A stretch of DNA of 64,000 nt from Phycisphaerae bacterium (GTDB lineage: Bacteria > Planctomycetota > Phycisphaerae > UBA1845 > PWPN01), in assembly GCA_018003015.1 (NCBI GenBank), contig JAGNEZ010000010.1, positions 1 to 64,000 of the forward strand, written 5' to 3'. Positions 1-64,000 of the stretch are shown piece after piece. Made by a program: the position numbers and the translations under genes. The notes under the pieces are model-generated. The model ran no database searches, had not been told where the DNA came from, and saw only the letters and a list, made by a program, of their open reading frames with translations. The first letter of the stretch is position 1; every line of letters begins with the position of its first letter.

Positions 1-554
1 GTCCGGACCATGTACACCGCTCCGACGGACCGCCCCAGGGCCCGCGCGATTTCGGCGGGCGGGCGGAACTCGATGTCAAACTGCTCGACCACGCGGCGGT
101 ACGTCTCCGGGAGCTTGTCGATGGCCGACTTCATCATGGCAACCTCCTCGTGGCGGATGGCGCTACGGCTCGGCGTGGCCGACGAGCGGGTCAGCGTTTC
201 CATCAACCCGACATAGGACTCATCGCCCGCCAGCTCGATGCGTTTCCGAGCGTCCGGTTTCTTGGCTTCCCGCAGTGCCCGTATGGCGTCGCACAGGTTG
301 TTGCGGGCGATCCGCAGCAGCCAGGCCCCGAACGCGCCCTCTTCGTGCGGGGGGAAACCGCGGATGGACAAGAACGCCTCCATGTAAGTGACCTGCATGA
401 GATCGTCGAGCTCGATTTGCCGCTGCCACCGGGGATCGATGTCGGCCCCCACCCGACGGCGGACCTCCGGCCCGTGGGCGCGCAAGAGGACCATCAGGGC
501 TTCGTCGTCACCCTCACACGCTCGGGACACTAACTCGCTCTCCGCCTTGGGCAT
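1..554 (-). CDS. ECF-type RNA polymerase sigma-70 factor (3' end beyond window)
   Basis: This is a sigma factor of the extracytoplasmic-function type, which would direct RNA polymerase to a dedicated promoter set. The 184 codons present begin at an ATG and run off the window edge, so the C-terminus is missing. Sigma region 2 lies at about residues 25-95 (ELDDLMQVTYMEAFLSI, then WLLRIARNNLCDAIRAL). Region 4 begins near residue 135 (KLPETYRRVVEQF) and shows the start of its helix-turn-helix (PPAEIARALGRSVGAV). No anti-sigma gene is visible on this side. The gene is divergent from the secreted-protein cluster that starts at 875, so controlling it is possible but unproven. The family call is firm; the subgroup and targets are unknown. 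Confidence 0.88.
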   Translation of the reverse strand, partial: MPKAESELVSRACEGDDEALMVLLRAHGPEVRRRVGADIDPRWQRQIELDDLMQVTYMEAFLSIRGFPPHEEGAFGAWLLRIARNNLCDAIRALREAKKPDARKRIELAGDESYVGLMETLTRSSATPSRSAIRHEEVAMMKSAIDKLPETYRRVVEQFDIEFRPPAEIARALGRSVGAVYMVR

Positions 555-615
555 GAGCGTCTCCCTGCGAACGGCTGTCGTCAGAGGTGCCCGCCACTCA
601 GGTGCTGAGACGTCT

Positions 616-658
616 TCCGGAAATGACAAACTTACATGATATCTTTCGCATTTCCGGA
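616..658. repeat. 10-bp inverted repeat upstream of the sigma gene
   Basis: TCCGGAAATG at 616-625 is repeated as CATTTCCGGA at 649-658, with a 23-base AT-richer spacer. It lies 62 bases upstream of the sigma-factor start and about 215 bases before the first protease gene. No T-tract follows, so an operator or upstream regulatory element is more likely than a terminator. Its function is inferred only from position and symmetry. Confidence 0.5.
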
Positions 659-874
659 CCACAAGCGTGAATTCTCCCCTTCGTTCTCGCCTGATCTACT
701 GGGGATTGCCCCCGCTTTGGGGCGGCCCGCAGCATCCCGCACGCGAGGAGGGTCTTCACCGGTCCAGGATTGCCTCGGATGGCAGACCTGCACGCCCCGG
801 TCCAAGCGTACGGCTTGTACCGAATCGAGGACAAGGGCTCAGCTTCACCACATGTCAATAAGGAGGCTACTGTC

Positions 875-1738
875 ATGAAAGCGAGAGCGTTTTTCCCAAC
901 CAAGCGGGCTTCCAGGCTGTTCGCAGGTGCCGTTGCCGTGCTCTTGGTCTCGGCCGCTTTCAGCGGCCCGGCCTGGGCCATCACCGGTGGCGAAGTGGAC
1001 CAAAACAACACCTACCGCAACGTCGGGGCTATGGTGTACGCGCCACCAGGTTCGGAGCCGATCGTTGCTCACTCGGGAACACTGATCCATCCGCGCGTGG
1101 TCCTCACCGCCGGGCATTGCACAATCTACTCGCAGCAGCATCCGGAGTTAACCCCTGACTGCTATTTCAGCTTTGGGAAGAACGCTTTCGATCCCAGCAC
1201 CTGGCTCGAGATCGAAGCCTTTATCACATATCCCAACTACGAGCCCATTCCCGAGCAGTCTCCGCACGACGTGGGCGTCATTATCCTAAAGGAACCCATC
1301 TGCAACGTGCCGCTGGCGAACCTCCCTTACGCAGGCTTCCTTGACGATCTCAAGAAGGCGAAGCTGCTTCGGCAGCCGGACCAAGGCGGGGCGCCCTTCA
1401 CCGTGGCAGGCTACGGCTCGACGCTCGATCGGCCCCCGCCGGTAATCACGGCTGGCGATGGCTGGCGTCGGTTCGCCGATTCCGACTACCTCGCCTTGCT
1501 CCCCGGCTGGCTGCTGGCCCAGCAGAACTTCGCAACGGGCAACGGCGGCACGGGCTTCGGCGACTCGGGCGGGCCCGCGTTCTGGATTGAGCCCGACGGA
1601 ACGCGTGTGCTCGTGGGCATCACAAGCTGGGGCGACCCGAACTGCGTGGCGATGAACTTCTACTGGCGAGTGGACATCCCCGAAACGCTGGATTTCATCG
1701 ACTGGGTGATCAACACAGTGCTTCCGTCGCTCCCATAG
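875..1738 (+). CDS. Secreted trypsin-like serine protease, copy 1
   Basis: This 287-residue exported protease belongs to the chymotrypsin (S1) fold. The leader at residues 1-35 has a basic N-region and a hydrophobic core ending in AWA, so the mature chain would begin ITGGEV, like the IVGG start of trypsins. The full triad is visible: His81 in LTAGHC, Asp132 in HDVGVIIL and Ser231 in GDSGGPAF. The start was chosen at the ATG preceded by AGGAGG 9 bases upstream; an earlier in-frame ATG at 770 lacks a leader context. Cys82 follows the catalytic His, but the usual partner position holds His66, so the classic His-loop disulfide cannot form. It forms a tandem pair with the next gene. Substrate unknown. 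Confidence 0.88.
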   Translation: MKARAFFPTKRASRLFAGAVAVLLVSAAFSGPAWAITGGEVDQNNTYRNVGAMVYAPPGSEPIVAHSGTLIHPRVVLTAGHCTIYSQQHPELTPDCYFSFGKNAFDPSTWLEIEAFITYPNYEPIPEQSPHDVGVIILKEPICNVPLANLPYAGFLDDLKKAKLLRQPDQGGAPFTVAGYGSTLDRPPPVITAGDGWRRFADSDYLALLPGWLLAQQNFATGNGGTGFGDSGGPAFWIEPDGTRVLVGITSWGDPNCVAMNFYWRVDIPETLDFIDWVINTVLPSLP

Positions 1739-1900
1739 TAGGGGCGGCCCTTCGTTTTTGCTGTTCGGTGCCACCCGCGCCGAGCATGACAACTGACATG
1801 GAAGGAGGTCATGCCCAGAGCGAAACTCAGATGCCGAAGGAAAACGTGTGAGACAAGTTTTGCATCTTTCGATCCCTGTATTCAGAAGGAGGCTGCTGTC

Positions 1901-2791
1901 ATGAACGCGAAAGTGCTTTTCCCAACGAAGTGGGTTTCCAGGCTGCTCGCAGGCGCAGTTGCGCTGCCGCTGATTACGACCGGCTTCAGCGGCCCGGCCT
2001 GGGCCATCACCGGCGGCGAGGTGGACGAAAACAACACCTATTCCAACGTCGGAGCTGTCGTGTGGCTGCCACCAGATGGTTCGGGGCCGAGCGTGGGGTG
2101 TTCGGGAATACTGATCCATCCGCGTGTGCTCCTTACCGCCGGGCATGGCACGATATTCCCGGAGGAGAATCCGTGGGTTATCCCTTTGTCCTTCGTCAGC
2201 TTCGGCACGAATGCTCTTGACCCCTCGACTTGGCACGAGGTCCAAACGGTCATCACGCACCCCAATTACAATCCCCTTGCCTGGAACCAATCCTGCAACG
2301 ATGTGGGCGTCATCATACTGAAGAGGCCCGTCAGAATCCGCAAAGTGCCGCTGGCCAAGCTGCCCGATGAAGGCTTCCTTGACGACCTGAAGACGGCGGG
2401 GTTGCTCCGCGAACCGGGCCAGGGCGGAGTGCCCTTTATCGTCGCAGGCTACGGCTCGACCGGCAACTGGCCCCCTCAGCCCCCTCCGGAGGTCGTGCCG
2501 GTCGACGGCCTGCGCCGCTTCGCCCACTCCGACTACCTCGCCTTGAGCCCGGGGTGGCTTTACACCCTGATGAATCCCGCCACCGGCAACGGCGGCACGG
2601 GCTACGGCGACTCCGGCGGACCCGCGTTCTGGGTCAAGCCCGATGGAACCCTCGTGCTCGTGGCTCTGACGGGCCACGGCGATCCAAACCTCGTGGCCAT
2701 CAACGTTGCCTGGCGCGTGGACCTCCCCGAAACGCTGGACTTCATCGACTGGGTGATTAACACAGTGCTTCCCTCGCTGCCACGGCACTGA
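1901..2791 (+). CDS. Secreted trypsin-like serine protease, copy 2
   Basis: A tandem paralog of the preceding protease, 296 residues, alike through the leader, the ITGGEVDENNTY mature start and the C-terminal LDFIDWVINTVLPSLP. The triad is His82 in LTAGHGTI, Asp134 in CNDVGVII and Ser238 in GDSGGPAF. The residue after the catalytic His is glycine, while Cys67 occupies the partner position that copy 1 lost. The ribosome-binding segment (AAGGAGGCTGCTGTC) is nearly identical to that of copy 1, so the duplication included the 5' region. An in-frame start at 1811 is possible but would bury the signal peptide. Both copies are probably active outside the cytoplasm. Confidence 0.87.
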   Translation: MNAKVLFPTKWVSRLLAGAVALPLITTGFSGPAWAITGGEVDENNTYSNVGAVVWLPPDGSGPSVGCSGILIHPRVLLTAGHGTIFPEENPWVIPLSFVSFGTNALDPSTWHEVQTVITHPNYNPLAWNQSCNDVGVIILKRPVRIRKVPLAKLPDEGFLDDLKTAGLLREPGQGGVPFIVAGYGSTGNWPPQPPPEVVPVDGLRRFAHSDYLALSPGWLYTLMNPATGNGGTGYGDSGGPAFWVKPDGTLVLVALTGHGDPNLVAINVAWRVDLPETLDFIDWVINTVLPSLPRH

Positions 2792-2966
2792 CGGCCTGTC
2801 GCCCCTTCTGCCTGCTGAGACCCGTGCCCGGCAGGAGAAACGACACGAAAGGACGTGATGCCCGACAACCGGCAATCGCGACGCGGCAACGGGAGAGCAG
2901 GTTGCGGGGCTTATCGGGAAGATTGGAGATTCAAACTGAGGAACCCAAACACAAAGGAGCAATGCG

Positions 2967-4985
2967 ATGAGACGTTACATGGTATGCGCCGTGCTCGCGG
3001 TAATGGCCCTCGTTCTGCTTCCCGGGCCGGCGACCGGGCAGACCGCAATACGAGTTGATGGCGGAAGGAGTTGGACCGCCGCCAGCGTCGCCGACCTGAT
3101 CGCCGCCATCAACGCTTCCAACCTGGCCGGCGGATCGAACACCATCACCCTGGCGCGCGGCGCGACCTTCACCCTGACCGCGGTGAATAACACCACCAAC
3201 GGGCCGACGGGGCTCCCGGTGATCGCCGCCAACAACAACCTTACCATTCGAGGCAGCGGCGCCACCATCGCCCGGAGCACGGCCCCGGGCACGCCCGCGT
3301 TCCGCCTGTTCGTTGTAGCCCCTGGGGCGGCCCTGACCCTGAAAAACCTGACCCTTGCCAATGGACAGGTAATTGGGGCGCCCGGCAAGGATGCCGGCGG
3401 TGGCGCCGTTTTGACTCTGGCCGGGGGTGCCCTGACCGCGAGCCACATGAGCTTTCTCGCCAACCAGGCCGTTGGTGGCGACGGCGGTCGTCAGCCCGGC
3501 GGCCTAGGCCTTGGGGGCGCTATCTGGAATCAAGGAACAGCCACCCTCAATCACGATACGTTCAACGGCAATCAAGCCATGGGCGGCGCCACCAGGAATC
3601 CTAACGGGCAAAAGATGGGCGGCTTGTGCGGGGGCGGTGCTGTTGCCTGTGGGAACCTCGGAACACTCACTGTTAGTAATTGCCTGTTCACCGGGAATCA
3701 GGCCATCGGCGGCCGCCGCCACTCTCCGAGCGCCGAGTTTGATGGCATCGGGTCTAGCGGTGCCATTGACAATTGGGGGACCGCCTGGATCACAGACAGC
3801 ACGTTTACCGACAACCAAGCGATCGGCGGCCCCGCCGACGAGGGCGTCGATGGCGGGTATAGCGTGGGCGGCGCGATCGGCAGTGGCGGCCCTGCCGCCT
3901 ACAGCCCCGTGTGTACCATCCAGCGCTGCACGTTCACCCGTAATCAGACCATCGCTTCCGACGCCGGCAGCCCCGGCAACATGGACGGCGCTGGCATCGG
4001 CGGCGCTCTCTCGAACGGGTTCTCGGAGGATACCTCGACCATGACCGTCACTGACTGTTCCTTCACTTCCAATCAGGCCCTCGGAGGCAACGGCGGCTTC
4101 GGGGGTTACGGCACTGGCGGGGTTCTCAACGTGGAGTCGGCCCTCTCGCTTGCCAGCACCTTGACCACCGTCGCCAACTGCACATTCACCGATAACCAGG
4201 CTGTCGGCGGCGGTATCGGAGGAGTGGGCGTTGGCGGCGCCATCCGGAACGCCGACTGGAACATAGACGACGGTTCCGGGGCGACCCTGATCATTTCGAA
4301 CTCAACGTTCGAGGACAACGAGGCCACAGGCACACCAGGCGGCGACGCGGCTGACCCGCTTTGGAGCTATGGTTACGGGCAGAGTGGGGCCATTGATACT
4401 TCCGGAAACACGACCATCCTGAACTCTGCTTTCAGGGGTAACCGGGCCGTCGGTGCTGCGCTGAGACCCGACGCCGCACCCAACGACTTCAACACCGCAT
4501 GCGTGGGTGGTGCCCTCGCAACCTGGGGGGGGACTCTGGACATCCGCGAAAGCAGCTTCGTGGGCAATCAAGTCATCGGGTCCGCTGGCAGTGATGGCGG
4601 TGAGGGGAGTGCTGCCCTGGGCGGCGCTATCGAGGTTCACAGCGGCCTTCCGGCGACCATCGTCAAGTGCCTGCTCTTCGACAACGAAGTCGTGGGCGGT
4701 GCCGGCGGCAGCGGTGCGCCCGGTGGCCCCGGCGTGGGGGGGGGCCTTGACGTTGAGTTTGTCCCGTGGGCCACGGCCATTGGCACGAGTACGACCCTGA
4801 CCATTACAGACAGCACGATCCGCCACAATCGGGCTATGGGCGGTGCCGGGGGCGGTGCGGCTATGGGCGGAGGTTACGCAGTTGGCACCGGCGTCCTCTT
4901 CGGTGCTCCGGACACTTCCTCAGTCACACTCACTGGCGGAAGTCGGGTTGACCAGAACGAGCCGGACGACGCCTTTCAATTCTAA
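2967..4985 (+). CDS. Secreted right-handed beta-helix repeat protein
   Basis: This 672-residue exported protein has a leader at about residues 1-24 (AVLAVMALVLLPGPATG). The rest is built of imperfect units centred on S-x-F-x-x-N-Q-A-x-G-G with glycine-rich turns (for example CTFTDNQAVGGG), separated by GGAI strands. This is the pattern of parallel beta-helix proteins of the polymorphic outer-membrane or pectate-lyase-like type. No catalytic motif, sorting signal or membrane anchor is visible; the chain ends DDAFQF. GGAGC precedes the ATG at good spacing. It sits between the protease pair and the HAF-repeat gene, all co-oriented, suggesting a surface or secreted set. An adhesive or structural role is inference. 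Confidence 0.8.
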   Translation: MRRYMVCAVLAVMALVLLPGPATGQTAIRVDGGRSWTAASVADLIAAINASNLAGGSNTITLARGATFTLTAVNNTTNGPTGLPVIAANNNLTIRGSGATIARSTAPGTPAFRLFVVAPGAALTLKNLTLANGQVIGAPGKDAGGGAVLTLAGGALTASHMSFLANQAVGGDGGRQPGGLGLGGAIWNQGTATLNHDTFNGNQAMGGATRNPNGQKMGGLCGGGAVACGNLGTLTVSNCLFTGNQAIGGRRHSPSAEFDGIGSSGAIDNWGTAWITDSTFTDNQAIGGPADEGVDGGYSVGGAIGSGGPAAYSPVCTIQRCTFTRNQTIASDAGSPGNMDGAGIGGALSNGFSEDTSTMTVTDCSFTSNQALGGNGGFGGYGTGGVLNVESALSLASTLTTVANCTFTDNQAVGGGIGGVGVGGAIRNADWNIDDGSGATLIISNSTFEDNEATGTPGGDAADPLWSYGYGQSGAIDTSGNTTILNSAFRGNRAVGAALRPDAAPNDFNTACVGGALATWGGTLDIRESSFVGNQVIGSAGSDGGEGSAALGGAIEVHSGLPATIVKCLLFDNEVVGGAGGSGAPGGPGVGGGLDVEFVPWATAIGTSTTLTITDSTIRHNRAMGGAGGGAAMGGGYAVGTGVLFGAPDTSSVTLTGGSRVDQNEPDDAFQF

Positions 4986-5095
4986 TCCCGGCCCTCACCG
5001 CCCGCGCACGGCGGCGAGAGTGGAGACATGACGTAAGGAAGAACGCACGCTCGGGCGCCTGTTGTCCGAGCGGGCAAAAGAAAGGAACACGGAAA

Positions 5096-6313
5096 ATGGA
5101 AGATCGACAAGCAGCCAAACGCAGTACCGTCTGCGCGGCACCGGTGGATGCCGCATTTGAGCGAAGGAGTCTGCCATCCATCGTTGTGCTCGTGATGGGG
5201 CTTGCGGCGTCCGTTCTCGACGCGGCGCCGCCAACGCGAACTCCTTACCAGGCCGTAGATCTGAATCCCGCCAGGCTTACTGAGTCGTGGGCCTCCGGCG
5301 TGTGCGGCGGGCAGCAGGTGGGCTACGGCTGCTATGGCCTGGCCAGCAGCTACTCAGTCAGCGCCATGCTGTGGACCGGGAGCGCTGACACCGCTGTGGA
5401 CCTGAATCCCGCCGGGTTTACGTGGTCGGGCGCCGAAGACACGGACGGCGTGCAGCAGGCGGGCTGGGGCAGGGTGTACTACATGATTGGAGGTCGTTAC
5501 CCATACGTCGCCCCGTACCTCGTCAACTATGTCCACGCCATGCTGTGGACGGGGAGTGCGGCCAGCGCCGTGGACCTGCATCCCGCCGGGTTCGCGGAAT
5601 CGTGGGCCTATGCCATAGGCGGCGGGCAGCAGGTGGGTGAAGGCCGCATCTACCATTACACGCCAAAGAAAGGAGGCTCCTACGTTACGCAGTCTCACGC
5701 CCTGCTGTGGACGGGAACTGCTGCCAGTGCTGTTGACCTGCATCCCGTCGGGTTCACATTTTCCCTGGCCTGGGGCGTGGGCGGCGGGCAGCAGGTGGGT
5801 TATGGCTTCGTCCAACACAACACCAACAAGAAAGGAGGCTCCTCCGTCGCCCAGTGTCACGCCCTGTTGTGGACGGGAAGCGCGGCCAGCGTGGTGGATC
5901 TGAATCCTGCCGGGTTCACGGCCTCGGCGGCCCATGGTGTGGGCGGCGGGCAGCAGGTGGGCTATGGCACCCGCACAGACGGAACACAGCACGCCCTGCT
6001 GTGGACGGGGAGCGCGGCCAGCGTCGTGGATCTGCATCCCGCCGGATTCACGTCCTCACTGGCCTTTGGCGTGTGCGGCGGGCAGCAGGTCGGCTATGGC
6101 TTTGACGCAGACGGGACACAGCACGCCCTGCTGTGGGCGGGGAACGCAGCCGGCGTGGTTGACCTGAACACCTTCCTCCCGGCGGGATTCACCAACGCCG
6201 TGGCTACCGGCATTGACGCTGCCGGCAACATCGTCGGCTATGCCTGGAGTTCCGTCAACCGAGAAGACAACCATGCCTTCCTGTGGAAGGCAGAAGAGCA
6301 ACAAAACAACTGA
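5096..6313 (+). CDS. HAF-repeat (extracellular repeat) protein
   Basis: A 405-residue protein composed almost entirely of seven tandem units. Each unit has the frame AVDLNPAGFT, then GGQQVGYG, then HALLWTGSAA, which is the HAF-type extracellular repeat seen in secreted proteins of planctomycetes and myxobacteria. A hydrophobic stretch at about residues 27-44 (SLPSIVVLVMGLAASVLDA) is the likely leader, preceded by a long polar N-region. Units 2-4 carry longer loops rich in Tyr, Lys and Gly, and the final unit diverges (NAVATGIDAAGNIVGYAW). No anchor is visible at the C-terminus. AAAGGAACAC precedes the ATG. The molecular function of this repeat family is not established; a propeller-like fold is plausible. 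Confidence 0.8.
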   Translation: MEDRQAAKRSTVCAAPVDAAFERRSLPSIVVLVMGLAASVLDAAPPTRTPYQAVDLNPARLTESWASGVCGGQQVGYGCYGLASSYSVSAMLWTGSADTAVDLNPAGFTWSGAEDTDGVQQAGWGRVYYMIGGRYPYVAPYLVNYVHAMLWTGSAASAVDLHPAGFAESWAYAIGGGQQVGEGRIYHYTPKKGGSYVTQSHALLWTGTAASAVDLHPVGFTFSLAWGVGGGQQVGYGFVQHNTNKKGGSSVAQCHALLWTGSAASVVDLNPAGFTASAAHGVGGGQQVGYGTRTDGTQHALLWTGSAASVVDLHPAGFTSSLAFGVCGGQQVGYGFDADGTQHALLWAGNAAGVVDLNTFLPAGFTNAVATGIDAAGNIVGYAWSSVNREDNHAFLWKAEEQQNN

Positions 6314-6390
6314 CCATAGCTCGGGTGAGCGGCTTATCGAGAGAGGTTCCGTAGGAGAATTCACAGCACTCTAAAAAGGAGGCATATCCC

Positions 6391-6709
6391 ATGAAAGCGC
6401 ACAGCGCGGCCATTTTATTCGGCTTGGCCGTGCTTGCCGCCGTGTTGGCGGGGCCGGTCCAGGCGCAAGTCGGGCCACCGCCGAACGTGCTCGTACCGCC
6501 CAGCAACGCCAGGAATCCCCTGGAGCAGGGACTGCGGTTCCAGACCAACTACCGGGTGCTGTTGACGCCTGGGGGCGGCCTGGGGCCGGCCGGGGGCATG
6601 ACGCCGGCGTAGATCCGGTCCTTCTACAACATGCCTTCGACCGGAGGGTCCCATGCCATCGCCATCGTGAACGCCTACCACTATCCCACCGCGTTGAACG
6701 ACTTCAACA
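6391..6709 (+). pseudogene. S53-type peptidase, N-terminal remnant with amber stop
   Basis: The segment encodes a leader (residues 1-25, ending VQAQ) and the start of a planctomycete-style S53/kumamolisin-like peptidase: GGMTPA, stop, IRSFYNMPSTGG, then AIAIVNAYHYPTALNDFN. Family members usually read TPAQIR here, so the TAG at 6610-6612 looks like a single CAG-to-TAG change. The reading frame stays the same on both sides of the stop. The peptidase similarity then ends abruptly near 6709 and recombinase sequence begins, so the catalytic domain is absent. AAGGAGG precedes the ATG, indicating a formerly expressed gene. The peptidase assignment rests on the short motif and on the spacing, not on a database match. 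Confidence 0.68.
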
Positions 6710-7060
6710 GTCTGCTGGCCGCCGCCGGGGTGCCGTTAACCACCCGGCAAATCCTGATGAGGCACGCTCGGAACACGGTCACCGATGACTACACCGACGT
6801 AAGCCTGATCGATCTTCGGGGAGCCTTGGCCAAGCTGCCCTTGGTTCCCCTGGATGATGGCCGGGAACGGCTGCGGGCGACGGGGACGCACAACGCCAGA
6901 AGTGCAGAGGTAACTGAATCGCCAGTTTGTGACGCAGTTTGTTTTACAGAGTACAAACCGGCACAAATCGGGGCATCCGCTGACGCATCGGGCGGGAATC
7001 TGTCTTCGCTGGATTGTGCCGCAACTGCTGAATCTGACAGGGCTTGTCGTTCAAAGTCAA
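6710..7060 (+). pseudogene. Tyrosine recombinase (integrase), C-terminal remnant
   Basis: From about 6710 the frame reads LLAAAGVPLTTRQILMRHA, then TDDYTDVSLIDLRGALAKLP. This is the C-terminal part of a tyrosine recombinase: the Leu-x-x-x-Gly-Val region, the R-H-A helix where other integrases have GHS, and the segment that carries the catalytic tyrosine (DYYTDV-like). The upstream arm-binding and catalytic core regions are missing. Downstream the sequence continues in shifted frames resembling the low-complexity integrase tail and runs toward the 3' end of tRNA-Arg. It is fused in frame to the peptidase head, so a deletion joined two unrelated genes. It is not expected to be functional. Confidence 0.62.
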
Positions 7061-7072
7061 CGGCTGGCAAAC

Positions 7073-7146
7073 TACACCGCGCAGGAGTCGAACCTGCAAC
7101 CTTCGGCTCCGTAGGCCGATGCTCTATCCAATTGAGCTAGCGGTGC
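7073..7146 (-). tRNA. tRNA-Arg (anticodon ACG)
   Basis: The reverse strand folds as a cloverleaf of 74 bases. The acceptor arms are GCACCGC and GCGGTGT, with one G-U closing pair and discriminator A. The D arm is GCTC/GAGC. The anticodon stem is TCGGC/GCCGA with loop CTACGGA, giving anticodon ACG. The T arm is GCAGG-TTCGACT-CCTGC. CCA is not encoded. An integrase remnant lies just past its 3' end, a usual place for element insertion. Confidence 0.95.
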
Positions 7147-7285
7147 GAACTCATTAATTCATAATGACTTACACCCAACTCTGCGTCATCGGGGCAAGTC
7201 GTTAAGTTGACAAGTCGCGTTTCCAGAAGGCCCTTCTCGACCCGTTCAGCTGACCCGACAATGGGCAGTCCATATCCTCATCCGC

Positions 7286-7711
7286 ATGGTCCAGGACAAG
7301 AAACGACGCCACCGCATTCCCAGACTCCCGCGCATGTCGGACGCATCCGATTGCTATGGTATATCATCTCGGGATGCCCATGGCAAGGTGTGCCAGGTCC
7401 GTTTACAGCGATCCCACGACGAATCCGAGCGGGAGTACCGTCACTGGATCCGGGCCAGCTACGGGAGGGACCGCGACGATGACGACGGAAGCACCCCGGA
7501 GCCCGCGACCAACCCGAAAATCGGGAACACCCTGCACGCCATCATCGCCGGCTACATCGCAGCCGAGCACGAACGGTTGCGGCCCGACGACGGTGAGCGC
7601 ACCCAGGGAACGATTGGGATCGCGGAGTGCTGGGACAGGGCTTCTCACAATGCCCTGAATGATGCTGGCTGTGGTTACGGCAACAAGGGGAGGAACGCGG
7701 GTTGCACTTGA
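7286..7711 (+). CDS. Doubtful open frame, possible integrase N-terminal relic
   Basis: The stretch between tRNA-Arg and the convergent methyltransferase gene has one long frame of 141 codons. A short part (KVCQVRLQRSHDESEREY, then HWIRASYG) faintly recalls the N-terminal arm region of planctomycete integrases, where a Y-D-R-L-I-x-E-W motif follows a small beta sheet. There is no convincing ribosome-binding site, composition is polar and arginine-rich, and two other frames are nearly as open. It may be noncoding or a decayed relic. I do not recognise a function. Confidence 0.2.
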   Translation: MVQDKKRRHRIPRLPRMSDASDCYGISSRDAHGKVCQVRLQRSHDESEREYRHWIRASYGRDRDDDDGSTPEPATNPKIGNTLHAIIAGYIAAEHERLRPDDGERTQGTIGIAECWDRASHNALNDAGCGYGNKGRNAGCT

Positions 7712-8443
7712 TCAGGGTCCAGGCTCTCGACACCCGCCGAACCGACTTCGGCAGAAGGAGCGCTCGATGTAGAATGCATTCACGAGCGTACCGCACAGAT
7801 ACAGGTAGCCATTTTGGTCCAGATACCCGCCAATTCCAGCTGTAGTGCTGCTTGCACTATCGCCGTACGCGAAGGACTCGACGACCACCACCTTGGGCCT
7901 GAATCTCGACCAGTCATTTGACTTAAGCACTCTCAAGTCCCATCCTTCCACATCAACGGACAAGAAGTCAATCTCATGACCCAAAACATGTCCGTCCAGC
8001 ACTCTTGACAGTGTTTGCGTTTGCACCGACCTCGTACCGATTAGCTTCACGTGATCAATGTCCGCAGGCTCCGCGGGAGAAAACCCGTTATAAAAGGAGG
8101 TTTCATACATATGGTAGATCAAAACCTCTTCTATATCTGAGATCGGTATCTCCAGGTTGATGTCGCGGGGCCGGTGCTTGTTGAACTCCCTCATGCTGTT
8201 GGGAAGAGCATCGATATTGATGCCCGTCCAGCCCTTTCTGTAGAAATGACATGTGTTCGATTGCTCAAAGGGATTGTTCGCCCCCACATCAACATAGAAA
8301 CCGTTGTCCCTGTTCAGGAAGATCACATCCAATATCATGTCCTCGCCGCACTGAGCATACGAGTAGCGACGACTTCTGAGGAATTGACGGCAGAAGTAGT
8401 CATACACCCATCCAGGATAAAGCCTAGGTAGGAATCTCGTCAT
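7712..8443 (-). CDS. FkbM-family methyltransferase
   Basis: A 243-residue SAM-dependent methyltransferase of the FkbM type, a family that often methylates sugars or polysaccharides. Motif I appears as FYVDVGANNPFEQSNT at about residues 48-63, preceded by YSQYGED-like YAQCGEDMILD, both hallmarks of the family. A later acidic strand reads IDFLSVDVEGWDLRVLKS at about residue 158, and VVVESFAYG follows. The C-terminal YLDQNGYLYLCGTLVNAFYI resembles the usual family ending. Base composition is visibly richer in A and T than in the neighbours, and the gene sits beside tRNA-Arg and an integrase relic, so acquisition by transfer is likely. Its start overlaps the stop of an upstream open frame by one base (TGATG). 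Confidence 0.85.
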   Translation of the reverse strand: MTRFLPRLYPGWVYDYFCRQFLRSRRYSYAQCGEDMILDVIFLNRDNGFYVDVGANNPFEQSNTCHFYRKGWTGINIDALPNSMREFNKHRPRDINLEIPISDIEEVLIYHMYETSFYNGFSPAEPADIDHVKLIGTRSVQTQTLSRVLDGHVLGHEIDFLSVDVEGWDLRVLKSNDWSRFRPKVVVVESFAYGDSASSTTAGIGGYLDQNGYLYLCGTLVNAFYIERSFCRSRFGGCREPGP

Positions 8444-8737
8444 CAGGAGTCTCCTTGGACGTTACTCCCGACATCGCGATGATCGGAAGCGACTTGCCCT
8501 GCATGCCCCGTGGCTGCGATGGAGAGGATGACCTGACTCCAGTCCACGGTCCGTCCGCCATCCAGCAAAAACGCCTTCTGGACCTTGACCGGCTGGTCCG
8601 CCGAGCGTGGCCCAACGATTATACCGCGACTCCGGTCCTGCAGCGCCTGCTCCGTCTATGAGCCGTTCCAGTTCTCCGGATTGACGCAGGAGCCCCCTGT
8701 GGGGCCAAACCGGAAAGCGGCTCTCCTTCCACCGGGA
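8444..8737. other. Unassigned interval with a short coupled open frame
   Basis: On the minus strand an open stretch from about 8658 down to 8443 encodes a peptide with VGPRSADQPVKVQKAFLLD and GGRTVDWSQVILSIAA. It ends in a TGA that overlaps the ATG of the methyltransferase gene. An in-frame TAG lies just upstream and no ATG, GTG or TTG start with a ribosome-binding site is apparent. The peptide looks protein-like, so this may be the 3' remnant of a gene once coupled to the methyltransferase. I cannot assign a family. Confidence 0.3.
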
Positions 8738-9325
8738 TCACTCAAACTGGACTCGCATTCCACTCGCACATTGGAAACACCGATACGGCAATTCCTGATA
8801 CAACCTGACCATCGGGCCGAAGCCGGTACAGTGAGCGAGGCCGATTCGTTGCACCGCAAGATCACGAAGCCTCTGGCTAGTCCGATCCAAGCGTCGCTCG
8901 TTCGCGTTCAGCAGATGCATGCCGCCGAGAACAGCGTGGATCCGATCTTCTCCAGTCGATGCACAGACGTGGTCCAGCGTGTTCGCGACGCCGGCATGGG
9001 CGCAGCCCAACAACACGACGATGCCGTTGCCGGTCTTCACGTAGAGGGCCTGGTCATCGATGATCGCATCCAGTTCGGTGAGTGACTCGTCGAGGAAGAA
9101 CGACCCGCCGGTGTCCTCACAATCGTGGTGCCGCGGGATCTGGCCGGTAAGCCAGACTCCTGCACTCAACTCCACCGGATTGGCGCGAGTCGAGAAGATC
9201 CGTCCTACGCGCGACGCGAGCCAATCAAGGGACTCGACCCAGAGCGCCAGCCCGTGTTCCGCCAGCAGGCCGCCTCGGATGACGGTGTTCTCCGCGAGGA
9301 CCGTGATCGCTAATCGCTTGACCAC
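8738..9325 (-). pseudogene. Metallo-beta-lactamase-fold hydrolase with internal deletion
   Basis: The protein begins like the metallo-hydrolases related to dihydropterin-ribofuranosyl-aminobenzene phosphate synthase: ITVLAENTVIRGGLLAEHG at residues 7-25, then LALWVES. Normally the strand ILFDTG, the metal-binding HxHxDH motif (SHGHYDH) and about 80-90 further residues follow. Here the sequence jumps at about residue 32 to VGRIFSTRANPVELSAG, then GVWLTGQIPR. The later ligands remain: LLGCAHAGVANTL, VLGGMHLL and LAHCTG. The reading frame is open (195 residues), but without HxHxDH it should not bind metals normally. It is the last gene of the left operon of the orp-like locus, 54 bases after the thioesterase gene. 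Confidence 0.75.
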
Positions 9326-9379
9326 GACGAGTCATCACCTCTTTGAACGGACAATCGGCTCCTCGGCCTCTTCTTAGTT

Positions 9380-9865
9380 TCAGGTCTGCGACGAACAGAC
9401 GGGTCGATGCTCCGCCGAATCGAGGTCGGATTCGCAGACCAAGTCTCCGTAAGCCGAATCCCAGAAGGTCGCTTTCGCGGTGGTACGGATGTCACCGTTC
9501 TGGACAACCTCGGACTCGAGGTAGTAGAGCGGCGGCTGGGCGTCCACGATCCGCGCCCGAACGGTGGCCGGCACGCCGACGGTCACCGCACGGTGATAGC
9601 GAATGGCGAGCTTCGCGGTCAGTCCGGCAACGTTTCTGGCGAAAAGGCAATGGGTCATCGCGGCATCGAGCAACATGGCGGTGACGCCGCCGTGCATGCG
9701 GTCGGGATAGCCCTGGAACGTCGCACCGCAGTCGAACTCGGCGATAACACTCCCGTCGGCTTGCCGCTGGAAACGCAGACCCAGGCCGTCCGGCCGGTCG
9801 CTGCCGCACACCAGGCACGAGGGATGGCACTTGCGGCTGAGGTCAGTGATCACAGATGTTGTCAC
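9380..9865 (-). CDS. PaaI-like hotdog-fold thioesterase
   Basis: A 161-residue protein of the PaaI/YdiI hotdog thioesterase group, which hydrolyses acyl-CoA or similar thioesters. The core is visible as FQGYPDRMHGGVTAMLLDAAMTH (residues about 50-72; the HGG-x3-LLD motif), followed by the strand TAKLAIRYHRAVTVGVPATVRA. A cysteine pair near the N-terminus (CHPSCLVCGSD) is common in this subgroup. The assumed GTG at 9865 overlaps the upstream gene by 23 bases; a GTG at 9850 would reduce this to 8. It belongs to the left operon of the orp-like locus and is intact, but its link to cofactor chemistry there is unclear. Confidence 0.82.
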   Translation of the reverse strand: MTTSVITDLSRKCHPSCLVCGSDRPDGLGLRFQRQADGSVIAEFDCGATFQGYPDRMHGGVTAMLLDAAMTHCLFARNVAGLTAKLAIRYHRAVTVGVPATVRARIVDAQPPLYYLESEVVQNGDIRTTAKATFWDSAYGDLVCESDLDSAEHRPVCSSQT

Positions 9866-10181
9866 CGGCTTTCAGGTTCCCCGACAGATAGGCGGCGACG
9901 ATCTCGTCAGGATCGCCGTCGGGCGCGCCGACAATGACCTCGACTCCATTCTCCGCGAACAGCTGCTGTGCCCGCTGGCCCATGCCGCCGGCAATGACGG
10001 CATTCACGCCCTTTTCGTGGAGCCAGCGGGGCAGCACACCCGGTTCGTGGGGTGGTGGGGTCAGGTATTCCCTTCGCAGCGTTCTCTTGACCGCGGGGTC
10101 CACTTCATGAATGACAAACTGCGAGCAGTGCCCGAAGTGCAGGCATAAGCGGCCATTGGCGACCGGCACGGCAATCTTCAT
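9843..10181 (-). CDS. NifX/orange-protein-like protein (dinitrogenase FeMo-cofactor family), copy 1
   Basis: A 112-residue protein of the NifX/NifB-C/MTH1175 fold, a small RNase H-like domain that carries metal clusters such as the FeMo-cofactor precursor or the Mo-Cu cluster of orange protein. It starts MKIAVPVANGRLCLHFGHC, the typical first strand plus HFGH loop. It ends with GVNAVIAGGMGQRAQQLF, then GVEVIVGAPDGDPDEIVAAYL, where family members conserve the GG-x-G turn. Cys13, Cys19 and Cys110 are possible ligands. GAGCAACTC precedes the ATG. It is the first gene of the left operon, downstream of a -24/-12 promoter at 10319-10334 and a palindrome at 10446-10458. Confidence 0.88.
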   Translation of the reverse strand: MKIAVPVANGRLCLHFGHCSQFVIHEVDPAVKRTLRREYLTPPPHEPGVLPRWLHEKGVNAVIAGGMGQRAQQLFAENGVEVIVGAPDGDPDEIVAAYLSGNLKAGDNICDH

Positions 10182-10318
10182 GAGTTGCTCCTCTCGACAA
10201 TTACTGAATGACAGTCAATTCGATTCGTCCGGCTCGGGTGCGTTCGTTTCCGGATGGCGAGCCGTCACGATGATGCGCATTGGATTCCTTTCGTCCTCAA
10301 GACAACGATCGCTCTCCG

Positions 10319-10334
10319 TGCATGCGACGTTCCA
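10319..10334 (-). promoter_or_regulatory. Candidate sigma-54 (-24/-12) promoter
   Basis: The reverse strand reads TGGAACGTCGCATGCA. Against the sigma-54 consensus TGGCACG-N4-TTGCA it matches at all but two defined positions, including the invariant GG and GC with 10 bases between them. Transcription would start near 10308 and read into the NifX-like gene after a leader of about 125 bases. The palindrome at 10446-10458 lies about 140 bases upstream of that start, a normal enhancer distance for sigma-54 activators. Confidence 0.55.
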
Positions 10335-10445
10335 TCGGGGGCCGCCTGCGCCCGGCTAATTCGTAACTCCTTTTCTAGAAGATGATTATGATGCCATCTG
10401 GGTTTCGTACGGCCGCCCCGACGGCGCGAACAGGACGGGATAATG

Positions 10446-10458
10446 TTGCAAAGTGCAA
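10446..10458. promoter_or_regulatory. TTGCA-N3-TGCAA palindrome, probable activator site (left operon)
   Basis: TTGCA AAG TGCAA is a perfect 5+5 dyad with a three-base centre. It lies directly after the stop codon of the sigma-54 activator gene and upstream of the candidate -24/-12 promoter of the left operon. The same dyad recurs twice on the other side of the activator gene. Binding by the activator is inferred from repetition and placement. Confidence 0.55.
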
Positions 10459-10460
10459 TT

Positions 10461-11655
10461 CTACCGGCGATGGCTTCGACTGTCAGTCGGCGGCAATTCG
10501 ATCCTCAGGGTCTTGAGCCTGCGGAACAGGGTGCTGGGGTCGATGCCTAGGTCGCGGGCGGCCTTTCGGCGGTTGCCCTGATGTCGGCGGAGGGCCTCGG
10601 CGATGAGCAGTCGTTCCATCACCGCCAAGGAAGTGAGGCTACCGACCTCGCCGTCTGAGTGACCGGGAGCGGCATGTAGCTCGGGCGGCAGGTGGTGGAG
10701 TTCGATTACCCCGCCGTGGCAGAGCACAAAGGCCTGCTCGATGATATTCTCGAGTTCGCGAACGTTGCCCGGATACTCGTGCTCCATGAGCCGGGCGAGA
10801 GCTTCGTTCGACACGCCGACGATGTCTTTGCCCTGCAATCGGTTCACTTCGACTGACTCGAGCGAAACCCAGGGGTTCGATAGATCTCTCCTGGAGAACG
10901 CGAAGCAGGCGGACCTGCATCGCCTGAGAGATGTCGCCGATCTCGTCGAGGAAGATGGTTCCACCGTCGGCCAGTGCGAAGCGGCCAGGCTTGTCCTTGC
11001 GGGCATCGGTGAAGGCCCCTGCTTTGTGACCAAAGAGCCCGGATTCCAGCAGCGTATCCGGCAAGGCCGCACAGTTGATGGCCATGAAACGCTTCTTCTT
11101 GCGGCGTGACAGGTTGTGAATCGCCCGGGCGAACAACTCCTTGCCCGTCCCGCTGGCTCCCTCGATCTGGACAGTGCTGTCCGTCTCGGCGATCTGAGGA
11201 AGCACCTGAAACAGGCTGGTCATGGCCGGACTTCGGCCGACAGTATCCTCAAACGTGTAACGCGCCTCGAGTTCCTTTTTCAGTTGCACGATCTGGCTAA
11301 GATCCTGGAACGTCTCCACGCCTCCGATGACCGCCCCGCCGGCGTCCTTAAGCAGGGCGATGGAAATCCGAATCGGGATCAGTTGCCCGGTGTCGCTCAC
11401 GATGTGGGCGGTGGCGTTCACGATCGGTTTGCCGGTCGTGAGGGTGCGCCGCAAGACGCAGGCGCTCTCACGAATGCTGGCCCGGAAAACCTCGCAGCCC
11501 GGTCCGCCCAGGGCGTCCTGCCGGTCGATGCCGGTGATCCGCTCGGCCGCCTGATTGAAGGCCGTGACCCGCCACTCAAGGTCAACGGTGAAGACGCCCT
11601 CATTGATCGAGTCGAGAATAACACTCTGCGATTCGGGCAACTTGGCCGCGTTCAC
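10461..11655 (-). pseudogene. Sigma-54-dependent activator (PAS, AAA+, Fis-HTH), central deletion and frameshift
   Basis: The gene encodes an enhancer-binding protein for sigma-54 RNA polymerase. From the GTG at 11655 (GGAGG eight bases upstream) there is a PAS domain (about residues 10-115; [18 protein letters not shown]). The AAA+ domain follows, with Walker A as [14 protein letters not shown], the loop GAFTDA in place of GAFTGA, and Walker B as [11 protein letters not shown]. At about 10880, after [14 protein letters not shown], the frame shifts and roughly 60 residues are missing, including sensor I (AATN) and the FRxDLYYRL arginine-finger segment. The other frame resumes at [12 protein letters not shown], then [14 protein letters not shown] and a Fis-type helix-turn-helix (RRKAARDLGIDPSTLFRRLK). 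It lies between the two orp-like operons. As read, it could bind DNA but not hydrolyse ATP normally. Confidence 0.83.
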
Positions 11656-11705
11656 CAAGTCAGCCTCCAGGGCAACACTCTGCCGTCCGTATGATAGTGC
11701 CAGAT

Positions 11706-11718
11706 ATGCAAACTGCAA
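11706..11718. promoter_or_regulatory. ATGCA-N3-TGCAA dyad, probable activator site (right operon)
   Basis: ATGCA AAC TGCAA differs by one base from the perfect dyads at 10446 and 11739, and is extended by ATAT flanks on both sides. Its centre is 33 bases from that of the next dyad, close to three helical turns. It lies about 155 bases upstream of the right-hand operon and just 5' of the activator's own start. Confidence 0.5.
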
Positions 11719-11738
11719 TATCTGAAATGGGGTAGTCA

Positions 11739-11751
11739 TTGCATTCTGCAA
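11739..11751. promoter_or_regulatory. TTGCA-N3-TGCAA palindrome, probable activator site (right operon)
   Basis: TTGCA TTC TGCAA is a perfect dyad, paired in phase with the one at 11706. A possible ATG for the activator gene overlaps this dyad, which argues for the GTG at 11655 as the true activator start. Position fits control of both the activator gene and the right operon. Confidence 0.55.
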
Positions 11752-11840
11752 TATAATCCCGGCATAACCACAGGGGTCCATAAGGCCATAAACCTTTAAT
11801 ACATAAGTTTTTATATCGATAGCGCGATGCCCTGGCCGCT

Positions 11841-11856
11841 TGGCACACCGCGTGTG
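11841..11856 (+). promoter_or_regulatory. Weak candidate -24 element for the right operon
   Basis: TGGCAC at 11841-11846 is a perfect -24 half. The -12 half ten bases later reads GTGTG instead of TTGCA, so the match is incomplete. A start near 11866 would leave almost no leader before the ATG at 11872. I saw nothing better between the dyads and the gene. Confidence 0.25.
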
Positions 11857-11871
11857 TCCTCTCAAACCACG

Positions 11872-12327
11872 ATGAGAATGGTCGTCCCCCAATGGCAGGA
11901 TCGCGTGTCCCCCGTTTTCGACGTGGCGACCAATCTGCTGCTGATCGAGGTGGAGGAGAGTCGCGAAATCGGGCGGCAGGAGGTCGCTCTGCCGACGACC
12001 AACGATCCTGCCAGGCGAGCCCAGCAGGTCGCCCAACTCCAGGCGAGCATTCTCATCTGCGGAGCGATCTCCTGGCCTCTTGAGACGGCCTTGAACGCGG
12101 CCGGGGTACAGGTGATCTCTCAGATCTGCGGACAGGTGAATGACGTGATTCGGAGTTTCCTGATCGGCGACCTGGCAAACGATGTGTTCCGCATGCCTGG
12201 CTGTTGCCGGCGCCGGAGGTTTCGAGGGGGGCACGGTGGCAGTTGTTCGCGGGAGAACGAACCGGAGCGTGCGGGAGGGCGAGGAGCACGGCAGCGGCGG
12301 ATGCACGGGCATCGCCGGGAGCTCTGA
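11872..12327 (+). CDS. NifX/orange-protein-like protein, copy 2
   Basis: This 151-residue protein opens with [19 protein letters not shown], the first strand and RVSPVFD loop typical of the dinitrogenase iron-molybdenum cofactor family. A middle strand [20 protein letters not shown] and the [15 protein letters not shown] helix complete the domain by about residue 100. After MPGCC the tail is rich in Arg, Gly and His, as in other orange-protein-like paralogs. The start was moved to the ATG at 11872 because the longer frame from 11827 adds residues not expected of the family. No clear ribosome-binding site is visible. It is the first gene of the right operon and could be a metal-cluster carrier or scaffold. 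Confidence 0.8.
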
Positions 12328-12418
12328 CACTGAAGAAATGGCGTGGATCGGAGCGGTCACGAGGTGACCGCATCGAGACCCTGATGAACAACGAGACAAT
12401 TGAAATGGAGATACAAAC

Positions 12419-12784
12419 ATGCCAGCAGGCGATGGAACCGGACCGATGGGAATGGGGCCAATGACCGGCCGAGGTGCGGGCTACTGCACGGGGTACACCA
12501 TGCCCGGATTCATGAATCCGATGCCCGGACGCGGCCGGGGCATGGGCGGTTTCGGCAGGGGACGAGGTGGCGGTCGCCATGGGTGGCGGCACCAGTACTA
12601 CGCGACCGGCCAGCCGCTCTGGGCCCGCGAAGAAGTCCCCGGCGTCGTACCTCTGGGCCCCGCACCGGCACCGGCCGACGAGGTGCAGATGCTGAAGAAC
12701 CAGGCTGGCCATCTCGAGCAGACCCTGGAGCAGCTTCGGCAACGCATCGCGGCGCTGGAGTCAGAACAGGCAAAGACGGACTGA
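12419..12784 (+). CDS. DUF5320-type Gly/Met/Arg-rich small protein
   Basis: A 121-residue protein starting [21 protein letters not shown], a signature start of the DUF5320 family. That family commonly neighbours NifX-like proteins and Mrp-like ATPases in anaerobes. A Gly-Arg-rich middle ([14 protein letters not shown]) is followed by a C-terminal coiled coil at about residues 85-118 ([19 protein letters not shown]). GGAGATACAAAC precedes the ATG. The function is unknown; the coiled coil suggests assembly with a partner in the complex. No membrane segment is present. Confidence 0.78.
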
Positions 12785-13052
12785 GATTAGGCGAACCAGA
12801 CGGGGCGTCGCACGCCCGCAGGGGAGCCGGGGAGAACGTGGCTCCTCGCATCCGATTCGGCGGGAAGGCCTGCGGGCTGAGGGCACACCGAACCGTTTGG
12901 CCGGGGCTTTCTCGCTGGCGCTTCGCCGACTATGGAGAGCGCGTGCGAATCTGTTCTTTCTGCTTAAGGCCGAATGCACCGTTATCGCCAGAGGTCTCCA
13001 GTGTCGCGTGGGCGCGCTGATTGTGCGCCGGTAAGGAGATCCATCGAGCATC
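12785..13052 (+). other. Intergenic interval inside the right operon
   Basis: The 268 bases between the DUF5320-type gene and the first ATPase gene contain no frame I can support on either strand. AAGGAGA lies 13 bases before the ATPase ATG. The interval is unusually long for this otherwise tight operon, and a deleted gene is possible given the damage to its neighbours. Confidence 0.4.
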
Positions 13053-13940
13053 ATGAGAATCGTAATTGCCAGCGGCAAAGGCGGAACCGGCAAGACGACC
13101 GTCGCGACGAACCTGGCTCATGTGGCGTCGCTAGATGGCCGTAGCGTTGCCTTTGTCGACTGCGACGTGGAGGCTCCGAACGGGCACCTGTTTCTCAAGC
13201 CGGATTGGACGGTTTGCCGGCCGGTGACACGCCCTGTGCCGCGGGTGAACGAAGCCAAGTGTACGCACTGTGGACGGTGCCAAGAAGCCTGTCAGTTCAG
13301 CGCGATCGTCCCCTTGGGTGTGACCGTCCTGGTCTATGCAGAGCTGTGCCACGGATGCGGAGGATGTGTATTGGCCTGCCCCAGCGCAGCCATCTCGGAA
13401 GTGCCCCGGACCATCGGCACCCTGGAGATGGGCTGGTCGGCCGATGTCCAGGTCACCCAGGGGCTGCTCAATGTCGGCGAGGCGATGAGCACCCCTCTCA
13501 TTCGCCAGGTCAAGACGGCGTCACCGCGGGCCGACCTGACCGTGATCGACGCACCACCGGGGACAAGTTGCCCGGTCATCGAGGCCACTCGGGGTTCGGA
13601 CTACGTACTGCTGGTCACCGAGCCGACGCCCTTTGGACTACATGACCTGAGACTGGCCGTGGAGATGGTGCGGGCTCTCGGCCTACCGCTGGGCGTGGTT
13701 GTGAACCGTGCCGAGACAGGGATCTCTCTCGTACGGGACTACTGTCGGAGTGAAGAAGTACCGATCTTGATCGAGATCCCCGATGACCGAAAGGTCGCCG
13801 AAGCCTACTCGCACGGCGAGTTGGCCTCCTCGGTCTCATCGCAGTACCGGTCCATCTTTGAGCGCCTCCTCCACAGTCTGGTCACCGTTGTGCCACGATC
13901 GTCAGCTGTGTCCGCGGCAAGCCAGGGGAGCGTTTCATGA
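13053..13940 (+). CDS. MinD/Mrp-like ATPase with ferredoxin insert, copy 1
   Basis: A 295-residue P-loop ATPase of the MinD/Mrp group that carries a 4Fe-4S ferredoxin insert. The deviant Walker A is ASGKGGTGKTT at about residues 6-16, and FVDCDVEAPN follows at about 34. Two cysteine clusters lie at about residues 70-115: CTHCGRCQEAC and CHGCGGCVLACP. The switch region is TVIDAPPGTSCPVIEA, then VTEPTPFGLHDLRLAVEM. In Desulfovibrio such ATPases belong to the orange-protein complex. Here the gene overlaps its paralog by four bases (ATGA), so the pair is probably translated in balance and may form a heterodimer. Likely role: cluster assembly or positioning (inference). Confidence 0.88.
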   Translation: MRIVIASGKGGTGKTTVATNLAHVASLDGRSVAFVDCDVEAPNGHLFLKPDWTVCRPVTRPVPRVNEAKCTHCGRCQEACQFSAIVPLGVTVLVYAELCHGCGGCVLACPSAAISEVPRTIGTLEMGWSADVQVTQGLLNVGEAMSTPLIRQVKTASPRADLTVIDAPPGTSCPVIEATRGSDYVLLVTEPTPFGLHDLRLAVEMVRALGLPLGVVVNRAETGISLVRDYCRSEEVPILIEIPDDRKVAEAYSHGELASSVSSQYRSIFERLLHSLVTVVPRSSAVSAASQGSVS

Positions 13941-14962
13941 GAGAACTCGTTATCATCAGCGGCAAGGGCGGGACGGGCAAGACCAGCGCGGCGGCGTCCT
14001 TTGCCGCGTTGGCCGATCGCCCCGTGGTCGCCGACTGCGATGTGGACGCGGCCGACCTGCACCTGCTTCTCTCTCCTCAGGTTCGCGAACGTCATGAATT
14101 CCGCTGTGGACACGAGGCGACGATTCGGCAGGAATTGTGCATCGGTTGCGGCCTATGTCTGACTCACTGCCGTTACGGAGCGGTGGTCCGCGCATCAGAC
14201 GCCGGCCTGGTTCCGACGGGTCGCGTGCCCAGCGCCAACTGCGAAGACTGCGACTCCTGCGAACGGTCGTGCCCGGCCAAGATGCTGGACATGATCAGAG
14301 CCATGAGGGAGACCGGTGGAGACAGGGAGGTGGGCGCCTACGCGATCGACCCCGTAGCCTGTGAAGGATGCGGTGTGTGCGTTCGCGTGTGCCCGACTCA
14401 GGCTATCGCGCTCACGGAACGTGTGTGCGGCGAGTGGATGGTCTCCGATACCCGCTGCGGACCGCTGGTTCATGCACGTTTGGGCATCGCGGCCGAGAAC
14501 TCCGGCAAGCTGGTCTCCACGGTTCGTACGGAAGCCCGCCGTGTGGCCCAAGAGCAGGGCCGTTCACTCATCATCGTGGACGGCCCTCCGGGAATCGGAT
14601 GCCCGGTCATCGCATCCATCAACGGCGCCGCTTTCGTCCTCGTGGTCACTGAGCCCACCCCCAGCGGCGAGCATGACCTGAAACGCGTCGCCCAGCTCAC
14701 TCACCACTTTGATATACCGCTGGCCGTGTGCATCAACAAATGGGACATCAATCCTGAGGTTTCGGCTCGGATCGAGGAGTTCTGCGGTGGGAATTCGATC
14801 GTCGTGGCCGGACGGATCCGTTACGACCGGGCAATCACGGCTGCCCAGGTGCAGGGGCGGACCATCGTGGAAGCTCGCGACGACGGCGTGGCGATGGACG
14901 TCCGGAGTCTGTGGGCCAACGTTCGGTCGGAACTCGATCGCTGTGTGCCCGACGCCTCGTGA
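13937..14962 (+). CDS. MinD/Mrp-like ATPase with ferredoxin insert, copy 2
   Basis: A 341-residue paralog of the preceding gene. Walker A reads SGKGGTGKTSAAA at about residues 8-20, followed by VVADCDVDAADLHLL. Its insert is larger, with three cysteine clusters: CIGCGLCLTHC (about 69), CEDCDSCERSCP (about 96) and CEGCGVCVRVCP (about 140). It may therefore hold more than two Fe-S clusters. The conserved switch is IVDGPPGIGCPVIASI, followed by VTEPTPSGEHDLKRV. The different cluster number in the two partners suggests distinct jobs in electron or cluster transfer. The C-terminus appears complete. Confidence 0.87.
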   Translation: MRELVIISGKGGTGKTSAAASFAALADRPVVADCDVDAADLHLLLSPQVRERHEFRCGHEATIRQELCIGCGLCLTHCRYGAVVRASDAGLVPTGRVPSANCEDCDSCERSCPAKMLDMIRAMRETGGDREVGAYAIDPVACEGCGVCVRVCPTQAIALTERVCGEWMVSDTRCGPLVHARLGIAAENSGKLVSTVRTEARRVAQEQGRSLIIVDGPPGIGCPVIASINGAAFVLVVTEPTPSGEHDLKRVAQLTHHFDIPLAVCINKWDINPEVSARIEEFCGGNSIVVAGRIRYDRAITAAQVQGRTIVEARDDGVAMDVRSLWANVRSELDRCVPDAS

Positions 14963-14986
14963 GGCTGAACCCTGGCCAGGTGCTCC

Positions 14987-15397
14987 ATGGAACCGATTCC
15001 CGATTCAAGGTTCGCGCCGCCGGAGCGGCTTGCTGGGATGATCATCGGCACACCAGTATACTTCGGCAGCGTAACCGCTCAGTGCAGGGCTTTCCTTGAC
15101 CGCTGCGCGATGTTCCGCAGGAACGGATGGGTCTTTCGCGACCGCATCAGCGGCGTTCTGGCGGTTGGTGGCGTTCGCAACGGCGGGCAGGAACTGGCTA
15201 TTCAGGTTGTGCAGGCGGCCATGCAATGCCATGATATGATTTGCGTCAGCGATGAACGGCCGACGGCTCACTCTGGCGCAACGGTGCTTAGTGGCGGCGA
15301 GGGTGGAGTAGAAGGTGACGATTTCGGTCTGCAGACCGCTCGCCACCTTGGAGAACGCGTGGCCGAGCTGGCCATCCGGTTGAGGAGGTTGCCATGA
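14987..15397 (+). pseudogene. Flavodoxin-fold NADPH-dependent FMN reductase, N-terminus missing
   Basis: The 136 residues match the C-terminal two thirds of iron-sulfur flavoprotein/FMN-reductase family members: GMIIGTPVYFGSVTAQCRAF, VLAVGGVRNGGQELAIQ, and DDFGLQTARHLGERVAELA. Normal members begin with a phosphate-binding ISGSPR loop and often a cysteine cluster. About 70-80 residues are missing here, replaced by MEPIPDSRFAPPERL. Only 24 bases separate it from the upstream ATPase gene, so the head is not hidden nearby. Without the FMN phosphate loop it is unlikely to bind flavin. It overlaps the next gene by four bases, showing that it was once part of the translated operon. Confidence 0.68.
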
Positions 15398-16314
15398 CAC
15401 CAACGCGAAGGATCATGAGTGCGGCGTCTGTATTAGTGGTGATGGCGGGCTGCCTGCCCTGGCCGGAGACGACCTCTTCAGACGATACGGCGAAACCCTC
15501 AGGGCTGATCCAGTTGATCGAATTCGAAGAGATTCAGGGACTGCGTAACTGGGCGCACGAACTGCAGCAACGAGGCCTGAAGTCTCTGGCATTCATCCAG
15601 AAGAACATGATCGAGGAGTACCCCGCCGAAATCAAATGGTTGGCGGACCAGGGGCACGAAATCGCCGGTGGATATGCCGAACTGGCGATGTGGGATGTGG
15701 CCTACGAGACCCAGTTGCAGATCATGACCGAGACGAAGACTCTCGTCGAACAGGTGACCGGAAAACCGATGCGGGTCTTCGGTTCAAAGTACTTCGCCTA
15801 CGACGAGAATACGCTGAAGGCCGCGGACGCGTTAGGCATCGATTACATCCTGGCCCGAGGAACTAGCGATGTCGAGGTCATCGTCTACGATCCCGACGAA
15901 TACGAGTGCGATATTATCTCGGTCAGCAACGTGACCTTTGCGGATATGGGCCGGGGCAGCCTTTGCGACTACTCGCTGTGGGCAAGGGGCTCCACGGCTC
16001 AGGAATTCAAGCAGGTCATCGAGCAATCCATCGCCAAGATGCCCAAGCGGATCATGTTCGCCTCCCACACCTACCTCGGCGGCATGAAACAGGCGTGGTG
16101 GGATGTGTATGACTGGCTGCTCGATGCCGGGGAAATCCGGTGGGCAGCCGATTTCGACGAGTGGCTAAAACCGGAGAACGGAGTCTGTCTACGGCTGCCG
16201 ATAAGCTTGATTCCGATCAACCGTGAAGTACAGTATACGACGCCTGCACCGACGACGACGCTGGATGAGCTGGCGGATGTGGATCAGATGTACAACCCTT
16301 GTGGTGCCCCGTGA
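15394..16314 (+). CDS. Lipoprotein with polysaccharide-deacetylase-like fold
   Basis: A 306-residue lipoprotein: the leader ends in VMAGC (Cys19). AGGAGG sits six bases before the ATG, which overlaps the upstream stop. The body resembles the NodB/polysaccharide deacetylase barrel: an opening strand near residue 35, LADQGHEIAGGYAELAM where deacetylases have GHEIGxHxxxH, a middle strand with VFGSKYFAYDENTLKAADAL, and FASHTYLGGM near residue 222. The metal-binding HxxxH pair is not present, nor a clear catalytic FDD, so it may be a non-catalytic binder. It is unusual to find such a protein translationally chained to cofactor genes; the next gene is another lipoprotein. Confidence 0.68.
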   Translation: MTPTRRIMSAASVLVVMAGCLPWPETTSSDDTAKPSGLIQLIEFEEIQGLRNWAHELQQRGLKSLAFIQKNMIEEYPAEIKWLADQGHEIAGGYAELAMWDVAYETQLQIMTETKTLVEQVTGKPMRVFGSKYFAYDENTLKAADALGIDYILARGTSDVEVIVYDPDEYECDIISVSNVTFADMGRGSLCDYSLWARGSTAQEFKQVIEQSIAKMPKRIMFASHTYLGGMKQAWWDVYDWLLDAGEIRWAADFDEWLKPENGVCLRLPISLIPINREVQYTTPAPTTTLDELADVDQMYNPCGAP

Positions 16315-16712
16315 GACGATGCCTTGGATGGCTGATGTCTGCCTGGACGGTTTGCCTGATGAGCGGCGGATGTGCCCCTCCGTCCTCGGAGGAGACGCCG
16401 GCCGGCAGAGATACGCTCATGATCTTCCACAACGGCATGGGGTCGATGTGCCTGGACGCATTGAACTGGCTCGCGGACGTGCGGTCGGAGTATCCGGATT
16501 TGATCATCGAGGAGCACTTGACTACCGATTCGGCCGGCCTTGCCTATTTCCAGGAGCTGAGGGCTCAGTACGAGCAGAGCCAGGGGGTATCGGCGAGCTT
16601 CGGCTACCTGCCCGTCATTTTCTTCCAGGGGCAAGCGTTTTCCGGTTTCAATGATCAGGTGCGGCAGGCCCTGGCAGGACTCATCGGTTCGAGAAACGCG
16701 CCGCCCACGTGA
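16311..16712 (+). CDS. Thioredoxin-like lipoprotein with a single cysteine
   Basis: A protein of about 133 residues starting at a GTG that overlaps the upstream stop (GTGA). The lipobox is LMSGGC (Cys21). The mature part looks thioredoxin-like: the strand TLMIFHNGMGSMCLDAL at about residues 36-52, a helix, the second strand LIIEEHLTTDSAG, and FGYLPVIFFQGQAFSGFND, where the Pro would be the cis-proline. Only one cysteine is present in the active-site loop (GSMC), so a classical CxxC reductase is ruled out. It ends the right operon and may sit beside the preceding lipoprotein in the periplasm. Function unknown. Confidence 0.62.
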   Translation: MRRCLGWLMSAWTVCLMSGGCAPPSSEETPAGRDTLMIFHNGMGSMCLDALNWLADVRSEYPDLIIEEHLTTDSAGLAYFQELRAQYEQSQGVSASFGYLPVIFFQGQAFSGFNDQVRQALAGLIGSRNAPPT

Positions 16713-16928
16713 CGAACCCACCGATGCATCCCCGACAGGGTTCCCATCCTGCCCATGGGGCTTCAACAACACCACGGAAGAACCGGTTCGGCTTGCCCGG
16801 CGACAGACTGGAAGAACTTGACCGCAAGCCGGGCAGATGGATTGACCGGCCGGCGTTGAGCGCTGAACGCGAGGTGAGCACCAAGCTCGCGCCGGGGGAC
16901 GGGCGGCTGTTTCGCCTGGGCAGATGAG

Positions 16929-18386
16929 TCAGCTCCGCCGAGCCCCGGCTTCCTGATCCACGAGGTGCGCAAGGACTACCGCGGCGGGGAGGCGCCGTTG
17001 CAGGAGACCACCGAGATCATCCGCTCGTTCGACCGCTGACTTGACCGCCGTCGCGGCGCGGGTGTCACCGAGGAGGATGGCCCCGACGAGGCGACCGCCG
17101 CGGAACACGAACCGCTGATATCCACTGTCCGTTTCCTGCTCGAGTGCCCTCCCTTCGGGGCCCTCGGGTTCGATGGCCCCGATGCTGAAGAGGCCCACCC
17201 CGAGCACCTTGAGGAAGTTGGACCTTGGCACCCCGTCGAATGCCACCTGCCCGCCGAGTGCGCTCAGCCCGGCGATGTGGCCCTGATTCTGTGACACCGT
17301 CCACAGGCCGTAGACCGTCCCCCGGTGTTCAGCGACGTCGCCGGCGGCCAGGATGTTCGGATCGGAGGTCACCAGCTGATCGTTGACCACGATGCCTCGA
17401 TTCACGGTCAGCCCGCACTGCTCGGCCAGTGCGGTGGTGGGCTTCACGCCGGTGGCGAGGATGACGAAATCCGCGGGCAGGCTTGAGCCGTCCTGCAGGA
17501 GCACCTCGCGAGCCCGGCCTTCGCCGGCGATACGGGACACGCCGGCGCGGTGGTAGAGCCGGATCCCCAGGCCGGTGACCTGCTTCTGTAGCACGCGGGA
17601 CGCCCTCTCGTTCAGCTGTCGGGGCAGGAGCCATGCTTGACCTTCGATCAGGGCGACCTCGACACCGCGACGAGCGAGAGCCCCGGCCGCCTCCAAGCCC
17701 AGAATACCGCCGCCGATACAGACGCAGCGGGCTCCCGGCCTGGCCCAGCCGAGCACCACCTTGGCGTCGTCCAGAGTCCGAAGGCACCGGACGTTCTCCG
17801 CCGCGGCGCCCGGAATGGGCGGAACGGCGGCCGTTGCCCCGGTCGCCAGGATGAGCTTGTCGAAAGCGATGCTTTGGCCATCTGCCAGGACGATGGACCG
17901 CCGGCTCAGGTCGATCCTGGCGGCCTCGGTGCCGAGCAGAAGCTGCAAGTGGTGCTGTTCGTACCACGAGGCGGGGTGGATTGGAAGCTGATCCTCAGCG
18001 ATCTCGTCGGCCAGGTATCGGGTGAGGTTCAATCGCTGGTAAGGGAGGTGTTGCTCCTCGGAGATTAGGGTGACCTGGGCGGTCGGGGAGGCGGACCGAA
18101 TCGACTCGACCGCGGTCAGTCCGGCGATTCCTGCCCCCAGAACGGCAACACGAACGGCCTCGGGCCCGCCGACGGCGGGTAGACGCGGGGTGCTTGACCG
18201 GCGCAGTTTGAACTCACTGCGGGGGGCGCCGCAGAGTGGACACTCGTCGGGCGGCGCGGGTCCCTCGTGGATGTAACCGCAGACGATGCACTCCCACGCC
18301 TGGACGTTCTGTGCAGTCACGGGCACCTCCCGGCCAGTCCCACCATCGGCGTTTCCCTGCCATCTCGCACGCTGCGGGCCGGTCAC
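16929..18386 (-). CDS. Rubredoxin-fused NAD(P)H oxidoreductase (FAD)
   Basis: A 485-residue fusion. Residues about 31-60 form a rubredoxin-type iron site (WECIVCGYIHEG, then DECPLCGAP). The rest is a pyridine-nucleotide FAD reductase: VAVLGAGIAGLTAVESI at about 80, KLILATGATAAVPPIPGA, a second dinucleotide loop CIGGGILGLEAAGALARRG at about 225, and ILAAGDVAEHRG near 345. Family members pass electrons from NAD(P)H to rubredoxin and on to rubrerythrin or oxygen-reducing partners. The GTG start overlaps the rubrerythrin stop (GTGA), so the two are coupled. Likely cytoplasmic peroxide reduction in an anaerobe. Confidence 0.87.
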   Translation of the reverse strand: MTGPQRARWQGNADGGTGREVPVTAQNVQAWECIVCGYIHEGPAPPDECPLCGAPRSEFKLRRSSTPRLPAVGGPEAVRVAVLGAGIAGLTAVESIRSASPTAQVTLISEEQHLPYQRLNLTRYLADEIAEDQLPIHPASWYEQHHLQLLLGTEAARIDLSRRSIVLADGQSIAFDKLILATGATAAVPPIPGAAAENVRCLRTLDDAKVVLGWARPGARCVCIGGGILGLEAAGALARRGVEVALIEGQAWLLPRQLNERASRVLQKQVTGLGIRLYHRAGVSRIAGEGRAREVLLQDGSSLPADFVILATGVKPTTALAEQCGLTVNRGIVVNDQLVTSDPNILAAGDVAEHRGTVYGLWTVSQNQGHIAGLSALGGQVAFDGVPRSNFLKVLGVGLFSIGAIEPEGPEGRALEQETDSGYQRFVFRGGRLVGAILLGDTRAATAVKSAVERADDLGGLLQRRLPAAVVLAHLVDQEAGARRS

Positions 18387-18880
18387 ACCTGGATGAACTT
18401 GTCGGCCTTGGCTCCGCAGATCGGGCAGGATGCCGGCGGCTTGCCTATCTCGATGTGCCCGCAGATCGGGCAGAGGTAGAACGAAGTCTCGGTCAGGTCC
18501 TTGCCCTGCTCGACAGCCTTGAGGGCCCGCTTGTAGAGTTCCGCGTGCACCGCCTCGGCCTTGACGGCAAAGGCGAACATGCGTTTGGCCTTGTGGTTGT
18601 CCTTCTCCGCGAGCTGCAGCATCGGCGGGTACATCTTGGTGTACTCATAGGTCTCGCCCTCGATGGCCGCCTTCAGATTCTCGGCAGTCGACTTGACCCC
18701 GCCGAGTGCGGCCAGATGGGCGTGGGCGTGGATGGTTTCTGCCTCCGCGGCCGTCCGAAACAGGAGGGCGACGTTCGCGTATCCGTCCTGCTCGGCCTTC
18801 TTGGCAAAGGCTAGGTACTTGCGGTTGGCCTGGCTTTCGCCTGCTAAAGCCTCCTTGAGATTCTTTTCGGTACTGTCCAT
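18383..18880 (-). CDS. Rubrerythrin
   Basis: A 165-residue rubrerythrin, a non-haem di-iron peroxidase that reduces hydrogen peroxide. The ferritin-like domain carries the ligands in LAGESQANRKY, EAETIHAHAH and KAEAVHAELYKRAL. The C-terminal rubredoxin domain has the two pairs CPICGHIEIG and CPICGAKADKF. Length is normal for the short rubrerythrin type. GAGGAGAAATC precedes the ATG. It is coupled to the rubredoxin-type reductase gene downstream and belongs to the peroxide cluster headed by the Fur-family gene at 22875. Confidence 0.93.
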   Translation of the reverse strand: MDSTEKNLKEALAGESQANRKYLAFAKKAEQDGYANVALLFRTAAEAETIHAHAHLAALGGVKSTAENLKAAIEGETYEYTKMYPPMLQLAEKDNHKAKRMFAFAVKAEAVHAELYKRALKAVEQGKDLTETSFYLCPICGHIEIGKPPASCPICGAKADKFIQV

Positions 18881-19074
18881 GATTTCTCCTCTTCAGGTGA
18901 CACTCGTACTTTCAGGTCCTTGCCGCCGGATGGGGGCTCGCCACATCCGCGACGGCCAAAGCACCGTATCCAGGTGATCGGTCGCCTTTCCCGTCCGCGG
19001 CGGTGGGCGGACGTCCGGACCGTCACCCGTCCGACCGGACGCCGCTCTCGCATCAGCGAAGCGGGATTCGGGCG

Positions 19075-19722
19075 TCAATGCTTGCCGTAGTTGAGCGGCG
19101 TTCCCTTGCGCTGGGCGAGGATGTAGGCCTCCAGGGCCCGCATCTTCGGATCGTCGGCCTCGAAGCGCTTGCCGCGCACGGGATGCTCGATGCACCAGTT
19201 AATCATATCGCGGAGCAGCGCGACCCGGCCCATCTGGGCCTGGAACTTCGGGTAGGTCTCCGGATGAGTGTTGGCCGCATCCGGATGGCACATATCACAG
19301 GAGACCGCGACGGTGCTGCCCAGCTCGGTGGCGCTGTGGAAGATCCTCGATCCTTCGACCACCATCTTCTCGGCTTCACGCGACCAAGTCAGGATATCGA
19401 GCTCGGTGTACTGCCCGTAGCTGTGTCCCTTGCCCTGCTCGCCTTTCAGCAAGTAGGAGTTGTCGGCTGGCGGCTGGATCTTGTGCCGCTCTTTCTCCTC
19501 GGCCACCCAGTCCTTGGATCGCACGGGGTTCCTTCGCTTCCACTGGTCCATGTGGGCGTCAGCCAGCCCCTTGCCGCCGACCTTGCCCGCGGCCACGTCG
19601 GCCACCGACTGGGTTCCGGCGTCGCAGTCCGCGGCCACGCTGTAGTTGTAGGTCGCCCACAACACCGCGGCGCAAGCGGCGCACAACGCGGCCAGCAGAA
19701 CGCTTCGTGTGTTCTTCCGCAT
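19075..19722 (-). CDS. Exported c-type cytochrome, single haem
   Basis: A 215-residue periplasmic protein with a leader at residues 1-31 (VLLAALCAACAAVLWATYNYSVAA as core). One haem site is visible, VSCDMCHPD near residue 142. The C-terminal INWCIEHPVRGKRF segment resembles the SoxA/thiosulfate-dehydrogenase group of cytochromes, where the cysteine or histidine can act in haem ligation. A second CxxCH is absent. GAGGAGAAC precedes the ATG. The gene lies directly after the metallophosphoesterase gene in the same direction, 18 bases apart, so they are likely cotranscribed. It may pass electrons to or from the cytochrome c peroxidase encoded upstream. Confidence 0.75.
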   Translation of the reverse strand: MRKNTRSVLLAALCAACAAVLWATYNYSVAADCDAGTQSVADVAAGKVGGKGLADAHMDQWKRRNPVRSKDWVAEEKERHKIQPPADNSYLLKGEQGKGHSYGQYTELDILTWSREAEKMVVEGSRIFHSATELGSTVAVSCDMCHPDAANTHPETYPKFQAQMGRVALLRDMINWCIEHPVRGKRFEADDPKMRALEAYILAQRKGTPLNYGKH

Positions 19723-19740
19723 CGTCGTTCTCCTCTCTGC

Positions 19741-20868
19741 TCAATAAGCCGGGCGATTCGGTCTGGCGGGCACTGATTGCCTGCCCCGGCTCGACATATA
19801 CGCTCTCGTCACCGTGACTGGATTGCGGTTCCAGAAGTTGTGGATCTTGTCCACCATGCCATCGGAATACACGCAGACCTCACCATCCCCGCAGCCGTCC
19901 TGGGGATTGAACGGATCGGGGCGGGTCATCTGAACCGTGAGCTCCGGCATCCCCTCGGGGGCGTAGGGCCACGGCCAGGCGGTCGCGAGGAGACCGTGGA
20001 AGTGGATATTGCCGATGCGGTTGGTGAGCATCTGGTGGGTGTGGCCGTGGATGACGGTCACGTTCCTGAACCGCTTGAGGATGGCCTGGACCTCATCGGC
20101 GTCGTCGGTCCAGAAGTTCCAGTTCTTGTAGATCTTGTAGAGCGGCGAGTGGGAGAAGACGACGACAGGTGCGTCGTCAGCGAGCTTCTCCAGATCCTTC
20201 TTGAGCCAGGCGCGCTGCTCGGGCCCGACGGTGAACGGTTTCTGGACGCCGTTGTCCAGGCCGGCCACGGTCTGCATCCGCTCCATGGGCTTCATGCCGC
20301 GTGCGGTCCAGAAGTCTTCCTCGATCACGCTCAGGAGTTTGACGAAATGGACCCCCTTGTGGTCCCAGGACTCGGTGGGTTCGCCGAACAGAGCCTGCCA
20401 TTTCTCGCCCATGTCCAGGTACCAGTCGTGTTCACCGACCATGATCTTGAGCGGGGCCTTGAGGTTCTTGAGGATTTGGGCGCCGAGTTCGAGCTCTTTG
20501 GCCTGGCCGAGCTGGGCCAGATCGCCGCCGTAGAAGACGAAGTCCGGCTGCGGGTCGAGGCGATTTACGTCGTCGACCGCCCGCATCAGGGAGCGGGCGA
20601 AACGGTCGTTCACCTCCTTCTCGTAAAGGTGGGAATCGGAGATGTAGGCGAAGCGGAACGACTTTTCGCCGCCTTCCGGGGTTGCCCCGTAAGCGAGCTT
20701 GACCGGTTGGAACGAGGTGGGGGCGACGAGGCCGTTGGCCGCGGTGATACCCAGGGCCGCCGCCGACACCTTGAGGAAACTCCGCCGGTCGAGCCTCCTC
20801 AGATCGTCGAAGAACGTCTGACGTTCTTCCATGTATCGGGTTTCAACGCTCTTGTGTCTTGGCTTCAT
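19741..20868 (-). CDS. Tat-exported calcineurin-like metallophosphoesterase
   Basis: A 375-residue protein whose N-terminus has a twin-arginine leader, RRSFLKVSAAALG at about residues 28-40. The metallophosphoesterase motifs appear in order: ISDSHLY (D-x-H), YGGDLAQLG (GD), VGEHDWY (normally GNHD/E), FSHSPLY and IHGHTHQ. The substitution GEHD in the third motif is unusual because Asn normally binds metal. A Cys pair near the C-terminus (DGCGDGEVC) may be oxidised outside the cell. The gene is between a cytochrome c peroxidase and a cytochrome c gene, so a link to redox metabolism is suggested by context only. Natural substrate unknown. Confidence 0.83.
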   Translation of the reverse strand: MKPRHKSVETRYMEERQTFFDDLRRLDRRSFLKVSAAALGITAANGLVAPTSFQPVKLAYGATPEGGEKSFRFAYISDSHLYEKEVNDRFARSLMRAVDDVNRLDPQPDFVFYGGDLAQLGQAKELELGAQILKNLKAPLKIMVGEHDWYLDMGEKWQALFGEPTESWDHKGVHFVKLLSVIEEDFWTARGMKPMERMQTVAGLDNGVQKPFTVGPEQRAWLKKDLEKLADDAPVVVFSHSPLYKIYKNWNFWTDDADEVQAILKRFRNVTVIHGHTHQMLTNRIGNIHFHGLLATAWPWPYAPEGMPELTVQMTRPDPFNPQDGCGDGEVCVYSDGMVDKIHNFWNRNPVTVTRAYMSSRGRQSVPARPNRPAY

Positions 20869-20879
20869 GAGACGACTCC

Positions 20880-22292
20880 TTACTTGCTGATCCGATCCTC
20901 AAAGGCCAGCTTCTTCCGATTAGCCGTCTGGTCGTCGCGAAGCGGACGGCTCTTCAGCGCCTGGGCGCGTTGCAGCCCCATCTGGCGCTGGTTCTCTTCC
21001 GCGAAACGCAGATCGGTCAGAGTGAACAGGAAGGCCACGACCTGGTCGATTTCCTTCTCGGTGAGAGCCAGCGGCTCCATGCCACCGTCGAGGAACAGGT
21101 TGGCCTCGCCGCCCTTGTTGTAGTGATCCATCACGTCCCACAGAGTCGTGACGGTGCCGTCATGCATGTACGGCGGAGTGATCCCGACGTTCAACAGCAT
21201 GCTGGTGCGGAACGCTCCGATGTCCGAGCGGTTCTTGGTTATCATGAACCGTCCGAGCTCACTCATATCCGTGTTCAGGGCGAGCTCCTCGAGCCGTCTC
21301 TCGGACGGATCCTCCTGCAGGGCTTTCAGGCCTCTGCGGGCGAGTCCCTCGAAGTCCTGGTGGCGGGCGGACACGCCGATGTTGTGGAACCGGTTGTCGG
21401 TGCCCAGCGGATTGGAGAGGCTCATGTGGTGGCAGCTGACACAGCGGGCCTTCTCGTTGAACAGCCGCCAGCCTTCCTTGGCATCGGCGGAGATGGCCTT
21501 GGGGTCACCCTCGAGATACCGCCGGAACGGCGAGTCGAGGAAGACCATGGTTCGTTCGAAAGCCCCGATCGCCCGGCCGATGTCCTCGTAATTGACCTCG
21601 CGACCATAGGCCTTCTTGAACATCTGCTGGTATTCGACGTCTCCGGCGATCGCCCTGGCGGCCGACTCCCCATCGGGGAAGCCCATTTCGATGGGATTGA
21701 TGATCGGCAGGGTAGCCTGATGATCGAGGGTGGGGGAGCGGCCGTCGAGGAACATCGTCTGGAGGAGAACGGCGTTCATCGTTGTGGGCGCGTTCCGGCG
21801 GCCAAGTTTATCGCCGATTCCTTCGGAGGTGGGCCGTTGGTCGGTGAACGCCCGAGTCACGTCGTGACAGGTCGCGCAGGAAACCGTGCCGTCCTTTGAA
21901 AGGCGCTTGTCAAAGAAGAGCTTCTTGCCGAGAGCGACACGTTCCACCGTCATCTTGTTGTCGGCGGGCACGAAAGCGTCCCAGATATGCGGGTCGATGC
22001 GGCACGGAACCTGAGCGGCGTCGGTCGGGGGAATCAGCTTGTCGTACTCGCGCGCCTGGTAGTCCATGGCCGCGGCGCCGTGTTGGGTCTGCGGCACCCG
22101 CCGGCCCAGCCAGTCACCCGGTTGGTTCGCGCAGGACAAGGACACCGCCAGCAGCGTTGCACCGGCCGTGGACAGGACCTTGGCCCGCCGGCTCATGCCC
22201 TTGGATGTTGTCCCCCCCTCCAAGGGTTTTACCCGGCCCTTCCCGCGCCAGTAGAGTGCGCGGTTCGTATCTCTGACACCTCGGTCAATCAT
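20880..22292 (-). CDS. Dihaem cytochrome c peroxidase (CcpA/MauG family)
   Basis: A 470-residue protein that would reduce hydrogen peroxide in the periplasm using electrons from a small cytochrome. Two haem-binding sites are visible, VSCATCHDV at about residue 135 and RCVSCHHMS at about residue 285. The family signature MFLDGRSPTLDHQATLPI is between them. The C-terminal region has TPPYMHDGTVTTLWDVM, also typical. The leader lies after an extended N-region (STAGATLLAVSLSC), which ends in a possible lipobox cysteine. AAGGAGG is five bases before the ATG at 22292, so this start is preferred over the internal ATG at 22196. The gene overlaps the Fur-family gene by eight bases. Confidence 0.9.
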   Translation of the reverse strand: MIDRGVRDTNRALYWRGKGRVKPLEGGTTSKGMSRRAKVLSTAGATLLAVSLSCANQPGDWLGRRVPQTQHGAAAMDYQAREYDKLIPPTDAAQVPCRIDPHIWDAFVPADNKMTVERVALGKKLFFDKRLSKDGTVSCATCHDVTRAFTDQRPTSEGIGDKLGRRNAPTTMNAVLLQTMFLDGRSPTLDHQATLPIINPIEMGFPDGESAARAIAGDVEYQQMFKKAYGREVNYEDIGRAIGAFERTMVFLDSPFRRYLEGDPKAISADAKEGWRLFNEKARCVSCHHMSLSNPLGTDNRFHNIGVSARHQDFEGLARRGLKALQEDPSERRLEELALNTDMSELGRFMITKNRSDIGAFRTSMLLNVGITPPYMHDGTVTTLWDVMDHYNKGGEANLFLDGGMEPLALTEKEIDQVVAFLFTLTDLRFAEENQRQMGLQRAQALKSRPLRDDQTANRKKLAFEDRISK

Positions 22293-22875
22293 GGGAACCT
22301 CCTTTGCTGATCGGTTTGCGCCGCGATCTCATGGTTTGGTTCTCCTTCTTCCGCCTGGTACGTTCCAACACCGGCCACGCCGGTTTCTCGGTAGGGTGTC
22401 GCGCGGCTGGGGGTGGCAGCTGCACCTCGGCGGCGCACGTCTGGCGGCACCGGTCGCAGATCCCCCGAAAGTGGATGAGATAGTCCTGGATCTGGAAGCC
22501 AAGACCCCGAACGCTGGGCCAGGCGATCCTGTCCCGAGGACCAGTCTCAACATCGATGATCGCCTCGCAGTGCATGCACACCAGATGATGATGCTGACGC
22601 ACCTCCGGATCGAATCGGGCGGCCGAGCCGTGATGGCAGATCTTGGTGATAATGCCGAACTGGACCAGGGTGTCCAGAATACGGTAGACCGTGGTTCGCG
22701 ACAGGCCGTGGAGCCGACTCTTGAGCGAATCGTAGATCTGATCGGCGGTGGGGTGGTCCTTGCGGACGAGCATCTCCTCAAGCACCACGCGTCGTTGAGT
22801 GGTCACGGGCAGACCCCGCTCGCGACAGGCGCGCTCGAACTGCTCAATCCGCTTGCGTCTGGCTTCCGCGGTCAT
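22285..22875 (-). CDS. Fur/PerR-family metalloregulator
   Basis: A 196-residue repressor of the Fur family. The winged-helix part has VTTQRRVVLEEML, HPTADQIYDSL and LSRTTVYRILDTL. The metal region contains HHHLVCMHCEAI and the second zinc pair ICDRCRQTC. Given the peroxide genes that follow, a PerR-type sensor is the best guess, though Fur cannot be excluded. The C-terminal 45 residues are basic and proline-rich, longer than usual. An earlier TTG at 22920 coincides with a -35-like TTGACA, so ATG 22875 was chosen. The gene overlaps the peroxidase gene and heads a six-gene cluster. Confidence 0.87.
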   Translation of the reverse strand: MTAEARRKRIEQFERACRERGLPVTTQRRVVLEEMLVRKDHPTADQIYDSLKSRLHGLSRTTVYRILDTLVQFGIITKICHHGSAARFDPEVRQHHHLVCMHCEAIIDVETGPRDRIAWPSVRGLGFQIQDYLIHFRGICDRCRQTCAAEVQLPPPAARHPTEKPAWPVLERTRRKKENQTMRSRRKPISKGGSHD

Positions 22876-22887
22876 GGTCGGCACCGA

Positions 22888-22920
22888 TGGTATAGTGTAC
22901 CAACCGATATGCTTTGTCAA
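22888..22920 (-). promoter_or_regulatory. Promoter with overlapping TGGTA-N5-TACCA operator
   Basis: On the reverse strand a perfect TTGACA (22915-22920) is followed after 17 bases by CACTAT, a weak -10; TATACC after 20 bases is an alternative. A perfect dyad TGGTA-N5-TACCA occupies 22888-22902, over the -10 region and 13 bases before the Fur-family start codon. Self-repression by the Fur/PerR protein is the simplest reading. The dyad is shorter than a full Fur box. Confidence 0.45.
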
Positions 22921-23053
22921 GGAGGCGATGGCAACGGCCGGAGCAGAGACAACGATCGCAAGCGGGCGCCGGCGGAGGGCTGCGCCGGACGGAAAGGCGT
23001 CGCCCGCCTCGGATCGGCAGGACGGAAGCAGACCGGTGATCCTGGCCGTCCAC

Positions 23054-23482
23054 CTATTCCCACGACTGTCTCAGCCGGATCTCCTCGATGGCCGCATAGT
23101 CGTGCTCTTTGCCGCTGTTCATGCCCGGGCACTTTTCGGAAGCGTCGGCCCAGGCCGCCGGACTCTTCAGATTGACCGACCAGAAGGGCCAGGTACGGCA
23201 CTGAAGCGGGCGGACCGGATAGATCGAGCAGGTTCGTCGGCCGTTGCCTGCGTTCACCAGGTAAACGCAGTCGCCGTTGGTCTTCTCAGTCAGGGAGTAC
23301 TTCAGGCCCACTCGCCGGAGGGTCTCCTTGGGAAGCCACTCATCGTTGCGACCGAGAAACTCGGCGATCCGGCGGATTTCCTCACGCGTTAGCCAGACGT
23401 AGCCGGGAGCGCCGGTACAACAGTTGCCGCAGGCGGTACACTCGAACCGCAGCCCCCCCTGATACCATCTCTCGCTGGCCAA
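23054..23482 (-). CDS. YkgJ-type cysteine-cluster (zinc/iron) protein
   Basis: A 142-residue protein of the YkgJ/Fe-S-cluster oxidoreductase group. The N-terminal pattern FECTACGNCCTGAPGYVWL (about residues 13-31) and the later CSIYPVRPLQCRTWPFW (about 85-101) are the family hallmarks; the eight clustered cysteines probably bind a metal centre. The function of the family is not settled. The start is a TTG with AAGGAG seven bases upstream; no ATG is available. It is separate from the Fur cluster, 134 bases upstream of that regulator and in the same direction. Confidence 0.82.
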   Translation of the reverse strand: MASERWYQGGLRFECTACGNCCTGAPGYVWLTREEIRRIAEFLGRNDEWLPKETLRRVGLKYSLTEKTNGDCVYLVNAGNGRRTCSIYPVRPLQCRTWPFWSVNLKSPAAWADASEKCPGMNSGKEHDYAAIEEIRLRQSWE

Positions 23483-23704
23483 CGATGACTCCTTCCACGG
23501 TGATTACAGGCTCCCCGGCTCGCCCGGCAGCCACGCGTAGACCGATCAGCTGAGGCCGGTTACGATATCCGAACTGTGCCGCAGTGTCGCCTAGGAACCT
23601 ATCTCGCCTGGTGCGGGACGGGCCCCTCGCTGTTCAGATGAAAGGCTGGAAGCCTGGCCCACATACCCAAGGGCGGCAGGTTCCACGACGTGACGGGAGC
23701 AACG

Positions 23705-24409
23705 ATGTCCTGGGAGCAGTGGGGATATCTGGGGCTTTTTCTGATTCTCCTGGCAACCGGACTCGGACTACCCCTTCCCGAGGACGTACCCTTGCTCACC
23801 GGCGGCTACCTGTGTTATGCCCAAGGCGCCAATGTCTGGCTCACCATCCTGGTGGCCATGGTGGGGGTTCTGGGCAGTGACCTTCTGCTCTTCACCATCG
23901 GCCGGCGGTTCGGGCACCACGTGGTGGAGTACCGCTTTGTCCGGCAGCTGGTGAATCCTCCGCGGCTGGTCATGGCCGAGCGTCTGTTCGCCCAGCACGG
24001 GGTCAAGATCATCTTTGCGGCCCGGTTCATGCCGCCGATCCGAGGGATGACCTTCATGGCCGCGGGTGTCCTGAAGGTGCCGTACGCGACGTTTCTGCTC
24101 GCCGATGGCAGTGCTGCGCTGCTGAGCGTTCCCACGCTGGTTCTGCTGGGCAAGTTCCTGGGCCGGTTTTTCGGTGACAATCTTGAAGCATTGGTGGGCG
24201 AAGTGCAGAGTGTCACGCACACGATTGTCGTGGCCTGTGCCGCGATCATCGTTCTGGCCGCCGGGCTGTACCTACACCGCCGGCAGAAACGACTGGTGGT
24301 CCGAGCCGGGCTGGAAGGCCAGGTGGATGCCCAGACGTTGGCCGAACTGCCTCCGGGGGGTGAAGTGATTGCCCGCCCGCCCCCCGAGCCGGTCAAGACC
24401 ATACAATAG
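23705..24409 (+). CDS. DedA-family membrane protein
   Basis: A 234-residue inner-membrane protein of the DedA/VTT family, which translocates phospholipids or undecaprenyl phosphate across the membrane. The hydrophobic segments at about residues 5-25, 40-62, 130-155 and 165-190 fit the half-buried topology. The conserved GLPLPEDVPLLTGGYL is near the start and FAARFMPPIRGMTFMAAG near residue 100, holding the essential arginines. GGGAG precedes the ATG at 23705; a GTG 15 bases earlier is an alternative. The C-terminal tail is soluble and proline-rich. The downstream gene follows after four bases. Confidence 0.88.
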   Translation: MSWEQWGYLGLFLILLATGLGLPLPEDVPLLTGGYLCYAQGANVWLTILVAMVGVLGSDLLLFTIGRRFGHHVVEYRFVRQLVNPPRLVMAERLFAQHGVKIIFAARFMPPIRGMTFMAAGVLKVPYATFLLADGSAALLSVPTLVLLGKFLGRFFGDNLEALVGEVQSVTHTIVVACAAIIVLAAGLYLHRRQKRLVVRAGLEGQVDAQTLAELPPGGEVIARPPPEPVKTIQ

Positions 24410-24413
24410 ACGC

Positions 24414-25514
24414 ATGTTCCGGATCGGTTCGCTGGATATTGGATTCCCCGTGGTCCAGGCGGCCCTGAGCGGTTACAGCGACCTGCCCATGCGCCGCGTT
24501 GCCCGCCTGCAGGGCGCAGTCTATGCCCTCAATGAAGTAGTGCTCGACCAGCTCGTGCTCACCAAAGGCAAGAAGCAGCGGGCGCTGACGCGGGTTGCGG
24601 CGGACGATCATCCGGTCGGGGGACAGCTCATGGGAGCCGAGCCGGCGAGTCTCGCCCGGGCGGCCGACGCCCTGGTGACCGCCGGTTACGACTGCGTCGA
24701 CCTCAATTTTGGCTGTCCGGTGCGCAAGGTGCTGGGCCGGTGCCGGGGAGGCTTCCTGCTCAGCCAGCCCGCGACGGCCCGGGCTATCGTGCGCGCGGTT
24801 CATGCCGCGGTTGCCGGCCGCTGCCCGCTGACCGTGAAAATGCGTCGGGGGATGGACGACTCGCCGGAAAGTGAGCGTTACTTCTTTGAGATTCTGGAAG
24901 GGGCTTTTGAGATTGGGGTGGATGCCGTGACCGTGCATCCGCGGACGGTCAGGCAGCGGTATGTCGGGCGCAGCGACTGGCGGTTCCTGGCCCGGGTGAA
25001 GCGGCATGTGGGTGACAGAATCGTCCTGGGAAGCGGCGACCTTTTTGCCGCCGAGGACTGTCTGCGAATGATCGAGCAGACCCGTGTGGATGGAGTCGCC
25101 GTCGCCCGGGGATGCATCGGCAATCCCTGGATCTTCGCCGAGATCCGGGCTCTGCTCGCGGGCCGGTCCCTTCCCGTGCCACCGACGGTCGCAGAGCAGG
25201 GCATCACCATCCGGCAACACTACGCCTGGGCAGTGGAGACCTATGGCCCGCTTGTCGCGGGCAAGATCATGCGCAAGTTCGGCATCAAGTACAGTGAGTT
25301 GCACCCCATGGACCGCCAGGTACGCGATGCCTTCATCGCCGTGGCCAAGCCGGACGACTGGCAGGCGGTGCTGGATCGATGGTACGATCCGGCGAAAGGC
25401 TGGCCACCGGTCGTTCGTCGAGTCGGGCCTGGCCACCTGATCGCGGCCGGCGCGGAGGATCGCGGTGGTCCCGGCGCTGCCGACGTACCGCCGGAGGCGA
25501 GAAGGGAGAGTTGA
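24414..25514 (+). CDS. dus: tRNA-dihydrouridine synthase
   Basis: A 366-residue flavoenzyme that reduces uridines in tRNA D-loops to dihydrouridine. The TIM barrel shows the opening VQAALSGYSDLPMRRVAR, the active-site loop DLNFGCPVRKVLGR (catalytic Cys about residue 103), TVKMRRGMDD, VTVHPRTVRQRYVG and the FMN-phosphate stretch VARGCIGNPWIF. The C-terminal helical domain covers about residues 255-340, with a short disordered tail. The DusB branch is likely. The ATG at 24414 directly follows the DedA stop, so cotranscription is expected. Confidence 0.9.
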   Translation: MFRIGSLDIGFPVVQAALSGYSDLPMRRVARLQGAVYALNEVVLDQLVLTKGKKQRALTRVAADDHPVGGQLMGAEPASLARAADALVTAGYDCVDLNFGCPVRKVLGRCRGGFLLSQPATARAIVRAVHAAVAGRCPLTVKMRRGMDDSPESERYFFEILEGAFEIGVDAVTVHPRTVRQRYVGRSDWRFLARVKRHVGDRIVLGSGDLFAAEDCLRMIEQTRVDGVAVARGCIGNPWIFAEIRALLAGRSLPVPPTVAEQGITIRQHYAWAVETYGPLVAGKIMRKFGIKYSELHPMDRQVRDAFIAVAKPDDWQAVLDRWYDPAKGWPPVVRRVGPGHLIAAGAEDRGGPGAADVPPEARRES

Positions 25515-25629
25515 GAAGGGAGAACGCCGGGCCGTTCAGCCACGATGGTGATCCGCCGTTTGGCTCTTCTGTTCCCGCTTTCGGCTCTCGGTTCTCTCTT
25601 TCGTCTTCTCGGCGTTTGGTTGTCTGCCT

Positions 25630-26208
25630 ATGCTCGACTTCCTGACTCGCATGCTGTTCGAGGACCCGATTCTCCTCTTCCTGGTTGCGGTCGTGATCGT
25701 CGCGATCGCGCTGGCGATTCACCGCCGCTACGCAACCCGACGGACGCGAATCGGATTGTGGGTGGTCGTGGCCACCTGCCTGGCTCAGATCGTGGTCCAG
25801 CGCCTGGTGATCACCGACCGCGAGGCGATCAAGGACCTGGTTCACACGCTGGCCGTGGCGGTCGATGACGGCGACATGGCCACGCTGGCCGAGCACTTCG
25901 ATGATGGCGTGGTGATCAAGGAAGGCTACTTCGGCAGCCTGGCCGGTAAGGAAGCGGTGATCGCCCGGGCCCACGTTGTTCTCCAGCAGAACACCGTCAA
26001 GCGGGTCCGCGTAGGCGGGTACCGGATCGAGGTTCTCGGCGACCTCGCCAAGGTGGTCTGCCAGGTCATGGCTGACATCCGCATGGGCGGCGGGACCAGC
26101 TCTCAGCGAGTACCCAGCCGATGGGATCTCGAAGTCGTGCGCACCCCGAGTGGCTGGAAGCTGCGCCGAGCGGCGGGCGAGTTCGGCCTTGGCCATTTCG
26201 GGGCGTGA
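25630..26208 (+). CDS. Membrane protein with SnoaL/NTF2-like domain
   Basis: A 192-residue protein with two hydrophobic segments near the N-terminus (about 13-30, LLFLVAVVIVAIALAI, and 41-58, IGLWVVVATCLAQIVV). The remainder is an NTF2/SnoaL-like cone: AIKDLVHTLAVAVDDGDMAT, then ALAEHFDDGV-like and VRVGGYRIEVLGDLAKV. This fold often binds small ligands or acts as a ligand-sensing dimer. No catalytic residues can be named. It lies 115 bases after the dihydrouridine synthase gene and converges with the transporter gene. Function unknown. Confidence 0.68.
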   Translation: MLDFLTRMLFEDPILLFLVAVVIVAIALAIHRRYATRRTRIGLWVVVATCLAQIVVQRLVITDREAIKDLVHTLAVAVDDGDMATLAEHFDDGVVIKEGYFGSLAGKEAVIARAHVVLQQNTVKRVRVGGYRIEVLGDLAKVVCQVMADIRMGGGTSSQRVPSRWDLEVVRTPSGWKLRRAAGEFGLGHFGA

Positions 26209-26296
26209 TGGGTCCGCTCCGTGGGCCGGCGTGCCGGGCGTACGAACGCGCGTCCGGGCGGGATTGGATCCGGCGTCGGACCAGAAGGGGCTCGCG

Positions 26297-27616
26297 TCAA
26301 GCCGCAGGAGCCTGCGTCTTGGCCTGCGGCGCTTGAACAACGAAGGTCACCAGGGCCGCGGCCAGCAGGAGTCCGGCCGAGCAGTAGTAGGCGAAGGTGA
26401 AGGCGTGGGTCTGGTCGTAGACCCTGCCCGCCAGCAGCGAGAGCATGAAGCCGCCGAGTCCCCACGCGGTGAATACCAGCCCGTAGTTCACACCGAAGTC
26501 CTTCAGACCGTAGTAGTCCTTGGTGACCGACGGGAACAGGGCCAGGTTGGCACCGTAATTGGCCCCGATGACGGCCGAGAGCAGGGCAAGGACGACCGGC
26601 TGAGCAAGGAAACTGTCGGCCCTCGCTCTGGAGAGAGCCATGATCGCCACCGCCTGAACAACGAAGCAGATGAACATGGTTGCCTTGCGACCAATGCGGT
26701 CGGAGAGGAGCCCCGCGCCGATGCGGCCGCCGCCGTTACCGATAGCCAGCACCGCGACGAGCACGAAGCCCAGTTTGAGGCCGGCTTGGTCCTGAGCGAT
26801 CTTGGCGAGCTTGGAGATGATCATCAGGCCGGCGCCCGCCCCGCAGGCGTACATGAACCAGAGCACGTAGAACTGCCAGGTTGCGAGCATCTCGCCGGGC
26901 GTGAAATCCTCCTTCCTAGCCGCGGCGGAGCCGGGCTTGGCGGGCGGTGTGCCGGGGGGAATGTAGCCCTTGGGTGGCGCCGCCAGCAGTTGAGCCAGCC
27001 CGACCACCACGACGAGAAAGCCGAGTCCAAACAACAGCATGGTCGTCTGCAGCCCGTACTCCTGGGCAAGATGCGTGGCCAAGGGGGCAATGTACACGCT
27101 GGCCAAACCGAAACCGGCGACCACCAGGCCGGCGATCAGCCCGGTCTTCTTGGCCGGAAACCACTTCACTGCCGGGGGAGTGGCCGAGGCATAACCGCAG
27201 CCGATGCCAGCTCCCGCCAGGAGGCCGAAGCCGATCAGATAACCGGTCAGCGTGGTGGTGAAACTGGCGAGGATCATCCCGATGCCGACCAGCACGCCGC
27301 CGAGGGTTGCCACAATCCGGGGGCCAATCCGGTCCTGCATGCGGCCGGCCGGGACCATGACCAGGCAGAACACCAGGCAGGCACAGGCGTAGGGCCACGA
27401 CTTGCCGGTCTCCGTCCAGCCCCAGGCCGACGGGATCTCCTTGCTCAACACGCTCCAGCTGTAAAGCACGCCGAGGGCCAGATTGATGCCCAAGCCGGCA
27501 AAGGTGACGATCCGTCCGCGGTTGGGAACCTGCACAAGACCTCGGGGCACTCCATAGGGAAGCGTCGTGGCGGGGTCTTTCGGTTGAGTCTCGACGGGGT
27601 CGACTGGCTTGCTCAT
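26297..27616 (-). CDS. MFS transporter, oxalate/formate antiporter (OFA) group
   Basis: A 439-residue permease with twelve predicted membrane segments split by a central soluble loop (PPKGYIPPGTPPAKPG). Signs of the OFA branch are YSWSVLSKEIPSAWGWTETG near residue 40, MQDRIGPRIVATLGG in loop 2-3, and YGANLALFPSVTKDYYG in the second half. Members of this branch carry small carboxylates such as oxalate, formate, lactate or acetate. The gene follows the acetyl-CoA synthetase gene in the same direction, so uptake of a carboxylate for activation is a fair inference. AAAGGACGGATAC precedes the chosen ATG. Confidence 0.86.
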   Translation of the reverse strand: MSKPVDPVETQPKDPATTLPYGVPRGLVQVPNRGRIVTFAGLGINLALGVLYSWSVLSKEIPSAWGWTETGKSWPYACACLVFCLVMVPAGRMQDRIGPRIVATLGGVLVGIGMILASFTTTLTGYLIGFGLLAGAGIGCGYASATPPAVKWFPAKKTGLIAGLVVAGFGLASVYIAPLATHLAQEYGLQTTMLLFGLGFLVVVVGLAQLLAAPPKGYIPPGTPPAKPGSAAARKEDFTPGEMLATWQFYVLWFMYACGAGAGLMIISKLAKIAQDQAGLKLGFVLVAVLAIGNGGGRIGAGLLSDRIGRKATMFICFVVQAVAIMALSRARADSFLAQPVVLALLSAVIGANYGANLALFPSVTKDYYGLKDFGVNYGLVFTAWGLGGFMLSLLAGRVYDQTHAFTFAYYCSAGLLLAAALVTFVVQAPQAKTQAPAA

Positions 27617-27758
27617 GTATCCGTCCTTTCGAATGCACGCGGAGGCATGCACGGTAGTCTGCCGGGATAGGAACCCACTCCCTCTCGGGAGACGGCACAC
27701 GGGGGCCGAGGGGTGCTGCCCCGTGGTGAGATGAGTAGCCGGGCAAGGGCCCGGTCAT

Positions 27759-27787
27759 CCGCGGGGCGACGAGCTTTCGCCCCGCGG
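27759..27787 (-). terminator. GC-rich hairpin after acetyl-CoA synthetase gene
   Basis: CCGCGGGGCGA and TCGCCCCGCGG form a perfect 11-bp stem with a seven-base loop (CGAGCTT), 19 bases past the acs stop. No T-tract follows on the minus strand, so it may be a partial terminator or an RNA-stability element between acs and the transporter gene. Confidence 0.4.
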
Positions 27788-27805
27788 ACGGCCGTCTATC
27801 AGCGA

Positions 27806-29794
<1,989 letters not shown>

Positions 29795-30401
29795 GCGTTT
29801 GCTCCTTGCGTAATGATGGGTGGTGATAAGAGATGAGGTCGCTCCGGCACCCCGACCGGGCTCGACCGCTTCGGCCGGGGTGGATTCACTGTCCATACTC
29901 CCTTGGCTCGGATCTGTGTTGACCCGTTGACAGCGGCTCCCGAACGGCCGTGTCCAGCTCAAGCAACGATGTTCTGATGACTCCTGGTGCCCGTCGCCGT
30001 GAATGGCTCAGTGTAGCAGAAGCACCGCGATGTTGGCAAGCGAACCGTCGGCCATCCCACGAGTGGTAGGCGGTTGACCGTCAGGTCGGACCCACGAGAC
30101 GCCAAGCCGGCTGAAACCGGCGAAGAAAGCAAACGCACGGCGGTTCCCCGTGCACCGCCGGTCATACGACTGGCCATGGGCTCGCCGTCGGGAGGTCAGG
30201 CGTCCGAAGGACCTACGGGGCGTCACCGCCCCAGCGGTCCCGCTCCAACCAGGACCGCCGCTGGGGGCATCCTTCAACGTCTTGCGGTTGGGCTGGCCGG
30301 CTGTAGAATTCGCCCGCGTGCGGCCAGCCGGCTCAAGCCCGCTGGCACGCAGGGGCCTCGTCCCCTCGCGACAGGTGTTTTTCAATCGGAGCTGTAACGT
30401 C
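29795..30401. other. Divergent intergenic region between acs and gnd
   Basis: These 607 bases separate two divergent genes. Open frames on both strands are short, arginine- and proline-rich and lack ribosome-binding sites, so I regard them as noncoding. A candidate promoter toward gnd lies at 30282-30309 (TTGCGG, 16 bases, TAGAAT). No RNA motif or repeat was recognised in the rest. Confidence 0.5.
30282..30309 (+). promoter_or_regulatory. Candidate sigma-70 promoter for gnd
   Basis: TTGCGG at 30282-30287 and TAGAAT at 30304-30309 are separated by 16 bases. Transcription would begin near 30316, leaving about 85 bases of leader. The -35 has four of six consensus bases and the -10 five of six. 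It was found by inspection and is not otherwise supported. Confidence 0.35.
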
Positions 30402-31820
30402 ATGGGCAATCAGCAGGTGGGTTTGATCGGATTGGACGTCATGGGCAGCAACCTGGCCCTGAATATCGAGAGCCGGGGCTACTCGATGGCCTTGTACAAC
30501 CGGACCACGGAGAAAACCGAGCGGTTCATGGCCGAAAGGGGGGCGGGCAAGCGGTTCGTGGCCGCCAAGACGTTGCAGGAGTTCGTCGGTGCCCTGGAGT
30601 CCCCGCGTAAGATCCTGCTCATGGTCAAGGCCGGCAAGGCGGTCGACGACGTGATGGATCAGCTCGCCGGCCTGCTCGACCGGGGCGACCTGATTATCGA
30701 CGGCGGCAACAGTCACTTCCCGGATACCATCCGGCGGAACCGGGATCTGGCCGCCAAGGGCTTGCTGTTCATCGGAACCGGAGTATCCGGCGGCGAGGAA
30801 GGCGCCCTCAAGGGCCCGAGCATCATGCCCGGCGGCCAGCCCGAGGCTTACGCCCTGATCGAACCGGTCCTGACCGCGATTGCCGCCAAGGCCACGCAGG
30901 ACGGTAAGCCGTGCTGCACCTACGTCGGACCGGACGGTGCTGGCCACTACGTCAAGATGGTTCACAACGGCATCGAGTACGGCGACATGCAGCTGATCTG
31001 CGAGGCCTACTACATCCTCAAGACGGCGTTGGGGCTCGAGGCCAACGCCCTGCACGAGATCTTCAGGAAGTGGAACGAAGGCGACCTGAGCAGCTACCTC
31101 ATCGAGATCACCGCCGACATCTTCAAAAAGAAGGACGATCGCAAGGAGACCGGCAAGCCCCTGGTCGAGCAGATCCTGGACAAGGCCGGCCAGAAGGGCA
31201 CCGGCAAGTGGACCAGCGAGTCGGCCCTCACTCTGGGGGTGCCCGCTCCGACCATCGCCGAGGCCGTCTTTGCTCGGTGCATTTCGGCGATCAAGGAGGA
31301 ACGCGTCGCGGCCAAGAAGGTGCTCAAGGGACCATCGGCCCGTTACAGCGGCGACAAAGAGGCCTTCATCCAGGCCATCCACGACGCCCTTTATGCCTCC
31401 AAGATCTGCTCATATGCCCAGGGCTTCCAGCTCATGCGCGCGGCTAGCCACGAATACCAGTGGTCGCTCAAGTACGGCGAGATCGCGATGATCTGGCGCG
31501 GCGGGTGCATTATCCGGGCCCACTTCCTCAACCGCATCAAGGAAGCCTACGACCGCAACCCGGACCTGGCCAACCTGCTGCTCGATCCGTACTTCAAGGA
31601 CATCATCGAACGGAGCCAGAAGAGCTGGCGCAAGGTGGTGGCCACGGCCGCGGAGCGAGGCATTCCGGTTCCGGCGTTCGCGTCCGCCCTGGCCTACTTC
31701 GATAGCTACCGTCGAGACCGTCTGCCGGCCAACCTGCTGCAGGCCCAGCGCGACTACTTTGGGGCCCACACCTACGAGCGGGTGGACATGCCCGGCGTGT
31801 TCCACAGCCAGTGGGTGTGA
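30402..31820 (+). CDS. gnd: 6-phosphogluconate dehydrogenase (decarboxylating)
   Basis: A 472-residue enzyme of the oxidative pentose phosphate pathway, converting 6-phosphogluconate to ribulose 5-phosphate with formation of NADPH. The N-terminal Rossmann fold has [20 protein letters not shown]; the substrate motifs [26 protein letters not shown] and [19 protein letters not shown] follow. The C-terminal [20 protein letters not shown] segment, which reaches into the partner subunit, is complete. Asp replaces Ala in the first motif (GLDVMG). The ATG was chosen because it fits the family N-terminus. Confidence 0.95.
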
Positions 31821-31956
31821 CGACCAAGGCGTCTACGACTCCCCGCCGGCGTTCACCAGGATAACGGCTGAGCGGCTTCGCGTCCGCTGGACAATGCGGT
31901 GGTCCGGCGCTGCCCGTTCGGGCGCGGCTTACGCAAAAAGGGGGAAGAGGCTCTTT

Positions 31957-32775
31957 TCAGATCCCCACGGCGGTAAAGCGCTTGACACCGGCCCGCCAGA
32001 GAATGCGGAAGAGAACCAGGCCGGCGGCGAGCCAGGCGAACTGGCAGACGAGGCCGATGAGGATCTCGCGCTCGGAGAGCTGGCCCATCAGGGCCGCGCT
32101 GGGGAACCAGATGATCCACTTGAAGGGCATCATAGAGATCAGCGGCTGCATCGGTGACGGCATGATCGTCACCGGGGCCAACCGGCCGCCGAAAAACAGA
32201 CTCATGCCAAACCACAACTGGCCCAGCCCATCAGTCCGGGTAATCCAGAAAGCCAGCATGGCGAGGGCATAGTTGAAGATGTAATTCAGGGCCGCGCCGA
32301 GGCCGATGGCCATCACCCCGAGCAGGGCCTGCATGCCGCTCACGTCGAAGCGCGGCCGGGCCCACAGGGCAACCAGCAACCACAGCGGCAGGAGGATCAC
32401 CAGGGTCAAAACCTTGTAGGCCAGGTTGTCCGAGATGCTCTCCCAGATCGGCAGGATCGGCCGGAGAAGCTTGGTGGACATCTTGCCGCTCTGGATGAGG
32501 TAGCCAATCTCGAACATGTCCCACGCGGTACACAGGTGCCCAATGACCATGGTCAACAGGAAGTAGGTCGCGAACTCCTGGGCCCCGTAGCCCTTGATGG
32601 TATTTCCCTCGATCGGATCGCGAGCCGCGGCCTGCCAGGCAACCATCGCCACAGTGGGATAAACCACACCCCAGAGGGCCCAGAGGATCAGCTCGCCCCG
32701 GTACTGGAACATGCCCTGCATCGAGGCCCGCAGGTAGGCCGGCATGGCTGACAGGATAACCCGCAGGACGGTCAC
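31957..32775 (-). CDS. ABC-2 type exporter permease
   Basis: A 272-residue membrane protein with about six hydrophobic helices, including ELILWALWGVVYPTVAMVAW, VLTLVILLPLWLLVALW and the final QFAWLAAGLVLFRILW. It resembles the ABC-2 permeases of the viologen-exporter/DUF990 type. The start overlaps the ATP-binding gene stop by four bases, so the two form an exporter. Such systems usually have a second, related permease; none is encoded here, because the next gene (gnd) is convergent. It may work as a homodimer. The exported substrate is unknown. Confidence 0.83.
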   Translation of the reverse strand: MTVLRVILSAMPAYLRASMQGMFQYRGELILWALWGVVYPTVAMVAWQAAARDPIEGNTIKGYGAQEFATYFLLTMVIGHLCTAWDMFEIGYLIQSGKMSTKLLRPILPIWESISDNLAYKVLTLVILLPLWLLVALWARPRFDVSGMQALLGVMAIGLGAALNYIFNYALAMLAFWITRTDGLGQLWFGMSLFFGGRLAPVTIMPSPMQPLISMMPFKWIIWFPSAALMGQLSEREILIGLVCQFAWLAAGLVLFRILWRAGVKRFTAVGI

Positions 32776-33761
32776 GGCGTCTGCTCCATGCCCCGAGCGA
32801 AGACCATCTTGATGACATCCTCGATGGGCGGGTCCTCAACGGTCACGTCGCGGACGGGCAGCTCGGCTAAGAGTCGGCCGGCCAGCTCCGCGGCGCGTTC
32901 GCGAGGAACGCGGATCGAGACCTTCTGATCCTTGCGGGCGCAAACCTCGCCGATGCGATCGAAGTCGTAGCCGTCAGGGCTGGTCTCCAGATCGATGGAG
33001 ATGACCTTGAACGGGGCCAGACGGGCGCTGAGATCGACCAGAGGGCCATCGAAGAGAATCTTGCCGTGGTCGATCACCACGATGCGTTTGCACAGGGCGG
33101 TGACGTCAGCCATGTAGTGCGAGGTCAGAATGATGGTGGCCCCATGGCGGTGGTTGTACTCGGCTACGAAATCGCGGATCCGGCCCTGCATGGTGACGTC
33201 CAGGCCGAGGGTGGGCTCGTCGAGAAAGAGAACCGCCGGGCGGTGAAGGAGCGACAGGCAGATCTCGCACTTCATCCGCTCGCCGAGAGAGAGGGTGCGA
33301 ACTTGCTTGCGCAGGACGTCGCCAATGTCGAGCATGGCGATCATCTCGTCGAGGGTATCGCGACCAGTCTTCTTGTCGACGCGGTAGACCGCCAGCTGGA
33401 CGCGGAACGAGTCCATGGCCGGCAGGTCCCAGAGGAGCTGGCTCCGCTGGCCCATGACCATGCTGATGCGACTGAGGTAGTCGGCCTCGCGTCGCCAGGG
33501 TGTGTAGCCTAGGACGGAGGCGGTCCCGCTGGTCGGGTGGAGCAAGCCGGCCAGCATCTTCAGGGTAGTGGTCTTGCCGGCCCCGTTGGGGCCGAGGAAG
33601 CCGACGATTTCACCCTGCTCGATGCTGAAGCTGATGTCATCGACGGCCCGAACCTCACGGTACCGGCGGTTGAATAAGCTGGCCAGTGCGGCCTTAAAGC
33701 TGCTCTCGCGCTCCGGCACCTTGAAGATCCTACTCAGTTGATGGACGTCAATCGGGGACAT
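32772..33761 (-). CDS. ABC exporter ATP-binding protein
   Basis: A 329-residue ATPase subunit. Walker A is GFLGPNGAGKTTTLKML at about residues 54-70, the signature appears as LSLGERMKCEI near 158 (LSLGE in place of LSGGQ, usual in this exporter branch), and Walker B with the catalytic Glu is VLFLDEPTLGLDV. The switch histidine lies in ILTSHYMADV. The C-terminal 80 residues form an extra regulatory domain. It is paired with the permease gene by a four-base overlap. A strong stem-loop terminator just upstream separates it from the FKBP gene. Confidence 0.9.
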   Translation of the reverse strand: MSPIDVHQLSRIFKVPERESSFKAALASLFNRRYREVRAVDDISFSIEQGEIVGFLGPNGAGKTTTLKMLAGLLHPTSGTASVLGYTPWRREADYLSRISMVMGQRSQLLWDLPAMDSFRVQLAVYRVDKKTGRDTLDEMIAMLDIGDVLRKQVRTLSLGERMKCEICLSLLHRPAVLFLDEPTLGLDVTMQGRIRDFVAEYNHRHGATIILTSHYMADVTALCKRIVVIDHGKILFDGPLVDLSARLAPFKVISIDLETSPDGYDFDRIGEVCARKDQKVSIRVPRERAAELAGRLLAELPVRDVTVEDPPIEDVIKMVFARGMEQTP

Positions 33762-33783
33762 GGGCGTATTGTAGCGGCATCAA

Positions 33784-33826
33784 AAGAGAACGGTCCAGAA
33801 TCGGGGAAGGAGCGATTCTGGACCGT
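33784..33826 (-). terminator. Rho-independent terminator after the FKBP gene
   Basis: A perfect 14-bp inverted repeat, ACGGTCCAGAATCG at 33790-33803 and CGATTCTGGACCGT at 33813-33826, encloses a nine-base loop. On the minus strand the stem is followed by TCTCTTTTG. It lies about 80 bases past the FKBP stop and before the exporter operon, both on the minus strand. Confidence 0.8.
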
Positions 33827-33904
33827 GAATCGTCGTCGTCAGCCGATCAGACCAGGGGCCGGGCAGGACCTCTCACCAGGCCCACGGTCCCGATGGCGCC
33901 GCGA

Positions 33905-34744
33905 TCATTTCGGCGCGGCCGGGGTGGCCGGCTTGGTGGTGGCGCCGCCCGCCGGCGGGTTCATGCGAATGCGCGGGGCGGGGGCGGTGCTCGGCGGCTC
34001 GATGTTGAGCAACTCGACCTCGAAGACGAGCACGGAGTTCGGAGGAATCCGGGCGCCCGAGCCGTTCGGGCCGTAGGCCAGCTCCGAGGGGATGGTGAGT
34101 TCCCACTTCGAACCGACCTTCATGAGCTGCAAGGCTTCGGTCCAACCCTTGATCACGCGGTTGGCCTGGAACGTGGCCGGCTGGCCACGATCGACGGAGC
34201 TGTCAAACACGTTGCCATTGAGCAGTTTGCCCGTGTAGTGAACCTTGACGGTATCGGTGTCCTTGGGCTGGGCGCCAGTGCCTTCCTTGATCACCTTGTA
34301 CTGCAAACCGCTGGCCGTAGTCTTCACGCCTTCTTTGGTCTTGTTGGCGGCGAGATACTTGTCGCCCTCCGCCTTGTTCTTCTCGCCGAGTTCCTTCTTC
34401 TTCTTCTCGACGGTGACCTGGTGCTCAGTCTGGAAAGCCCTGAAGGTCTCGGTGACCTCCTTGTCGGTCATGAGGGGCTTGCCGCCGGCGAGAACATCCT
34501 TGATGCCACGGGTCAGGGCGTCGAGATCGGGCTCAATGTACTGGGCCTTGAGCATGTTGCCCATGTTCATACCGATGGCGTAGCTGACCTTGGCGATCTG
34601 GGTCTTGAAGACGCCATCGGCGGCGGAGGGTGGGGTGGTTGCCTTGACGGTCTCCGTCGCTGCGGCGGCGGGCTTTTCTTCAGCCCAGACCATGCTCGTG
34701 GACAAAAAGAGAACGACAGCGAGGGCGCTTAGAACTCGGATCAT
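33905..34744 (-). CDS. FKBP-type peptidyl-prolyl cis-trans isomerase, exported
   Basis: A 279-residue FkpA/Mip-like foldase. The leader covers residues 1-21 (LSALAVVLFLSTSMVWA). The helical dimerisation domain spans about 40-145 (VSYAIGMNMGNMLKAQ, then a charged helix with EKKKKELGEKNKAEG). The FKBP domain spans about 145-255: TDTVKVHYTGKLLNGNVFDSS, VIKGWTEALQLMKVGSKW, PSELAYGPNG and NSVLVFEVELLNI, with the active-site Tyr, Phe, Asp and Trp all kept. The tail is rich in Pro and Ala. It should assist protein folding in the periplasm, where many of the exported proteins of this window mature. Confidence 0.93.
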   Translation of the reverse strand: MIRVLSALAVVLFLSTSMVWAEEKPAAAATETVKATTPPSAADGVFKTQIAKVSYAIGMNMGNMLKAQYIEPDLDALTRGIKDVLAGGKPLMTDKEVTETFRAFQTEHQVTVEKKKKELGEKNKAEGDKYLAANKTKEGVKTTASGLQYKVIKEGTGAQPKDTDTVKVHYTGKLLNGNVFDSSVDRGQPATFQANRVIKGWTEALQLMKVGSKWELTIPSELAYGPNGSGARIPPNSVLVFEVELLNIEPPSTAPAPRIRMNPPAGGATTKPATPAAPK

Positions 34745-34832
34745 TATTTAACTCCAGTTAAAACAAGGTCTTGTCGTGAGGCGGACTACGATGCTACCCC
34801 GCACCGGAATCGGAAGCCTTGAAGACAATGAC

Positions 34833-34916
34833 TGCCCGGGAGAGGGATCGAACCTCCACAGCCTTTCGGCTACATGGCCCTCAACCATGCGCGTCTGCCA
34901 GTTCCGCCACCCGGGC
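34833..34916 (-). tRNA. tRNA-Leu (anticodon GAG)
   Basis: The reverse strand folds as a type-II tRNA of 84 bases: acceptor GCCCGGG/CCCGGGC with discriminator A, anticodon stem CATGG/CCATG with loop TTGAGGG giving GAG, a long variable arm (AGCC-GAAA-GGCT) and a T arm with GGTTCGATCCC. CCA is not encoded. Confidence 0.95.
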
Positions 34917-35052
34917 TGGGGGCTTGTCAGCCTGAAGGGCTCAATCCTCTCGGCTGGCGCACACCCTACGCTAATCGCCTGTGGGTCGGCGGTCAAGTCG
35001 ACGGGCCAGCCTCGAGCCCCGACCGCGGGGTGGGAATCTTGGGTCCTCGGCG

Positions 35053-35352
35053 TCAGGCCGCGACCCGTTCGCCGGCAGGCACAGGGTCGATTTTGACCAC
35101 GGAATTGAGCCCGTAGGGGCCATGTTCCAGCCCGAAGGCCGCATAGTCGTTGAACCATACCCCGTCGGCGCAATAGCGGAACTGGTAGGTGGCTGGAGCG
35201 AGCATCAACCGGCATCGCCACCAGCCGTCCAGATGACGGATCATGAGGAAACAGGTCTGCCAGGCGTTGAAATCGCCGGCCAAGCAGACCTGGCGCGCCT
35301 GGGGACGATAGAAGGTGAACTCGACCGAACCGTCGGGTAACTGGGTGACCAT
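35053..35352 (-). CDS. Isolated CBM48/glycogen-binding-like domain protein
   Basis: A 99-residue protein made of a single E-set carbohydrate-binding domain like the N-terminal part of branching enzymes or AMPK beta subunits: VEFTFYRPQARQVCLAGDF, then NAW, WWRCRLMLAPATYQFRYCAD and a final VVKID. The tryptophan after FN and the Y-x-F-R-Y strand are the usual sugar-contact features. There is no catalytic part and no leader. GGGGAG lies nine bases before the ATG. It may guide an enzyme to glycogen or act as a small regulator; neighbours give no further clue. Confidence 0.75.
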   Translation of the reverse strand: MVTQLPDGSVEFTFYRPQARQVCLAGDFNAWQTCFLMIRHLDGWWRCRLMLAPATYQFRYCADGVWFNDYAAFGLEHGPYGLNSVVKIDPVPAGERVAA

Positions 35353-35574
35353 ACGTCATCTCCCCCACAGCAGTTGTTGATGAAACGTCGATGGGACCCC
35401 ACTGTTCTCCGGCATGAGAACCTCCACCCCTGGTGCGGGCTCCCCGTGCCAGACCCCCGCCCAGATCTTCTTAATGTCGGCAACGGTTGCCACAAAGTTG
35501 AGTTGCCAGTATAGGAATGGCCGTACCTGACGGGGGAGAATCGAGGTCGCCGAGCCCTGCGCCCGGATACCCAG

Positions 35575-38445
35575 GTGAGTCGTTCGACGGTGAGAATCCT
35601 ACCGCTCAGCATCGTTGGCCTGAGCCTGCCGATCATGGCGGGATGCGCCTCGTTCACGGCGGCGACCGGCCCGATCCAGGTCTGGGTCGTGCCGGAATCG
35701 GTGACCGTCCATCCCGATGCCCTGCCCGAGGGCGAAAACGAGGTCTACCGTGAGGCTGATGGGCGGGTCCGGCTCAGCGCCGCCGTCAATGAGACCGTGG
35801 CTTTTCAGGTTGTGATGCGAACCCGCCAGGTCGGCAGGGTCATGAGTGTCGCTCTCGATCCACTTCGCCTGGGCGACCAGACGGTCGGACTCGATCGAAT
35901 TGCCCTGTTTCGTGAGGTCCGCGTGGCCGTCGAGGACTACCCGGCTTGGTATCTTCGGCTGACGCCGGATCTACGCAAGCTCCGGTTTTTCCCGGACGTT
36001 CTCGTGCCGCTGACCGCCCCGCGTGGCGCCTTGCCGATCTCGCTTCGCGCCGGTGAATGCGAGGTGGTCTGGGCTGAGGTTCGCGTTCCGCCCGGCACGC
36101 CGGCGGGCCCATACGACTCCGCCATTCATATTACCCCCGCAGGGGGTCCGGCTGTGAACCTGGCTTTGACGCTGGAGGTCTGGCCCTTCGCCCTGCCCCA
36201 GACCAGCCACTTGGCCGCCCTGGCCACCGTCGATACCGCCAAGCTGCTGCGTCAGCACGTTGAGTTGCATGGTCGTCCGTACACCCCCAACCGGTTGACG
36301 TTCGACGATCCCGGCTATCAACGGGCAGTGACCGTCCTGGATAGCGCCACGCACCTGCTTCACGATCATCGGTGTAGTCCGATTCTGGCCGACATCCAGC
36401 CCTTCCGCCGCCTGGGCGGGTCCGGAGAAGCGGAACTGGACTGGACGGACTATGACCGGCTGGTCGCGGGCCTGATCGACGGTACGGTTTTCGATGACCG
36501 GGCAGCAGCTCCTGCGTGGCCCCTGCCCATCGACGAGCGCCGGCCGCCACCGGAACTGTATGGCGGGTGGGGATCTCCCGACTACCAACGGATGCTGACG
36601 GATTATCTCCGGCAGTGCATCGGGCATTTCGTCGAGCGCCGCTGGATGGATCAGCACTATGCGTTCATGGGGGTTCCGGGGCGATCGCAGGCTGAACGAT
36701 ATCGCCAGTACAGGGCCCTGGGTGAGCTGTTCAAGCAGATCGATGGTCGGCTGAGGATGGTGTGCCCGGTCCCGTCGGAGTCGATGGCCGCCTACGGTTG
36801 GCGTGATGACGGTTTCGTGGACCTGGGCGAGCTGGTTGCGGTCTGGGCGGTGCCCGCCAGTCTGGCCGACGCCGAAGAACTCGCCCGGCAGCGGGCGGCG
36901 GGGCGGCGAACGTGGTTGAACCCCGACCGACCACCGTACAGCGGTTCACTCTCCATGCTGGCGGCGCCGGTGGATGCCCAAACGCTGGCCTGGCAGGCGT
37001 ACCGGTTCGGCTGTGATGCCATCCTGCTGCCCGGCATCAACGCATGGGCGGACGACGGCGTACCGCGGTCTTCGGGCAGCGAAGGTTGCCTGCTCTGGCC
37101 CGGCAAGCCCTACGGGCTGGAGGGTCCGGTACCCTCGATCCGGCTGAAACGACTGCGCCGCGGGTTACAGGACTATGAATACCTCTGGCTGCTGGCGCGA
37201 AACCGTCGTCCGGGGATTGCCCGCATCTTCTCCGAGGATCTCTTCCCGTTCGGGGGCGCCGGCTGCTATGGCGAGCACTTGCTGGACGGGCGGCCGAACG
37301 GCTGGGCAACTGACCCGACCGCGTGGTCCCTGGCTCGCAAGCTGATGGCCAACGAGCTGACCGCGGCGATCCAGCAGCCCGCCTCCGCTCCGACCCAGGA
37401 CGAGGCCAGCGAAACAAAGCGGCTCTCACAACAGATTGAGTGGGCCCGGCTCACCCGGGCGGTGCGCAACGTTCGCGTGGCAGTGGAGGGTATCCGGGTG
37501 CAGGGCTCGCCAGGCACGCCCGACGGGCTGAGCGTGACCGCGACGGTCGCGGTGTTCAATGCGACTCGTCAGGCAGTGAGCGGGCGTCTGACCGTCGCCG
37601 AGGCGCCGCAGGCTTGGACCCAGGGCGAGACGGCGGCCACGGTTCAGAGTCTCGCCTCGGCCCGCACCGCCCGGCGCGATGTGGTCATGGAAGCCCCGTC
37701 GCTGGAGGCCCGTCTCGAGGGTGTCACGCCGTTCAAGCTGGCGTTCACCCCGGAGAGTGGTGACGCGGTGATGGCAACCGGCCGACTGTGCGTCCTGACC
37801 TCGCAGCGGCTGGCCCGGCCACTCACCATCGACGGCAAGCTCGACGACTGGCCGCTCGGGGCCGGCAACGTGGCGGGTGACTTCGTCCTCGTGGGGGCCC
37901 TGGACATACCCAAGCAGGGCCGTCCTTCACCCGATCGACTGTCCCAGATCACCACCGCATTCGTCACCCATGACGACGAGTACCTGTACATCGCTTTTGC
38001 CTGCGACGACGACAAGATGGCCGAGCGCCGCCTCTCTCGTGACAATCAGGTGCGTTACGACGAACTATGGCCGACGGGCGAGGATCTGGTCGAAGTGGTG
38101 CTCGACCCGAGCGGGAAGGTGGTCGACCCCGGCGAGTTGTTCCATGTCGTGATCAAGGCCAATGGGGCGGTGATCACCCAGCAAGGGGTGCCGTGTCTTG
38201 CCCGGGTGGCCCGGTGCGAGGACTGGCCGGCCCGGGTCACGGCGGCGGTGGATGATCAATCTCGTTCGGGCCGGTGGAGCGTGGAGATCCGCATTCCCCT
38301 GGCCTCGCTCGGTCCGCGAGCGACATTCTGCGGTGTCAATTTCGGGCGGTTCATCCCCCGCCTGGGCGAGTACGGCTCCTGGTCGGGGTCCCGAAGGCAT
38401 CTTTACAGCCCGGTGACCCTGGGCAACCTCTACCTGCCGAAGTAA
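35575..38445 (+). CDS. Lipoprotein with DUF4091 and CBM9-like domains
   Basis: A 956-residue lipoprotein: leader to about residue 24 with lipobox IMAGC. The middle (about 60-600) resembles the DUF4091 glycoside-hydrolase-like family: a beta-sandwich with VNETVAFQVVMRTRQ, then a barrel containing YAFMGVPGRSQAERY, LNPDRPPYSGSL, and GLQDYEYLWLLARNR near residue 545. The last 200 residues begin TIDGKLDDWPLGAGN, the CBM9/DOMON-type sugar-binding start, and include VNFGRFIPRLGEY. It is probably attached to the outer membrane and acts on polysaccharide. The start is a GTG with a poor ribosome-binding site, so the exact N-terminus is uncertain. Confidence 0.8.
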   Translation: MSRSTVRILPLSIVGLSLPIMAGCASFTAATGPIQVWVVPESVTVHPDALPEGENEVYREADGRVRLSAAVNETVAFQVVMRTRQVGRVMSVALDPLRLGDQTVGLDRIALFREVRVAVEDYPAWYLRLTPDLRKLRFFPDVLVPLTAPRGALPISLRAGECEVVWAEVRVPPGTPAGPYDSAIHITPAGGPAVNLALTLEVWPFALPQTSHLAALATVDTAKLLRQHVELHGRPYTPNRLTFDDPGYQRAVTVLDSATHLLHDHRCSPILADIQPFRRLGGSGEAELDWTDYDRLVAGLIDGTVFDDRAAAPAWPLPIDERRPPPELYGGWGSPDYQRMLTDYLRQCIGHFVERRWMDQHYAFMGVPGRSQAERYRQYRALGELFKQIDGRLRMVCPVPSESMAAYGWRDDGFVDLGELVAVWAVPASLADAEELARQRAAGRRTWLNPDRPPYSGSLSMLAAPVDAQTLAWQAYRFGCDAILLPGINAWADDGVPRSSGSEGCLLWPGKPYGLEGPVPSIRLKRLRRGLQDYEYLWLLARNRRPGIARIFSEDLFPFGGAGCYGEHLLDGRPNGWATDPTAWSLARKLMANELTAAIQQPASAPTQDEASETKRLSQQIEWARLTRAVRNVRVAVEGIRVQGSPGTPDGLSVTATVAVFNATRQAVSGRLTVAEAPQAWTQGETAATVQSLASARTARRDVVMEAPSLEARLEGVTPFKLAFTPESGDAVMATGRLCVLTSQRLARPLTIDGKLDDWPLGAGNVAGDFVLVGALDIPKQGRPSPDRLSQITTAFVTHDDEYLYIAFACDDDKMAERRLSRDNQVRYDELWPTGEDLVEVVLDPSGKVVDPGELFHVVIKANGAVITQQGVPCLARVARCEDWPARVTAAVDDQSRSGRWSVEIRIPLASLGPRATFCGVNFGRFIPRLGEYGSWSGSRRHLYSPVTLGNLYLPK

Positions 38446-38581
38446 GCGGGCGTCGCGGATCCGGGGAGATCCCTCCAAATGCGCTGGCTGGGTCGTTCGG
38501 CGACGTTGCGGCGAGCGACAGTGGGCGGTACACTGGACCCTACAGGCTGATTCGTACGTTGCCGCGTACGATTCCACCAGG

Positions 38582-38616
38582 CGAGCCGGGCGACGAACCC
38601 GGCTCGGCCTGTTTTC
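38582..38616 (+). terminator. Hairpin terminator after the DUF4091 gene
   Basis: CGAGCCGGG (38582-38590) and CCCGGCTCG (38598-38606) form a perfect nine-pair stem with loop CGACGAA; GCCTGTTTT follows. It lies 137 bases after the stop. The T-run is short, so termination may be partial. Confidence 0.5.
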
Positions 38617-38678
38617 GCGGCCGCGCCACGGGCCATCCCAGCAGGCCGCAGGGCGGTCGATCTCCTGGTCGGTTCCGC

Positions 38679-39362
38679 TCATCGATGCCGGCTCGCGTCC
38701 CCGGCGTCGGTGGCGTGTCGGGCGATGAACTCATTGACCCGATCCGCATGGGTCAGGTTGATCATGTGACCCCCGTCGGGAATGACCAGGTCGGGCTTGA
38801 CCTTGCGGAGGGGAATGATCCGATCCCTTGCGCCGTGGATGTGGTGAACGGGACAGGTGGGTGGTGGGTCTCCGTTCCACTGCAGGATCATCCGGCCGAT
38901 CCGGCGCAGGTGGGGCACAGGTACTGACAAGGACATGTCCCGGATGAGCCGAGACTGGTGCTCAGTGAGCGATTCGAGCCGGGCGAGGAGGCGGCAGCTC
39001 GCCTGGCCGCGCCGGCGAATGAACCAATCGGGACACAAGTGCGAGAGCCATCTCAAGGGCCAGAACGTGCGTGGAATGGCGGCGTTGCCGCGGCAGGAGG
39101 CAATCAGCAGCACGCATCTCGGGTGGACGAGTGACCCGATCTGACAAGCTAGCATACCGCCAAATGAGACGCCGCCAACCACGCAGGTTTGGTCGATCGC
39201 CAGGGACCGGGCAGTGCGGGCCGCGTACGCCGGGAGGCTTTCGTCCGCCTCCGCCACCGGCATTGGAGGCGTTTCGATCTCCAGCCCCCCTTCTCGCTGC
39301 GGGCCAAAGAGCCGCTCGTCACAGCCCATGCCAGGAAACAGAATGATCCGGGGTGCGGCCAT
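38679..39362 (-). CDS. Alpha/beta hydrolase
   Basis: A 227-residue hydrolase of the alpha/beta fold. The strand PRIILFPGMGCDERLFG near the start forms the oxyanion loop. The nucleophile elbow is VVGGVSFGGMLACQ (Ser about 75), the acid HIHGARDRIIPLRK (Asp about 187) and the base PDGGHMINL (His about 206). A short lid lies at about 105-160. The start was set at the ATG at 39362; the frame is open much farther upstream, but that part is antisense to tsaB. No substrate can be deduced. The gene is divergent from tsaB by 51 bases. Confidence 0.8.
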   Translation of the reverse strand: MAAPRIILFPGMGCDERLFGPQREGGLEIETPPMPVAEADESLPAYAARTARSLAIDQTCVVGGVSFGGMLACQIGSLVHPRCVLLIASCRGNAAIPRTFWPLRWLSHLCPDWFIRRRGQASCRLLARLESLTEHQSRLIRDMSLSVPVPHLRRIGRMILQWNGDPPPTCPVHHIHGARDRIIPLRKVKPDLVIPDGGHMINLTHADRVNEFIARHATDAGDASRHR

Positions 39363-39413
39363 GCGGACAGTAGAACGGTTGGATATCGCCGACGCAAGTC
39401 CGGAGCCGCTACA

Positions 39414-40151
39414 ATGGTGGTCGTGACCCTGCAAGGACCGCGCATCCTGGTGATCGAGACCTCCAGCCGGGTGGGCAGCGTCGCCCTGGCGACGGACGGG
39501 GGCGTGGTGAGCGCCGAGCGATTGCCCGGACGGATGCGGCACGCGGGTGAGCTCATGCCTGCCGTGGACAGCATGCTCAGGCAGGCGCGCTGGCCGGCGA
39601 ACACCCTTACCGACATTTACCTCTCGATCGGCCCGGGTAGTTTCACCGGGCTGCGGATTGCGGTCACTGTTGCCCGCACGCTGGCGTGGTCGATCGGCAC
39701 CCGGATCGTGGCGGTCCCCACCGTTGACGGCCTCTCGCACAATGCCTTCTCGGCAATACCGCGACCGGAGCATGTGGCCGTGCTCCTGGATGCCAAGCAG
39801 GCCCAGGTCTTTGCGGCGGCGTTTTCGCTGCGCGATGGAGCCTACGAGAAGGTGATCGACGCGCACATGGCTCCTCCGGCCGAGTTTCTGGCCCGCTGCC
39901 CGCGTCCGCTGAGCGTGCTGGGGGAGGGGATTCCATACCATCGGCAGGCGATCGACGACGGCGGCGTCACGGTGATGGCGGAGGAGCTGTGGTGGCCGCG
40001 GGCAGAGCATGTGCTGGCCGTGGGTCGGACCCGGGCCATGCAGGGGCAATTCACACCCAGTGGCGAGTTGCTGCCTTTGTACATCCGTCGTCCAGAGGCG
40101 GAGGAGAAATGGGAGCGGCTGCAAGGCCCTGACCGCGAGCCGAGCCGGTGA
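39414..40151 (+). CDS. tsaB: tRNA threonylcarbamoyladenosine biosynthesis protein TsaB
   Basis: A 245-residue ASKHA-fold protein that supports TsaD in making the t6A base next to the anticodon of ANN-decoding tRNAs. The N-terminal ILVIETSSRVGSVALATDGG is the ATPase-like first motif, and SIGPGSFTGLRIAVTVAR, the strongest family signature, starts near residue 64. The C-terminal half, which varies in the family, is present (VAVLLDAKQAQVFAAAF and later PLYIRRPEAEEKW). The ATG at 39414 fits the family start and has GGAG about nine bases upstream. A longer in-frame start at 39189 is antisense to the hydrolase gene. Confidence 0.9.
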   Translation: MVVVTLQGPRILVIETSSRVGSVALATDGGVVSAERLPGRMRHAGELMPAVDSMLRQARWPANTLTDIYLSIGPGSFTGLRIAVTVARTLAWSIGTRIVAVPTVDGLSHNAFSAIPRPEHVAVLLDAKQAQVFAAAFSLRDGAYEKVIDAHMAPPAEFLARCPRPLSVLGEGIPYHRQAIDDGGVTVMAEELWWPRAEHVLAVGRTRAMQGQFTPSGELLPLYIRRPEAEEKWERLQGPDREPSR

Positions 40152-40237
40152 CGTTCACGCTTCGCTCGGGGCAGTGCCCGGGTCGGAGGTGATCAGCAGA
40201 CGGTGTCAGGAAACGATCCAACGAGGAGGCGCCGGGG

Positions 40238-40477
40238 TTAGCAGAACCCTCCGGATATCGCGCTCATCAGGCTCGTGGTCACTGTGCTGCTGGTATTCGG
40301 CAACAGGGTCGTGAACCAGGCGGCGATCATCGCCTGGGCGAAGTCGCTCAAGCCGTTGACGACAGCCGTCTGCACGTCGGGATCGTTGCAGCCGACGGCG
40401 CCCACCACGAGCAGGATGGCGGTCCCGAAAGCCATAAGGCGACGACGTGACGATCGCTGTAAGTGGGAAAGCTTCAT
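40238..40477 (-). CDS. Small lipoprotein, unknown
   Basis: A 79-residue peptide with a basic N-region (QRSSRRRL), a hydrophobic leader (FGTAILLVVGAVG) and lipobox GAVGC at Cys30, so the mature part has 50 residues. The rest has DPDVQTAVVNGLSDFAQAM, an aromatic patch AWFTTLLPN, a Thr/Ser-rich stretch and a final GGFC. GGGAGG precedes the ATG by six bases. I do not recognise a family. Short lipoproteins of this build with NGLxxFxxxxI helices are common in planctomycetes. The C-terminal cysteine is unusual. Confidence 0.62.
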   Translation of the reverse strand: MKLSHLQRSSRRRLMAFGTAILLVVGAVGCNDPDVQTAVVNGLSDFAQAMIAAWFTTLLPNTSSTVTTSLMSAISGGFC

Positions 40478-40746
40478 GCAAATCCTCCCGCGAGTAGCCG
40501 GGTGTTCATCCACACAGAGCGGCTGGGACCTGCAAGGGTCGGCCCGCCCATCCCTGCCCTATCATTATACCGACAGTCCGAACATCGGTTGATGCCGTCC
40601 GGGGAATGAGTTCCGAGACGTACCCCTACCCCTGCCTGGACGGGCGAAAACATGATACCATCGCCCGGGGCACGGGACCACTTGTTTTCGGTTCGGTCGT
40701 TACTTCAATCATTACAAGGCCTTACGTCATTCGAGCCGCCCCGGCG
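40478..40746. other. Intergenic interval between small lipoprotein and zinc-ribbon gene
   Basis: These 269 bases contain no supported gene. Both flanking genes are on the minus strand. Likely promoter elements for the lipoprotein gene should be here, but I saw no strong match to a consensus. Confidence 0.4.
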
Positions 40747-41487
40747 TCAGACCGCGATGCCGCTGGACTCAAGGAAGAGGATGCGCGAGCAGGTCTGGCA
40801 CTGGTAGACCTTGTCGCCGGACTGCAGGGCGTTGACGATCTCGAGGGGGATGGACATGTTGCATCCATTGCACACGAACTCGGCCCGCTTGGGGTGGGTC
40901 TTGTGGAGGAGGGCCATGGCCTCGCCGTCGTGTTTCTCGCAGGTTTTCTCGAAGATCTGGAGGACACCCAAGGGGACGAGTGCGGCGGCTTCGGCGCGTT
41001 GACTCTCGAGTTCCTTGACCTCGGCGGCCAATTCGGCTTCGTTGGCTGCGGCGACGCGGGTCAGTTCGGCGACCTGGGCGTGCTCTTTCTCAAGCCTAGC
41101 TTTGAAGTCCCGTTCCTTCTTGCGTTCCTCGTCGACGCGGCCCATGACCGCGAGGACCTGATCCTCGATCTTGAGGCTGTCGGCCTTCTCCATGTTGAGC
41201 TGGGTCAACAGGGCGGCGTATTCTTTGTTTGACTTGGTGCGATTGAGGGCTTCCTTGAGCTTCTGGATGTGTTCTTCCTTGGCCTTGCGGTCGAGCTCGA
41301 ACCGGTCGGCACCGGCCTGAGCCTGCTTGATGCTCTGATGGGTCTCGGCGATCTGCTGCTCCAGCTTGGAAACTCGCTTGCGGCAGACTTCAACGCTTCG
41401 GCGCTTGGAGAGGATCTTCTCATTGAGGTTGCGGAGTTGATTCTCGATGGTCTGCAGCCGAAGCAGTGCGTCCAGCGTGGCTCCCAT
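40747..41487 (-). CDS. Coiled-coil protein with C4 zinc ribbon (CdsZ/DUF164 type)
   Basis: A 246-residue protein: a long antiparallel coiled coil from about residue 10 to 180 (heptads such as LEQQIAETHQSIKQAQ and EAELAAEVKELESQRAEA), then a zinc ribbon with FVCNGCNMSIPLE and VYQCQTCSRILFLE. This is the architecture of the C4-type zinc ribbon family (DUF164), which has been linked to nucleic acid binding and secretion-regulation roles in chlamydiae and others. The start ATG at 41487 is preferred to a GTG six bases earlier. The upstream neighbour is divergent panB. Confidence 0.85.
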   Translation of the reverse strand: MGATLDALLRLQTIENQLRNLNEKILSKRRSVEVCRKRVSKLEQQIAETHQSIKQAQAGADRFELDRKAKEEHIQKLKEALNRTKSNKEYAALLTQLNMEKADSLKIEDQVLAVMGRVDEERKKERDFKARLEKEHAQVAELTRVAAANEAELAAEVKELESQRAEAAALVPLGVLQIFEKTCEKHDGEAMALLHKTHPKRAEFVCNGCNMSIPLEIVNALQSGDKVYQCQTCSRILFLESSGIAV

Positions 41488-41706
41488 ATTCACATTTCCA
41501 TGTCTTGGTCGGCGGACCAGCAGGTATCAGCTTGTCAACCGCGTTCCGATCGCCGCTCGGAGACGCCGCCCTGACAGTGCCCCGACACGGTCGATCGGAT
41601 GCGCCCATGTCGAGCAAAGGGCAAGGAGTTATTATCCGCGTTCCGAGCACCGTTCGCAAGGCCGAATCGCTTGTGAACTCGCGAATTCCTCCTTATGCTG
41701 GACTGG

Positions 41707-42564
41707 ATGAGCACGCCCGAGAAAATCACGGTGGGCACGCTGGCGGCGGCCAAGCGGGCCGGGCGCAAGTTCAGCGTCTTGACCTGCTATGACGCGGCAT
41801 TCGCACGACTTATGGCCGCGTCCGGCGTTGAGGTTCTGCTCGTCGGCGACACCGCGGGGGAAGTGGTCCTGGGGTTGTCGAGCACCCGCGACGTACCGGC
41901 GGAGTTTCTGCTCGGCATCACCGCGGCGGTTCGTCGCGCCGCCCCGGGGGCGTTCGTGATGGCCGATCTCCCCTGGTTCTACCGCCAGGAGGACGTGACC
42001 GGCACGGTGGCCGGGTGCGGGCGCTTCGTCCGCGAAACCCAGGCTGACGCGGTTAAAGTCGAGGTTACAGGAAAGGACGCCGCCCTGGTCTCCGCGATCC
42101 GTGCCTCGGGCATACCGGTTGTGGCCCATCTGGGTCTGCTGCCGCAGTGGATCACCGGACGAGAGGGCTACCGGGCGTTCGGCCGCGACGCGAAGGAGGC
42201 TGCCCAACTGATCGAGGATGCCGCTCGTCTGGAAGCTGCTGGCGCTTCTCTCCTCCTCCTGGAGGCCGTGGCGAGCGAGGTGGCGGGCGAGATCACCGCC
42301 CGGGCGTCAGTGCCGGTGATCGGATGCGTGTCCGGCCCGCGCTGCGACGGGACAGTCGTGGTTCTGCACGACATGCTCGGACTGGGTGGAGGTCATCGGC
42401 CACGGGCGGTCAAGCAGTACCTGGATCTCTCCGCGGTCCTGTCGAAGGCGTTCCGAGACTACGTCGACGATATTCATGCGGGCCGGTTTCCGGTTGAGGC
42501 CGACGCGATCCACATGAGACCGGGCGAACTTGAGAAGCTTTCGGCACCTGCCGGAGGTCGCTGA
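41707..42564 (+). CDS. panB: 3-methyl-2-oxobutanoate hydroxymethyltransferase-like protein
   Basis: A 285-residue enzyme of the PanB family, which makes ketopantoate for CoA synthesis. KITVGTLAAAKRAGRKF is the typical start. The metal and substrate ligands are recognisable but divergent: LLVGDTAGEVVLG (Asp), VMADLPW (Asp), AVKVEVTGKD (Lys, lacking the usual EGG), HLGLLPQW and ALLLLEAVA-like SLLLLEAVASEV (Glu). GPRCDGTVVVLHDMLGL near the C-terminus is well kept. The ATG at 41707 or 41695 may be used. It is coupled to the next gene by TGATG. The role is probable rather than certain because of the divergence. Confidence 0.8.
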   Translation: MSTPEKITVGTLAAAKRAGRKFSVLTCYDAAFARLMAASGVEVLLVGDTAGEVVLGLSSTRDVPAEFLLGITAAVRRAAPGAFVMADLPWFYRQEDVTGTVAGCGRFVRETQADAVKVEVTGKDAALVSAIRASGIPVVAHLGLLPQWITGREGYRAFGRDAKEAAQLIEDAARLEAAGASLLLLEAVASEVAGEITARASVPVIGCVSGPRCDGTVVVLHDMLGLGGGHRPRAVKQYLDLSAVLSKAFRDYVDDIHAGRFPVEADAIHMRPGELEKLSAPAGGR

Positions 42565-43490
42565 TGCCGAGGCTGTCGGTGGTCATCCCGTGCTACAACG
42601 AGGCCGAGAACGTGGCCGAGCTGTACCGGCAGCTCTGTGAGGTGGTCAGCTGCGTCAGCGGCGACGCCGAGTTCCTGTTTGTCGACGACGGAAGCCGGGA
42701 TGGAACGCTGGCCCGGTTGCGCGGTCTGGCCGGGCGGGACGCGCGGGTGCGGGCGGTGAGCCTGTCGCGCAACTTCGGGCACCAGGCGGCCCTCTCGGCG
42801 GGGATCGACCATGCCCGGGGGGACGCAGTCGTGGTCATGGACGCCGACCTGCAACATCCGCCGGAGTTGATCCGCCGCTTCGTCGAGAAATGGGGCGAGG
42901 GCTACGACATCGTGTACGCCTACCGGGAGGGGGTCAAGCCGCGGCTGGGATACCGAATCATCAACCGGCTGATGAGGGTGCGAATTCCCCCCGAATCGGC
43001 CGACTTCCGGCTGATGGATCGCCGCGTCGTGGAGGCCTTCCGGCACATGCCGGAGCGGACCCGGTTCATCCGGGGCATGTTGAGTTGGCTGGGCTTCCGG
43101 CAGGCCGGCGTGGGATACCAGGACCGCGAGCGGTTTGCCGGTCAGCGGGCCTACACGCTGCACCAAACGGCCCGTATGGCCCTCAACGCGGTGCTGTCGT
43201 TCTCGATCATTCCGTTGCGGCTGGCGTCTTTGCTGGGTCTCGTGACGCTGCTGGCCGGGCTCGCGTACGCCGCTTACGTTCTATTCGCCTGGTGGAATGG
43301 CTGGGATCTGGCCCGCGGCTGGCCCGCCCTGATCATGACTATCCTGATCCTCGGCGGGGTCCAGCTCATCTGCCTGGGCATCATCGCGGAGTACATCGGG
43401 CGAGTGTTCGAAGAGGTGAAGCACCGGCCGCTGTACGTGGTCCGCGAGGAGGTCGGCGGTGGCAGCGAAACGGGACCCAGCGCCTCCTGA
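42564..43490 (+). CDS. Family 2 glycosyltransferase, polyprenyl-phosphate type
   Basis: A 308-residue transferase of the dolichol-phosphate-mannose synthase/GtrB/ArnC type, moving a sugar onto undecaprenyl phosphate. The GT-A domain has LSVVIPCYNEAENVAEL, FLFVDDGSRDGTL, SLSRNFGHQAALSAGIDHA and the DxD-like VVMDADLQHPPEL. RFIRGMLSWLGFRQ follows near residue 172. Two C-terminal membrane helices lie at about 212-246 and 258-285, ending IAEYIGRVFEEVKHRPLYVV, typical of the GtrB group. The gene overlaps panB by one base. It may serve lipid or wall glycan modification. Confidence 0.9.
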   Translation: MPRLSVVIPCYNEAENVAELYRQLCEVVSCVSGDAEFLFVDDGSRDGTLARLRGLAGRDARVRAVSLSRNFGHQAALSAGIDHARGDAVVVMDADLQHPPELIRRFVEKWGEGYDIVYAYREGVKPRLGYRIINRLMRVRIPPESADFRLMDRRVVEAFRHMPERTRFIRGMLSWLGFRQAGVGYQDRERFAGQRAYTLHQTARMALNAVLSFSIIPLRLASLLGLVTLLAGLAYAAYVLFAWWNGWDLARGWPALIMTILILGGVQLICLGIIAEYIGRVFEEVKHRPLYVVREEVGGGSETGPSAS

Positions 43491-43579
43491 CCCCGGACAT
43501 GCCGGGTGAGGTCCCGGCCCTCTCCTGGCTTAGCTCAGTGTTCCGCGATGGGCCATGCCATATCGCCGATGACCAGCGG

Positions 43580-46414
43580 TCACTTGATCTCGTGGCGTTC
43601 CGGCGGCTGCATCGTCAACCGAACCCGCAACGGCAGGAGCAGACCGCCCGCACAGCCGACACGAGCCTGGTAATCACCCGCCCCGAGCATGTGTTCATCC
43701 GCCTCTTGCGGCAACGCCTGAGGTTCGTTCAGCGGCGGTCCGAAACGACGGATCGGCTCCCTGGGCCACTGCAACAGGTATTGGCCCTCCTCCAACTCCC
43801 CTTTCCATGTCCATCGACGGCCGGCGAGTTCAACCCAAGGGTCTTTGATCGTGCGTTTGTCAAGGACCGGCAGGGCCTTGATCCCCCCGATTCCGCACGA
43901 CACGGTCTTCCGGCCGGGCAGACCGTTGTAGTACAAACCGAGGTAGCGGACCCGGCGGTAATCGATGGGATCCTGGGCCGGACGATCCAACTGCTGATAG
44001 CGCCACCCGTTGAAGTTGTTCTGAATGTAGTAGTCGGTCGCTCCTTTCTCGTCACGCAGTTGAATCTTGAACGCGCCCCCGTTGCCGTCACCGCGCAGCC
44101 AGAAGCCGATTCCCCTGTGCCGCGTCAGATCCAGCGGTGGATCAAATCGCCGGCCGATGTAGGACCAGCCATCCGCACCGCTCCGATCGCTCACCGCCGT
44201 GTAAACCGCGCAGCTCGAACCCCCGGGGACTTCCTCGCCGCCCAGTTCAAGCTTCTGCGTCACCTGCTGCAGCGTGGCCCGCTCGCCCGGCTCATACGGC
44301 TCGAGGCTCGCGAAGCGTTCCAGCGTCACCGCCTCGGGCGCGGAATAGGCCGGCCCAGCTTCGAGCCAAGGGCCGGAGAGAGCCTGGATCTGAAAACCGC
44401 AACGCGTTTCCGATTGGCCGCTGCGGACGTTCCAGACGTTCTCCTTTCCATCGACTCGAGACACGTCTCGCCAAGGTTCATAGACGACGCGCTGAAACAC
44501 CTGCCCCTGCGGCGTATCGAGCAGTCGATACTCCCGCCGCCTCCCAAGCCGGGCCAGCCGCTGTGCCGGTTCCATCTTCACCGCCAGCGCTGGATCGACG
44601 CGCAGCCGCTGCCGCATCTCCGGTGAGACTCGGCCGGAAAGCCGCAACTTCTCGTACCGCGCGATGAGATCGAGAATGTCCGCGGTGAACGGATGCCGGG
44701 CCGCCGCGTCCACCGAAACCTGGAACGACATCGAGGCGCCGTAACCGATCGTGGCTCCCAGCACGTACTCGAATTGATCGATCGTGGCCATCGGGTCGTA
44801 ACCGTAGTACCAGCCGATGTCCAACGGCATGCCGTCCCGGGCGAACGAATCGAACCAACTGGACCGCTCGTCGAGATAGCCCTTGATGTCCCCGTGCCCG
44901 TCGGCCGAGGCGGAACGGGCCAGCAGGTGCCAGGAGTAGTGGCTGAAGCTGCTGGCCTGGAGCAGCACGTTCTTGTTGCTCAGCTTCTCATAAATGGTCT
45001 TGTGCAACAGGGCGTTGTAGTACCAATGATCGCCCTGCAGTCGCTCCGAGCCGTCGAAATACAGCATCTCCGCGTTGACAGTATTAGCCACTTTTGCGAA
45101 GTTGTCAGCGATCTCCCCGAGGATGCTCGTGTCCATATCGTAAAGGAAGTAGCCATAGGCTTTGCGTACGTGGGCCACTCGATCGCCCCGGGAATGACCC
45201 ACGGCCCTCGTGCCGAGGTAGCCTCGCCGGCACTGCTCGAATCCCCATGGCGCCTGCATGCGGCGGGCCCCGTACCAGACCAGCTCGTTGCCAATCTGCA
45301 GCACGGACCCCGGCCCTTCATAACCGCCGTCCTCGTTCGGAAAGTCCCCCGGTACCGCCGTGACCGGGACGAAGGCCGCGTTCTCGTCGATGTCGACGGC
45401 CAGCGTGCCGAAGGCGTCTCGAACCAGCCGCGGGTCCGGAATCGGGGTCAGGTACGCATCGGGCGGGTAGATGGAAGCGGCCAGGAGATGCAGTCCCACG
45501 CGGAAGCCGGCCTCACGAAAGCGGTGGATCGTTCGTCGCAAGCCTTCAACGCCGTCCGGAAAGTGCTTCCGATTGACCTGGTAGTGGCCGGTTGTCTCGC
45601 ACCAGGATTCCTGGCCGAGCAGAATCATGTGAAAACCGCCCCGTCGGGCGAGGACCAGAGCCCGGTCAAACTGGGACTCGTCGAAGCTGGTCAGAAACAG
45701 ATAAGAGCGATCGATCCAGGGGGAGCGTTTGTTCCATTCATTGCCTGGCCGTGGCGTGGGCAGGCCGGCAGCCGCTTCAAGCCGCTGCAGGGTCTCGGTC
45801 CATTGCGACGTCGGGCAGACCACGATCGCCGCACCCGCGGGCTCAATGCCGTGGCGATCGTAAGTCTCGGCGATCAACGCCAGCGACGAGGCGGCTTTCG
45901 ACGGGCGGGATTCGGAACGGTTGGCGCGGGCGGCCAACTGGCCGGGTTCCGCGTGAACGTTAGGATCCATGGCCAACACCGCGACCGTCCACTCGCCCAC
46001 GTCTGCGGCGTTCAGCGTGTGGGCCACGCGGGCACCGTCCGGCACCGGCAGCCCAGCCGTCCGGAGCCGCTTGACCGACCGGTCGCAGGACAGCTTGGTC
46101 AGCCGAAGCAGCACGAATCCCGAATGCCGGGCCACAGACCATTCCGCCGAGGCCCCGTCTTCAAACAAGGCGATCAGCCGATCGCCCTGCCAGGACAGAG
46201 CCCGCGGAAACTGCTCACCCCGGTCCGTCTCGATCATCATCATCGGTTGGCTTCCGGTCAGACCGGTGTCCCGTTCACCAAGGAACAGGCCGGCGACATA
46301 GCCGTGCTCGTCGAGTACCAGACGCCCTGTTCCCAGATCCAGGGTGACCTCCGCCAAGGCTGACTGAAGCCACAGAAGACTGACCGCAGCCGTGATGAGC
46401 ACTCTCGTCCGCAT
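43580..46414 (-). CDS. Large secreted glycoside-hydrolase-like protein
   Basis: A 944-residue exported protein with a leader at residues 1-21 (VLITAAVSLLWLQSALA). Residues 25-230 form a beta-rich domain. A TIM-barrel-like part spans about 250-620: DRSYLFLTSFDESQFDRALV, FHMILLGQESWCETTGHY, FREAGFRVGLHLLAASIYPP and NAEMLYFDGSERLQGDHW, which recall the barrels of alpha-galactosidase-type hydrolases. The C-terminal part includes a beta-sandwich with GIGFWLRGDGNGGAFKIQL. Acidic residues in YFDGSE are candidates for catalysis. The exact GH family cannot be named from reading. It is divergent from the DUF4432 gene, 210 bases apart. Confidence 0.72.
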   Translation of the reverse strand: MRTRVLITAAVSLLWLQSALAEVTLDLGTGRLVLDEHGYVAGLFLGERDTGLTGSQPMMMIETDRGEQFPRALSWQGDRLIALFEDGASAEWSVARHSGFVLLRLTKLSCDRSVKRLRTAGLPVPDGARVAHTLNAADVGEWTVAVLAMDPNVHAEPGQLAARANRSESRPSKAASSLALIAETYDRHGIEPAGAAIVVCPTSQWTETLQRLEAAAGLPTPRPGNEWNKRSPWIDRSYLFLTSFDESQFDRALVLARRGGFHMILLGQESWCETTGHYQVNRKHFPDGVEGLRRTIHRFREAGFRVGLHLLAASIYPPDAYLTPIPDPRLVRDAFGTLAVDIDENAAFVPVTAVPGDFPNEDGGYEGPGSVLQIGNELVWYGARRMQAPWGFEQCRRGYLGTRAVGHSRGDRVAHVRKAYGYFLYDMDTSILGEIADNFAKVANTVNAEMLYFDGSERLQGDHWYYNALLHKTIYEKLSNKNVLLQASSFSHYSWHLLARSASADGHGDIKGYLDERSSWFDSFARDGMPLDIGWYYGYDPMATIDQFEYVLGATIGYGASMSFQVSVDAAARHPFTADILDLIARYEKLRLSGRVSPEMRQRLRVDPALAVKMEPAQRLARLGRRREYRLLDTPQGQVFQRVVYEPWRDVSRVDGKENVWNVRSGQSETRCGFQIQALSGPWLEAGPAYSAPEAVTLERFASLEPYEPGERATLQQVTQKLELGGEEVPGGSSCAVYTAVSDRSGADGWSYIGRRFDPPLDLTRHRGIGFWLRGDGNGGAFKIQLRDEKGATDYYIQNNFNGWRYQQLDRPAQDPIDYRRVRYLGLYYNGLPGRKTVSCGIGGIKALPVLDKRTIKDPWVELAGRRWTWKGELEEGQYLLQWPREPIRRFGPPLNEPQALPQEADEHMLGAGDYQARVGCAGGLLLPLRVRLTMQPPERHEIK

Positions 46415-46624
46415 GGTCCGCCTCTCCCGTGACACCTCGTCCGGCCACACCGCCACGGCAAGCCATTGTATCATCACTCCTTCGGCGAACCTCAGTTTCC
46501 GCCTGTTCGAAGGGTGCGGCCGGGGGGCGGGAGCCACGCGGCAGCGTTTTGACAGCCGCCGGACTCGGCCGCACAATGACCCGCACTGGACGCATCATTC
46601 AACCCTTCAAGGAAGGAGCACGCC

Positions 46625-47710
46625 ATGAGCAAGACACAAGCCGGCCGAAACCCGTTCGCGAATGCACCGGTTGAGAACCCCTCTCAGCTCGGCGGCATCG
46701 AGACCTCCGTACTGGACAACGGCCCCGGGCGCGGCGTGCGCATCGCCTGGGTGAACACCGGTACCGGCCTGCGATACAAGGTCGTCATCGACCGCGGGCT
46801 GGACATCGCCGACGCCGAGTTCTGCGGGCAGTCGCTGACCTGGCATTCCCTGACCGGCACGACGGCCCCGTCGCACAGCTACAACCACTGGATGGAGTGG
46901 CTGCGCGGCTTCTACGGCGGCCTGATGGTGAGTTGCGGACCGCTGAATACCGGCGGGCCGTTCGTCGAGGACAAAGAGACCTACGGCCTCCATGGGACGC
47001 ACTCCCACACCTGCGCGATCGTCGAGTCGATCATCAATCCCGACCCCGCCCGCGGGCAGTTCGACATGAGCATGACCGCCCTGGTTCGTACGGCCCGCGT
47101 CTTCGGCCCCAACGTCGAGCTGCGCCGGACGATGAGTAGCACGCTGGGCGAGTCGGCCATCCGCGTTCGCGACGAATTCACCAATCGTGGCAACCAACCG
47201 GTCCCGCACGCCTGGCTGCTGCACATCAACTTCGGCTATCCGCTGCTGGAGCCCGGTGCCAGCGTTTACTGCTACAGGGGCAAGATCACGCCCCGCGGCG
47301 ACAGCGTGGACTGGTTCACGAAGCGCAAGGACTTCCGCTCCGCGCCCGCTCCGCAGGCAGCCCACCGCGGCACCGGCGAGGTCTTCACTTACATCGACCC
47401 GCAGGCCGACGCGAAGGGCTTGGTCTGCTGCGGGCTGGTCAACCGGAAGCGCGGGCTGGGCGTCAAGGTCGAGTACCCGCGCAGTGACTACGCCCGACTG
47501 GGCAACTGGCAGCACTGGGGGCCGAACGGCTCGTACACCGGGGCCCTCGAGCCGATGACCGCCGGCGTCGAAGGCCGGCCGGTCGACCGCCAGCGCGGCT
47601 GGTTCAGGACGCTGGAGCCCGGCGAGACGGCCATCCACCGCTGCACGATCACGGCCACCACGGCCAGGGCTGACTTGGCGGCGCTGCTGAGGCTGAATGG
47701 GGGAAGGTAG
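46625..47710 (+). CDS. DUF4432 aldose-epimerase-like protein
   Basis: A 361-residue protein of the galactose-mutarotase-like superfamily, DUF4432 branch. The features are GVRIAWVNTGTGLRYKVVID, RGLDIADAEFCGQSLTWHS, YGLHGTHSHTCAIVES (the HGxHS stretch that holds a substrate histidine), PHAWLLHINFGYPLLEPGA and a closing LEPMTAGVEGRP with acidic residue. Members are thought to bind or isomerise sugars. AAGGAGCACGCC precedes the ATG. The neighbouring glycoside-hydrolase-like gene is divergent, so both may serve sugar use. Cytoplasmic, as no leader is present. Confidence 0.82.
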   Translation: MSKTQAGRNPFANAPVENPSQLGGIETSVLDNGPGRGVRIAWVNTGTGLRYKVVIDRGLDIADAEFCGQSLTWHSLTGTTAPSHSYNHWMEWLRGFYGGLMVSCGPLNTGGPFVEDKETYGLHGTHSHTCAIVESIINPDPARGQFDMSMTALVRTARVFGPNVELRRTMSSTLGESAIRVRDEFTNRGNQPVPHAWLLHINFGYPLLEPGASVYCYRGKITPRGDSVDWFTKRKDFRSAPAPQAAHRGTGEVFTYIDPQADAKGLVCCGLVNRKRGLGVKVEYPRSDYARLGNWQHWGPNGSYTGALEPMTAGVEGRPVDRQRGWFRTLEPGETAIHRCTITATTARADLAALLRLNGGR

Positions 47711-47816
47711 CGGGCAGCCGGCGGGAGTCCACGCATCGTGGCCGACCTGGACGAGAATGGGCCTGTCAAGGCCGGCGAGATACCGATGCCACGGAGGCGG
47801 TGGGGCACCCTCCCGG

Positions 47817-49046
47817 TCACTTGATCCACCGGGCAGCCGCACTCTTCAACTTGGCCGCCAAATCGGTCTTCTCCCAGGTGAACCCGGGCAGATTCCGCCC
47901 GAAGTGCCCGTTGCGGGCGGTCTCGCGGTAGATCGGGCGCTTGAGCCTCAGGTGCTTGATGATGCCCTGTGGCGTCAGCGGGAACAGGTCGCGAATCAGG
48001 CCGGCGATCTTCACATCGTCGATCAGGCCAGTACCGAAGGTGTCCACGTGGACGCTGACCGGCTCGGCCACGCCAATGGCATAGGCAAGTTGGATCTCGC
48101 ATTCCCGGGCCAGTCGGGCAGCGACCACGTTCTTGGCAATGTAGCGACCCATGTAGGCCGCGGATCGGTCAACCTTGCTCGGGTCCTTGCCACTGAAGGC
48201 TCCGCCGCCGTGACGGCCGCGACCGCCGTAGGTATCCACGATGATCTTGCGGCCGGTCACGCCGGAATCGCCGTGCGGGCCGCCGACCACGAACCGGCCG
48301 GTGGGATTGATGTGGAACTTGATGCCGCTGCGCCAGAGGTCCGGTCGCTCCTTGACCACGACGGGCTTGACGATCTTGTTGACAATCTGCTGGCGGGCGG
48401 CCTTGGACATGTTGCCGCTGCGATCGACAACATCCTCGGTGTGCTGTGTCGAAACGACAATGGTGTCGATCTGGCTGGGCAGATTGTTGACATACTTGAC
48501 GGTGACCTGGCTCTTGCTGTCCGGGCGAAGCCACTTGATTTCGCCCTGTTCGCGGGCCTCGGTGAGGCGTTCGACGAGGCGGTGGGCGAGATGGATGGGC
48601 AGGGGCATGAGGGCCTTGGTCTCGCGGCAGGCGAAGCCGAACATGAGTCCCTGGTCGCCGGCGCCCTGTTCTCTGTGCAGGCCCTGGCCCTTGGTGACGC
48701 CCTGGCTGATATCGGGCGACTGGGCGTGCAGGGCGCGAACCACCGCGCAGCTGCGATAATCGAAGCCGGTGCTGGCATCGTCGTAGCCGATCTCGCGAAC
48801 CGTCTCGCGGGCGGTGGCCTCGGCGTTCGCCAGGGCCATGGCCGCGGCGGCGTTGTGAGGGGTCACCTCGCCGGCCATGACGATGAGGCCGGTGGTCACC
48901 AGGGTCTCCACCGCCACGCGCGCGTCGGGGTCGTGCTGGAGCAGGCTGTCCAGCACCGCATCCGAGATCTGGTCGCAGACCTTGTCCGGGTGACCCTGGG
49001 AAACCGACTCCGATGTGAACAGATAGGAACCGTTGCGCTTGGCCAT
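47817..49046 (-). CDS. metK: S-adenosylmethionine synthetase
   Basis: A 409-residue methionine adenosyltransferase that makes SAM from ATP and methionine. The motifs are complete: [20 protein letters not shown] at the start, [16 protein letters not shown] (the GAGDQG loop), [50 protein letters not shown], and the C-terminal GHFGRN. It is some 25 residues longer than the E. coli enzyme, as in other members of this phylum. The ATG at 49046 was chosen since family proteins start at K-R-x-x-x-L-F-T-S-E. No SAM riboswitch was recognised in the 230-base upstream interval. Confidence 0.95.
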
Positions 49047-49276
49047 CGCTATGCGCTTGCCTTTCAGTATGGACAGAATCTCCATCCCCGTGCTGTGCAG
49101 GGGCCCACGTCAGCGATGCAATGATAAGGCGGCGAACGCAACGTGACAAGGCGGTGGCGCGCCAGCATCGGCCGACAGTGAAGTCCGGGAGTCTCTCGTG
49201 GTATACTACAAGCCGCCGTCCCGGCCCCAGAGGCGGCGTGTGGGGCGGCGAGTCAACCGGTCCAAGGGGCCACAAC

Positions 49277-50596
49277 ATGAGCGATGCCAAGCGTATCTCG
49301 CGGCGAGAAGTGTTGACGGGTGGGGCGGCGGTTGCGGCCGGCGCGATCGGCTTCCCGACGATCATCCCTTCGCATGTCCTGGCGGCGCCGGGCCGGGAAG
49401 GAGCGAACGACCGCATCGGCATCGGGATTATCGGCCCCGGCCGGCAGGGCTCGGCCGTTCTGGCGGACGCCGCGAAACGGGGTCGCGTGGTCGCGGTGGC
49501 GGACGTCAACCTACCGAGGGCTCAGGCCTGCGCCAGCAAGCACAACGCCAAGGCCTTCCAGGATTACCGCAAGATGCTCGAGCTCAAGGAGGTGGATGCG
49601 GTGATCGTGGCGACGCCCGACCACTGGCGGGTGCTGTGCTGCATTCACGCGGCCCAGGCAGGCAAGGACATGTACGCGGAGAAGTGCCTCACGCTGACGA
49701 TTCGTGAAGGCCGCGTGCTGGTCGATGCGATCCGCAAGTACAAGCGTGTGTTCCAGACCGGCAGCCAGCAGCGGTCGATGGCCGCCAACCGGCTGGGCTG
49801 CGAGCTGGTGCGTAACGGGCACATCGGCAAGGTACACACGGTCATTGGCGCCAACTACCCCAGTCCGTGGGAGTGTGCCATGCGGGCCAAGCCGATCCTG
49901 GAGGGTCTGGACTGGGACACGTGGTGCGGGCCGGTCGAGCCGGTGCCATTCCACAACGACCTCTATGCCCCTCGGGCGAACCCCGGCTGGCTCTCATTCC
50001 GACAGTTCAGCGGCGGAGAGATGACCGGCTGGGGCAGCCACGGGCTGGATCAGATCCAATGGGCGCTGGGAATGGACGAGTCGGGACCGGTCGAAGTGTG
50101 GGTGGAGGGACCGAAGTTTGACCCGCCAACTTACACCGATGCGGGTCCGCGGGCGGTGGGCGAGGCTCGCTGCAAGCAGCCGATGATCTTCTACCGGTAC
50201 GAGAACGGCACGGTCGTCAGGCTGGACAACGGCCCCGAGGGTGGTGCGGTTTTCATCGGCGACAGGGGCAAGATCACCATCGACCGGGCCAAGGTCAAAT
50301 CCGACCCGGTCGAGATCGTGAAGGAGCCGGCGAAGGAGAACGAGCTCCATCTCTATCGCAGCGACGACCACATGCGCAACTGGTTTGAGTGCATGAAGTC
50401 GAGGAGGCCGTGCGTGGCCGATGTCGAGACCGGCCATCGGAGCTCCACCGTGTGCCATCTGGGTAATATCGCTCGCTGGCTCAACCGGAAGCTCAAGTGG
50501 GATCCGGCCAGGGAAACGTTCGCCGGCGACGAAGAGGCCAATGCCTACCTGGACCGCAAGCGGCGCCAAGGGTACGAGCTTCCCGAGAAGGTCTAG
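49277..50596 (+). CDS. Gfo/Idh/MocA-family oxidoreductase, Tat-exported (1)
   Basis: A 439-residue NAD(P)-dependent oxidoreductase-like protein typical of planctomycetes. The twin-arginine leader is ISRREVLTGGAAVAAGAI at residues 7-24. The Rossmann fold reads IGIGIIGPGRQGSAVLADAA, and the motif normally EKP appears as DMYAEKCLTLTIREGR, with Cys replacing the usual Pro after Lys. Further typical parts are QTGSQQRSMAANRL, GEMTGWGSHGLDQIQ and the end HRSSTVCHLGNIARWL. A TATACT hexamer at 49201-49206 may be its -10 element. A role in sugar derivative oxidation is likely, but no substrate can be assigned. Confidence 0.87.
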   Translation: MSDAKRISRREVLTGGAAVAAGAIGFPTIIPSHVLAAPGREGANDRIGIGIIGPGRQGSAVLADAAKRGRVVAVADVNLPRAQACASKHNAKAFQDYRKMLELKEVDAVIVATPDHWRVLCCIHAAQAGKDMYAEKCLTLTIREGRVLVDAIRKYKRVFQTGSQQRSMAANRLGCELVRNGHIGKVHTVIGANYPSPWECAMRAKPILEGLDWDTWCGPVEPVPFHNDLYAPRANPGWLSFRQFSGGEMTGWGSHGLDQIQWALGMDESGPVEVWVEGPKFDPPTYTDAGPRAVGEARCKQPMIFYRYENGTVVRLDNGPEGGAVFIGDRGKITIDRAKVKSDPVEIVKEPAKENELHLYRSDDHMRNWFECMKSRRPCVADVETGHRSSTVCHLGNIARWLNRKLKWDPARETFAGDEEANAYLDRKRRQGYELPEKV

Positions 50597-50611
50597 CTGG
50601 TTGAGCTTCTC

Positions 50612-53068
50612 TCAGTTAAAGCGTATCACTGTAAACGACCGCGGCGCGAACGTGTAGCGCCCATCGTGGTGAGTCCAGGGACTCTGGGCAGGGACGATAC
50701 TCCGCGTGCTCGCCGCGGTGTTGACGGCGTCCAGGGGTCCGGCCAGGACCTCCACGGCCGCGGCCGGCTGGGCAGGCGTGAATCCGCTCCAGCGCAGGGC
50801 GGTCGGCACGGGCTGATCGCCGGGATTGACCACCTGGATAACTAGCGTCTTGCCGTCCGCGCTGCGCTTCGCACTGACATCGAGTACCTCGCCGGGACTG
50901 TGCACTTCGCTCGCGACCAGCATGGGCTGGTAATTGCGGGAAATCATTCGGGTTACGTATCCCGGCGGCTGCAGCCAGACCTGAGAGGGGTTCAGGAAGA
51001 GCAGGCCCTGGTTCCAGCCGTTGTCGTTCTGACCGTCGGGCTGGAGGCAGTTGGCCGACGTGGCGATGGGAATCCGGCCGTCGCGCTCGATGGCGTTGAT
51101 GGCCATCGCGTTGGCGAGTGCTCGGCGTTGCGAGTGGTTGCCGGCGTTGAACTCAAAAATCACGACCCGATGCTTGGCTCCATCGGCGATGCGAGCCAAG
51201 GCATCAATGTAGGAAATGGTCCCCCCCCAGTCGGGCCGCGGGCCTTCCGTGCTGATGTGGACGTCGAACCACACCTCGCGGTTGTGCTGCTTGGCGAGCC
51301 GCAGGATCTTCTGCTGGGTTGCCAAGGTGGTGATGCCGCCGGCCGCACCCGTGATGTGGAACGGATCGACGATTGGGTGGCCGTAGCAGAAGTCCCCCAC
51401 AACGAGAATGATGTCCGGATCCTTGGCCCAGATCGCCTCGGCCATGGGTCTGAACTTCTCCCAGTAGTCTTCGTTGACTTTCTCTTCGTTGCCGAGCTGG
51501 AGGTATCTCAGGCGGTACGGAGCGGGATGGCCGTCGGCGGCGCGCTTGCCGCCCCACTCGCTGTCAGCCGGGCCGTTGACGTACTCGATGAAATCGGCCA
51601 TGTCCTGCGGCGTCTCGCCCATGTTCACGTCGGGGATGCCCAGGAAACCGGCCGCCTCGCAGAAGTTCAGGAAGTCAGGGATGCCCCAACCGTTGGAGGA
51701 ATGCGGATACCAGAAGCCCTGATACGGTGGCCGGTGGTCGCGAGGGCCGATCATCTTCTTCCAGCGATACTCGGCGTGGTTGACCATACCCCCCCCCTGC
51801 CGGAGGACGGTAATGCCCTGGTCGATGAGGCCCTCGGCGACATCCTTGCGTGTAGGCAGATTCTTGAATCGGCCCCAGGGACCGGGTTGCAGCAAGGCGT
51901 AGCCCACGACCACGGACCCCGGCTGCTTGAGTTTGAGTGCGAACCGTCCGGTCTTCTCGGTCGCGGCGGGTGTCAGCCCGAACTCGATCTTCTGCCACTT
52001 GTCGCTCGCGACCATCGCTCTCGCTTCCGCATGGACACGGTCGCCCTCCCGGCTTTCCAGGGCTACGGACAACTCCGCCGGCTTGGCCGCACGCGCCCAC
52101 ACCCAACCCTCGTACGGCTTGCCCGCAACAAAGGACATGCCCCAGCGGTTGAGGCCCTGGTTCTCGATGCCGATTTCGCCATCGCCTCCGGTCAGGGTGA
52201 TTCGCTGGCTCTGGCGTCCAAGGAAGGCTTCGCGGGGCTCGAGGGCGAACCCGCCGGTCGCCGTGCCGCGTCGCATGGCTCGCCACATGCCGCTGACGTT
52301 GTCGCGCCAGGCATCTTCGGCGACGCGCTCAAACGGCAAGTTCCGAGCTTGCCCATCCAGGGTAACCGCGAGGCTGCGGAATCTCGCCTCGCGCTGCCAG
52401 GTTCGCAGGCCCACCGCCCCGCTTTCCAGCGGGTAGTCGTTGTCGTCGTATCGCATGACCTCCTTGCCGTCGACCAGCACTTCCAGGCGCTGCTTCACCA
52501 TGCGTACGGCGAGCGTGACCCACTGATTAACCGGCACCTCGCAGGGCACCCTGCCGATGGGTTCCCAGTTCTGCCGGTGGCGACCAAGGACCAGCTGTCC
52601 CGAAGATTCGAGGGAGATCTCGTAGCCGGTGAACTTGTCCGCGCCGTTGCCGGGGCTGCGTACCTTGACGATCAATCCTGCGTTGCCGTCCCTCGAGTCG
52701 GGGAGGAGCACCTGGATTCTGACCTCGCCGTCGGCCAAGGCGGGGACGTCGGCGATGAGCTTGGGCCCGTCGCCGCCCGCGGCGTGCAGTTCACCGCCGT
52801 CTGGCTGCCAGCGGCCGCCGTACGCTCTGAAACCCCGTAACTCTGGAGAGGGTGAAGCTTCCTGGAAGCTCTCACCGAAGACCATCTGGCTGTCGATTCC
52901 GCCGTAGATCTCGTGATTGACGTCCTCGATGCATGCACCGGTCAGGTAGCGCGACACGCGATGTCGAACCTGGTCGGCATGGATGGTGATGGCCGCTTCC
53001 TGGGCCGGGGCCACCGCCGCGAGAGCGCCCACTGCCGCCGCCCAGACGAAGGTCCTTCGGGGTGTCAT
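50612..53068 (-). CDS. Secreted GH51-type alpha-L-arabinofuranosidase
   Basis: An 818-residue exported glycosidase that should remove arabinofuranosyl side chains from plant-type polysaccharides. The leader is residues 1-22 (TFVWAAAVGALAAVAPAQ). The N-terminal region includes IEDVNHEIYGGIDSQMVFGE, then an inserted lectin-like domain (VTLAVRMVKQRLEVLVDGKE). The barrel has LRQGGGMVNHAEYRWKKMIG, the acid/base Glu528 in YLQLGNEEKV and the nucleophile Glu639 in VVIFEFNAGNHSQ. A beta-sandwich ends the chain. AAGGAGACACGTCAAC precedes the ATG. It is convergent with the Gfo/Idh/MocA gene and divergent from a nucleotidyltransferase gene. Confidence 0.87.
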   Translation of the reverse strand: MTPRRTFVWAAAVGALAAVAPAQEAAITIHADQVRHRVSRYLTGACIEDVNHEIYGGIDSQMVFGESFQEASPSPELRGFRAYGGRWQPDGGELHAAGGDGPKLIADVPALADGEVRIQVLLPDSRDGNAGLIVKVRSPGNGADKFTGYEISLESSGQLVLGRHRQNWEPIGRVPCEVPVNQWVTLAVRMVKQRLEVLVDGKEVMRYDDNDYPLESGAVGLRTWQREARFRSLAVTLDGQARNLPFERVAEDAWRDNVSGMWRAMRRGTATGGFALEPREAFLGRQSQRITLTGGDGEIGIENQGLNRWGMSFVAGKPYEGWVWARAAKPAELSVALESREGDRVHAEARAMVASDKWQKIEFGLTPAATEKTGRFALKLKQPGSVVVGYALLQPGPWGRFKNLPTRKDVAEGLIDQGITVLRQGGGMVNHAEYRWKKMIGPRDHRPPYQGFWYPHSSNGWGIPDFLNFCEAAGFLGIPDVNMGETPQDMADFIEYVNGPADSEWGGKRAADGHPAPYRLRYLQLGNEEKVNEDYWEKFRPMAEAIWAKDPDIILVVGDFCYGHPIVDPFHITGAAGGITTLATQQKILRLAKQHNREVWFDVHISTEGPRPDWGGTISYIDALARIADGAKHRVVIFEFNAGNHSQRRALANAMAINAIERDGRIPIATSANCLQPDGQNDNGWNQGLLFLNPSQVWLQPPGYVTRMISRNYQPMLVASEVHSPGEVLDVSAKRSADGKTLVIQVVNPGDQPVPTALRWSGFTPAQPAAAVEVLAGPLDAVNTAASTRSIVPAQSPWTHHDGRYTFAPRSFTVIRFN

Positions 53069-53387
53069 GTTGACGTGTCTCCTTGTGGTAGGGTGATCCG
53101 TCCTGTCCGTCTGCCGGAAGACGGCCACCTTCTCCATGGTACGCCTACAAAAGGCGGTGTCGATGAGTTTCCACCGCCGGAAATTGAGATTCTTTGTCCG
53201 TCCAGCGGCTTCCGCCCACACGGCGGCCTTGGGGAACAGTGTGTTTCCGCCGACCTCCGCGGGCTTCTCGACCATCGTCCTTGGCGCCTCGGTCGGCCGC
53301 TCGTAGAATAAGGCTGGCCGCTCGGGAAACGTGGCCAAGGCTAGCGCTCGCATCGACGGCCTTCGGTATATCGAGCGCACGCAACCG

Positions 53388-54494
53388 ATGTCCGACAACC
53401 GTCTCCGGCGTCACATCGCCATCGTGGCTGCTCGGCTCATGTACGAGCGGTCCGAGAAAGAGTACTTCACCGCCAAGCGCAAGGCCGCGGCACAGCTGGG
53501 CGTGAACTTCGTCCGCCATCCGCAGGAGCTGCCCTCCAACCGTGAGATCCGCGACCAGGTCCAGATCATGGCCCGGATGATCGAGGGCGACAACCGGCTG
53601 CGCAAGCTGCAGGATATGCGGGTCACGGCCCTGCGGCTCATGAGGCTGCTGGCCGCGTTCAATCCCCGGCTGATCGGCAGCACGCTCACCGGGCACATCC
53701 GCAAGGGCTCGGATATCGATATCCACGTATTTAGCAACGAGACAGGGGCGATCACGGACGTGCTGGACACTTACGGCCACGAGTACGAGGTCGAGCACAA
53801 GCGGGTGATCAAGCACAACAACGAGCGGATGTTCACCCACATTCACGTAGCGGGCATTTACACCTCCGAGCTCACCATTTACACCCGCGATCTGGCGAAC
53901 TACACGTTCAAGAGCTCGATTACCGGGACGGCCATCGAGCGGGCGTCTATCGCGGAGCTCGAACAGCTCATCGCCCGTGAGCATCCGGGTGCCGACACCA
54001 GCGAGGAAGCGGAAACGATCGGGGCGGTCGATCCGCTGCTCATCTGGTCGCTGCTGCTCGCGCCCCTGGAGGGCGTCGGGCAGGACCCGCGTCATCATCC
54101 CGAGGGCGACGCCCTGTACCATTCGCTGCAGGCCTTTAAGCTGGCCCGCGAGGAGGTGCCGTACGACCAGGAGCTGATCACCGCCGCCCTGCTGCACGAC
54201 GTGGGCAAGGCCATTGACCCGCACGACCACGTGTCCGCAGGGCTGGAGGCGCTCGAGGGCACGTTGACCGAGCGCGAGGAGTATCTCATTGGCCATCACA
54301 TGGCGGCGCTGGAGTACGGCGATCCTACCCTTGGGGCCAGGGCCCGGGCCGCGCTCGAAGCCTCCGAGTGGTTCGACGATCTCATGACGCTGCGCGACGT
54401 CGACGACCGAGCTCGTCGCACCGGGGTAGAGGTGTGTACCGTCGAGGAGGCCCTGGCGTTCCTCAAGACGATGGATGAGGAGAGCCGCATGTAG
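53388..54494 (+). CDS. Nucleotidyltransferase-HD domain protein
   Basis: A 368-residue protein with two catalytic-type domains. The nucleotidyltransferase-like part lies at about residues 75-190, with GSTLTGHIRKGSDIDIHVFS matching the GS-x10-D-x-D pattern. The HD phosphohydrolase part lies at about 235-330: YHSLQAFKLARE, ITAALLHDVGKAIDPHDH and IGHHMAALEYG. Proteins of similar build act on nucleotides or tRNA ends, but no exact family is evident. The start may be ATG 53388 or GTG 53331; neither has a strong ribosome-binding site. A TAGAAT hexamer near 53310 is a possible -10. It converges with a minus-strand remnant. Confidence 0.78.
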   Translation: MSDNRLRRHIAIVAARLMYERSEKEYFTAKRKAAAQLGVNFVRHPQELPSNREIRDQVQIMARMIEGDNRLRKLQDMRVTALRLMRLLAAFNPRLIGSTLTGHIRKGSDIDIHVFSNETGAITDVLDTYGHEYEVEHKRVIKHNNERMFTHIHVAGIYTSELTIYTRDLANYTFKSSITGTAIERASIAELEQLIAREHPGADTSEEAETIGAVDPLLIWSLLLAPLEGVGQDPRHHPEGDALYHSLQAFKLAREEVPYDQELITAALLHDVGKAIDPHDHVSAGLEALEGTLTEREEYLIGHHMAALEYGDPTLGARARAALEASEWFDDLMTLRDVDDRARRTGVEVCTVEEALAFLKTMDEESRM

Positions 54495-54499
54495 CTCAC

Positions 54500-54685
54500 C
54501 GCGCAGAGCCCTCCAGAGATGATGATCGCCGCATGCCACCGTCGTCTACCCAGACGCCACACCATGCAGTGAGGGTCGTACGCAAAGCCTCACTCCGGGC
54601 AGGTGTGGACCGGGGGCAGGCCCAGGAGGCTGTAGCCGCAGAGCGGGCAGCGCATCTTACCGGGAACGGAAAGGGGTGTGGACAT
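54500..54685 (-). pseudogene. Zinc-ribbon membrane-protein remnant with UGA at a cysteine position
   Basis: From the ATG at 54685 the frame reads GKMRCPLCGYSLLGLPP, then HTCPE, stop (TGA 54590-54592), GFAYDPH, then MVWRLGRRRWHAAII. Planctomycete membrane proteins often begin with CPxCGYxLxGLP and CPECGFxYD, so the TGA sits exactly where the fourth zinc cysteine (TGC or TGT) should be. The frame beyond soon runs into the 3' end of the convergent nucleotidyltransferase gene without membrane helices. It looks like a truncated gene with a point mutation rather than a selenoprotein. Confidence 0.5.
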
Positions 54686-54796
54686 GGAACCATTATGCTC
54701 CACCTCCCATGACTTGTTAGTAGAAGTATCAAGCTCCTACAGGGTTGATGAATGATGGCTGCTCCGGTTCCCCGGGGTGGGCAGCGCGGCCCCGGG

Positions 54797-55780
54797 CTAA
54801 GTGGAGGGAAACACCGGCGTCAGTTTCGCCGCCAAGGTCCTGAGTTCAGCCTCCTCCCCCCCACCGATCGGCCGGAAGTTCATGGCCAGCTCGATCATCA
54901 TTTTGAGGAGCACTTCCTCGCCGGCTGAGACGGCCGACGTGACCGGCTGGCTCAACGTGAACCGCAGGCCCAGTTCCGCCTCGCGGTGATCGGTGAGAGG
55001 TTGATACCAGCATCGGCTGTACCTGGAACGATCGGGGGCGTCCTTGGGCCACTTCTGACGAGCCAGGGCCTTGAGGGCCAGCCTGGCGACACCTTTGGCC
55101 TGGGCCTTCTGAAGGATCTTGGGCCCCCAGTCGTTCTTCAGGAAGCTGGCGAAGTTGACCGGAAACAGGACGGAATCGAAGTCGTAGCGGTCCATGGCCG
55201 CCACCGCCGCCGCGATCGAGTGGGCGGAGAAGCCCAAATGCCGAAGCCGACCAGATTTTCTCGCTTCGCTGAAGACCTCCATCGCCCCGCCCTTGGCGAA
55301 GGCCGCGTCCACGTCCTTGGCGACGTCGGTGATCGCGTGCAGCTGGTACAGGTCAAAATGGTCGGTCCGCATCCGTTTCAGCGATCGATCGAGTTCCGCG
55401 GCCGCCCCGTCGCGGCCGCGCTGCGTGGTCTTGCAGGCGAGGAAGACCTTCTTGCGGTGTGGTTCAAGGGCCGGGCCGAGCACCTCCTCCGCGTTGCCGT
55501 AGGTTGGGGCCACGTCGAAGTAGTTGACCCCACGTTCCACGGCCTCGGCCACCAGTCGGTTGGCGTGCTTCTGTTCCATGCTCGAGACGACCAGGCCGCC
55601 GAAGCCCACCACCGACAGCTTGATGCCGGTTTGGCCATACTCCCGTCGGGGGAGCGTCGGGGCGTTGCCCGAGGGGGCCTCGTCGGCGGGGGCGGTTTCC
55701 ATGCTCTCCGCCTGTCCGGCGGCGAGCGCGGCGGCGGATGCTGCGGCCGACTGGAGGAAGGTCCTGCGGTTCATGGTCAT
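54797..55780 (-). CDS. Tat-exported aldo/keto reductase
   Basis: A 327-residue aldo/keto reductase. The leader has RRTFLQSAAASAAALAAG at residues 5-22. The barrel reads GQTGIKLSVVGFGGLVVSS, then GVNYFDVAPTYGNAEEVLG, where Asp and Tyr of the tetrad lie, KKVFLACKTTQRGRD with the Lys, and LYQLHAITDVAKD with the His. So all four catalytic residues are kept. The segment SRYSRCWYQPLTDHREAELG is characteristic of the planctomycete subgroup. It is the last of three co-oriented genes, 57 bases after the HEAT-repeat gene; carbonyl or keto-sugar reduction is the general role. Confidence 0.87.
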   Translation of the reverse strand: MTMNRRTFLQSAAASAAALAAGQAESMETAPADEAPSGNAPTLPRREYGQTGIKLSVVGFGGLVVSSMEQKHANRLVAEAVERGVNYFDVAPTYGNAEEVLGPALEPHRKKVFLACKTTQRGRDGAAAELDRSLKRMRTDHFDLYQLHAITDVAKDVDAAFAKGGAMEVFSEARKSGRLRHLGFSAHSIAAAVAAMDRYDFDSVLFPVNFASFLKNDWGPKILQKAQAKGVARLALKALARQKWPKDAPDRSRYSRCWYQPLTDHREAELGLRFTLSQPVTSAVSAGEEVLLKMMIELAMNFRPIGGGEEAELRTLAAKLTPVFPST

Positions 55781-55837
55781 TCTCCTGATGGGAGCGCCGT
55801 CGTTGCCTGAGTGCGCCCGCTAGACGGAAAACCGTCT

Positions 55838-56971
55838 CTAAGAAGACGCGGGCTTGCTTGCCGGTATTGTAGTCCCCGTTTCTCGAAGGGACCCAGTATC
55901 CGGGCCTGCCTGCCGCCGGGCGAGGACGCGCTGCAGAGCCTGCTTCAGCTGCCCGTCGAGTCTGGCGGCGGCCTCGGTGATGGTCTCGGTCACCCCCTGG
56001 CCGGGCATAGACGCCAAAGCGTCACACGAGGCCACCTGGATCCGGGACTCGAATTTGCCCCAGCGGGCAGCGTTGGCCAGGTTTTCGAGCACGATTCTGG
56101 CATCTTCTGCCCCCCCAAGACGTCCCAGGCCATGCAGGGCGCGGCAGTAGTCGATGGCGGTTGCGGCGCCAAACGAACCCATTCTGCGGAAGGCGGCGAG
56201 GGCATCCGCCTCGACCCCGCTGTCGGCCAGGGTCTCGGCTGCGGTGAGGAGTGCCCGGGCTGCGTTTGGCTCCCTGGCCTCGAACGCCTTCTGGATTGTC
56301 GCCAAGGCGGCCGGATCGGCGATTCGGGCCAGAGCGTCTCGGGCCCTGGTGCGGATGGGATCCTCCCCGTTCTCGGCCCCCACACGCAGAACAGGAAGGA
56401 CGTCCCGCTCGGCCTTCTCGCCGAGGGCATCGAGGATCGCCAGAAGCCGATCGCCGACGACGAGCTGCAGCCCCCCCACCAGGGCCTCAAGCGTGTTCCG
56501 AGACGGGATGGCGATCAGGGTTCGCCGCACGTCCTCGCCGATCTGCTCGTCGGCCAGCCAGCGATACAGTGGATCGACACACTCGGCGTTCCCCACCACG
56601 GCCAGCATCCGGCAGATCCACCGCCGCGTCTCGACCGAATAGCCGGGCTGCATCTGTTCCACGAGGGCCAGGGACACTTGCCTCTGGTGTCCGTCGGCCC
56701 ATGCCCGAGCCGCGATCTGGAGCAGCGCCTCTCGGGCGTTTCTGCCCAGGTCGCCGGTCTCCCTGTCCATCACCGGCACCAACGCGGCCACGGATGCTGT
56801 TCCTGCCTCTACAAGACTCTTAAAGGCACCTCGAATGGCTGCGGGGTCGTCGGCACCCAGTGCCGCGATCCGCGGATCGTCCGGCTGGAGTGCCTCTGGG
56901 GCGCGGGCATCCGCGGCGTTCTGTGCGGGCCGCGTGCTCGTGCTGGAGGGTGCCAGCGCATTCTCGCTCAT
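55838..56971 (-). CDS. HEAT-repeat protein
   Basis: A 377-residue all-helical protein with repeated units of the HEAT type (for example PVMDRETGDLGRNAREALLQI and DPIRTRARDALARIADPAAL). About eight such helical pairs run from residue 40 to 350. No leader, catalytic motif or metal site is visible. AAGGAG lies eight bases before the ATG at 56971. It is 25 bases after a Gfo/Idh/MocA gene and 57 bases before an aldo/keto reductase gene, so it is likely cotranscribed with them and could act as a binding scaffold. Function unknown. Confidence 0.75.
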   Translation of the reverse strand: MSENALAPSSTSTRPAQNAADARAPEALQPDDPRIAALGADDPAAIRGAFKSLVEAGTASVAALVPVMDRETGDLGRNAREALLQIAARAWADGHQRQVSLALVEQMQPGYSVETRRWICRMLAVVGNAECVDPLYRWLADEQIGEDVRRTLIAIPSRNTLEALVGGLQLVVGDRLLAILDALGEKAERDVLPVLRVGAENGEDPIRTRARDALARIADPAALATIQKAFEAREPNAARALLTAAETLADSGVEADALAAFRRMGSFGAATAIDYCRALHGLGRLGGAEDARIVLENLANAARWGKFESRIQVASCDALASMPGQGVTETITEAAARLDGQLKQALQRVLARRQAGPDTGSLRETGTTIPASKPASS

Positions 56972-56996
56972 GGGGGTGATCTCCTTGCCCACAGGT

Positions 56997-58265
56997 TCAG
57001 CCCAAACGCCACGGAGCCCGATACGGTCGGCTCAGCCATCGACTCAATCCCGGATCATTGATGATCTCTTCCCTCTCCGGATCCCACTGCACCGCTCGCC
57101 CGTTACGCAGGGCGATGTTGGCCAAATGGCAAGCCGTCACGGAGCGGTGGCCGATCTCGACGTCGCAGAGCGGGCGACTGCGGATGCGGATGCACTGGAT
57201 CCAATCCGTCAGGTGGCCGGGGCTTTCATACAGCCGCACATCGCCCATTCCCGGCGGGTCCTTGGCCATTTCCGGGCGGCTGGTCTCCAGTCGATCGCGA
57301 TTGACCTTGACCCAGCCGTCGGTGCCATGGAATTCGACGTCGTTGCCGGTGCTGGTTGTGGTCAACACCACGCCATTGGCGTAGGTGGCCCTGGTTTCGA
57401 AGCGCATGGCCGTTTCGTAGGGTCCCTTGGCCGGAAATTCGACCGAGATGGGTTCGACCTTGACCGGCCCGGTGAATGAGGTTCCGTTGCCCCACTGGGC
57501 GATATCGTTGTGGTGAGCGCCCCAGTCGGTGACCATACCGCCCGCATAGTCATAGAACCACCGGAACGAATCGAAGCATCGGTTCGGGGTATAGTCGGCC
57601 CACGGGGCCGGGCCGACGAAGAAGTTCCAGTCCAGCCCAGGTGGCGGGTCCATCCTGGGAGACCACCGCCCGACGGGACCTTCGCCGATTCGAGTCACAA
57701 TCCGCTCGAGTTTTCCGATCCGACCGCTGAGCACGAGCTCACATGCCCGGCGGAACCGGCGGTCGGAGCGCTGCTGGGAGCCGACCTGGAACACGGCCGC
57801 CGTCCGCCGCGCCGCCTTGACCATTGCCCGCCCTTCCCTGATGGTCAGCGACAGCGGCTTCTCGCAGTAGACATCCTTGCCCGCCTCGCACGCGTCGATC
57901 GCGTTCAGGGCGTGCCAATGGTCAGGGGTGGCAATTACCACTGCATCGATATCTGGCCGGATGAGCAACTCGCGGTAGTCGTTGTAGCTGGCGCACCCCC
58001 CTGCCACCCTGGCTGCCGCGGCCTCACGTCGCCCCCGGTCGACGTCGGCCACCGCGAGGACGGCCACGTCGCCCCGGACCCGTAATGCCTCGAGGTGGCT
58101 GCTCCCCCGCCCGCCGACGCCGATGACTCCCACGGTGATGCGCTCGCCCGCGGGCAGGGTCGCCGCCCCCCTGGCCTCGGTACGCCGTTTCGCCGCCGCC
58201 GCGGCCACGACCGCCCCACCGAATCTCAGCACCTCGCGACGATTCCACCGTCTCCCGCTGCCCAT
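56997..58265 (-). CDS. Gfo/Idh/MocA-family oxidoreductase, Tat-exported (2)
   Basis: A 422-residue protein with twin-arginine leader WNRREVLRFGGAVVAAAAA. The dinucleotide site reads TVGVIGVGGRGSSHLEAL, and the family motif KDVYCEKPLSLTIREGRAM is intact, unlike in the paralog at 49277. QVGSQQRSDRRFRRACELV, WFYDYAGGMVTDWGAHHNDI and the C-terminal HRSVTACHLANIALRNGRAV are typical. It heads a minus-strand set with the HEAT-repeat and aldo/keto reductase genes and lies 49 bases after parB. Probably oxidises or isomerises a sugar in the periplasm with bound cofactor; substrate unknown. Confidence 0.9.
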   Translation of the reverse strand: MGSGRRWNRREVLRFGGAVVAAAAAKRRTEARGAATLPAGERITVGVIGVGGRGSSHLEALRVRGDVAVLAVADVDRGRREAAAARVAGGCASYNDYRELLIRPDIDAVVIATPDHWHALNAIDACEAGKDVYCEKPLSLTIREGRAMVKAARRTAAVFQVGSQQRSDRRFRRACELVLSGRIGKLERIVTRIGEGPVGRWSPRMDPPPGLDWNFFVGPAPWADYTPNRCFDSFRWFYDYAGGMVTDWGAHHNDIAQWGNGTSFTGPVKVEPISVEFPAKGPYETAMRFETRATYANGVVLTTTSTGNDVEFHGTDGWVKVNRDRLETSRPEMAKDPPGMGDVRLYESPGHLTDWIQCIRIRSRPLCDVEIGHRSVTACHLANIALRNGRAVQWDPEREEIINDPGLSRWLSRPYRAPWRLG

Positions 58266-58314
58266 CGCCCGAAAAGCTCCTTTAAGATCTTTTAAGAGGG
58301 TTCTCGTGCCTCAG

Positions 58315-59256
58315 CTACATCTCCCCGGTCGGGATCCGCAGCCGTTCGCAAATCCGGTCGAAATCTTCGAGCGTGCGATAGTGAATGATCAGTTTCCCTT
58401 TGCCCTTGCGGCGCGACTCGTTGATTTCGACCTTGGTTCCGAGAGCGCGGATGAAAGCTTCCTCCAGTTCACGAATCAAGGGGCGTTTCTCGGCGGTGGC
58501 CGATCCCCGGTGACTGGTCGCGGCGGACCGGGCGGTCAGTTTGTCCTGGACGATCTTCTCGACGGCCCGGACCGATAATCCCTCCGCGCGGCACTGTAGA
58601 GCCACCCTGATGACATCCGCCGGTGTTCGCAAGGCAAGGAGGCATCGGGCGTGTCCCATCGCCAGTTGGCCATCGATCACCATTCGTTTAACTTCGGATG
58701 GCAACTCAAGCAAGCGGAGGTAGTTGGCTACTGTGGACCGGTCTTCGCCGAGGCGTTTGGCCACCTCCTCGGAGGGGATCTTGAACTCATCGCAATAGCG
58801 TTTGTAGGCCAATGCCCGATCGATGGCGTTGAGGTCTTCGCGGTAGATGTTCTCGACGAGGGCCATTTCGAGCATTTGTTCATCGGTGGCCTCGCGGATG
58901 ATGGCGGGGATTTCGGTCAAGCCGGCCATCTGGGCTGCCCGCCAGCGGCGTTCACCGGCGATGATCTCGTAGGTTCCCGGGGCGGCGGGGCGGACGGCGA
59001 TAGGCTGGATCACGCCTGTTTTGGCGATCGAGCCGGCCAAGGCCTGGAGATGCTCGGCAGGCAGTTCCTGGCGGGGCTGGCGCGGATTGGGGCGTAGCTG
59101 ATTGACCTTGATCATGAGAGGGTTGGAGGAGGCTGTGGTCGGGTCCGCAGGTTGGGCGGGGCTTGGAGCAGGCGTTTCCTGTCCGGTCACATCGGTGATG
59201 GAGAGCAAGGCGCTTAGGCCGCGTCCGAGGCGTCGAGGGGGTGGGTGATGGGGCAT
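58315..59256 (-). CDS. parB: Chromosome-partitioning protein ParB
   Basis: A 313-residue ParB/Spo0J protein, the CTPase that binds parS and spreads as a clamp for chromosome segregation. The start RRLGRGLSALL is the usual N-terminal peptide that stimulates ParA. The CTP-binding domain has QLRPNPRQPRQ and AGERRWRAAQMAGL, and the box NIYREDLNAIDRALAY replaces the common ENIQREDLNPIE. The helix-turn-helix is SEEVAKRLGEDRSTVANYL at about residue 155; a basic dimerisation domain ends the chain. No parA gene is adjacent. A perfect parS lies 217 bases upstream. Confidence 0.94.
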   Translation of the reverse strand: MPHHPPPRRLGRGLSALLSITDVTGQETPAPSPAQPADPTTASSNPLMIKVNQLRPNPRQPRQELPAEHLQALAGSIAKTGVIQPIAVRPAAPGTYEIIAGERRWRAAQMAGLTEIPAIIREATDEQMLEMALVENIYREDLNAIDRALAYKRYCDEFKIPSEEVAKRLGEDRSTVANYLRLLELPSEVKRMVIDGQLAMGHARCLLALRTPADVIRVALQCRAEGLSVRAVEKIVQDKLTARSAATSHRGSATAEKRPLIRELEEAFIRALGTKVEINESRRKGKGKLIIHYRTLEDFDRICERLRIPTGEM

Positions 59257-59361
59257 TCTCAGGTCTCCGGGACAGGTGCGGTTCTCTTCAACAAGCGTAT
59301 TCGTAGCGACCAGTTTGGGATCCTAACTGAGCGAGATCGGTCGATCAAGACAGAATCTGCT

Positions 59362-59377
59362 GGTTTCACATGGAAGA
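59362..59377. promoter_or_regulatory. Degenerate parS-like site
   Basis: GGTTTCACATGGAAGA matches 12 of 16 positions of the parS consensus TGTTTCACGTGAAACA, including an intact TTTCAC half. It lies 106 bases upstream of parB and 96 bases from the perfect site. Confidence 0.45.
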
Positions 59378-59472
59378 CGAGGGCAACCTGATTCCCGGGG
59401 TAAGGCGTCGGCGAGGGCGTTTGGCGTGGGTTTGTCCTCGGATGGGCCGTTCCCGGGGCCGGTGTGCTGGTT

Positions 59473-59488
59473 TGTTTCACGTGAAACA
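59473..59488. promoter_or_regulatory. parS centromere site (perfect 16-bp palindrome)
   Basis: TGTTTCACGTGAAACA is an exact match to the widely conserved bacterial parS sequence bound by ParB. It is in the 428-base interval between parB and the divergent reductase gene, which otherwise contains no supported gene. Chromosomal parS sites cluster near the replication origin. Confidence 0.9.
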
Positions 59489-59684
59489 GTGAAGAAGGGG
59501 GGAAAAGACGGTGGGGGGCGCGGGCCCTCCCTCGCCGCATATAGATCTTTAAGAATCTAAATAACACTAAGAGGCTAACGGGCGGGTCGATTCCCCGGCC
59601 GCCGACCCTTAGAATACCGGGATGGCTCGGACGCCCGGATATGTCGTCCGGGGCCGGGCGTCTTGGTTCCACGCGGGCGGGCCC

Positions 59685-60701
59685 ATGTCGGCAGGTTCAG
59701 GCGAGGTTTTTGACGTCACCATTGTGGGCGGGGGGCCGACGGGTCTTTTTGCCGCCTTCTACGCGGGGCTCCGCGGCATGCGGGTGCGGATCATCGACAG
59801 CCTGGAGCTGCTTGGGGGGCAGTTGACCACCCTGTACCCGGACAAGATCATCTATGATGTGGCTGGTTTCCCGGCCATCCTCGCGAAGACGCTGGTGGAG
59901 GAGCTCATTCGCCAGATGACCGCTTACGGGCCCACGGTCGTGCTGGGGGAGCAGGTTCTCCGCCTGACCCACGGAGAGCCTGGCCTTCTGCGGCTGGACA
60001 CGGATCGCGATGGTTACCCGAGCCGCAGCGTGGTGATTGCCGCGGGTGCCGGGGCGTTCACGCCGAAGCGGCTGCCTGGCTTCGATCTCGACGGATACGA
60101 GGGCAAGGGAGTGAGCTACTTCGTACGGGACCTGGCCGACTGGCGTGGCCGGCGGGTTCTGATCATCGGCGGGGGGGATTCGGCGGTGGACTGGTCCTTG
60201 AACCTGCTGCGCGTGACCCAGGACATCACCACCATTCACCGGGCGGCCGATTTCAGGGCCCACGAGGACAGTGTCGCCAAGCTGCGGGCATCGCCGGTCC
60301 GTCTGCTGACGTTTCACGAACTCAAGGCCGTACACGGCCGGGACCGTGTCGAGGCCGCCACGATCTACGACAACCGGACCCGCGAGGAGAGGTTTTTAGA
60401 AGTTGACGAAATACTGATCAGCATCGGGTTCAGCACCTCGCTCGGGCCGATTCGCGAATGGGGTCTGAATCTCGACAAGAGCGGCATCGTGGTGACCAGC
60501 CGGATGGAGACCAGCATGGCCGGAGTGTTCGCGGCCGGCGACGTGGCCAGCTATCCGGGCAAGCTCAAGCTCATCGTCACCGGCTTCGGCGAGGCGGCGA
60601 CGGCGGTGAACCACGCGAAGGCCTTCATTGACCCGGCGAGCAAGAGTTTTCCCGGTCATTCGTCGGCCCTGGTGCCCAAGCAGCGGAAGGCAGTGGGCTA
60701 A
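59685..60701 (+). CDS. Ferredoxin-NADP reductase type 2-like flavoprotein
   Basis: A 338-residue flavoprotein of the thioredoxin-reductase-like ferredoxin/flavodoxin-NADP reductase group (YumC type). FAD binding is at VTIVGGGPTGLFAAFYAG, with GGQLTTLYPDKIIYDVAGFP, a strong marker of the group. The NADPH domain has VLIIGGGDSAVDWSLNLL near residue 150. Unlike thioredoxin reductase it has no CxxC. The end carries VFAAGDVASYPGKLKLIVTG. The ATG at 59685 matches the family N-terminus; the frame is open from 59622. It would shuttle electrons between NADPH and ferredoxin. The next gene follows 16 bases later. Confidence 0.9.
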   Translation: MSAGSGEVFDVTIVGGGPTGLFAAFYAGLRGMRVRIIDSLELLGGQLTTLYPDKIIYDVAGFPAILAKTLVEELIRQMTAYGPTVVLGEQVLRLTHGEPGLLRLDTDRDGYPSRSVVIAAGAGAFTPKRLPGFDLDGYEGKGVSYFVRDLADWRGRRVLIIGGGDSAVDWSLNLLRVTQDITTIHRAADFRAHEDSVAKLRASPVRLLTFHELKAVHGRDRVEAATIYDNRTREERFLEVDEILISIGFSTSLGPIREWGLNLDKSGIVVTSRMETSMAGVFAAGDVASYPGKLKLIVTGFGEAATAVNHAKAFIDPASKSFPGHSSALVPKQRKAVG

Positions 60702-60717
60702 CGGAAGCAGGTGAGGC

Positions 60718-61503
60718 ATGCCCGGGACAACTCATCGCCAGCGGCACCCGCATCGAGGCTTCACGCTCATTGAGATCCTGGTCGTGGTTTCCGTCATCGC
60801 GCTGCTCATTGCCATCCTGATTCCCGCGCTGACACGGGCCCGCGAGCAGAGCCGGACGGTGGTCTGCCTTTCGCATCTCCAGCAGATCGGTTCGGCCACC
60901 GGGATGTACATGAGCCAGAACCGCGACTGGTATCCCATCGGTCCGGCCGATAAGATCTTCGCGTTCACGGACAACCGCCAGACCTACCGCTACATCGAGG
61001 GGAACTGCATCTGGGGCGGACGGCGCGGCTCGCTGCATTTCCCGCAGGTCGAATGGTACAACCGCCCGCTGAGCAAGTTCATGTACGCCGGCGTTCCCTC
61101 CGAGGACCGGGTCGGCGTGTTCGAATGCCCCTCGGACAAGGGGACGCCGCTCTACGAGTTGACCATGGGGCGGAGCATCTACCACATATGCGGCAACAGC
61201 TACTACATGAACACCCACGGGGAGTTCGCCCGCAAGAGCCAGAAATCACGGTCTCACCCGGCCACGATCGTGATGTACGAGGAGGGGAACCTCCATTTTC
61301 TACTGGGTGATCCGCGCACCCTGCCGTGGCCTGCGGGACGGGCGGCGTCGCAGGGGAGGGGCTGGCACGGTCGCAAGAACCGTTTCAATGTCGGCTTTCT
61401 CGACTTCCATGCGGCGGAGGTCTCGATGGATCCGCGCAAGCTCTCCGGCCCGGGCTGGAACGTGAAGGATTTCTTCAGGATCTGGGGGTGGATTGAGGAG
61501 TGA
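60718..61503 (+). CDS. Prepilin-type N-terminal cleavage/methylation domain protein
   Basis: A 261-residue pseudopilin-like protein. The type III leader ends at HRG before FTLIEILVVVSVIALLIAIL, where a prepilin peptidase would cut and methylate the Phe; Glu5 of the mature part is kept. The head domain contains ALTRAREQSRTVVCLSHLQQ, VFECPSDKG, YYMNTHGE and the C-terminal RFNVGFLDFHAAEVSMD. This is the large planctomycete family of pilin-like proteins, akin to DUF1559. It may join a surface or secretion filament. Its end overlaps the convergent next gene by 29 bases. Confidence 0.9.
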   Translation: MPGTTHRQRHPHRGFTLIEILVVVSVIALLIAILIPALTRAREQSRTVVCLSHLQQIGSATGMYMSQNRDWYPIGPADKIFAFTDNRQTYRYIEGNCIWGGRRGSLHFPQVEWYNRPLSKFMYAGVPSEDRVGVFECPSDKGTPLYELTMGRSIYHICGNSYYMNTHGEFARKSQKSRSHPATIVMYEEGNLHFLLGDPRTLPWPAGRAASQGRGWHGRKNRFNVGFLDFHAAEVSMDPRKLSGPGWNVKDFFRIWGWIEE

Positions 61504-61798
61504 AACCCGGCCGGCCCTGGAAGCGCGGCGACACGGCCACGTAGGGCTTGCCGAGCCACTTCTTGAGCAGCACGACCTCACCCATGTCGTTGCCTTCGAT
61601 CAGATGGCCGACGTACTGTAGCAGATAGCCCAGCCCGAGCAGGGTGGCCGGTCGCCACCACAGGTCCCAGCGCCACTGGGCGAGCTGCACACCGGCCAGG
61701 ACCAGGGCGGCGAGGGTCGTGGGAATGCCGATCGCGTGCAGAATCCGCGATGCCACATGCTGATGACGTTGCAGATACCGTGTCCACCACTCGGCCAT
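61475..61798 (-). CDS. Mpo1/YGL010w-like small membrane protein
   Basis: A 107-residue protein with two hydrophobic segments (ILHAIGIPTTLAALVLAGVQ and PATLLGLGYLLQYVGHLIEG). The pattern RxLHxxGIP at residue about 18 and QYVGHLIEGN at about 61 recalls the Mpo1/DUF962 family, in which such histidines bind iron and support fatty acid alpha-oxidation in yeast. Here only the short core is present. The last 25 residues are basic and overlap the end of the prepilin-type gene. The role in this organism is unknown. Confidence 0.65.
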   Translation of the reverse strand: MAEWWTRYLQRHQHVASRILHAIGIPTTLAALVLAGVQLAQWRWDLWWRPATLLGLGYLLQYVGHLIEGNDMGEVVLLKKWLGKPYVAVSPRFQGRPGFTPQSTPRS

Positions 61799-61816
61799 GT
61801 CGTCTCCCCTCGGGTC

Positions 61817-62887
61817 CTACGGCTCCAGGACGGCGACCAGGTCTCCGAGCCGCCAGGGTTTGAAGATGAACCGATCGATGCCCAGCGCATGGAACTCGGC
61901 CCGCCGCTCGGTCGCACTGCTTCCGATCAGCTCCAGATCGGGCCGGATACTCTTCATCTTCTGCACGAGTCCGGGCAGGTCGACGCCTGGCATCTCGTAG
62001 TCGATCACCACATAGCGAATGCCCTGGTCGGTTTCCAGGAGGCGGATGGCTTCGGCCCCGGTCTCGGCCACATATCCCCCGGCGCCCGCGGCTTCGAGCA
62101 CGGAATGGAGAAGCTGCCGGATCAAGCGGTCGTCGTCGATCGCCAGCACCCGGCCCTTGAACGGCCACCGTTTCGGCCTCTCACCCTTGATCTCGAGCAG
62201 GATCTGGACCAGCTGGTTGCCGAGGTGATGGGGGTCTTCGGGCAGGAGCATCACCACCAGCCGCGTTCCGGGGCCGCGGGGGCTTTGGGAGCGGAGGTGC
62301 CAGTTGAGGTGCCGCCTGGACCGGGGGCATGCGACGACCCAGCGCTCGATGGCCGCGTCGAGATTGGGCACGCCCTGCTCGCCGAACACGGCCGCGAGAC
62401 TGGCCGCTTCGACGCCTGCGTCGATGTCCAGGAAGAGCTCCCGGGCTCGCCGGTTGGCGTAGACGATCGATCCGGCCGGATCGACCTCCAGGACGCCGAC
62501 GGGGGGAATGGTGACCGGTCGCTCCGGAGCCTCGACCGCCTGGCGGACGGCGTCAACGATCTCGTCCAGCTCGAAGGGTTTCTCCACGAAGCCGTACAAG
62601 CCGGCCTGGTTCGCTTCCGACCGCAGATCGTTCGAGGCGAAGCCGGTGATCAAGATGGTCCGCAGGCTTGCCCAGACCACGCGTAGGGCCGCGGACACGT
62701 GCAATCCGTGAATGGCGTCTTTCAGCATCCAATCGGCGACCAGCACATCGGGGCGGAATCGGGCGCCGATATCGATCGCGTCGCGTCCGTTGCCGGCGCT
62801 GCGGGTTTCGTAGCCCGCATGTGAGAGGATGATTTCCAGTTGCTCACGGTAATCGCGTTCATCGTCAACGATCAGGACTTTCGCCAC
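61817..62887 (-). CDS. Response regulator with two receiver domains and a central PAS
   Basis: A 356-residue signalling protein without a DNA-binding output. Receiver 1 (about residues 2-118) has KVLIVDDERDYRE, the phospho-acceptor Asp52 in LVADWML, and VEKPFELDEI. A PAS-like segment follows (GVLEVDPAGSIVYANRRARE). Receiver 2 (about 240-355) has RVLAIDDDRLIRQLLH, VVIDYEMPGVDL and FKPWRLGDLV. The GTG start has GGAGG six bases upstream and is preferred over a TTG two codons earlier. The kinase gene ends 13 bases upstream. Two receivers suggest a phosphorelay or a diguanylate-type partner elsewhere. Confidence 0.86.
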   Translation of the reverse strand: MAKVLIVDDERDYREQLEIILSHAGYETRSAGNGRDAIDIGARFRPDVLVADWMLKDAIHGLHVSAALRVVWASLRTILITGFASNDLRSEANQAGLYGFVEKPFELDEIVDAVRQAVEAPERPVTIPPVGVLEVDPAGSIVYANRRARELFLDIDAGVEAASLAAVFGEQGVPNLDAAIERWVVACPRSRRHLNWHLRSQSPRGPGTRLVVMLLPEDPHHLGNQLVQILLEIKGERPKRWPFKGRVLAIDDDRLIRQLLHSVLEAAGAGGYVAETGAEAIRLLETDQGIRYVVIDYEMPGVDLPGLVQKMKSIRPDLELIGSSATERRAEFHALGIDRFIFKPWRLGDLVAVLEP

Positions 62888-62900
62888 GGGCAACCTCCGT

Positions 62901-64000
62901 CTACACGACCGCCGCGCAGGGCAGATCGATGGTGAACGTCGTGCCGCGACCCGGTCGGCTATCCACCGCGATCAACCCGCCGTGCTCGGTGATGATACCG
63001 TGCACGATACTCAAGCCCAAACCGGTCCCGCCGCGGTGTTGGCGCGTCGTGTAGAAGGGATCGAAGAGGTGCTTGAGTTGGTCGTCGGTCATGCCCCGAC
63101 CCCAATCCTGCACGACCAATCGAGCGCCGAGCGATCCGCGGGCGGTTCGGATGCTGACCCGCCCGCCCGCCTCTGCCGCCTCGACGGCGTTCTTCACCAG
63201 GTTCACCACGACCTGCTCGATCTGCATGGGATTGATGATCGCGTTGGGCAGATCCGCGGCCAAGTCGGTCTCCAGGGCCGTGTCGCGATCCCGGGCGTAA
63301 CCCGACACCGCCTGGCACGCTGCGGTGACCGCCAAATTGAGGCTGGCGGACCACTTCTCGGTCGGCTCCTGCCGGGCGAACTGGAGGACGCCGCGCACGA
63401 TCTGTCCGCACCGCCGGGCGTTGCTCACGATGCGGTTCAGCGACTGCTCGATGAGCTCCGGTCCGCGGGGGTGGCTGCGATAGCGCATTGCCGCCTGGGC
63501 CGCCAGCAGCATCATACCCACCGGGTTGTTGATCTCGTGGGCGATTCCCGCGGCCAGGGTGCCGATCGACGCCAGCTGCTCCGCCCGCACAAGCTGCTCT
63601 CGGGAGGTTTCGAGCTCCATCGTTCGCTTCTCGACGAGCTCTTCCAGATTGGCCCGATGGCGGGCCACTTCCCGCTCGGCCCGGGTTCGGTCGGTGACAT
63701 CGCGGAAGCTCCAGACCCACCCGGCCCGCCGCCGGCCGATGTACTGGGGGAGGCAGGAGCACTCGAAGACCCGCCCGTCGACGGTTTCCACCGCCCCGCG
63801 ATTGTCCTGGGCCGAGCGCTCGTTCACCTCGCTCATCCGGGCCAGGAACGCGCCGGGGTCGCTGACTTCCTGCCCGGCATGTTCGAGGAAAGCGGCGAGG
63901 TTCTGGGCTGGTGGTGATCCGGCGCTGATTCCCCAGAGAACCAGAAACCTCTTGTTGGCCAGCCGGATCCGGCCGTTCGGATCGACGACCAGAATACCGT
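62901..64000 (-). CDS. Sensor histidine kinase with PAS domain(s) (5' end beyond window)
   Basis: 366 codons of a histidine kinase are in the window; the N-terminus lies outside. The visible start is a PAS segment (ILVVDPNGRIRLANKRFLVL) with the PAC-like part GWVWSFRDVTDRTRAE. A coiled linker follows, then the H-box LAAGIAHEINNPVGMML with the phospho-acceptor His. The ATPase has NLVKNAVEAAEAGG (N-box), VQDWGRGMTDDQ (G1), FDPFYTTRQHRGGTGLGLSI (F and G2). This HisKA type autophosphorylates and would pass phosphate to the regulator encoded 13 bases downstream. Confidence 0.92.
   Translation of the reverse strand, partial: GILVVDPNGRIRLANKRFLVLWGISAGSPPAQNLAAFLEHAGQEVSDPGAFLARMSEVNERSAQDNRGAVETVDGRVFECSCLPQYIGRRRAGWVWSFRDVTDRTRAEREVARHRANLEELVEKRTMELETSREQLVRAEQLASIGTLAAGIAHEINNPVGMMLLAAQAAMRYRSHPRGPELIEQSLNRIVSNARRCGQIVRGVLQFARQEPTEKWSASLNLAVTAACQAVSGYARDRDTALETDLAADLPNAIINPMQIEQVVVNLVKNAVEAAEAGGRVSIRTARGSLGARLVVQDWGRGMTDDQLKHLFDPFYTTRQHRGGTGLGLSIVHGIITEHGGLIAVDSRPGRGTTFTIDLPCAAVV

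Follow-up and report, generated by a model that had tools for sequence, protein, structure and literature searches.

An envelope-facing pair of NodB-like and thioredoxin-like lipoproteins associated with orp-type Mrp/NifX clusters in Phycisphaerae

The lipoprotein pair and its cluster

The window analysed here, a stretch of 64,000 nucleotides from a Phycisphaerae bacterium, carries two adjoining genes for a NodB-fold pseudo-deacetylase and a thioredoxin (Trx)-fold protein, which together form an addition, envelope-facing and limited to one lineage, to the orp (orange protein / MrpORP) cluster, a module of known kind that handles metal cofactors of the iron-sulfur and related types. The reading that we favour, with a probability of roughly 0.45, is that the pair serves as a non-catalytic, ligand-binding envelope accessory of this module. 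Such a pair suggests that the system, which is normally internal, also has a binding arm on the outer side of the cell membrane. The ORP complex has been described as a set of metal-cluster proteins with a putative tie to septum position, and a conserved pair encoded in the same module offers a way of asking what this system might sense or serve. The pair further contributes a lineage of apparently dead NodB lipoproteins, of which more than one clade has members in orp-type clusters.

The genes and their boundaries agree with the preliminary description of this DNA, which had reported two lipoproteins at 15394-16712 tied to the neighbouring operon by overlaps. The NodB-like ATG overlaps the TGA of the upstream FMN_red ORF (ATGA, 15394-15397), and the Trx-like GTG at 16311 overlaps the TGA of the NodB-like ORF (GTGA); the Trx-like stop lies at 16712. 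The gene directly upstream (14987-15397) codes for the C-terminal part of the FMN_red flavoprotein only. Both products have a lipobox Cys that is conserved in relatives, the Gly-Cys being invariant in the orthologue alignments (positions 19-20 in 10/10 NodB-like and 24-25 in 13/13 Trx-like sequences), and from these lipoboxes both are predicted to be secreted and lipid-anchored. Trx-like residues are numbered here from the TTG at 16299, an in-frame start upstream of the GTG. Features are collected in Table 1. A sigma-54 site precedes the minus-strand operon both in the window and in G001, a genome of the same genus, and the entire 64-kb window contains just three sites of this kind when up to 2 mismatches are allowed.

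Table 1. Cluster features in the window, with its flanking elements, and Cys-rich relatives of the Trx-like gene at other loci. Positions refer to the window unless a locus is named.
Feature	Position	Strand	Remarks
Integrase C-terminal remnant	6631-7140		G001 counterpart site L112
tRNA-Arg	7073-7146		about 1.6 kb from cluster
Block common to window and G001 (contig C13)	8722..16686		limits close to the ends of the MBL and Trx genes
MBL-fold hydrolase	8738..9325	-	249-bp internal deletion relative to G001
4HBT-type thioesterase	9380..9865	-	conserved orp-cluster member
NifX-like C-terminal domain left from MrpORP	9843..10181	-	ATPase domain deleted
Sigma-54-type -24/-12 site, TGGAACGTCGCATGCA	10319..10334	-	conserved in G001
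Sigma-54 activator (DVU2106-like)	10461..11660, approximate	-	frameshifted by a 170-bp deletion at 10843/10844; intact in G001 (455 aa)
NifX/orange-protein family ORF	11827..12327	+	true start probably downstream of 11827
DUF5320 protein	12419..12784	+	
Mrp1, MinD/Mrp-type P-loop ATPase with ferredoxin insert	13053..13940	+	
Mrp2, MinD/Mrp-type P-loop ATPase with ferredoxin inserts (Orp3/Orp4-like)	13937..14962	+	
FMN_red iron-sulfur-type flavoprotein, C-terminal remnant	14987..15397	+	intact in G001 (200 aa, with CxxCxxC)
NodB-fold pseudo-deacetylase lipoprotein	15394..16314	+	306 aa; lipobox Cys20; metal and catalytic motifs lost; motif-5 His225 kept
Thioredoxin-fold lipoprotein	16311..16712	+	single fold Cys51 (GSMC), cis-Pro105, lipobox Cys25
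Family f8 Cys-rich Trx-like gene	L028 11403-11930		
Family f8 Cys-rich Trx-like gene	L036 10962-11525		
Family f8 Cys-rich Trx-like gene	L038 3885-4415		
Family f8 Cys-rich Trx-like gene	L060 1282-1818		

Distribution and genomic context

Of 114 genomes of the window's order, 9 contain both genes; these are the only ones with the close NodB-like family, and three more have the Trx-like gene (12 in total). Mrp1 is present in 23 of the 114, namely in 10 of the 12 genomes with the Trx-like gene and in 13 of the 102 without it (Fisher P about 1e-6, relatedness of the genomes being ignored). Across the phylum the Trx profile matched the window's own genome only, among 392 sampled genomes, and a contig scan with two peptide patterns found loci only in Planctomycetota/Phycisphaerae, the named relatives being metagenome-assembled genomes (MAGs). 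The two genes are not an obligate couple, since G046, G454 and G455 have Trx-like genes and lack a close NodB-like one.

According to the preliminary description, its reading would be refuted if the pair turned up in many unrelated contexts where the ATPases are missing. We found otherwise: seven of the 11 loci of the NodB-like clade lie inside orp clusters and two lie against orp remnants (a piece of MBL in G010, the C-terminus of Mrp2 in G027), while one sits at a contig edge and one is unlinked. In this last genome (G004) the pair has an unrelated place and Mrp1 is encoded elsewhere; G010 has the pair and lacks Mrp1.

The search for the pair beside Mrp/NifX genes in other genomes, which had been proposed as a check, led to full orp clusters. 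The best intact loci comprise a sigma-54 regulator, NifX, DUF5320, twin ferredoxin-ATPases, MrpORP, thioesterase, the pair, MBL and peroxiredoxin (Prx). The order in L029 is sigma-54 activator, NifX, DUF5320, NifX, Mrp1, Mrp2, MrpORP, thioesterase, NodB-like, Trx-like, MBL, Prx and rSAM, and L036 is nearly the same (Mrp1-rSAM-Mrp2-MrpORP-thioesterase-NodB-Trx-MBL-Prx). The orp module itself (sigma-54 activator, twin ferredoxin-ATPases, NifX and MrpORP) is complete in L029, and within the stretch read L036 and L097 lack only a matched activator. L097 and L104 have MrpORP, thioesterase, Trx-like and MBL genes, and L097 carries, 1.6 kb beyond, a NodB-like gene that belongs to a second clade; L038 combines a sigma-54 activator with Trx-like, NodB-like and NifX genes, and there the Trx-NodB-NifX genes are headed by a -24/-12 site whose distance to the Trx-like start is 89 bp. 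More distant arrangements are sigma-54 activator, NifX, NodB-like and a second NodB-like gene of another clade (L098, from another order of the class), and DUF5320, ARMT1-like, divergent NodB-like, NifX and Mrp1 (L066).

In the tree the close NodB-like clade (11 loci, support 100/98) stands apart from two other groups, and all three have orp-linked members; divergent pseudo-deacetylases of the same family lie in orp clusters of G005 and G454. The divergent pseudo-NodB lipoproteins in orp clusters (L066 5396-6319, L097 10398-11183, L098 4844-5692) are about 22-26% identical to the window protein. Other divergent copies (L064, L065, L067 and L068) lie outside orp clusters, in ordinary contexts.

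Operons of this kind are under sigma-54 control and have a putative link to positioning of the division septum (PMC3897727; PMC6345978). Those of Desulfovibrio vulgaris (DVU2103-DVU2109) share with the present clusters divergent operons, a sigma-54 activator, two ferredoxin-bearing MinD/Mrp ATPases, a NifX-type orange protein and MrpORP, whereas the Planctomycetota clusters add the thioesterase, the NodB-like and Trx-like lipoproteins, MBL, Prx and rSAM. For D. vulgaris, the MrpORP paper (PMC6345978) mentions neither a lipoprotein nor a thioredoxin, and no lipoprotein is mentioned in PMC3897727.

The NodB-like protein

Foldseek, VIA and PF01522 all place the protein in the NodB fold. The PF01522 match (E 2.6e-10, above the Pfam cut-off) starts at profile position 28 and hence misses motif 1. 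Structure prediction, suggested beforehand for both proteins, gave for this one an AlphaFold2 NodB barrel of modest confidence (pLDDT 64.5), in which the most conserved loop, 167-195, falls below 50 and the C-terminal tail is also poor. The top Foldseek match is the CE4 pseudoenzyme BA3943 (Foldseek E 1.9e-8), and the VIA Z scores are nearly tied among HP0310 (17.2), 3rxz (16.7), ArnD (16.1), BA3943 (15.9) and PuuE (15.8).

Concerning the motifs, we used an alignment of ten orthologues, 55-90% identical to the window protein, and L117, a canonical-looking NodB protein of the same genome (SVDVEDYH, GHHLGIHGYYHLH, YLHPYE); L116, L118 and L119 were left out of the latter comparison. The protein had been described as deacetylase-like and devoid of HxxxH, and indeed His occurs only at 54, 88 and 225, the motif-2 metal ligands being absent in 10/10 sequences (GHEIAGGYAE or GHEIMGLYPE vs GHHLGIHGYYHLH). 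The Asp-Asp of motif 1, base and metal ligand, is replaced (IEFEE/IEFHD instead of TFDD or DVED), and the motif-3 Arg is absent from VFGSKYFAYD, with Gly or Ser at its place in the alignment with 7y51/7fbw. A metal-dependent deacetylase would thus be ruled out by motifs 1-3. Of the earlier interpretation, an envelope-facing branch perhaps binding a ligand or a metal, the attachment of such a pair to an orp-type Mrp/NifX locus stands, whereas metal binding by the NodB-like protein is unlikely because the whole metal triad is absent. His225 of motif 5 is kept in all orthologues and in paralogues, and both it and Glu43 are invariant even in the divergent ones. These divergent paralogues also keep D.E in motif 1 and sometimes the first His (IALHG in L064, L067 and L068), so the metal site looks, from the alignments, to have been lost stepwise. 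Asp192 was considered as the motif-4 Asp of an Asp-His relay, an assignment that is unsafe, the canonical-looking L117 having Gly there. The ten orthologues share the blocks GHEI.G.Y, WDV.Y..Q, VTGKPMR, DEY.C, SNVTF.DMG.GSLCDYSL.ARG and H.YLGG, as well as Cys172, Cys191 and Cys303.

PuuE, a metal-independent allantoinase of the NodB1.2-like group and an intracellular enzyme of purine breakdown, has a NodB fold with an incomplete metal site; the present protein is 13% identical to it and is predicted to be a secreted lipoprotein. The CE4 pseudoenzyme BA3943 and BA0330/BA0331 likewise share the NodB fold and the expected lack of deacetylase activity. BA0330 and BA0331 of Bacillus anthracis are inactive CE4 lipoproteins that bind peptidoglycan (PMC4505593), BA0330 carrying an extra FN3-like domain; the NodB-like protein differs in its low identity to BA3943 (11-14%) and in its linkage to orp genes.

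The Trx-like protein

The second lipoprotein, 137 aa long, is one Trx domain after a signal region, predicted with pLDDT 95-98 over the domain (VIA Z 10.4, 1.9 Å over 82 residues). Neither Pfam nor NCBIfam gave a family match, and a PDB sequence search returned chance matches only. Its thirteen sequences share F.N..G.MC..AL.W and F.YLP..F....A.SGF. As described earlier, the window protein has a single cysteine in GSMC and keeps the cis-Pro strand (Y103-L104-P105), Pro105 of the cis-Pro loop being invariant in the 13 sequences. CxxC is absent in 13/13, which have GxMC, i.e. G(S/P/A)MC. G48-S49-M50-C51 aligns without gaps on C32-G-P-C35 of thioredoxin; this matching of Cys51 to Cys35 and of Gly48 to Cys32 comes from our own strand-loop-helix alignment of the sequences, not from coordinates. 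The remaining Cys would hence occupy the buried 'resolving' position and an invariant Gly that of the nucleophilic Cys, and because the latter is lost the protein is probably no normal dithiol oxidoreductase. The chaperedoxin CnoX/YbbN likewise has a Trx fold that keeps only the second Cys position of CxxC, and E. coli CnoX (SXXC) lacks oxidoreductase activity, for which the first Cys is required (PMC6282202). CnoX combines SXXC with a TPR domain, which is absent from the Trx-like protein, predicted to be a lone lipid-anchored Trx domain with G(S/P/A)MC.

Two further observations concern relatives of this gene. In family f8 the Trx domain of the Trx-like lipoproteins is preceded by an additional Cys-rich N-terminal segment (GxC..GxC..GLxC..D.C). 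The Trx-like gene of G046 lies beside an FMN_red gene with a Tat-type signal (L030 17857-18780 and 18632-19057), and a second Trx-like C-terminus at a contig junction (L031 5-94) suggests a tandem duplication.

Selection

Between the window and G001 the NodB-like protein is 89.9% identical (Ka/Ks 0.14), the Trx-like 86.3% (0.34), Mrp1 82.9% (0.23), Mrp2 88.1% (0.21) and DUF5320 97.5% (0.14), which makes the NodB-like protein the second most conserved of six cluster proteins against the sister species, after DUF5320. At greater distances Ka/Ks is 0.09-0.15 for the NodB-like and 0.32-0.34 for the Trx-like gene. By these sequence ratios both genes are under purifying selection, strong on the NodB-like gene, and its low Ka/Ks together with its high rank among the cluster proteins argues against its sequence features being due to chance.

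Possible functions of the pair

A non-catalytic, ligand-binding envelope accessory accords with the conservation of the pair, its shared order in orp clusters, the -24/-12 site in L038 and the two chromosomal places described below. The NodB fold with motifs 1-3 lost, the Trx fold, the purifying selection and the precedents in the literature also count for it; the situation in G004 and G010, the genomes with only the Trx-like gene, the paralogues in ordinary contexts and the modest NodB model count against it. Having lost the deacetylase machinery and rebuilt a nearly invariant pocket region, the NodB-fold protein would probably bind a ligand without hydrolysing it. An envelope glycan, of the cell wall or other, is our first guess for this ligand, a weak one that leans to the unlikely side. 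The Trx-fold protein would probably engage a partner protein through the cis-Pro groove and the single Cys, holding it or forming a mixed disulfide, the simplest partner being the NodB-fold protein, and the pair could then serve, for the intracellular MinD/Mrp-type ATPases and sigma-54-controlled module, as an anchor or as a reporter of envelope state. An extended version, which we hold to be quite improbable, is an extracytoplasmic arm of the Planctomycetota orp system in which the pseudo-deacetylase reads an envelope glycan or other ligand and passes a signal or load through the monothiol Trx lipoprotein to the MinD/Mrp metal-cluster ATPases, so that the state of the cell wall would be coupled to the handling of metal cofactors or to septum placement.

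Both lipoproteins could instead protect, deliver or receive a periplasmic metal or thiol compound, together with a P1B-type ATPase and an exported flavoprotein. This is unlikely, even though G007 has a CPC-motif P1B ATPase gene between Mrp2 and the pair, as does G001 in internally deleted form, peroxiredoxin is present in L029 and L036, FMN_red has a Tat-type signal beside the Trx-like gene of G046, and the NodB-like protein has three invariant Cys; L029, L036 and L097 yielded no P1B, two of the genomes with the pair have a truncated FMN_red, and the NodB metal triad and the Trx CxxC are both gone.

Less probable still is that the NodB-like protein remains an enzyme, a metal-free hydrolase in the style of PuuE allantoinase that acts on a small molecule linked to the orp cofactor: the identity to PuuE is low, PuuE works inside the cell whereas this protein is a predicted lipoprotein, and the motif-3 Arg has gone. 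Speaking for it are the VIA scores to PuuE and HP0310, the invariance of His225 and Glu43 even in divergent paralogues, and the fact that PuuE (3cl6), likewise devoid of the motif-1 Asp residues and of one His, shows activity in the absence of metal (PMC10967932).

Mobility and decay of the cluster

That the pair merely hitch-hikes in a mobile, decaying orp island and has no link in function with it is highly improbable. In favour are the relocation of the cluster within one genus, its extensive deletion in the window, and the pairs of G004 and G010, which have no Mrp genes linked to them. Against it, distant families have the pair in the same place, between thioesterase and MBL, more than one NodB-like clade lies in orp clusters, a sigma-54 site stands ahead of the pair in L038, and the pair is under purifying selection.

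The homology with G001 contig C13 runs almost exactly from MBL stop to Trx stop. The next 13 kb of the window match another G001 contig (C23), where the cluster is absent and a 430-aa gene is uninterrupted; all that remains of this gene in the window is its C-terminal end (about 16788-16927). The MBL-to-Trx block thus occupies two chromosomal places within the window's genus, and therefore the pair belongs to the module. The site adjoins tRNA-Arg and integrase sequences in both the window and G001.

Relative to L105 (G001:C13:75001-95000) the block in the window lacks 249, 1213, 170, about 755, about 160 and about 2450 bp, a total loss of about 5 kb that leaves the pair intact. The breakpoints are clean, several with 2-12 bp of shared sequence (microhomology). 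These deletions truncate MBL, MrpORP, the sigma-54 regulator and FMN_red, and remove NifX, ARMT1-like, P1B and rSAM genes. A general assembly error was considered and rejected, since the neighbouring 13.1 kb form one colinear match to G001 with no such gaps; a local assembly fault may lie behind the deletions, and the contig may be chimeric. The CPC-motif P1B-type ATPase gene that stands between Mrp2 and the flavoprotein and lipoprotein genes in G007 spans L025 6923-9073, and its internally deleted counterpart in G001 spans L024 6535-7650. G001 and G007 have internal deletions of their own, in P1B and FMN_red, and the pair is intact in the loci compared.
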